A stretch of DNA of 24,981 nucleotides from a virus: IMG/VR virus record IMGVR_UViG_3300024979_000019, positions 1 to 24,981 of that record, one strand, 5' to 3'. The notes below the pieces were generated by a model that was not told the DNA's origin, searched no databases, and worked only from the letters and a program-made list of their open reading frames with translations. This document shows, one piece after another, positions 1 through 24,981 of the stretch. Each line of letters starts with the position of its first letter. Positions within the stretch are counted from its first letter, which is position 1. A program made the position numbers and the translations under genes.

Positions 1-127
1 ATGTGAGCGGAATACTATATAATGAAGTTGTGTAGTTGTAGGTAGAATCTGTAAGATAGAATGAAGTTGACCTAGTTTGTACGATACTAGGAAACGGATG
101 GGATTAGAGGAAGGTGGCGGAGAGTAT
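1..127. repeat. Left copy of 127-bp perfect inverted terminal repeat
   Basis: Bases 1-127 are the exact reverse complement of 24855-24981; identity stops at base 128. The repeat contains a 6-bp inverted repeat with a 9-base loop (CCTAGT 71-76, ACTAGG 86-91), a 10-bp direct repeat AATGAAGTTG at 21-30 and 60-69, and a TATAAT hexamer at 16-21. Its inner 13 bases are the 3' end of the tRNA-Ser(GCU) gene, including the encoded CCA. Whether this is a true genome end, part of a longer inverted repeat or an assembly overlap cannot be decided from the sequence. Confidence 0.97.
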
Positions 128-200
128 AGGACTCGAACCTATAAGACCCATTAGGTCAACAGTTTAGCAAACTGTCCGTTTACCGTTAACGTAACTCTCC
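115..200 (-). tRNA. tRNA-Ser(GCU)
   Basis: The minus strand folds as a class II tRNA. The 7-bp acceptor stem pairs GGAGAGT with ACTCTCC, followed by discriminator G and encoded CCA. The anticodon stem is ACAGT/ACTGT around loop TTGCTAA (anticodon GCU, reading AGU/AGC). There is a long variable arm (GACC/GGTC) and a T arm ATAGG-TTCGAGT-CCTAT. It is the last gene at the left end, and its final 13 bases (115-127) lie inside the terminal inverted repeat. It probably matures from the minus-strand operon transcript together with the two tRNAs upstream. Confidence 0.95.
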
Positions 201-205
201 TAGAT

Positions 206-280
206 TGGAGCCTATGACTGGATTCGAACCAGCATCACCGGATTTGCAGTCCAGTCAGTAACCATTCCCTGCACATAGGC
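206..280 (-). tRNA. tRNA-Cys(GCA)
   Basis: The minus strand gives a 75-nt tRNA including encoded CCA. The acceptor is GCCTATG/CATAGGC with discriminator T. The anticodon stem CTGGA/TCCGG surrounds loop CTGCAAA (anticodon GCA, Cys). The D arm CAG...CTG has a GG-containing loop, and the T arm is CTGG-TTCGAAT-CCAG. It lies 5 bases upstream of tRNA-Ser(GCU), consistent with a phage tRNA cluster that supplements decoding of this AT-rich genome. Confidence 0.95.
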
Positions 281-290
281 AATATAGATA

Positions 291-371
291 CGGAAGATAA
301 AGGAATCGAACCATTAACCTTTCGGTTAGCCAAGTTTTCAAGACTTGTTTGTACCCTGTACGCTATCTTCC
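291..371 (-). tRNA. tRNA-Ser(UGA), slightly degenerate
   Basis: The minus strand folds as a class II tRNA: acceptor GGAAGAT/ATCTTCC with discriminator G, anticodon stem CAAGT/ACTTG around CTTGAAA (anticodon UGA, Ser UCA/UCN), and a long variable arm AACC-GAAA-GGTT. The T stem has one mismatch, the D arm is short and no CCA is encoded, unlike the two neighbouring tRNAs. It may still be functional, needing CCA addition, or may be decaying. Confidence 0.8.
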
Positions 372-502
372 AAAACTTTAGACCTTCTAGGCTTTCAAAG
401 AGGAAACTTTAGTAATCCAGTGTAATGCACAGAAGCGTTGCCGCACACTATTCTCACTGATAATACTAAAGTCTATCTTAAATATAGTCCTAAATTTAGA
501 GT

Positions 503-1144
503 CTACAAGGTAACAAGGTTATTTTCAATGAAACTAAGTTGTGCTTTTACAAAGCTATTCCCTCTTTGTGCTGATTTTTCTCCTTTAGGCAATGCAGTCC
601 AGAAATCTGATACTTCTTTAATAACTTCTGAATTATTTACATTAACCCAATGTGGTTGTAATTCAGTAACTTTTAAAGCTTCTACTGGCATTGCAACATC
701 AACATAACCCATAGGGGTAAATAATCTCTGTGTAGCGTTAATAATAGCAAAAGCTTTTAGAAAATCGCTTAGTTCTACAGTACTATCCATTGTTCTTGTA
801 GTAAACACACCAGATTTAACTTCTTCAATCTGTTTATTTATCTTTGCCTCAAGGTCTTCTATTTTAGTTGGTGCAAGAGTAGATTTAATTTTCTCCATTA
901 CGCCGTATAGGTAGACTTCTTTTTGAAAGTCTGATAAATTATCTAATCCATCTACAACGTAGTTGATGATTGAACCAACAACAGTTTTGAAAGTAATAGT
1001 AGATGTTGCAACATCATATGATGCTTTTATTTTACCAGATTTACCGAAATCAATGTTTTCACCATTTTCCATAGTGACGATGTTTGAAACAACTGCTTTA
1101 ATTGGAGTTTCGGTTACTTCTACGTTTGTGTTTTCTTCGGTCAT
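503..1144 (-). CDS. Hypothetical phage protein, 213 aa, with its own promoter
   Basis: Function is unknown. The ORF starts at an ATG preceded by GAGG 8 bases away. The N-terminal 20 residues are Thr/Glu/Val rich and look disordered. A segment near residues 30-70 (GKIKAS, TITFKTVVG) looks like beta strands, and a helical middle contains the Lys/Glu-rich stretch KIEDLEAKINKQIEEVK. It resembles, from memory, a widespread uncharacterised phage protein with a FGKxGK segment and a KI-EL-KG-F helix. No enzyme motif, membrane segment or signal peptide is seen. A good sigma70-like promoter directly upstream suggests it is expressed separately and perhaps strongly. Bases 372-502 downstream, before the tRNAs, hold no gene or clear terminator. 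Confidence 0.8.
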   Translation of the reverse strand: MTEENTNVEVTETPIKAVVSNIVTMENGENIDFGKSGKIKASYDVATSTITFKTVVGSIINYVVDGLDNLSDFQKEVYLYGVMEKIKSTLAPTKIEDLEAKINKQIEEVKSGVFTTRTMDSTVELSDFLKAFAIINATQRLFTPMGYVDVAMPVEALKVTELQPHWVNVNNSEVIKEVSDFWTALPKGEKSAQRGNSFVKAQLSFIENNLVTL

Positions 1145-1201
1145 TTTGGAGTCCTCAAAGTTGGTTTTAATTCAATCAGAGAATTTCTAATTGATGTGGT
1201 T

Positions 1202-1230
1202 ATTATACAGAAGGTTTATTTTTTACACAA
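1202..1230 (-). promoter_or_regulatory. Sigma70-like promoter for the 213-aa gene
   Basis: Read on the minus strand: -35 TTGTGT (1230-1225), a 17-base spacer, and a perfect -10 TATAAT (1207-1202). It points at the ATG at 1144 with about 50 bases of leader. The -35 matches consensus at three positions only; the exact -10 and spacing carry the call. Confidence 0.6.
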
Positions 1231-1248
1231 GTATTTAAATAAAATTTA

Positions 1249-1578
1249 TTAGACTCCGAGATAATTATTTGCATTTTTCTTTACCCAATCGATAGCTTCT
1301 TGCATCGTAGTTGATTTACTTTTTCTAACATCCTGCATACCTAAAGCTAACCAGAAATTACCTTCCATATCTCTATACCCTGTCTCAGTATCCCTGTAGC
1401 CAAAGCCAGTCATTCTATCAAGAACAGTTAGACTTCCTAGATTAGTATGCAAAGCGTATAGTACATTATCTTCGAATTGTTCCGGGCATTTGTAGAACTC
1501 TAAGTCTGTAAATGGTGTTTCAGAAGTTACACCACGATACCATACCTTTCCGAACTCATTTGTATATTTTTCTATCAT
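1249..1578 (-). CDS. Hypothetical phage protein, 109 aa
   Basis: Function is unknown. It contains a short internal repeat (GYRDTET then GYRDMEG, about residues 60-73), followed by GNFWLALG and a C-terminal helix ending in AIDWVKKNANN. That tail pattern (Ala-Ile-x-Trp-Val-Lys-Lys-x-Ala-Asn) is familiar from small uncharacterised phage proteins. The start ATG overlaps the stop of the 46-aa membrane-protein gene upstream (TGA at 1577-1575), and AGGAGG sits 10 bases before it, so the two are probably translationally coupled. No membrane segment or metal site is seen. Confidence 0.8.
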   Translation of the reverse strand: MIEKYTNEFGKVWYRGVTSETPFTDLEFYKCPEQFEDNVLYALHTNLGSLTVLDRMTGFGYRDTETGYRDMEGNFWLALGMQDVRKSKSTTMQEAIDWVKKNANNYLGV

Positions 1579-1715
1579 CTCTCTTCACCCTCCTGCATAA
1601 ACATACTGCAAAAAGTATCTGGTCGAAATGCACTACACGGATTTGAGTATAAATTAGAAAAGATAAATATAATCACTATAGCGATACATGCAAATATAAA
1701 ATTAGTTGTTGACAT
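1575..1715 (-). CDS. Small single-span membrane protein, 46 aa
   Basis: This short ORF lies between two larger genes. It begins MSTTNFIF, then has about 17 consecutive hydrophobic residues (IFACIAIVIIFIFSNLY), then a polar tail of about 23 residues with two Cys. The start overlaps the end of the 280-aa gene by 14 bases and the stop overlaps the ATG of the next gene, the gapless packing of this operon. A modest AGAGA lies 7-8 bases upstream of the ATG. It could be an inner-membrane effector or a lysis-associated peptide, but nothing specific identifies it. Confidence 0.65.
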   Translation of the reverse strand: MSTTNFIFACIAIVIIFIFSNLYSNPCSAFRPDTFCSMFMQEGEER

Positions 1716-2544
1716 TAGGAATCTCTGTAAATGAAAGTAGTGCTTTTGTATGATAAATTGCAGATTCTCTTAATAAATGGAGTAATCCTCTAGCCAACCA
1801 TTTTTGGTGACTGAGATTACTGTTATCCCAATAAATTTTGATAAAATAATCTTTGTGGTAAATCCAAGACAGATAAACTGCAATTCTTTCTTTAGGAACC
1901 TCTCTTAATGGTTCTGGTACTTCAAAACCATTAATATTAATTGAAGAAGGTCTACGTCTATAGTGACTCTTACTGTTCCACATTAAATGCCCGTAGTATT
2001 CTGGAAAGTCTTCCCATATCCCCCCATCTTCACAATGTTGCCATAACAACCAAGGTTTTTTATACTTCTGACAGTCTTTTGCATACTCAAGGATAAGGTC
2101 TACATGTGAGCAACCTTGTTGTATTTTTCCTTCTACTAACTCCAAGCTATCTCTAGCAAAATAGTATGTAAGTACATTGGAAGGAATGTCAAGAATGTAT
2201 GACTGTCCTTTAACACTCACAATTTTATATACCTTATTTACAAAAGGCTCTATAATAGAATTCAGTCCGAATTGACGTTTTTCATCCTTTATTACTTTAA
2301 CATAATCACCAACTTTCAATTCTCTTTCTTTTATCTTTGCTTCCTCTTCCTCGTTAATTTCTACTACTTCCCAAGATTTATCATCTAAATATGCACAGTG
2401 TGGTAGATATATCAAGATAGATTTCCCAATATCATTTATAATCTCTTGACACATTCCTTCATCTATAATTTCATAAAGTTTTCCTACTGTCAGTAATTTT
2501 TTATGTCTTTCAGGCACATAGTTTGTTCTTACATATTTTGTCAT
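1702..2544 (-). CDS. Hypothetical phage protein, 280 aa, two SH3-like segments plus a C-terminal phage domain
   Basis: Function is unknown. Residues about 15-65 (TVGKLYEII...) and 75-135 (LKVGDYVKVI...) look like two small beta-barrel (KOW/SH3-like) units. The C-terminal half, from about 145, has the pattern LILEYAKDCQKYKKPWLLWQ, a tryptophan-rich region, HYRRRPSSI and NGFEVPEPLREVP. This resembles a common uncharacterised phage domain in which a Y-R-R-K/R-P motif precedes GFEVPxPxR. It starts with an ATGA overlap with the stop of the zinc-finger gene upstream, implying translational coupling. No catalytic motif is recognisable. Confidence 0.75.
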   Translation of the reverse strand: MTKYVRTNYVPERHKKLLTVGKLYEIIDEGMCQEIINDIGKSILIYLPHCAYLDDKSWEVVEINEEEEAKIKERELKVGDYVKVIKDEKRQFGLNSIIEPFVNKVYKIVSVKGQSYILDIPSNVLTYYFARDSLELVEGKIQQGCSHVDLILEYAKDCQKYKKPWLLWQHCEDGGIWEDFPEYYGHLMWNSKSHYRRRPSSININGFEVPEPLREVPKERIAVYLSWIYHKDYFIKIYWDNSNLSHQKWLARGLLHLLRESAIYHTKALLSFTEIPNVNN

Positions 2545-2768
2545 TGTTTCTGTCCTCTTAACATATTTTCGTTTTTTAAAAATTTTACTATCTTGCTCCT
2601 ACAGTCCGTACATATATCGCGTATCTTAAAGACTCCTCCATACCAGACATCATAAGTGATAGAGATAATATGTATAGAATTTTGTTCTGAAGTTGCGAAT
2701 TTTATTTCTTCATTAGTTAGAGTTTTCCTACAACAATCGCAGAGATATGTTATTTGTTCTATTTTCAT
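2541..2768 (-). CDS. Small zinc-ribbon protein, 75 aa
   Basis: Two CxxC pairs (LCDCCRK at about 9-13 and ICTDCRS at about 52-56) are placed as in a zinc ribbon, with a beta-rich middle. The ATG at 2768 is preceded by AAAGGAG with 8 bases spacing. The stop overlaps the start of the downstream 280-aa gene (ATGA). Small zinc-ribbon proteins are common in phage early regions as DNA, RNA or protein binders; the target here is unknown. Confidence 0.75.
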   Translation of the reverse strand: MKIEQITYLCDCCRKTLTNEEIKFATSEQNSIHIISITYDVWYGGVFKIRDICTDCRSKIVKFLKNENMLRGQKQ

Positions 2769-2822
2769 TTAAAGAATCTCCTTTTTAATACTACGATTAA
2801 GTTTATCATCTATCTTAGTCAT
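2769..2822 (-). CDS. Possible 17-aa upstream peptide
   Basis: A minimal ORF (MTKIDDKLNRSIKKEIL) ends immediately before the ATG of the zinc-ribbon gene and contains that gene's Shine-Dalgarno sequence. It has a weak AGG upstream of its own ATG. If translated, it could couple or attenuate the downstream gene. It may equally be chance; no homologue is recognised. The rest of 2823-2873 shows no gene. Confidence 0.2.
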   Translation of the reverse strand: MTKIDDKLNRSIKKEIL

Positions 2823-2873
2823 AATCTTAACCTGTTATAAAATATTTACTTTCATTTTCTTCTATCTGTTTAA

Positions 2874-4799
2874 TCAATAATTCACATTATCTTCAAATAC
2901 CTTATCAGTCTGATATATACCTTTATACAATGGTTCACTCGAAAGTAAAGCTTCTCTTCTACCTTCATACCCGCTATTCCTATCTCCATACCCAACCGTT
3001 TCAATATTATTCAAACATACCTCACCAAACCAATCATCTACTCTAACATGCTGTTTTAATCTATTACCAAGATTACATGTAACACCAATGAATAGAAGAG
3101 TTTTATTATGGTCGTAGAGTCTATATACAACATAAGGAGCGTTTTGAACTATGTTATCAAACGTAGCTATTGTTTTCATCAAATTATCTACTTCTTCCAT
3201 TTCTCCTTCATCAAGTTCCTCATACTTGTCGAACATACTTTTCAAATACCAAGGATATTCCACCTCTACTTGTGCTCTTGTCAACGACACATAAAGTAAA
3301 CAGAGTAGACTCTCAGTCTCATAGAGTCTTTCAACTGCATCCTGTGTAGTTTCATCATCCATGATAACAAGAAAATCATCATCAATAGTAACGTGAGCAT
3401 ACTCCATTCCTTTAGAAGCATGACATGTAGTGATTACAATGTCAGCTTCTTCCTGTGTCTTAACAAGACTCTTCTCAAGGAGTTGCTTTGCTTGCCACAA
3501 GGTTCTCGTCTTCACAAGACTCTTTTGTAAACGTAGTAGTCTTTGGAGTTCATCAGAGTATTCAACTGCTTTCTCTAAGCTCTCTCTATCAACTATATGT
3601 GAAAGCTCTTTACAAGGGTATTTTGGAAGATTGTTATAATAACATGCTTCAAGATGAAATAGTTTACTGAATACTTCTGAAGTATTAATACTAGTATAGA
3701 TAGATTTGCCAGAGTCAATGTTATCAAATATCCTCTCTACCACACTAGCATTTGTTCTACAAAGAATCGCTCTACTATCTATCTCAGTTTTACTCCCTGA
3801 ACCAACAATCCTTAGGTCTGCTTGCAGTGCCTCAAGAACTACATTCGCTTTATCTGCAATACCTTGGTTGAATCGGAAACTCTCCGTCAGATACCCTGTA
3901 GTGAAATCACTATAGTACGGTAATTTCATCATATCATTAGCACCTCTCCAAGCATAGAGTTGCTGGTTCGGATCTCCTACAATGATACGTTGTAAGTGTG
4001 ATTGCCTACGGAAGATACTCTCCATTACAGGATTCGTGTCCTGACTCTCATCGAGACATAGTACATCCACACTAACATAGGCTTTAGCCCTATCATCCCA
4101 TACTTCATCTACAGATATTTCTCTAAGATCATAGAGTTTTAAGTATACATCATGTGTTATTTTTGCAGGATGGTTAGAATTAATAAGATTATTCCAATAA
4201 GTCTTTACATTGTCTACTAAAGCTCTAATAATATTGTCTTCTAGTATAAGTCTTCCTATATTCTCTTCAGGAGATTTACTGCTGAAAATATAAACTAATC
4301 TATTAAGGCTAAATGTGTCTATATCAATAGCACTAGAACGACAAAAATACTCTACCGTCTGCAAGACTTCTTTTGTGATAATTCTAATATTATCCTTCCA
4401 TTCCTTCTCACTTTCTCCTTGAGGAGCAAATTGATATAAATAGAACTCTTCCAGATCACTATAAAGTAGTCCAGACTTAGAGAGTTTATTCCTCATCTTA
4501 TAGTCCATGATTGCGCGGTACGCTAGACTATGGCCTGTTGAATAGACAATATTCTCTGGTCGCTCCGCATGAGTATTGCTCTCTTTAGCATTTGCAGAAT
4601 TGAAACAAAGTACAAGGAATGATTTCTCAGAATAGCAGGATGCGATGTATCGAAGAGAAGAACTCTTACCACTTCCAGCTCCAGCTACTATCTTTATATC
4701 CTTTCCTGCAAGAACTAAGTCTTTGTTTGCAACTTGCTCTGCTGTAGGTGTGAAAGATTTTATTTCTTGTGTCTGTATAACTGGTTTTTTAAATGCCAT
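2874..4799 (-). CDS. SF1 (UvrD/Rep-type) DNA helicase fused to a C-terminal GIY-YIG-like domain
   Basis: This 641-aa protein has the full set of SF1A helicase motifs: Walker A AGAGSGKS (about 39-46), motif II DESQD (about 247), motif III GDPNQQLYAWRG (about 272), motif IV SFRFNQ (about 304), motif V TTCHASKGMEYAH (about 455) and motif VI LLYVSLTRA (about 498). It should be an ATP-driven 3'-5' translocase acting on DNA. The last 90 residues differ: VVYRLYDHNKTLLFIGVT followed by NRLKQH matches the GIY-YIG nuclease core (xxY, about 10 residues, xIG, then conserved Arg), with a later Glu. The start ATG has AGGAG 6 bases upstream. KSLVKT occurs twice (about 424 and 440). The helicase call is near certain; nuclease activity of the tail is inferred. 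Confidence 0.95.
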   Translation of the reverse strand: MAFKKPVIQTQEIKSFTPTAEQVANKDLVLAGKDIKIVAGAGSGKSSSLRYIASCYSEKSFLVLCFNSANAKESNTHAERPENIVYSTGHSLAYRAIMDYKMRNKLSKSGLLYSDLEEFYLYQFAPQGESEKEWKDNIRIITKEVLQTVEYFCRSSAIDIDTFSLNRLVYIFSSKSPEENIGRLILEDNIIRALVDNVKTYWNNLINSNHPAKITHDVYLKLYDLREISVDEVWDDRAKAYVSVDVLCLDESQDTNPVMESIFRRQSHLQRIIVGDPNQQLYAWRGANDMMKLPYYSDFTTGYLTESFRFNQGIADKANVVLEALQADLRIVGSGSKTEIDSRAILCRTNASVVERIFDNIDSGKSIYTSINTSEVFSKLFHLEACYYNNLPKYPCKELSHIVDRESLEKAVEYSDELQRLLRLQKSLVKTRTLWQAKQLLEKSLVKTQEEADIVITTCHASKGMEYAHVTIDDDFLVIMDDETTQDAVERLYETESLLCLLYVSLTRAQVEVEYPWYLKSMFDKYEELDEGEMEEVDNLMKTIATFDNIVQNAPYVVYRLYDHNKTLLFIGVTCNLGNRLKQHVRVDDWFGEVCLNNIETVGYGDRNSGYEGRREALLSSEPLYKGIYQTDKVFEDNVNY

Positions 4800-4808
4800 G
4801 ATGTTCTC

Positions 4809-4901
4809 CTAGTATTCTCTATCTTTCGCAGAAGCAAAAGGTATTTGTTTTACAATACTTGCTGTAAGTTTCTTCTTTGTTGTTACGAGTTCAATTTCCA
4901 T
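4809..4901 (-). CDS. 30-aa peptide, ELVTTKKKL motif, possibly truncated
   Basis: A strong AGGAGA precedes the ATG, and the ORF encodes a basic peptide beginning MEIELVTTKKKLTASIVKQ. I recall this opening from a small uncharacterised phage family whose members are longer, so this could be a truncated member. It overlaps the end of the 87-aa gene by 11 bases and stops 9 bases before the helicase ATG. Function is unknown. The good ribosome binding site and lack of gaps argue that it is translated. Confidence 0.5.
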   Translation of the reverse strand: MEIELVTTKKKLTASIVKQIPFASAKDREY

Positions 4902-5154
4902 TACTATATTCTCCTATAAGTCTCATAACTCCTCTTCCTTCTGCTGATAGTTCTTCACTATCAGTAATAAATTGTAACTGCATAGGTAATGAATGTGCTA
5001 TTTCTGCAAGATGGTTAAAAACCAGTGCTTGCTCTGCTGACTCCATGTTCCAAAAAAGTTCTGCAAGGTGCTCTGGAGATACTATTATCTGTAATGTAGA
5101 TGTTATCTCTAATCTCGGATGATGTTTATCTATTTCTGTGGTTATTGCTTTCAT
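4891..5154 (-). CDS. Conserved small phage protein, 87 aa
   Basis: Function is unknown. The pattern ELFWNMESAEQALVFNHLA, then LPMQLQFITDS, then EGRGVMRLIGEY is the signature of a very common uncharacterised phage protein (family remembered, not searched). It is predicted helical, cytosolic and without cysteines or membrane segments. The ATG follows an AGGGGA ribosome binding site. It belongs to the block of small genes 4891-6746, most of which resemble recurring accessory genes of phage early regions. Confidence 0.8.
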   Translation of the reverse strand: MKAITTEIDKHHPRLEITSTLQIIVSPEHLAELFWNMESAEQALVFNHLAEIAHSLPMQLQFITDSEELSAEGRGVMRLIGEYSNGN

Positions 5155-5164
5155 CTCTTTTCCC

Positions 5165-5299
5165 CTAAATTAATTCACTAAGTTCATTATGTTTTACTTT
5201 CCATCCAAGTCTTTGGAGTATTCTTACAACACCTAGAAGATTTGTTCTACACTCAAGATTACCTTTAATAATGATAAATCTAGTTTTGCAATTTTTCAT
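5165..5299 (-). CDS. Hypothetical protein, 44 aa
   Basis: A longer in-frame ORF reaches 5350, but the ATG at 5299 has a near-perfect GGAGG 6-7 bases upstream, so the protein is probably 44 aa (MKNCKTRFIIIKGNL...ELSELI). It has a beta-strand-like start and a C-terminal helix with a basic face. It overlaps the end of the 109-aa gene by 20 bases. Function is unknown. Confidence 0.55.
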   Translation of the reverse strand: MKNCKTRFIIIKGNLECRTNLLGVVRILQRLGWKVKHNELSELI

Positions 5300-5609
5300 T
5301 TTCTTTCCTCCAAGCTTCCCGAAGTATATCGTATAATTTATATGAATCAACTAAAGCTTCTAGTATATCTTTTTGATCCCCTAGAACATATATTTTTAGC
5401 TCAGGAAACTCAAAACATGTTATATATAGGATACTAATAGATTCTATCTTTATTTCTCCAAGTTCTCCAGGAAAAAATTTTGATTGTTTTTCAGCTTTAT
5501 CAACTGTAAACTCTATTTCAAGGCAGATATAATTTATTGTGATAGGAATATTAAAATCGTCTTCAACAACTGATGAATCTTCTGGGTAGTATTTATAGAT
5601 AAGGTTCAT
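5280..5609 (-). CDS. Hypothetical phage protein, 109 aa
   Basis: Function is unknown. It alternates beta-like and acidic segments (ITINYICLEIEFTV, then GEIKIESISILYI) and ends in a helix (ILEALVDSYKLYDILREAW). The IKIESI segment followed by a Leu/Glu-rich C-terminal helix recalls a small phage family of unknown role. Its start overlaps the end of the upstream 95-aa gene by 17 bases; the ribosome binding site is weak (GGAA), suggesting coupling to upstream translation. Confidence 0.7.
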   Translation of the reverse strand: MNLIYKYYPEDSSVVEDDFNIPITINYICLEIEFTVDKAEKQSKFFPGELGEIKIESISILYITCFEFPELKIYVLGDQKDILEALVDSYKLYDILREAWRKENEKLQN

Positions 5610-5880
5610 AAAAAAATTCCAAAGTAGTTAAAAAAGTTATTATGCTATTCCATGAGTCTAAAGAAGTTCTTTTACCATCATAATGCGCTATATGAGCTTT
5701 AATTGTAGTCGGCCAAATATCTATACTATGGTAGTCTTTATGAACTATCTTGATATGTGTATTCATATTATAGATACTATAAGGAATACCTTTGGTATCT
5801 AACCATTGTTGTAAGAGCCTGACTCTTTCCCACTTGTTTTTATCTGAGACTCTATCTAACTTTATTACAATATCTTCCAT
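5593..5880 (-). CDS. Conserved small phage protein, 95 aa (WPTT motif)
   Basis: Function is unknown. A TTG at 5892 could extend the ORF, but the ATG at 5880 has GGAG 6 bases upstream and shares a TGATG junction with the preceding stop, so it is preferred. The pattern RLLQQWLDTKGIPYSIYN, then THIKIV, then DIWPTT is typical of a recurrent uncharacterised phage protein (family remembered). It looks like a small alpha/beta cytosolic domain. Confidence 0.8.
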   Translation of the reverse strand: MEDIVIKLDRVSDKNKWERVRLLQQWLDTKGIPYSIYNMNTHIKIVHKDYHSIDIWPTTIKAHIAHYDGKRTSLDSWNSIITFLTTLEFFYEPYL

Positions 5881-6251
5881 CACACTCTCCAAAAATCATT
5901 AACAACTAACCATTCTACTACTTCAGGACTATAACCGTCAGGTTCAAATCCTGTTAGAATATTTACAATAGTCTTCCTATGACTCTTTAATAGATACAAC
6001 GTATCATTGATGGATTTTGACTTTCTATAACAGGATTTATCTTTATGTGGGAGTTCTTTCCAGTCCAAAGACAGTCGAATATACTCTTCAAGAATAGGAT
6101 AATGGTTGCTATGCAAACACTCTATTGCTAGCAAGGTAAAACTCTCTTCTGAAAGAGTTTTTAAGACTTCACGAACTTTGAACCGGAAGTGTTTACGTTT
6201 CTTTTCTGTTTGAGAAACAAAGTATAGTTTTTGCATGTGTAGATTGTTCAT
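5880..6251 (-). CDS. Hypothetical protein, 123 aa
   Basis: I do not recognise it. It is basic at the N terminus (QTEKKRKHFRFKVRE), mostly helical, with a DWKELPHKD turn in the middle and a Trp-containing C terminus (PEVVEWLVVNDFWRV). The ATG at 6251 has AGGAG with 7 bases spacing. The stop overlaps the next ATG by one base (TGATG), so translation is coupled. It could bind nucleic acid given its charge, but there is no motif. Confidence 0.65.
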   Translation of the reverse strand: MNNLHMQKLYFVSQTEKKRKHFRFKVREVLKTLSEESFTLLAIECLHSNHYPILEEYIRLSLDWKELPHKDKSCYRKSKSINDTLYLLKSHRKTIVNILTGFEPDGYSPEVVEWLVVNDFWRV

Positions 6252-6260
6252 TTTTTTCTC

Positions 6261-6338
6261 CTATAGCTTATTTATAATATTTTTGCAATTTAAACTTAAC
6301 CCAAGCTTTGGGTCTTCGTCAAGATAGAATATGTTCAT
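6261..6338 (-). pseudogene. Truncated relic of a MNIFYLDEDPK phage gene (25 aa)
   Basis: The ORF starts with an ATGA overlap to the preceding gene and encodes MNIFYLDEDPKLG before turning into an unrelated tail and stopping after 25 residues. From memory, MNIFYLDxDP opens a common phage protein of well over 100 residues that continues with a C-D-K-H-V-V-K-M motif. That motif is absent here, so this is probably a decayed or truncated copy. A 6-bp inverted repeat (ACCCAA/TTGGGT, 6299-6313) lies in the tail near where homology seems to end. It could instead be a genuine micropeptide. Confidence 0.5.
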
Positions 6339-6586
6339 AGTTGCCCCAATCTAAGTTCTTTAACTATTTGTTTTAAAGCAGTATCAATATGGCTATCATC
6401 TAAATATGTATACATCTCCAGTAAATCTACCCTAGTTGCATATAATAAATCCCAACGGAATCTAAGAGCTAAATCTTTTACCATAAAATTAGTTTTAAGC
6501 AAATCATAATGACTTTGCACTAAGGAAATATCTAAGGATTCTATTGCTGTGCGAAGTTTAATATAATCTTCTTGGTTGATTTTCAT
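6335..6586 (-). CDS. Conserved small phage protein, 83 aa
   Basis: Function is unknown. The ORF has an AGGAG 7 bases before its ATG and follows the 52-aa gene by one base. The pattern LALRFRWDLL then YTYLDDSHIDTALKQIV is characteristic of a small helical protein found repeatedly in phages (family remembered). No cysteines, no membrane segment. It sits second in the leftward operon, so it is among the earliest genes expressed from the leftward promoter. Confidence 0.8.
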   Translation of the reverse strand: MKINQEDYIKLRTAIESLDISLVQSHYDLLKTNFMVKDLALRFRWDLLYATRVDLLEMYTYLDDSHIDTALKQIVKELRLGQL

Positions 6587-6587
6587 T

Positions 6588-6746
6588 TCACTCTCCTACT
6601 AGTTTAGTTTTATTAACATGTTTCCCCTTAGTCACTTGTACATAAGGAGGTTCTAAGGGAAGTATAGACGTTATACTGTATATTGGTAACACTGCTAATA
6701 AGTCAGTTTGTAAGCTTTCAGGGAAAATAAATTTATTGGTTTTCAT
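6588..6746 (-). CDS. Hypothetical protein, 52 aa, first gene of the leftward operon
   Basis: An upstream in-frame GTG/ATG would give 76 aa, but those codons lie in the promoter region. The ATG at 6746 is preceded by AAGGCGG and lies about 37 bases after the expected transcription start, so it is chosen. The protein has a hydrophobic Leu/Ile/Pro-rich middle (LLAVLPIYSITSILPLEPP) and a basic C terminus. It might associate with membrane weakly. Function unknown. Confidence 0.55.
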   Translation of the reverse strand: MKTNKFIFPESLQTDLLAVLPIYSITSILPLEPPYVQVTKGKHVNKTKLVGE

Positions 6747-6789
6747 GTTATCCGCCTTGCGAATTAATAGAATAAAAAAGCTTAACGGC

Positions 6790-6818
6790 ATTATATCGAA
6801 AGCTGCAAGCCCAGGCAA
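6790..6818 (-). promoter_or_regulatory. Leftward sigma70-like promoter
   Basis: On the minus strand: -35 TTGCCT (6818-6813), 17-base spacer, perfect -10 TATAAT (6795-6790). It drives the minus-strand operon starting at 6746. With the rightward promoter it forms the divergent control region 6747-7058, which contains no gene and is otherwise very AT-rich sequence. Confidence 0.65.
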
Positions 6819-6938
6819 GCAAATAATTAATTATTTTCACCTTATCCGCTTATATAATTTTATTCCTTATATATACGACTAGTGCAATTTTAATATAACA
6901 TCGTTTAATTAAATAAATCTGGAAATAGAGAAATTAAA

Positions 6939-6966
6939 TTGACAAAATGTGAAAAAAGCTTAAAAT
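6939..6966 (+). promoter_or_regulatory. Rightward sigma70-like promoter
   Basis: Perfect -35 TTGACA (6939-6944), 16-base spacer, -10 TAAAAT (6961-6966), followed by an 85-base leader to the ATG at 7059. A second, weaker possibility is TTGTCA (6996-7001) with TATAAG (7017-7022) at only 15 bases. These likely use the host sigma70 polymerase, as no phage RNA polymerase is seen in the window. Confidence 0.7.
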
Positions 6967-7008
6967 GGCCGCTCGAAACAAAAAAAGTTTTAAAATTGTC
7001 AAAAATAT

Positions 7009-7026
7009 TTAACTTATATAAGTTAA
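7009..7026. promoter_or_regulatory. 18-bp perfect palindrome, operator candidate
   Basis: TTAACTTATATAAGTTAA is its own reverse complement. It lies between the strong rightward promoter and the first gene, overlapping the -10 of the weaker second promoter candidate. A dimeric regulator could bind here. In RNA it could form only a hairpin without a proper loop, so a DNA role is more likely. Confidence 0.5.
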
Positions 7027-7058
7027 GTTATAGTAAATAAACAAATAGAGGAAAGTAT

Positions 7059-7361
7059 ATGCTTGCATTAATGGCTAATATAGAAGATACCCAATTTAAT
7101 GCTTTAAGAGGAGAGAATACATGGAAAATAACACAATGTTGTCCACGTACTGGAAAAGTACTAACAATAGAAGCTACTGATGAAGAATTTGCGGCTACTT
7201 TAGCTTTAATGATAGGAAGAGATAGTTTAGAAGGAAGTGATAACCTTTATCCGATTGCAGAAAGTTTAGTGAAAAAACAAATAAAAGCTATTAAAGGCTG
7301 TTCTGATATTACAAGTACAGAAGAGCAAGAATTTATTAATTCATTTAGGATGATCCCATAA
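7059..7361 (+). CDS. Hypothetical protein, 100 aa, first gene of the rightward operon
   Basis: The ATG at 7059 has GAGG 7 bases upstream; an internal ATG five codons later lacks a site. I do not recognise the protein. It has a compact N-terminal part with a Cys-Cys pair (ITQCCPRTGK), a Thr/Glu-rich strand (LTIEATDEEFAATLALMIGR) and a C-terminal helical, acidic tail. As the first product of the rightward operon, it may act on host takeover, but that is inference from position only. Confidence 0.7.
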   Translation: MLALMANIEDTQFNALRGENTWKITQCCPRTGKVLTIEATDEEFAATLALMIGRDSLEGSDNLYPIAESLVKKQIKAIKGCSDITSTEEQEFINSFRMIP

Positions 7362-7370
7362 ACGATAGTA

Positions 7371-7399
7371 TTTAGGCTACTTTAGGCTACTTTAGTAGC
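7371..7399 (+). repeat. 10-bp tandem repeat with hairpin
   Basis: TTTAGGCTAC occurs twice in tandem (7371-7380, 7381-7390), then a partial third unit. The second unit and following bases form a hairpin GCTAC-TTTA-GTAGC (7386-7399). It is not followed by a T run, so it is not a normal terminator. It may be an mRNA processing or stability element between the first two genes. Confidence 0.6.
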
Positions 7400-7424
7400 T
7401 AGTTCTAAAATCTAGGAGATTAAA

Positions 7425-7742
7425 ATGAGAAAAACAAATACAAAGTTAGTTGATGAACTTTTAAAACAACATCAAGAAACTGTTATAGTTATGGCTGGCT
7501 GGATAAAGGTTAAAGAAACATTATCTTTAGAGAATATCCAACCTTGGTTACAAGAAACATCTATTGACACTATTATAGGAAGAATAGAAGGTCATACAGC
7601 GATGTTAGAGAATGTTTTACATCAACAAAACTGTTATAGAGGTTTTAACTATATAGACTCTAAAGGAAACTGGTTAATTCTTAATGGGATGAAACTTCAA
7701 GACCATCCAGAGTATAGAGAATATCTTAGAAGATATTATTAA
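7425..7742 (+). CDS. Hypothetical protein, 105 aa
   Basis: The ATG is preceded by TAGGAG at good spacing. I do not recognise the protein. It is mostly helical in the first 65 residues (KLVDELLKQHQETVIVMAGW, then DTIIGRIEGHTAMLENVL) and ends with an aromatic, charged tail (DHPEYREYLRRYY). Cytosolic, no membrane segment. It lies between two other small unknown genes of the early rightward operon. Confidence 0.7.
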   Translation: MRKTNTKLVDELLKQHQETVIVMAGWIKVKETLSLENIQPWLQETSIDTIIGRIEGHTAMLENVLHQQNCYRGFNYIDSKGNWLILNGMKLQDHPEYREYLRRYY

Positions 7743-7752
7743 GGAGAGAGAT

Positions 7753-7983
7753 ATGCAAAAAGTCTATTTAAACTCTATCAAAACACGTTGGTGTAATATT
7801 AATGATGTAGGAGACAGAGACAAGATACATCTTTACACAGAATCAGGTAAACTTATTACAAGGACTGCACAATATTGGGAAGAGTTCACTTCACTTGTGA
7901 CAGGTGAGAAGTACATCAAGTGCAAGATTACTTACCGTGGAAAAACTTATTTTGTTGCAAAGGATACTATTTTAGATGACTGA
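7753..7983 (+). CDS. Hypothetical protein, 76 aa
   Basis: The ATG follows AAGGAGAG. It appears to be a small beta-rich protein (KIHLYTESGKLITRTAQYW, then KCKITYRGKTYFVAKDTILDD). No known motif. Its last 12 residues are mimicked by the short ORF immediately downstream (7976-8041), which ends TILED instead of TILDD, suggesting a former tandem paralogue. Confidence 0.7.
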   Translation: MQKVYLNSIKTRWCNINDVGDRDKIHLYTESGKLITRTAQYWEEFTSLVTGEKYIKCKITYRGKTYFVAKDTILDD

Positions 7984-8041
7984 TATTACACAAGAAGGAA
8001 AGATTATGTTTGTATTTGAAAATACAATCTTGGAGGATTAA
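7976..8041 (+). pseudogene. Remnant of a duplicated gene tail (11-21 aa ORF)
   Basis: A tiny ORF ends FVFENTILED, closely paralleling FVAKDTILDD at the end of the preceding 76-aa gene; the underlying bases also align. The ATG at 8006 has AAGGA 7 bases upstream and the ATG at 7976 overlaps the upstream stop. The ORF stop overlaps the start of the next gene. Most likely it is the leftover 3' end of a second copy, now serving at most as a spacer or coupling peptide. Confidence 0.4.
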
Positions 8042-8223
8042 TGAAACCTTATGGCTTACCTAGATATCCTGGATTTGAAAATGGTTATATGGATAAGGAA
8101 GAATGTTTAAAACGTGGAGCAAAATCATGTTGTATGAAGATGCAGTCTAAGACTAGACAGTCTGCGAGACGGTATCATAAAAAAAGTTATAGGCAACACC
8201 TTAAAGTAGAATTGGAGATTTAG
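8041..8223 (+). CDS. Small basic phage protein, 60 aa
   Basis: It begins MKPYGLPRYPGFENG and becomes strongly basic (KRGAKSCCMKMQSKTRQSARRYHKKSYR). The opening MKPYGLPR and the Lys/Arg-rich tail match a small uncharacterised phage family (remembered). The basic tail suggests nucleic-acid contact. TTGGAGGA lies directly before the ATG. The stop is followed two bases later by the next ATG. Confidence 0.75.
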   Translation: MKPYGLPRYPGFENGYMDKEECLKRGAKSCCMKMQSKTRQSARRYHKKSYRQHLKVELEI

Positions 8224-8224
8224 T

Positions 8225-8590
8225 ATGGGCTTAGATATGTTTGCACACAAAGTAAAGAAAAGTAAGCTTGCGATAAAAGAAATAGTAGAACTTGCCTACT
8301 GGAGAAAAGAAAATGCTTTGCATGGGTGGATGGAGAGGTTATATAAAGAAAAAGGAGGAACTGATGAATTTAATTGTATCCCTCTTGAATTATCTATAGA
8401 TGATCTTTTCAGACTCCTAGACGATACTAAGAAAAGAAATTATGAGGGAGTACCTGGATTCTTTTTTGGGGATACAAAGTATAACGCTGAGCGTTGGAGA
8501 GAATTAGAAGATTCAGTTTTTAATTTTGTCTTTAAGAGTGTTAAAGCTATCTCTGAAGGGTATATTATAGAATATTCTTGTTGGTATTAG
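8225..8590 (+). CDS. Conserved phage protein, 121 aa (MGLDMFA family)
   Basis: Function is unknown but the family is recognisable: MGLDMFAHKVK, AYWRKENALHGWMERLY, FNCIPLELSIDDL, GFFFGDTKY and a C-terminal EYSCWY are its conserved blocks, common across phages. The repeated Trp, Tyr, His residues and compact size suggest a small folded enzyme or binding domain. GGAG lies 7 bases upstream of ATG. It directly precedes the Dda-like helicase gene. Confidence 0.85.
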   Translation: MGLDMFAHKVKKSKLAIKEIVELAYWRKENALHGWMERLYKEKGGTDEFNCIPLELSIDDLFRLLDDTKKRNYEGVPGFFFGDTKYNAERWRELEDSVFNFVFKSVKAISEGYIIEYSCWY

Positions 8591-8593
8591 TAA

Positions 8594-9895
8594 GTGCTTG
8601 CACAAGATCAACTCCGTGCAGTACAAGAGATAAAACAATGGTATAGAGGAAATAAAGCTTTCCATATACTTAATGGCGCAGCAGGAGTAGGGAAGAGTTT
8701 CGTAGTAGACTCAATCCTTGAGGAACTCCCTAAAGATAAAGTAGTTCTGCTTGCACCTACACACAAGGCATTGCGCCAATTAAAGGAGAAATGTCATCAT
8801 CCCTATGAGTTTCGCACTGTAGCAAATGCTCTTGGTATCCGTCCAATAGATGAAGGTAAAGACCTTAAGTTTGAACAAATATCTTTACCTTCTTTCTGGG
8901 AAACTATAGACTTTGTTGTATGCGATGAGAGCGGAATGATAGATGATAGTCATATAGACATATTTAAAACACTTGGCGTTAAGATTCTCTACGTTGGGCA
9001 TAAGAGTCAGCTTCCACCGATACGAGAGAATCGTAGTATATTCGATAAATGTATCTCTCCAGTGTTCGAGAAAGGTTATGATGAAAGTCATCTATGGATA
9101 CCGAAGAGGAATATAGGAGAGTTATGGGAGTTTTGTAACTTGCTGGAGCAACGTATATATGATGATAGTGTAAAAGTACCAACTACGTTTGATCTATCTC
9201 AACGAGACTTTAATGATTTCTTTAGCTCAACGGAGAGTAGAGAGGATTTTCTCTCAGGTAATCTTAAAGTAGCTCTTTGGACAAATGAAGGTCTTGATAA
9301 AGTAAATCTAAAGGTTAGGAAACTTCTTTGGGGAAACGAAGCAAAGTTTAAGTATCTTCCAGGAGATCGAGTTATTTTGACAAATAACATAATCTCACTT
9401 AACTTTCTTGAATATCTCACAGATACTTTGATTCTTAGAGCAGTTAAAGACGCAGTTGATGTTTATAACTCTACAGATGGTGTTGTAGAAGATGTTAGTG
9501 AAGTTACAATAAGACTTAATAAAGCCTTAGTCTTTCAATGCTACAAGCTTAAGCTTAAGACTTTTGAAGGAACTACGTTTGTTTATGAACTTGTCTACAA
9601 GCATGACTATAAGAGGATAGCAGACTACTACGAACATAAAGCTTGGGGAATGAGTTCTAAACAATCTAAAGATAAAGCATATAAAGAAAGAGCATTACTT
9701 CTTAAGTTCTTTGCACAGGTAAAACACTTTTACGGAAGTACATGTCATAGACTTCAGGGAAGTAGTATTGAAAAGGTTCTTGTTATAGGAAGTGATGTGA
9801 ATAAGAATAGTAATAGAGTTGAGAGGGCAAAGTGTATGTATGTCGGAGCTAGTAGAGCGAGTAAAGAATTAATGGTTTATAGGGGATTGATATGA
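8594..9895 (+). CDS. SF1B helicase, Dda/RecD2-like
   Basis: The protein (433 aa) has Walker A GAAGVGKS (28-35), motif Ia LLAPTHKAL, Walker B CDES (about 110-113), motif III GHKSQLPP (135-142), motif V TCHRLQGSSIEKVLV near the C terminus and motif VI CMYVGASRA. This is the T4 Dda type, a 5'-3' helicase that helps start replication and remove proteins from DNA. Motif III has GH where most members have GD. The start is a GTG with no clear ribosome binding site, 3 bases after the previous stop, so coupling is likely. The stop overlaps the RNA ligase ATG. Confidence 0.92.
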   Translation: MLAQDQLRAVQEIKQWYRGNKAFHILNGAAGVGKSFVVDSILEELPKDKVVLLAPTHKALRQLKEKCHHPYEFRTVANALGIRPIDEGKDLKFEQISLPSFWETIDFVVCDESGMIDDSHIDIFKTLGVKILYVGHKSQLPPIRENRSIFDKCISPVFEKGYDESHLWIPKRNIGELWEFCNLLEQRIYDDSVKVPTTFDLSQRDFNDFFSSTESREDFLSGNLKVALWTNEGLDKVNLKVRKLLWGNEAKFKYLPGDRVILTNNIISLNFLEYLTDTLILRAVKDAVDVYNSTDGVVEDVSEVTIRLNKALVFQCYKLKLKTFEGTTFVYELVYKHDYKRIADYYEHKAWGMSSKQSKDKAYKERALLLKFFAQVKHFYGSTCHRLQGSSIEKVLVIGSDVNKNSNRVERAKCMYVGASRASKELMVYRGLI

Positions 9896-10515
9896 AAAAA
9901 ATAACTACATTATTTAAGATAGTTTACAAGGAGAAGGGGGTAAAAGGAGTTATTACAACAGACGTACGCCCAGAAAACTCTTGGGTTTATACTGATAAAG
10001 GTGTAAAAGCTACTAGAAAATTTGATGGAACTGCTGTAGCATTTATAAACGGAATTATGCATAAAAGATATGATGTAAAACCTACGAAGGAAGCTTATAA
10101 AAAACACCTAGAAGGGACACCTTGGGAGGTAGCCGAGTTTAAAGAAGTTCCTGTAGATGCTATTGCTTGTCAAGAACCTGATAGGATAACAGGACATTGG
10201 CCTCATTGGGTAAGATGCGATTATTCTAAAAAAGAAGACAAATACTTCTTTGAAGGATTCATATCTACTTTAGAAACGTTAGAAGATGGAACTTATGAAC
10301 TGTGTGGAGAAAAGATAGGTAATAATCCAGAAAAACTTCAAGGGCATATGCTTATAAAACATGGAAGTATTCTATGTAATCTAAATTCCTATGTCTACGA
10401 TGATATAAGAGACTACCTTAAAGCAGAAGATATAGAAGGTATTGTTTTTCATCATCCTGACGGCAGAATGTGCAAGATTCGTAAAAGTGATTTTGGATTT
10501 AAGAGAGACTTCTAA
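9892..10515 (+). CDS. RNA ligase (DUF5565/Rnl-like nucleotidyltransferase)
   Basis: The 207-aa protein has the covalent nucleotidyltransferase motifs: motif I KFDG (Lys 43), a central GTYELCGEKIGNNPE segment (motif IIIa-like), motif IV EGIVFHHP and motif V CKIRKSDFG. The absence of an OB-fold domain and the IGNNPE segment point to the RNA ligase group often annotated DUF5565 in phages, rather than DNA ligase. It would seal RNA ends using ATP, for instance tRNAs cut by host anticodon nucleases; no polynucleotide kinase is seen here. AGGGGA precedes the ATG, which overlaps the helicase stop. Confidence 0.85.
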   Translation: MKKITTLFKIVYKEKGVKGVITTDVRPENSWVYTDKGVKATRKFDGTAVAFINGIMHKRYDVKPTKEAYKKHLEGTPWEVAEFKEVPVDAIACQEPDRITGHWPHWVRCDYSKKEDKYFFEGFISTLETLEDGTYELCGEKIGNNPEKLQGHMLIKHGSILCNLNSYVYDDIRDYLKAEDIEGIVFHHPDGRMCKIRKSDFGFKRDF

Positions 10516-10925
10516 TGGCTTTCACTCCACCAACATCAATGACTCTTCCAGAGTCTACTGAACCATCAAAATACTCTTCAGGATACACTCCAGAAGAAGA
10601 AGATAGGATTAAAAGAGAGAAAGCTCTTCTTGATCAACGAGATTTAACACTTTTTCCAGTAACACTAGAGGAATTTAAAGCTATAGTAGCTCCGTGGTTT
10701 CGTATAAATCGAACAGAAGAGTTTATCCTTCATCCTGAGAAAGTAAAGAAAGAAAGAGTACCTAAAGTTCCAAAGGAAAAAGTAGTTAAAGAAAAGCTTC
10801 CGAAAGAAAAGAAATTGACTAAAGATCAAGTACAAGCAAAACTTCAAGAGATTATAATGAAGAAAGCTTTTGGGAAGGAAGTAAGTGAAGAAGAAGAAAG
10901 TTTTTATAATACTCAATATAAGTAG
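10515..10925 (+). CDS. Hypothetical protein with Lys/Pro/Glu-rich repeats, 136 aa
   Basis: I do not recognise it. The N terminus is Pro/Ser/Thr rich and likely disordered, followed by a short folded part (TLEEFKAIVAPWFRIN). A low-complexity stretch with repeating K-V-P-K-E-K units (about residues 76-102) precedes a C-terminal helix. Such basic spacers can bind nucleic acid. The ATG overlaps the ligase stop (TAATG), so it is translationally coupled. Cytosolic. Confidence 0.65.
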   Translation: MAFTPPTSMTLPESTEPSKYSSGYTPEEEDRIKREKALLDQRDLTLFPVTLEEFKAIVAPWFRINRTEEFILHPEKVKKERVPKVPKEKVVKEKLPKEKKLTKDQVQAKLQEIIMKKAFGKEVSEEEESFYNTQYK

Positions 10926-10935
10926 GAGAATGGTT

Positions 10936-11028
10936 ATGGCAGCAGAAGATTATGATTTCACTGATGGGAGTAACTGGGAAGAGGAAGAAGAACAAGGGCG
11001 AGAAGAAGATTGGAACGATTATGAATAA
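10936..11028 (+). CDS. Highly acidic 30-aa peptide
   Basis: The ATG at 10936 sits 7 bases after AGGAG; the ATG at 10930 is too close. The product, starting MAAEDYDFTDGSNWEEEEEQ, has about 13 acidic residues out of 30 and three basic ones at most. It overlaps the nuclease start at 11021 by 8 bases. It could be a DNA mimic or a tail-like interaction peptide for the neighbouring recombination proteins (inference only). Confidence 0.55.
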   Translation: MAAEDYDFTDGSNWEEEEEQGREEDWNDYE

Positions 11029-12040
11029 CCTACCAACTCTCTTCCCAACCCACATAAGCGCCTCTATGCTTGATGACTTAAAATGTCCTATGTTCTTCTT
11101 CCGTAGAAACATTCAACATCTAAAGTCCTCAGCTAAGAACCCTGACCTTATAGCCGGAGGTCATATAGCCAAAGGATGTGAGACAGTACGAAACGCTTTC
11201 TTCACAGAAGGTTTGTCAGAGACAGAGGCAATTGAATTAGGTATTGAGTATATACTCGAAGCAGAAGATACAGGAGACTCTACAAAATCTAATGAAAACA
11301 TTGCCTTCTGTCTACGACAGTATTTTAAAAAGTTTCGTTTAAGTGAAACATTCCCTGCTTGTGCTTTATCTGATGGAACACATGCAGTAGAATATAAATT
11401 CCAGTTTGATCTTGGTATTCCACATCCAGACCTTGAAGGTGTAAACCTACAGTTTACAGGAAAACTAGATTATCTTTGTGAAGACGTAACACTACGTTCT
11501 ACGAAACGATATGTTCTTGACGAAAAGACTTGTAAGAGTGTCTTTCGTGTCGGAGGTAGTAAAACTATAGACTATCAAAAAGAACTTGCACAATATAAAA
11601 CATCTACGCAATTGATTGCGTATCATTGGGCAGCAAGGAAACTAGGAGTTTCTACTGAGAGTTCTCTAATTCGTAGAATACCAATAATGTCTACGTTTGA
11701 AGAAAGCTTCGAACTTGAAGTTCCTATAACACAATGGCAAATAAATACATGGGAGAAAGGTCTTTATAAGACTCTGGTTTCTCTAGTAGAAGACTACAAG
11801 TCTTATAAACGTACTATCGTTGGAACTAAACGATCTGTTGGAGAAATCTTTCCTATGGCAGGCACTGGCACGGCTTGTATGAACTATTCTCGTCCTTGTA
11901 TGTACCAAGAAGGGTGTCTTTCTGAAGATGGAGAAGTTTTGCTTAGTGAGAAATATATGCAGAAAGTCTATGATAGAAAGAATCATATAGAAGTGTCTTT
12001 ACAAGATTATATGAAAACAATAGGAGATAAGAATGGCTGA
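11021..12040 (+). CDS. PD-(D/E)XK nuclease, Cas4/RecB-like, with four-cysteine Fe-S signature
   Basis: An in-frame ATG at 10952 would add 23 basic residues inside the acidic ORF; the ATG at 11021 gives a normal N terminus (339 aa). HISASMLDDLKCPMFFFRR is the typical start of Cas4/AddB-like nucleases. Catalytic residues appear as E124, GKLD (Asp 150) and LDEKT (Asp 167, Lys 169). Cys 21 plus Cys 286, 293 and 299 form the one-plus-three arrangement that binds a 4Fe-4S cluster in Cas4 and AddB. It probably resects DNA ends to feed the Sak4-like annealing or recombinase ATPase encoded directly downstream with an 8-base overlap. Confidence 0.88.
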   Translation: MNNLPTLFPTHISASMLDDLKCPMFFFRRNIQHLKSSAKNPDLIAGGHIAKGCETVRNAFFTEGLSETEAIELGIEYILEAEDTGDSTKSNENIAFCLRQYFKKFRLSETFPACALSDGTHAVEYKFQFDLGIPHPDLEGVNLQFTGKLDYLCEDVTLRSTKRYVLDEKTCKSVFRVGGSKTIDYQKELAQYKTSTQLIAYHWAARKLGVSTESSLIRRIPIMSTFEESFELEVPITQWQINTWEKGLYKTLVSLVEDYKSYKRTIVGTKRSVGEIFPMAGTGTACMNYSRPCMYQEGCLSEDGEVLLSEKYMQKVYDRKNHIEVSLQDYMKTIGDKNG

Positions 12041-12968
12041 AGCTAATATACCAATCTTAAACAATGACTTCCATAGAGAAAGTGATAAAGTATTACTTTT
12101 TGGTAAAAATTCTGTAGGAAAGTCTTTCTGTATTGCAAGTTTGTTTAAACCTGCTAAAGAGAATGATAGCGATTATATTAAAGAACTTCTAGCGAATAGA
12201 AGAGTCATTTATGTAATGACTGAAAGAAACGCTGTCAGTGGGTTAAAACGTGGCTTAGAGTATTACAATATAACTATAGAGGAAGGACAACTTCTATATG
12301 TATTTCCTAAGCGTAAAGAAAAGACTTTCTCAAATATGCGAAGAGCTGTCAGTGCTTTTCAAAAAGAAAGTAAAACCGTGGCACTGTCAGGTAAAAAAGA
12401 TGTTACAGCAGGTAAAGAAAACTACAGTTATTTTGATGAAATCTTTAAATGTATGGAAGATTTTAAAGGTATCGATTATGCTACAGGTAAAGAAGTTTCT
12501 CTTGGTAATATAGGTGATTTAGATATATCCGATATTCTTGTTGTGGATGGATTATCTCCTATCTATACTGAAGTATGGAAGGTTACTCAAGGAGATAAAA
12601 TAGCTATAAGTCAAAATGATTTTATGCCAGCGCAATACTTAATGAACGACATTATGCAGAATCTTGGTTCTATTGAAGCTAATGTAATTCTAATGGCACA
12701 TTCAAGAGATTTAACAGATAAGGAGAGTAATCTAATAGAAACAGTAGTAAATACTGGAGTAGGTCAAAGTACTTATTCAACTCTTATGGGTTGTTTTACA
12801 GAAATTGTCCACTGCTATCGGTTTGGCACTTCTTATAAATGGGAGTGTGAAAAGCCTAAAGTAGCTTGTACTTCTAGGAAATTACCTAAAGAAACGGGAT
12901 TAACTCCAGACTTTAGTTTGTATAATCTTTTTGGGAACGTAGGAACTTATCAGGAGAAGAAGAAATGA
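12033..12968 (+). CDS. Sak4-like RecA-fold ATPase
   Basis: The 311-aa protein has Walker A GKNSVGKS (24-31), Walker B ILVVDG (168-173) and a following NVILMAHSRD sensor strand. This is the short RecA-like core of phage Sak4/AAA_24 ATPases, which promote single-strand annealing with an SSB. GGAG precedes the ATG, which overlaps the nuclease stop. Position between nuclease, possible SSB and DNA polymerase supports a recombination-dependent replication role. A generic RecA-fold ATPase is the alternative. Confidence 0.8.
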   Translation: MAEANIPILNNDFHRESDKVLLFGKNSVGKSFCIASLFKPAKENDSDYIKELLANRRVIYVMTERNAVSGLKRGLEYYNITIEEGQLLYVFPKRKEKTFSNMRRAVSAFQKESKTVALSGKKDVTAGKENYSYFDEIFKCMEDFKGIDYATGKEVSLGNIGDLDISDILVVDGLSPIYTEVWKVTQGDKIAISQNDFMPAQYLMNDIMQNLGSIEANVILMAHSRDLTDKESNLIETVVNTGVGQSTYSTLMGCFTEIVHCYRFGTSYKWECEKPKVACTSRKLPKETGLTPDFSLYNLFGNVGTYQEKKK

Positions 12969-12975
12969 AATCCCT

Positions 12976-12993
12976 ATAAGGCCGATACCTTAT
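12976..12993 (+). other. Hairpin ATAAGG-CCGATA-CCTTAT in intergenic leader
   Basis: A perfect 6-bp stem with a 6-base loop lies just after the Sak4-like gene. There is no T run, so it is unlikely to terminate transcription. The remaining 12994-13080 shows no gene. It may be an mRNA processing or stability element ahead of the possible SSB gene, which would favour independent dosing of that protein. Confidence 0.4.
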
Positions 12994-13080
12994 CGTAAAG
13001 CTATCAGTACGACAATCTGATTCTGTAAGAGTAAGCAGAAAACTAAATATATTAAATTAACTAAATAAGAGAATACACAA

Positions 13081-13842
13081 ATGGCAAGAAATAAAGAAAC
13101 TACAGAAAATACTTCAACAGAAACTTCAGGCAAACCAAAAAGACGTTTTGGTGTAAGTACGGCAAATATACCTACTTCAGTTCCTACCATTAAGGACGGT
13201 ATATATGTTGGTAATATTAAAAATCTCAAAGCCGATGCGGCTGATAAGATGATGGCAGGTTGGTTTGAAGTAGAAGACCTTCAACTTTTCGATGTGATCG
13301 AGATTATCACAGGTAAGAAAGATGCAAGAGTTCATACCGGTGAATACAAGATTGTAGGTGCAATTACTTATATGGTAGAACTACAAAATGTTCCTGGAAC
13401 ACAAGAACTCCCAATGGATACTATGACTATTTTTGGAGGACGACTTGATATACACTTTGCAAAAGACAATGAAGGTAACTGGGGCTTGGATAATTCTGTT
13501 AACGACTATGGTATTGTTAATAGAACAATGGTAGCATTTTATAAAGCTGTCGGTTTAACCGATGATGAAGTCAATGAGATTGCAGAAGCAACACCGTTTG
13601 ATGAAGATCAAGAGTTTACTATTCCTGAACGTCTCGCAAATGTACCAGGTGTAGAAGATATGCTTGCAGCTTGTTTATACTATAAAACATTCTTCTCACT
13701 TATCTGTGAGCATGTGAATGGGAAAGAAGTGAAAGTCAATGTATTGAGAAGGAACAAACGTAACGAACCTAATGAGTTTGAGAACGCAATCAATACAGGA
13801 AACTTTGGTAGTTCTTGTGGATTATTACCTGTAGGAGAATAA
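13081..13842 (+). CDS. Putative single-stranded DNA-binding protein, 253 aa
   Basis: The N terminus is polar and disordered (residues 1-20). A beta-rich central domain follows (GIYVGNIKNLKAD, GWFEVEDLQLFDVIEIITG, TGEYKIVGAITYMVEL, TMTIFGGRLDIHFA), and the last part contains an acidic DEDQEF and a conserved-looking region near FFSLICEHVNGKEVKVNVLRR. No OB-fold signature can be proven by eye. The call rests mostly on beta-rich composition and location between a Sak4-like ATPase and DNA polymerase, where phages usually encode SSB. The ATG has only a weak AAGAG upstream. Confidence 0.45.
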   Translation: MARNKETTENTSTETSGKPKRRFGVSTANIPTSVPTIKDGIYVGNIKNLKADAADKMMAGWFEVEDLQLFDVIEIITGKKDARVHTGEYKIVGAITYMVELQNVPGTQELPMDTMTIFGGRLDIHFAKDNEGNWGLDNSVNDYGIVNRTMVAFYKAVGLTDDEVNEIAEATPFDEDQEFTIPERLANVPGVEDMLAACLYYKTFFSLICEHVNGKEVKVNVLRRNKRNEPNEFENAINTGNFGSSCGLLPVGE

Positions 13843-13881
13843 GTTTACTTGGACAAGGATGTCCTTCCTTGAGGAGAATCT

Positions 13882-13997
13882 ATGCTTGAAAGAATAGTAC
13901 CAAAAAGACAAAAGGATATTTTAATTATCAATGATGTCCCTGTACGAAAAGAGTATCAATTGACATTGAAACTTTCTTTATTCCCACAATAGAATGA
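13882..13997 (+). pseudogene. Relic of a second DNA polymerase 5' end
   Basis: With a strong GAGGAG before its ATG, a 36-aa ORF encodes MLERIVPKRQKDILIINDVPV. This aligns with the start of the extant polymerase (MINRIIPKRQKDVMIINDVPV) at about 16 of 21 residues. Straight after codon 24 the DNA shifts frame and encodes SIDIETFFIPTIE, matching exonuclease motif I at residue 282 of the extant protein. So about 258 codons were deleted. The copy has diverged too far to be a recent tandem duplicate; it is better seen as the residue of a homologous polymerase replaced by the methyltransferase-polymerase segment. Confidence 0.8.
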
Positions 13998-14024
13998 AAA
14001 TCTAAAATTAATTTAAGGTAACTT

Positions 14025-14498
14025 ATGTGCAGGAAAGATGAATATTATCCAACACCCTCATGGTGTTATGAACAGCTTCCAATTGACTTTAAGCAATTTA
14101 CATTAGCCTTAGAACCCTGCAAAGGTGATGGTCGTATTGTTAAGTTTTTAGAAAGTAAAGGATTAACTGTAGAGTGGGCAGAATTGTCATTGGGTATAGA
14201 TTATCTAAAGACTCCATACACTAATATAGATTTAATATTAACCAATCCACCTTTTAGTAAAGCTATACAATTTTTCGATAAAGCTATCTTAGAAGCTAAT
14301 ACTGTTATAATGCTACAACGTTTAAATTACTTAGGTAGTCAAATAAGATTTAATTGGTGGAAAGTTAATCCACCCTCTGGACTTATTGTATTAAGTAAAC
14401 GCCCAAGTTTTATAAATGGTAAGACGGATTCAACTGAATATTGTTGGTATATTTGGGATAAAACAGCTAGAACACCTAAAGGAATACACCATATATGA
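14025..14498 (+). CDS. DNA N6-adenine methyltransferase, Dam-type (157 aa)
   Basis: DEYYPTPSW at the N terminus, LEPCKGDGR (SAM-binding motif I, about 29-37), then ILTNPPF (motif IV, about 73-79) are the marks of a small adenine methyltransferase like the phage Dam family (PF05869). The end has LSKRPSF and STEYCWYIWDK, also typical. AAGGT precedes the ATG. It lies between the polymerase relic and the working polymerase gene and ends with an ATGA overlap to the latter, so it may have arrived with it. A role in protection from restriction is the usual one. Confidence 0.85.
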   Translation: MCRKDEYYPTPSWCYEQLPIDFKQFTLALEPCKGDGRIVKFLESKGLTVEWAELSLGIDYLKTPYTNIDLILTNPPFSKAIQFFDKAILEANTVIMLQRLNYLGSQIRFNWWKVNPPSGLIVLSKRPSFINGKTDSTEYCWYIWDKTARTPKGIHHI

Positions 14499-16453
14499 TC
14501 AATAGAATAATTCCAAAAAGACAGAAAGATGTAATGATCATAAATGATGTTCCAGTTAAAAATGAGATTAATCTAGGAGAGAAGTTTTCTGCTATTTCAA
14601 ACATGAACCTACTTAAAGCATTTCGCCTAGGTTGTCTTGACATCTATTCTGGAACTACTGATAAGACTTTACCAAACATAACATATAAAGACATTTATAC
14701 AACATATCTTGACTATACCTACTATGGTGAAAACGAAGTTGAGAAGAACTTTGACTTTTGTAAAGAGTTTAAGAAACGAAAAGACCTTGTAGAGGACTTT
14801 GACAAGCAATGTCTTGTTGATAAAACTAATCCTGAAATCTCTTATATAAAACTAGAACATCAGAAAGATGTATTTGTTTCCCAAAGATTATGGATGGAGT
14901 TTAAAGGACTTCTTGAAGAAATAAAAGCTTGCTCCCCTAAGATAATTATCTGTACAGGTAAATGGAGTCTATTCTTCCTTACAGGGTGTGCAAGCCTTAC
15001 AGCAAATATGAGTAAACCTGGAGAACCTAAACCTTTAGGAGCATTAGCAAAATTCCGATCTTCGATATTGCAAATAAATGAAGTCTTTGACGTATCAAAC
15101 GAACATATTTTAGTTCCAATCTACCACACGATTCATTCTATCTCTATGCCAGACAAGGCATATATAATGGATTTAGATATTCAGAAAATCTGTTGGATGT
15201 ATCAACAGAGTAAAGATGTTGGAATAGATTACTACATACGTCCAGAGAAAGAATATATTATAGGAGACACAAAAGAAAAAGCACTTGAATATTTAAACGA
15301 GTTATGTAATATCTTAGATACTAAAAAAACTTTAGTTTCAATAGATATTGAAACTTTCTTTAGGTCTACAATAGATTGTGTAGGTTTTGCTTATGAAGTA
15401 AATCGTGGATGTTGTATACCTTTTGCAGCTAAAGATAAATCAAGTTTATGGAGTATTGAGGACGAGATAGAAATTCTTTGCAAGATTAGAGAAGTTCTTC
15501 TACATCCAAACTGCTTACACATTGGACAAAATTATCAATACGACTGCCAGTATTTTTATAAACTTTGGGGATTGCATGTTAAGCCAACACATGATGCAAT
15601 GGTTTTACACCATTTACTCCATAATAAAATGCCTAAAGATTTAGCTTTTCTAGCAAGCTTATACTGTGAAATTTATACATATTGGAAAGGTGAAATTGAC
15701 GGAACTAAAGAAAATCCAGAAACTCGTTGGATATATAACTCGAAAGACTGTTGCTACACACTTGAAGTTCTTTTAGTTATCCTTGATATTCTTGAAGGTA
15801 TTGGTGATAAAGAATTACAAGAACTTTATCAGTTTCAAATGAATGAACTCCATCCTGAACTTGTAGAGACAATGAATGTTGGGGTGAAGGTAAATAAAGA
15901 TATGAAGGAGGATTTGTATAATTTCTTTAAATCTATGCTTTTACAAGTTCCAGATAAGATAAATGAAATACTTGGATTTTCCTTTAACTCTAACTCTACA
16001 CCACAAAAGAAAAAATTGTTTAAAGAGTTCTTTGCAATTGATCTCAAGACAAATAAGAAAAAAGGTAAAGCTGAAGTAGAAACTTGTGATGCTAAGGCTA
16101 TGCTTGCCTATATGGAAGAATATCCATTGCTAAAACCTTTTCTTGGAGTTCTACTTGAGTTCTCTGCTCTAGGAAAGTTTACAAACACATTCTTAGGAAT
16201 GAAATTAGACTCTGATGATAGAGCTAGAACACAGTATAGAATAACAGGTACAGCTTTTGGTAGACTTGCATCAACTAAGAATGTATGGGGAGGTGGTGCT
16301 AATTTTCAAAACTTACCTGAAAAGGGAAAGATACCAATATATTATATTTTGCAGCTACTTCAAGGAATTTCTACCGAGGATTCATCCGAAGATAGTTTAG
16401 AATTTATACAAAATCTTGAGATAATAGAAGGAGCTGATTATGGTGAAATGTAG
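14495..16453 (+). CDS. DNA polymerase, N-terminal piece: UDG-like, 3'-5' exonuclease and start of family A domain
   Basis: This 652-aa ORF is SPO1-type. Residues about 50-232 resemble family 4 uracil-DNA glycosylase (PKIIICTGKWSLFFLTG about 148-164; PIYHTIHS about 208-215), without evidence for uracil activity. A DEDDy exonuclease follows: D284/E286 (SIDIETFF), N345/D350 (GQNYQYD) and Y414/D418 (YNSKD). The polymerase domain begins and reaches GRLAST and ANFQNLPEKG (about 602-611). The last 41 residues do not look like polymerase, and the palm motifs A, B, C are missing; they lie in the ORF at 16892. A two-gene insertion breaks the gene. The start overlaps the methyltransferase stop; a weaker AAGGA is 11-12 bases upstream. 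Confidence 0.93.
   Translation: MINRIIPKRQKDVMIINDVPVKNEINLGEKFSAISNMNLLKAFRLGCLDIYSGTTDKTLPNITYKDIYTTYLDYTYYGENEVEKNFDFCKEFKKRKDLVEDFDKQCLVDKTNPEISYIKLEHQKDVFVSQRLWMEFKGLLEEIKACSPKIIICTGKWSLFFLTGCASLTANMSKPGEPKPLGALAKFRSSILQINEVFDVSNEHILVPIYHTIHSISMPDKAYIMDLDIQKICWMYQQSKDVGIDYYIRPEKEYIIGDTKEKALEYLNELCNILDTKKTLVSIDIETFFRSTIDCVGFAYEVNRGCCIPFAAKDKSSLWSIEDEIEILCKIREVLLHPNCLHIGQNYQYDCQYFYKLWGLHVKPTHDAMVLHHLLHNKMPKDLAFLASLYCEIYTYWKGEIDGTKENPETRWIYNSKDCCYTLEVLLVILDILEGIGDKELQELYQFQMNELHPELVETMNVGVKVNKDMKEDLYNFFKSMLLQVPDKINEILGFSFNSNSTPQKKKLFKEFFAIDLKTNKKKGKAEVETCDAKAMLAYMEEYPLLKPFLGVLLEFSALGKFTNTFLGMKLDSDDRARTQYRITGTAFGRLASTKNVWGGGANFQNLPEKGKIPIYYILQLLQGISTEDSSEDSLEFIQNLEIIEGADYGEM
16315..16332 (+). 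repeat. Left short direct repeat bordering the insertion in the polymerase gene
   Basis: The bases acctgaaaagggaaagat here match acctgaaggaaagat at 16918-16932, with a three-base difference in length. Both encode Pro-Glu-(Lys)-Gly-Lys-Ile in the polymerase reading frame of their own ORF. Deleting DNA between the shared cct-gaa codons would join the two ORFs in frame into about 863 residues. This is compatible with a duplication at insertion or with recombination using microhomology. Confidence 0.65.
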
Positions 16454-16733
16454 TAGAATAAAAACTAACTACATGGAGGACTCAAAATTTAATACAATTT
16501 TTAGAAACAAACAATACTTAGTTTATCCAGGATTTGTAATAAGTAAAACCGACAAAGATAAACATTACATAGGTTTTAAAGAACTTTGTAGACTTTATAG
16601 AGTCCATCATAGTCTTTGTATTAATTATGATAATCTAATGTTGGTGGATAAACAGCGGGTACAAAACTTAGGGCTGATAGAGCTTAGACCAGATTATCAT
16701 GGGAACTACATTATAAATAGAAATAGGAGTTGA
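16440..16733 (+). CDS. Small phage protein inserted in the polymerase gene, 97 aa
   Basis: The ATG overlaps the end of the polymerase N-terminal ORF and has AAGGAG 6 bases upstream. The C-terminal half, KDKHYIGFKELCRLYRVHHSLCINYDN then LIELRPDYHGNYII, resembles a common small phage protein whose usual form is HYIS...LxxLYGV...CII...HLxPRxxGxY (family remembered). It has no LAGLIDADG, GIY-YIG or HNH motif, so it does not look like a homing endonuclease. Function is unknown. Confidence 0.75.
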   Translation: MVKCSRIKTNYMEDSKFNTIFRNKQYLVYPGFVISKTDKDKHYIGFKELCRLYRVHHSLCINYDNLMLVDKQRVQNLGLIELRPDYHGNYIINRNRS

Positions 16734-16735
16734 TT

Positions 16736-16870
16736 ATGAATGAGTTAAATACAGATGAAATAATGCTTATAAAAGCTGCTTTAAGTTACTATAAGGATAA
16801 CTATATACCTACTATCTTTTATAAGGATAGAAAGAAAAAGGAGAAAGAATTGGTACTAAAACTTTTATAA
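16736..16870 (+). CDS. Small helical protein inserted in the polymerase gene, 44 aa
   Basis: The ATG at 16736 follows AGGAG-TTGATT, almost the same ribosome binding site as that of the preceding gene. The product MNELNTDEIMLIKAALSYY then a Lys/Glu-rich tail is one or two helices. The pattern NxDEIxLIKxALxYY recalls tiny uncharacterised phage proteins. No stop-start overlap with the polymerase C-terminal ORF, whose ATG is 22 bases downstream. Confidence 0.65.
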   Translation: MNELNTDEIMLIKAALSYYKDNYIPTIFYKDRKKKEKELVLKLL

Positions 16871-16891
16871 GAGTTACGGGGATAATTCTCT

Positions 16892-17689
16892 ATGCAAAGT
16901 AACTACGTCACCTACTCACCTGAAGGAAAGATTCTTCTGCCAAATATCAAACGTATCTTCCTTCCAGATGAAGATTACGAAATAGCTGATGTAGACTTAT
17001 CTGGAGCTGATATTCAAGTAGTAGCAGCGGATAGTGAATGTAAATGGCTTCTTGATTTCTTTGCTAGTGGGGAGAAGAAGAAAGTATATGCTTATATAGC
17101 GAGTGAATACTTTCAAAGAGATATATCAGACAAGTCTGATGAATACAAGATGTATAAAGGTGTCTTTCATGGGACAAACTATCTTATGGGAGTAAAGAAG
17201 CTAGCTTTAATGGCTGGAATACCTTTTAAACTCGCTCAAGGCCTACAAGACTTCTACTTTCAACTTAACCCAGAGATACGACAATGGCATAAAAGGATTG
17301 AAAATGACGTTAAGACTAAAGGATATGTGAGAAACAAGTTCGGCAGAAGAATGGAGTTCTGGATAACAAAAAATAATCCTACAGTTATGACTGAGGTAGC
17401 CGCAGCAATACCTCAGTCAACAATTGGTGATGTAATTAACCGTGCATGGGTAAGGATTAGAAAAGAACTGTACTATGAGAGAAAAGATAAATCTATTGAT
17501 GGTGTGCATGTACTTATGCAAACACATGATAGTTTAACATTACAATACCCTTTTGAAATAGCGGAACTATGTAGAAGAAGAATACCTGAATTGACTGTTG
17601 TACCAATACCTTATAACCCACCATTGCTTATTGGAGCTGATATAAAGGTTTCGAGAGTATCTTACGGTGATACGAGTAAAATTAAATAG
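16892..17689 (+). CDS. DNA polymerase, C-terminal piece: family A palm and fingers
   Basis: The 265-aa ORF begins at the first ATG after a stop at 16883, with a weak GGGGA upstream. It contains motif A VDLSGAD (Asp 35), motif B YKMYKGVFHGTNYLMG (about 106-121) and motif C QTHDSL (H212, D213). The acidic residue after motif C Asp is Ser instead of the usual Glu, and motif A has DLSGADIQ in place of DYSQIELR, as I recall for some other phage polymerases. It lacks the thumb and exonuclease, which are in the ORF ending at 16453. The two pieces would need to associate to work. SPO1-like polymerases elsewhere are single chains of about 900 residues. Confidence 0.9.
   Translation: MQSNYVTYSPEGKILLPNIKRIFLPDEDYEIADVDLSGADIQVVAADSECKWLLDFFASGEKKKVYAYIASEYFQRDISDKSDEYKMYKGVFHGTNYLMGVKKLALMAGIPFKLAQGLQDFYFQLNPEIRQWHKRIENDVKTKGYVRNKFGRRMEFWITKNNPTVMTEVAAAIPQSTIGDVINRAWVRIRKELYYERKDKSIDGVHVLMQTHDSLTLQYPFEIAELCRRRIPELTVVPIPYNPPLLIGADIKVSRVSYGDTSKIK
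16918..16932 (+). repeat. Right short direct repeat bordering the insertion in the polymerase gene
   Basis: The bases acctgaaggaaagat correspond to 16315-16332 and encode Pro-Glu-Gly-Lys-Ile (residues 10-14 of the C-terminal piece). They are in the same codon phase as the left copy. In an intact polymerase I would expect about NFQNLPEGKILLPNIKRIF across this point, which is what joining would give. Confidence 0.65.
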
Positions 17690-17700
17690 AGAGAAAGATT

Positions 17701-17856
17701 ATGAAAATACTTCTAATCTACGTTATATATGGAATCTTAGGAATTTACTTAGGAAGTTTAGGTTATATACTTTCTAAAGAGTTCTTTATTATTCTTACAT
17801 TAACAACGGCCATATCATGTCTTAGCTATGCCGAAGCTACCCAAAGAAAGCATTAA
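17701..17856 (+). CDS. Small two-span membrane protein, 51 aa
   Basis: The ORF encodes MKILLIYVIYGILGIYLGSL, a lysine-containing turn (SKEF), a second hydrophobic stretch FIILTLTTAISCLSYA and a short polar tail. It looks like two transmembrane helices. GAGAGAAAG lies just before the ATG. The gene follows the polymerase by 11 bases. It could be a holin-like or host-membrane-acting protein, but holins usually sit in a lysis cassette, so the role is unknown. Confidence 0.65.
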   Translation: MKILLIYVIYGILGIYLGSLGYILSKEFFIILTLTTAISCLSYAEATQRKH

Positions 17857-17879
17857 AACTCTTCAGTAAGATAGAGAGA

Positions 17880-17908
17880 TTCTTAACATAAAATAAAATT
17901 TATATAAT
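17880..17908 (+). promoter_or_regulatory. Weak promoter candidate before dUTPase
   Basis: A perfect TATAAT (17903-17908) has a poor -35 TTCTTA (17880-17885) at 17 bases. The transcript would start only a few bases before the ATG at 17920, leaving little room for a ribosome binding site. It may be chance in AT-rich DNA. Confidence 0.25.
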
Positions 17909-17919
17909 AGAGATTACTA

Positions 17920-18408
17920 ATGAAAGAGATTAAAATTAAATTAACAGAAGAAGCAAAGATTCTATCAGAAGATGGAATATCTTTTATACCTATCAGGGCT
18001 AATCCAACAGATGCAGGACTTGATTTATTCTCAATAGAGAACAATATTGTTCTTGAACAAGACTCAATTATTGTCCCAAGTGGGGTATGTGTGGAGATTC
18101 CTGAAGGTTATGTAGGGCTTATCTGGCCTAGAAGTGGGCTTTCATGTAAATCAGATATAGAAACAGGTGCAGGTGTAGTAGACTCAGGTTATCAAGGGGA
18201 GATAAAGGTACATTTGTATAATTTTGGAACAGATAGTTTTAAGATTAAAGTCGGTGCAAAGATAGCACAACTACTTATTGTTCCAATTGTTACACCTATT
18301 CCAGTTCTTGTAGGTAGTTTTGAAGAAGAGACAAGTCGAGGAGAAAAAGGTTTTGGTTCTAGTGATATAATTTCAAAAGAAACCTACTTAACACAACTGA
18401 ACTATTAG
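17920..18408 (+). CDS. dut: dUTP diphosphatase
   Basis: All five trimeric dUTPase motifs are present in 162 residues: DAGLDL (31-36), PRSGLSCKS (70-78), GVVDSGYQGE (85-94), GAKIAQLLI (112-120) and RGEKGFGSS (140-148) with the Phe that stacks on uracil. It converts dUTP to dUMP, keeping uracil out of DNA and supplying the thymidylate synthase encoded 8 bases downstream. The N-terminal 20 residues are a short extension. No signs of inactivation. Confidence 0.96.
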   Translation: MKEIKIKLTEEAKILSEDGISFIPIRANPTDAGLDLFSIENNIVLEQDSIIVPSGVCVEIPEGYVGLIWPRSGLSCKSDIETGAGVVDSGYQGEIKVHLYNFGTDSFKIKVGAKIAQLLIVPIVTPIPVLVGSFEEETSRGEKGFGSSDIISKETYLTQLNY

Positions 18409-18416
18409 GAGATTTT

Positions 18417-19274
18417 ATGACAAGTGCTGATAAAATTTATGTAAGATTATTAGAGACTATTAAAAATGAAGGAGATCTTATAACTACTCGTAATAGTATA
18501 ACATTATCCCATTTTAATCTACCTAACGTAACATTTACAGAGTTTCCTCTAGTAACTCTCAGGAAAACGGCTGCTAAGAAGGCAATTAGGGAGATGGAAT
18601 GGTTTCTTTCAGAAGACCCTGTTTGTCCTAATACCCTATTAGATTGGTGGAAAGGGCAGTTGAATAAAAATAATCAATTAGTAGGAGGATACTCTACGCA
18701 GTTCAGAGAATCCGGTGAAAATAGTGTTTTACCTTTTGACCAAGTTAAGTTTATTCTCGATGGTCTGAAAAATTCTCCTAAGAGCAGAAGACTAATAATC
18801 TCTATGTGGAATCCATATGATATGGCAAATATTATAGAGTATAATCAAAACTCTAATACACCAACGTGTTGTCATAGTATAATAATTCAGTTCTTTGTTC
18901 GACATAATACACTACATATGAAAACCTATCAACGTAGTGCTGATATGTTGTTAGGTGTACCACATAATTGGGTACAGTCTTGGGCAATGTTACTATATTT
19001 TGCCTATCATAGTGGGTTAGAAGTCGGTACTATAACTTGGGTGTGGGGAGATACTCATGTATATGAAGAAAATTCCCATATAGAAGCTTTATATTCTTTA
19101 GTAAACTATGCTAAAAATAATACCAATGATGCAACTTATCAAATTTCATTATCCTATACTCCAAAAGATTTAGAATATGATGGCAATAATGTTCCAATTT
19201 TCAGGGCAAAAGATTTTACTATCTCAGGAAATATACCAGATCCAGTTATTACACATAAAATTAAATTAATTTAA
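18417..19274 (+). CDS. thyA: Thymidylate synthase
   Basis: The 285-aa protein has catalytic Cys 152 followed by His 153 (TPTCCHSIIIQFFV), QRSADMLLG (172-180), VPHNW and GDTHVY (211-216), and the early segment FPLVTLRKTAAKKAIREMEWFL that sets the ThyA N terminus. It makes dTMP from dUMP with methylenetetrahydrofolate and pairs with the upstream dUTPase. Length is near the family norm. The sequence has the unusual doublet Cys-Cys before His, but the key residues look intact. AGGAG lies 6 bases before the ATG. Confidence 0.95.
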   Translation: MTSADKIYVRLLETIKNEGDLITTRNSITLSHFNLPNVTFTEFPLVTLRKTAAKKAIREMEWFLSEDPVCPNTLLDWWKGQLNKNNQLVGGYSTQFRESGENSVLPFDQVKFILDGLKNSPKSRRLIISMWNPYDMANIIEYNQNSNTPTCCHSIIIQFFVRHNTLHMKTYQRSADMLLGVPHNWVQSWAMLLYFAYHSGLEVGTITWVWGDTHVYEENSHIEALYSLVNYAKNNTNDATYQISLSYTPKDLEYDGNNVPIFRAKDFTISGNIPDPVITHKIKLI

Positions 19275-19285
19275 CGGGAACTCTA

Positions 19286-19507
19286 ATGACACAAGAAGAG
19301 ATAAATACATCTATAAATAACTATTTTTACTGTAATGCTATAATAGGAGAATTTATGTATGGGATAGTCAGTAAAGACATCTGGGAACCTTTTGAAGAGT
19401 TTCTTGAGGATAGTCTTATTGAAGTTTTAGATGAGCAAATCAGATTAAATTCCTTAGTACATTTTTGCAATACAGGTAAGTTCTTAGATTGTAAACCATC
19501 CCTTTAA
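19286..19507 (+). CDS. Hypothetical protein, 73 aa
   Basis: I do not recognise it. It is acidic and helical (IWEPFEEFLEDSLIEVLDEQIRL) with a C-terminal Cys pair separated by about 8 residues (HFCNTGKFLDCKP). The start has a weak GGGAA upstream. It is the last gene before a strong intrinsic terminator, so it closes the dut-thyA transcription unit. Confidence 0.65.
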   Translation: MTQEEINTSINNYFYCNAIIGEFMYGIVSKDIWEPFEEFLEDSLIEVLDEQIRLNSLVHFCNTGKFLDCKPSL

Positions 19508-19537
19508 TCTCTTAAAGTATATTGTATTAACCTAGTT

Positions 19538-19563
19538 GACTACGCTAGCCTCCGAAAGTAGTC
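19538..19563 (+). other. Hairpin upstream of the terminator; possible structured 3' end or small RNA
   Basis: GACTAC (19538-19543) pairs with GTAGTC (19558-19563) around a 14-base loop, 7 bases before the terminator stem. Together they form a two-hairpin RNA of about 65 bases. No coding sequence occupies 19508-19616. It could protect the mRNA 3' end or be released as a small RNA. Confidence 0.4.
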
Positions 19564-19570
19564 GCATTCA

Positions 19571-19598
19571 AGGGAGAGGTTATCTCTCCCTCTTTTTA
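19571..19598 (+). terminator. Strong rho-independent terminator
   Basis: A perfect 8-bp stem AGGGAGAG/CTCTCCCT (19571-19578 and 19584-19591) with loop GTTAT is followed by CTTTTTAT. It is the clearest intrinsic terminator in the window and separates the replication genes from the block starting at 19617, which has no obvious promoter of its own, so readthrough or antitermination may feed it. Confidence 0.9.
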
Positions 19599-19616
19599 TA
19601 CCTTTAAGGAACTCTT

Positions 19617-19814
19617 ATGAAAGCAGTAGAGATAATACATCAGTTACAAGACCTTATAGAGCTTCATGGAAACATAGAAGTAGGAAAACGTAACCTTGAA
19701 TTTAATTGCTTTGAAGCAATAAATTACATAGAATTAAAAAAAGCTAGTACTGGAGTATCTTTTCTATCTTCAGATGATGCGTCTTTAGGAAATACTTTTA
19801 TAGCAATTGGCTAA
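19617..19814 (+). CDS. Small phage protein, 65 aa
   Basis: AAGGA lies 6 bases upstream of the ATG. The start MKAVEIIHQLQDLIELHGNIEV fits a small, recurring phage protein in which an N-terminal helix LxxLxxLxxxHGDxEV is followed by a short beta hairpin (family remembered). Function is unknown. It is cytosolic with no metal site or membrane segment. Confidence 0.65.
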   Translation: MKAVEIIHQLQDLIELHGNIEVGKRNLEFNCFEAINYIELKKASTGVSFLSSDDASLGNTFIAIG

Positions 19815-19842
19815 TTAAACTTTATATTATAAAGGAACTTTT

Positions 19843-19998
19843 ATGTGTGATATAATTATTTTACAATTTTCAGTGATAGCTTCTGTTATATATACTTTTC
19901 TAGGACTTGTTGTTTCTTTTCTTAAAGAATCTACTAGATTACTTGATAGAATCTTTTTCTTTCCTTTTTTCCTGTTAAAGAAAATACTCAATGGATAA
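19843..19998 (+). CDS. Small two-span membrane protein, 51 aa
   Basis: AAAGGAAC lies upstream of the ATG. The protein has a hydrophobic segment ILQFSVIASVIYTFLGLVV, a charged linker LKESTRLLDR, and a second aromatic hydrophobic segment IFFFPFFLL followed by basic residues. It is another small membrane protein of this phage. The end overlaps the next ATG by 8 bases. Function unknown. Confidence 0.6.
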   Translation: MCDIIILQFSVIASVIYTFLGLVVSFLKESTRLLDRIFFFPFFLLKKILNG

Positions 19999-20134
19999 GA
20001 AATGTCCTAAATGTGGAAATACTTTTCTTCTAAGGCTCTATTCTTTAAATAAACTTATTTGTACAGATTGTAGAATAGAGATTCCTTGGAAATTGAAAGA
20101 AAAACAAAAAGCATTAATTAAATCCCAGAGGTAA
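19991..20134 (+). CDS. Small zinc-ribbon protein, 47 aa
   Basis: CPKCGN (residues 5-10) and CTDCRI (about 24-29) form a zinc ribbon, followed by PWKLKEKQKALIKSQR, a basic tail. This pattern matches small phage zinc-ribbon proteins in which C-T-D-C is followed by PWxLKxxQ. The ATG overlaps the end of the preceding membrane-protein gene, so translation is likely coupled. Nucleic-acid binding is plausible; target unknown. Confidence 0.75.
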   Translation: MDKKCPKCGNTFLLRLYSLNKLICTDCRIEIPWKLKEKQKALIKSQR

Positions 20135-20138
20135 TTCT

Positions 20139-20327
20139 ATGTTTAGAGTAACAACTTGCTACGAGATAACTTTGAGTTGTGGTTGTCAAGAAACAGTGCA
20201 CAGAAATGTTTATGATAACTCTGGAAATATTATTAAAGAGTTTAGGACTAAGAAAGAAGCAGAAGAAGCTGGTAGAGATATAATGATTAAACGAAAAGAT
20301 CGTAGTTTTAACATATATAAGGTATAA
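20139..20327 (+). CDS. Hypothetical protein, 62 aa
   Basis: I do not recognise it. It is a small beta-beta-alpha-type protein: CYEITLSCGCQETVHRNVYDN then IIKEFRTKKEAEEAGRDIM, ending RSFNIYKV. The CGC and upstream Cys are suggestive of a metal or disulfide site but incomplete. AGAGG lies at the end of the upstream gene 7-8 bases before the ATG. Cytosolic. Confidence 0.6.
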   Translation: MFRVTTCYEITLSCGCQETVHRNVYDNSGNIIKEFRTKKEAEEAGRDIMIKRKDRSFNIYKV

Positions 20328-20330
20328 CCT

Positions 20331-20693
20331 ATGCTTCCAATACATGTAATGATAAAAGAAATTGCAAATACGAAGTTCTCAGAACTACCTGATGAAGTTA
20401 TACAAAGTATCTATACTATTATCAAAGAAACTAAGAAAGCAAAGATGGTATCTTTGATAGGATATGTTAAAGGAGAAGTCAAGGGAAGTAAGTATGATCT
20501 TGACGTGACGTATTACAAAACATCCGAAGGATATAGTCTTGATGAAATCTTTTTTCGATCTGGAAATATAACACACTTGATTGATAAAGAAGAAAGAAAT
20601 GTTATAGAGAAAGAGATGATTAAAGTTATAAAACAAGAGCTAAAAGATTATCCTATTATCCTTCCTATTAATGGAACATGTTATGATATTTAA
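20331..20693 (+). CDS. Hypothetical protein, 120 aa
   Basis: I do not recognise it. It shows N-terminal helices (HVMIKEIANTKF, DEVIQSIYTIIKETKK), a beta-rich middle (MVSLIGYVKGEVKGSKYDLDVTYYK) and a C-terminal helical stretch with KEMIKVIKQELKD. The ribosome binding site is poor, with coupling to the gene 3 bases upstream likely. It overlaps the ligase start by up to 23 bases. Confidence 0.6.
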   Translation: MLPIHVMIKEIANTKFSELPDEVIQSIYTIIKETKKAKMVSLIGYVKGEVKGSKYDLDVTYYKTSEGYSLDEIFFRSGNITHLIDKEERNVIEKEMIKVIKQELKDYPIILPINGTCYDI

Positions 20694-21537
20694 ACCACAA
20701 AAAGTACTCTCTTTAAAGGATGAACTTGCAAAGAAAAAACCAAAACTACAAGGAGAATATATACTTACTGAAAAAATAGATGGTTGGTATGTGTATTTTG
20801 AATATATTAATGGAGTATGGCATACTCCTAAAAGTTCCGCAGGTAGACCTATTCCTGCATTTGAATGGATGGATTTAACTACGTTACCAAAATATAACTC
20901 AGATGCAGTTCTTATTGCAGAAGCATACATACCAGACTGCCCATTCTTCATTACGAATGGGATTTTCAACCGTAGTATAGGAGATTATCATTGTAAAGAT
21001 GTAAAATTCATAGTTCATGATATAGTCCAAAATGATTATCTTCAACGAGCTAATGTACGTTTTCAACACACTTTTAGGTTTGAAGAACTTAGATACTTTG
21101 ACAGACCTGAAGTTCTTCTGCTATCAACATATAATGAGAAACTATGGTTAAAGACTTTCGAGTCTGTAGTTGAAAACAATGGTGAAGGTATTGTAGCAAA
21201 ACGTGTTGATAGTTTTTATTCCCCTGGAAAACGTAACGCAGACTTATTGAAGTTAAAACTTGAGTGTACAATAGATGCACTTGCAGTGAGACTTGAAGAA
21301 TCAATTGGAGATAAAGGACTTACGGCATTGACGTTAGTATCTCAACGTGCTAATGGTATAGAGATTCGCACGGTGATTGGAAAACATGAAGATCAGAAGA
21401 GGTTTAAAGAAGACTCTACGAGTATTATTGGTAAGGTTGTAGAAATTAAAGGTATGGAGGTATATGATGATGGTCAGGTACGCCAGCCTGTGTTTAAACA
21501 TGTAAGAGAAGATAAAAGAATAGGAGATATAGATTGA
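20671..21537 (+). CDS. ATP-dependent DNA ligase, small phage type
   Basis: Motif I KIDG (Lys 35, adenylated), VKFIVHDI (motif IIIa region, about 111-118), EGIVAKR (motif IV, 172-178) and LLKLK (motif V, 192-196) identify a covalent nucleotidyltransferase. From about residue 200, a beta-rich C-terminal OB-fold (CTIDALAV... GKVVEIKGMEV) is present, as expected for a DNA rather than RNA ligase. 288 aa is a small but complete form. ATG at 20683 (residue 5) has GGAAC upstream and may be the true start. It seals nicks in phage DNA. The stop overlaps the next gene start. Confidence 0.93.
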   Translation: MEHVMIFKPQKVLSLKDELAKKKPKLQGEYILTEKIDGWYVYFEYINGVWHTPKSSAGRPIPAFEWMDLTTLPKYNSDAVLIAEAYIPDCPFFITNGIFNRSIGDYHCKDVKFIVHDIVQNDYLQRANVRFQHTFRFEELRYFDRPEVLLLSTYNEKLWLKTFESVVENNGEGIVAKRVDSFYSPGKRNADLLKLKLECTIDALAVRLEESIGDKGLTALTLVSQRANGIEIRTVIGKHEDQKRFKEDSTSIIGKVVEIKGMEVYDDGQVRQPVFKHVREDKRIGDID

Positions 21538-22172
21538 AAATTGAGAAAAAGATAATCGGATACAAAGTTCTTACAGAGAAAGATAAAGAGAATCTTCTAA
21601 CAATAGAACCAGTTATTCAACGAACTAAAGTTCTCTTAACCCGACCAGAAGTCTTATCTGGAACAACCTATAAAATTAAACCACTTGTCCTTCAACATGG
21701 ATTATATATTACGATAAACAATATAGTTGTTGAAGACAAAGTCCTTCCCTATGAACTTTTTATCTCTTCAAAGAATGTGGAACTATTCCATTTTATGGAA
21801 GTATTGTCTTTAACAATAACTACGTTATTTAGACTTCAACAGGATATTACACATTTACTCGAAGAGTATAGTGATATTCCTGCTATGGGTGGAGACTATT
21901 GGGGAAAACCTAAAGTTAAAGGTGAGAAAGGCAAATTTTATAAAAGTTTTATAGGAGAGATTGCAGATATTATAAAAACTCATATTGATGGTTTAGCTCT
22001 ACAAGAAACAAAAGTTTCTTTTGAAGAGATTGAAATCGTAGATGTTGCAGACGTTGAATATCCAGAGGAGCAAAGTAAAATGTTACTTTGCCCAGCATGT
22101 AATACAAGAAATGCTCTTATGTTAGATGGTTGTCTAACATGTACAAGTTGTTATTATAGTAAGTGTGGATAG
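21534..22172 (+). CDS. Hypothetical protein with C-terminal zinc ribbon, 212 aa
   Basis: The start is TTG at 21534, supported by AGGAG 7 bases upstream and an overlap with the ligase stop. The body is unrecognised, mixed alpha/beta with a GGDYWGKPKVKG loop. The last 30 residues, CPACNTRNALMLDGCLTCTSCYYSKCG, form a cysteine-rich zinc ribbon like the C-terminal tail of B12-dependent (class II) ribonucleotide reductases, as I recall that family. No reductase domain is seen, so this is a shared tail only. Function is unknown. Confidence 0.75.
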   Translation: MKIEKKIIGYKVLTEKDKENLLTIEPVIQRTKVLLTRPEVLSGTTYKIKPLVLQHGLYITINNIVVEDKVLPYELFISSKNVELFHFMEVLSLTITTLFRLQQDITHLLEEYSDIPAMGGDYWGKPKVKGEKGKFYKSFIGEIADIIKTHIDGLALQETKVSFEEIEIVDVADVEYPEEQSKMLLCPACNTRNALMLDGCLTCTSCYYSKCG

Positions 22173-22206
22173 AAAATTTAATTAAACTAATTTAGAGGAA
22201 AATTTT

Positions 22207-22887
22207 ATGTCAAAAGCATATATAGTAGATACAGCGACAACAGGTCTTATTGAACCAATACAACCAATTGAGATGGCTTGGTTAGAACTTACAGAAGATT
22301 ATAAGGTTTATGATAGTTTTCTAAGGCGTTATCGTCCAAGTAAATCTATAGAACTTGGAGCATTGGCTACATCACATATTATGGATGAAGATTTAATAGA
22401 TCAAATCTCCTATACGCAAGCAGAGCATGACCTTCCAAAAGATATTACTTATATGATCGGGCATAATATAGACTACGATTGGAAGGTTCTTGGAGAGTCT
22501 AATGTAAAACGTATTTGTACTAAAGCATTGTCCCAACATCTATGGCCGGGACTTGATTCATATTCACAAAGTGCTTTGATTTACTATCGTTACAGATCTA
22601 TTGCAACAGATCTTTTGAAAAATGCGCATAATGCTTTAGATAATGTCTATAGTAATCTTAATCTTCTTACAGAGATAATTAAAGAAGTAGGTCAAATATC
22701 TTTTGAGGAACTCTGGGAACTTTCCGAACTAGCACGAGTACCTAAAACTATTTCTTTTGGTAAGTTTAAAGGTAAACCTTACACAGCATTAGATTATGGT
22801 TATATTCAATGGTGGCTTACTAAGAGTGATACTCCACCAAATGAGTATCAATTAAAAGCACTTCGTGCCGCAGGATGGACGGTATGA
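22207..22887 (+). CDS. ExoX-like DEDDh exonuclease with altered Exo I motif
   Basis: The N-terminal DnaQ-fold has Exo I DTATTG (residues 8-13), where the normal motif is DTETTG, so the second acidic metal ligand is Ala 10. Exo II GHNIDYD (H86, N87, D91) and Exo III HNALD (H141, D145) are intact. The last 45 residues (SFGKFKGKPYTALDYGYIQWWL) match the C-terminal extension of E. coli ExoX, so it belongs to that subfamily. Loss of the Glu may reduce catalysis. The stop overlaps the next ATG (ATGA), tying expression to a second exonuclease. Confidence 0.85.
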   Translation: MSKAYIVDTATTGLIEPIQPIEMAWLELTEDYKVYDSFLRRYRPSKSIELGALATSHIMDEDLIDQISYTQAEHDLPKDITYMIGHNIDYDWKVLGESNVKRICTKALSQHLWPGLDSYSQSALIYYRYRSIATDLLKNAHNALDNVYSNLNLLTEIIKEVGQISFEELWELSELARVPKTISFGKFKGKPYTALDYGYIQWWLTKSDTPPNEYQLKALRAAGWTV

Positions 22888-23516
22888 TTAAAGTATATAT
22901 CCTCGATACAGAGACTACTGGTATAGGTAAAACCGATGACGTAATAGAAGTTTCTTATAATAAATTAAGCTCTCTCGAAGAAGAGTTAGATATTTTTAAA
23001 AGTTCTTCAATTGCAAATTACAAGGAATATTTTCTTCAAGATGTAGTCACAGAAAGATTCTTCCCGTCTATGCCAATAAATGAATTTGCTTTTAATTGTC
23101 ATGGTATAAGAAGAGCAGAACTTGCTGGAGAGAGACATTCAAAATTTGTTGATATACCAGAGGTAGATTACCTTATCGGGCAAAATATCCCTTTTGATGT
23201 AAAAATGTTAGGACAATCTAATAGTGCAATAAAAGATAGACTTTCAACTATTAAACTTATAGATGCAATTCCATTAGCAAGAGCATTAAATAAACATCAA
23301 AGCTTAGGGTTAGAAGCCTTTAATCTTGATTACCTTGTGAAGACCTTCTTTCCAGAAGATAAAGAATTACTTTTCTCTAAATATCATTCTTCTTCTTTAG
23401 ATATTCTACGAACTATGGTTGTACTTTTTAAACTCATAACTCCATTAGAGAATGTACGAACATGGGAAGAATTATCTAAATTACAAACAACACTGAAAGG
23501 AGTAAAAAAGAAATGA
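22884..23516 (+). CDS. Second DnaQ-fold exonuclease with normal Exo I and altered Exo II
   Basis: The ATG at 22884 overlaps the upstream stop and is preferred to one 9 bases earlier. Exo I is intact (DTETTG, D8 and E10). Exo II is GQNIPFD, with Gln 100 where many members have His and Asp 105 retained. Exo III is YHSSSLD (H168, D173). 210 aa. It differs from its neighbour by lacking the ExoX-like tail. Probably a 3'-5' exonuclease in replication or host DNA degradation. The stop overlaps the Dam gene start. Confidence 0.85.
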   Translation: MIKVYILDTETTGIGKTDDVIEVSYNKLSSLEEELDIFKSSSIANYKEYFLQDVVTERFFPSMPINEFAFNCHGIRRAELAGERHSKFVDIPEVDYLIGQNIPFDVKMLGQSNSAIKDRLSTIKLIDAIPLARALNKHQSLGLEAFNLDYLVKTFFPEDKELLFSKYHSSSLDILRTMVVLFKLITPLENVRTWEELSKLQTTLKGVKKK

Positions 23517-24205
23517 AATATATGGGGAGTAAGAATAGAATAGCTAAGTACATTCTTCCAATTATCCTCAAAGATAGGAAAGAAGGTCAATGTTATGTGG
23601 AACCTTTTGTAGGAGGTTTTAACCTTATAGACAAAGTAAAAGAAAATAGGTTAGCTGCTGACTGTAACCCATACGTTACAATTTTATTTACTGCTATTCA
23701 GTCTGGTTGGCTACCTCCAGATAACATAGCTGAAACTGAGTATAAGAGTGCAAGTCTTAATCGTGAAGTAACTCCTTTAGTATCTTTTATAGGTTTTGGT
23801 TGTAGTTACTCCGGGAAATGGTTTGGTGGATATGCTAGAGGTAATACTAATAACGGTACGCCTAGAAACTACTGCTTAGAAAGTAAAAACAATATTCTTA
23901 AACAGTATGAAGCAATACAAGGTATCCAGATAGAGCATAACAGTTATGAGAGGTTGAGCATCCCATCAAAGAGTCTTATCTATTGTGATCCTCCTTACAG
24001 AGGAACAACAGGTTATAAAGATTCCTTTAACCATGAAAAGTTCTATCAATGGTGTAGAGATAAGAAAGCCGAAGGTCATACTATTTTTGTAAGTGAGTAT
24101 AATATGCCAGATGATTTTAGATGTATCTGGTCTAAAGAACAAACTTCTAGTCTTACTAAAGACACTGGAAGTAAGAGAGCCATTGAAAAATTATTTACAT
24201 TATAG
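23513..24205 (+). CDS. DNA N6-adenine methyltransferase, D12/Dam class
   Basis: The protein opens MKYMGSKNRIAKYIL, has YVEPFVGG (SAM-binding motif I, 28-35), a central target-recognition part, and IYCDPPY (motif IV, 156-162) followed by GTTGYKDSFNHEKFYQW and SEYNMP. These are the ordered marks of class D12 adenine methyltransferases. 230 aa is slightly short but complete. With the PF05869-like enzyme at 14025 the phage carries two adenine methyltransferases, most likely for protection from host restriction; the target sites cannot be read. ATGA overlap upstream. Confidence 0.93.
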   Translation: MKYMGSKNRIAKYILPIILKDRKEGQCYVEPFVGGFNLIDKVKENRLAADCNPYVTILFTAIQSGWLPPDNIAETEYKSASLNREVTPLVSFIGFGCSYSGKWFGGYARGNTNNGTPRNYCLESKNNILKQYEAIQGIQIEHNSYERLSIPSKSLIYCDPPYRGTTGYKDSFNHEKFYQWCRDKKAEGHTIFVSEYNMPDDFRCIWSKEQTSSLTKDTGSKRAIEKLFTL

Positions 24206-24216
24206 GATAGAGAGCA

Positions 24217-24477
24217 ATGACAGATATAAATAATGGTGGAACAACAGATTACTATTCTGTCCCAAAAAATGCTAAAACACTCAATGATCTTATAGAGTTT
24301 AAAAATATGCCTTTCTGGTTAGGAGAAATCTTTAAAACTTGCTATGCTTTCCCTGAAAGATCGACACGAGCTACTGATGGGACATCTTCTAAACTTCGTG
24401 AGGCTAATAAAATACTCTACTATGCTAAACGTGGAGTTAATTTACATAAAACCTCTAGCACAAAAGATACTTTATGA
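24217..24477 (+). CDS. DUF3310-like protein, 86 aa
   Basis: The sequence NNGGTTDYYSVPKNAKTLNDLIE, then MPFWLGEIFKTCYAF and a terminal helix resembles DUF3310 proteins, the group that includes phage T7 gp1.7 (reported as a nucleotide kinase). It keeps the YY-P-LxDLI-M-GxIFK pattern but lacks a P-loop. A role in nucleotide metabolism fits the neighbouring genes but is unproven. The ATGA overlap joins it to the last gene. Confidence 0.65.
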   Translation: MTDINNGGTTDYYSVPKNAKTLNDLIEFKNMPFWLGEIFKTCYAFPERSTRATDGTSSKLREANKILYYAKRGVNLHKTSSTKDTL

Positions 24478-24878
24478 TTAAAATTCCAACCTACCAAGAA
24501 GTTTCAGAACGTATAGCAAAGTTTGAGGAATTTACAGAAGAAGGAGCAATACCAGAACTACCTAGATATTTTGTAGATCGTATAGATAGTTGGACTCCTA
24601 TGTTTAAAAAACATGGAATTGATCCTCCAACTCCTCTTGATGTCTTTATCTATGAAGAAGAACCAATAAGTCTATCTTCTAAGAAAGATTTCTACAAGAA
24701 TCTATCAAACATGCTTGCATATGTAGTTGAAGTTGAGACAGAAAAACATAGAAAGACTATCTATGATTTAATGGAGGAAAAAGAAGACTTAGAAGAAAAG
24801 ATATTTATTAAGAATATAGCATTACTTGGGATTTTAGTATTAATGTTATATAAGATACTCTCCGCCACCTTCCTCTAA
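24474..24878 (+). CDS. Hypothetical protein with C-terminal membrane anchor, 134 aa
   Basis: The protein has a polar N-terminal domain, a probable coiled coil (residues about 85-112, TEKHRKTIYDLMEEKEDLEEK) and one C-terminal hydrophobic helix (IALLGILVLMLYKIL). It would be tail-anchored with the bulk in the cytoplasm. The last eight codons, including the stop, lie inside the terminal inverted repeat, so its natural C terminus depends on how real that repeat junction is. Function unknown. Confidence 0.65.
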   Translation: MIKIPTYQEVSERIAKFEEFTEEGAIPELPRYFVDRIDSWTPMFKKHGIDPPTPLDVFIYEEEPISLSSKKDFYKNLSNMLAYVVEVETEKHRKTIYDLMEEKEDLEEKIFIKNIALLGILVLMLYKILSATFL

Positions 24879-24981
24879 TCCCATCCGTTTCCTAGTATCG
24901 TACAAACTAGGTCAACTTCATTCTATCTTACAGATTCTACCTACAACTACACAACTTCATTATATAGTATTCCGCTCACAT
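24855..24981. repeat. Right copy of the 127-bp inverted terminal repeat
   Basis: This is the exact reverse complement of 1-127. Its first 13 bases (24855-24867) reproduce the tRNA-Ser(GCU) 3' end with CCA on the plus strand, without the rest of the tRNA. The last 24 bases of the terminal gene lie in it. No further gene is present after 24878. Confidence 0.97.

Follow-up and report, generated by a model that had tools for sequence, protein, structure and literature searches.

An FBH1-like phage helicase with a predicted C-terminal GIY-YIG domain in which half of the active-site residues are replaced

The window, which denotes the whole 24,981-base virus record that was analysed, is rich in replication and nucleotide genes. 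Besides the gene described below, it encodes a Dda-like helicase, an RNA ligase, a Sak4-like protein, DNA polymerase A, dUTPase, thymidylate synthase, DNA ligase and exonuclease-like proteins. Leftward genes span 6818 to 503, and rightward genes diverge from them, beginning at 7059. The "early leftward operon" of the first-pass annotation stands as far as this leftward run and its divergent neighbours are concerned; promoter-like matches occur at chance level in the promoter scan (33 counted, 31.2 expected by chance).

The ends of the window carry an exact 127-bp inverted repeat (1-127 and 24855-24981). A related 40-kb contig, IMGVR_UViG_3300024982_000007, contains a 7.75-kb inverted repeat with 7 mismatches (L140 1-7751, L141 32389-40139) that flanks the same unique region, and the 127-bp repeat of the window is the inner edge of this longer one. 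The 7.75-kb repeat may be a pair of genuine long terminal inverted repeats or, 127 being a common k-mer length, an artefact of assembly. The family A DNA polymerase is seemingly split into two ORFs (14495-16453 and 16892-17689, covering PHROG_17 positions 482-990 and 996-1234); a small PHROG_7644 gene (16440-16733) lies between them. A 212-aa ORF (21534-22172) matches only the C-terminal end of the ribonucleotide reductase large subunit (PHROG_84 positions 800-973) together with PHROG_23565. Two adjacent, overlapping genes (22207-22887 and 22875-23516) both match PHROG_192, the DNA polymerase exonuclease-subunit family, which suggests a tandem duplication.

The gene under study is a minus-strand ORF of 641 aa that begins with ATG and has no internal stop. 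It is composed of the following parts:

2874..4799, minus strand: entire ORF, FBH1-like SF1A helicase plus predicted GIY-YIG fold; the same full-length ORF is found in contig L002 (98% identity)
3225..4757, minus strand: helicase core, residues ~15-525, motifs I-VI complete (PHROG_1967, Pfam, FBH1 matches, AlphaFold)
3141..3224, minus strand: linker of ~28 residues, residues ~526-553, largely helical at low confidence in the AlphaFold model
2910..3140, minus strand: predicted GIY-YIG domain, residues ~554-630 (Pfam PF01541, PHROG_3312/16880, AlphaFold, Foldseek)

An assembly or frameshift artefact is an unlikely source of this ORF, as L002 (L011 is the same contig) differs from the window at 45 of the 1926 bases of the gene and yet keeps its frame and size. 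The fusion is seen only in these two near-identical records, whose samples may not be independent.

Residues ~15-525 form the motor. This region matches the "DNA helicase" family PHROG_1967 at 1.1e-63 and Pfam UvrD-helicase at 9.8e-18, and its AlphaFold model has a pLDDT mostly above 90. All motifs are in place:

4662..4682, minus strand: motif I (Walker A), GAGSGKS, residues 40-46
4038..4052, minus strand: motif II (Walker B), DESQD, residues 250-254
residues 275-287: motif III, GDPNQQLYAWRGA
residues 306-310: motif IV, ESFRF
residues 457-467: motif V, TTCHASKGMEY
3273..3296, minus strand: motif VI, LYVSLTRA, residues 502-509

In addition to motifs I-VI, the two-RecA core and the invariant family columns of SF1A UvrD/FBH1-like helicases are all present. 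FBH1 (F-box DNA helicase 1) is the top PDB match both by sequence (2.8e-22) and in the Foldseek search with the helicase model (4e-31), where UvrD, Rep and PcrA rank below it. The motor is a complete FBH1-like helicase of the UvrD family (SF1A), not a Rep or UvrD protein proper; the completeness claimed in the first-pass annotation is borne out, and its "UvrD/Rep-type" label is right about the family. Motors of the FBH1-like and UvrD-like families travel along single strands in the 3'-5' direction and remodel both forks and intermediates of recombination. Membership in the Gabija system as GajB was considered and rejected, the GajB profiles aligning to stretches of the helicase core only; no GajA-like profile match was found among the leftward neighbours scanned with Pfam and PHROGs. 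A sister helicase of 868 aa (L014 6007-8613) has an apparent intein in motif II, as read from its sequence (ILDE/CLTATQ...VIVHN/CQDSN).

Several independent lines of evidence place the C-terminal tail in the GIY-YIG superfamily. When the last 98 residues are scanned alone against Pfam GIY-YIG (PF01541), they score 24.1 bits, above the curated cut-off of 22.6; the score is 23.5 bits in the genome search and 21.5 bits, just below the cut-off, within the whole-protein scan. Among the PHROG endonuclease families, the tail hits 3312 as well as 16880, both in the range of about 7e-10 to 8e-10. A profile built from stand-alone viral relatives, with the window left out, scores it at 58 bits (the E-value of this match applies to a search of two sequences). 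The AlphaFold model of the tail, made with 15 sequences, has a beta-beta-alpha-(alpha)-beta-alpha core with a pLDDT of about 90, consisting (in domain numbering) of strands 13-19 and 25-31, helices 34-44 and 46-50, strand 56-61 and helix 64-77. In a Foldseek search of the PDB, the leading matches are GIY-YIG domains of UvrC (TM up to 0.64 with 1yd6, probability 1.00, E about 3e-3), followed by a plant Grx N-terminal domain and UPF0213, and a GIY-YIG-type fold is common to all of the first 11 matches; against viral models, annotated GIY-YIG endonucleases come out on top. A chance match was rejected, since the independent profiles, the window-free profile and the fold search concur. The GIY-YIG fold of the tail is settled as far as prediction allows, and the proposal of a C-terminal GIY-YIG extension is upheld in both its profile and its fold. 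The extension had been put at about 85 residues, with 550-641 as the stretch to examine; the core proper occupies residues ~554-630 and follows the ~28-residue linker. Structural residues L26, G29, T31, R37, H41, W47 and P80 (domain numbering) are conserved in the tail, so the fold appears to be maintained.

The catalytic positions present a different picture. Six active-site columns were compared between the fused domain and 21 aligned stand-alone relatives, in which the residues are Tyr, Tyr, Arg, His and Glu (21/21 each) and Asn (20/21, with Asp in 1/21). The fused domain has Y559, F570, R580, H584, R614 and K626 at these columns:

3123..3125, minus strand: Tyr559, the GIY tyrosine, kept
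3090..3092, minus strand: Phe570 (TTC), replacing the YIG tyrosine
3048..3062, minus strand: Arg580 and His584 of the first helix, both kept
2958..2960, minus strand: Arg614 (AGA), replacing the metal-binding Glu of the last core helix in the HMM alignment
2922..2924, minus strand: Lys626 (AAA), replacing the conserved Asn that follows the last core helix

The profile alignment assigns Arg614 to the Glu column with high posterior probability ("aaEreai" versus "EGRREAL", then "PlyN" versus "PLYK"), and in the domain model this residue sits in helix 64-77, which carries the Glu in the GIY-YIG fold. Conversion of a Glu codon to AGA takes two base changes, and Arg614 is shared by both records. Glu612 and Glu616 lie in the same helix, neither of them at the aligned Glu position.

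Mutational work on other GIY-YIG enzymes bears directly on these replacements. In human ANKLE1, the second-Tyr mutant Y486F is 3,500-fold slower and the activities of E551A and N565D are undetectable; mutation of the Glu in UvrC and SLX1 is likewise reported to abolish all activity (PMC10287932). In the model of R.Hpy188I, the YIG Tyr is a Lys and the Asn a Gln, with the Glu kept (PMC2630997), so two of the three replacements are not absolutely disqualifying. The first-pass annotation had proposed a nicking nuclease attached to the motor, with a possible role as a processive nuclease, in repair or in an attack on host DNA. An active tail would make the protein a helicase-nuclease for repair, end processing or host DNA attack. 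For such an enzyme speak the genuine GIY-YIG fold, the retention of Tyr559, Arg580 and His584, and the proximity of Glu612 and Glu616, one or the other of which might partly assume metal binding; against it, Phe, Arg and Lys stand at three columns that are invariant or nearly so among the relatives, where single changes in ANKLE1 cost from 3,500-fold to all detectable activity and where Glu mutants of UvrC and SLX1 are reportedly inactive. With the Glu lost along with the YIG Tyr and the Asn, an active nuclease is judged unlikely, though not impossible, and the nicking activity is not supported. Of the catalytic residues sought, Tyr and Arg (and also His584) were found and the Glu is absent from its position; absence of these residues had been named as grounds for abandoning the nuclease proposal, and this is largely the outcome, because three of the six are replaced. 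The tail is most likely devoid of nuclease activity.

The distribution of the tail among related helicases suggests how it was acquired. The nearest other helicases, L012 (38% identity) and L014 (39%), stop no more than about 16 residues beyond motif VI and lack a GIY-YIG domain, suggesting that the tail is a late addition; L013 (44%) is cut by the contig end before its C-terminus and is uninformative in this respect. Among the best 80 viral helicase loci, the tail is present only in the near-identical contig (L002/L011), and a clade-specific viral scan for fused relatives returned L011, L012 and L013 only, with no further fusion. From the side of the nuclease, not one of 95 GIY-YIG loci (many being the same contigs twice) combines the domain with a helicase motif in a single ORF, the longest open frame being 401 aa. 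The genome collection yielded no relative of the whole protein and only two relatives of the domain, whose ORFs both lack helicase motifs. These scans relied on short conserved stretches and are non-exhaustive, and within that scope the viral and genome collections contain no second phage instance of the fusion. Overall, a stand-alone phage GIY-YIG domain most likely joined this helicase in a recent, lineage-specific event.

Other FBH1-like phage helicases (L016, L022, L029, L030, L042, L043, L073, L074 and L081) have differing C-terminal extensions of about 100-190 aa, some of them with Cys pairs resembling zinc-binding motifs; these extensions give no confident Pfam match. As family members often carry unrelated extensions, the helicase C-terminus seems to tolerate add-on modules.

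Comparison of the window with L002 reveals 37 changed codons, of which 32 fall in the first 79 codons (4563-4799) and none in the tail. The related contig is also devoid of about 90 bp immediately upstream of the helicase start (window 4800-4901). The pattern resembles a sharp recombination boundary near the gene start. The two records are too similar for selection on the tail or its long-term maintenance to be tested.

These observations also bear on the main alternative for the function of the tail, namely that a free-standing, homing-type GIY-YIG gene became joined in frame to the helicase gene at its 3' end and is now an inactive, functionless relic in decay. The relatives of the domain are indeed stand-alone phage endonucleases, decay predicts loss of the active site, and the apparent intein in the sister helicase L014 implies that mobile elements target this helicase gene family. 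The structural residues and the open frame are nevertheless intact, the fold is predicted with high confidence, and the domain codons are unchanged between the two records, even if that pair is too close to reveal selection. Such a relic is considered rather unlikely.

The fusion protein shares features with several known systems. FBH1 and the phage FBH1-like UvrD helicases (PHROG_1967) have the same motifs I-VI and align across the whole motor. Human FBH1 bears an F-box at its N-terminus and, unlike the fusion protein, has no GIY-YIG domain. Leaving aside the near-identical contig, each viral helicase examined terminates at motif VI or shortly beyond it, has an unrelated tail or is truncated by a contig end. 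Stand-alone phage GIY-YIG endonucleases (PHROG_3312/16880, including the mycobacteriophage "G-I-Y Y-I-G endonuclease") are about 23-35% identical to the tail over the domain and have the same predicted fold, but they are encoded by genes of their own without a helicase motif, and they keep the Tyr, the Glu and the Asn or Asp. The N-terminal GIY-YIG domain of UvrC is the best PDB fold match of the tail; UvrC differs in having the full catalytic set and, elsewhere in the protein, UvrB-binding, EndoV and HhH parts. AddAB, RecBCD and AdnAB, which are among the fold matches of the motor, also combine a UvrD-family motor with a C-terminal nuclease-type domain, but are large multi-subunit enzymes whose nuclease is of the PD-(D/E)XK kind. 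GIY-YIG-DUF2075 fusions may exist as well, although no paper in the literature searched describes them.

A parallel in domain order is Tlr8p of the Tetrahymena Tlr1 polinton-like element, in which an SF1 helicase is followed by a C-terminal GIY-YIG domain (PMC1564403; PMC3671162). Tlr8p belongs to a eukaryotic element, is ~1340 aa long and has extra N-terminal regions. A fusion of an SF1 helicase with a GIY-YIG domain is already known from Tlr1. In the titles and abstracts of the literature searched, a phage helicase-GIY-YIG fusion is absent.

In the preferred reading, the protein is an FBH1-like 3'-5' helicase for recombination or fork remodelling whose pseudo-nuclease tail tethers or orients DNA, and this reading is probably correct. 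A phage FBH1-like SF1A helicase would have gained a C-terminal GIY-YIG domain that retained its fold and lost its nuclease activity. By homology to FBH1 and UvrD, the motor would travel 3'-5' along single-stranded DNA, and the structures that it remodels during phage replication and recombination would be forks, D-loops or recombinase filaments. The tail would probably serve as a DNA-contacting module, holding or orienting branched or double-stranded DNA beside the motor. Of this, the analysis shows the presence of both domains, the intact helicase motifs, the predicted fold, the three replacements among six active-site residues and the lack of a tail in the closest relatives sequenced. Possible metal binding by Glu612 or Glu616 counts against this reading, as does the net charge of the GIY-YIG domain, which is about zero, uninformative in itself and no argument for DNA binding. 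A more specific version, in which the captured nuclease, catalytically dead, now reads branched DNA and loads or positions the motor, is plausible but tentative.

The neutral charge would also suit a protein-binding adaptor, in which the pseudo-nuclease tail docks a partner such as a phage recombinase or nuclease instead of DNA, and the Sak4-like protein, the exonuclease-like proteins and the DNA ligase of this phage are possible partners. GIY-YIG folds otherwise act on nucleic acid, and an adaptor of this kind is quite improbable. A DNA-contacting tail is preferred over a non-functional relic, and the active nuclease ranks third, with little probability attached to it.

Helicase-nuclease fusions are usually taken to be processive nucleases. 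Here, the active-site columns reverse that reading, the fold being present and the chemistry probably gone. Should the tail have kept DNA binding, the protein would be a case of a nuclease fold reused as a reader of DNA structure on a motor.
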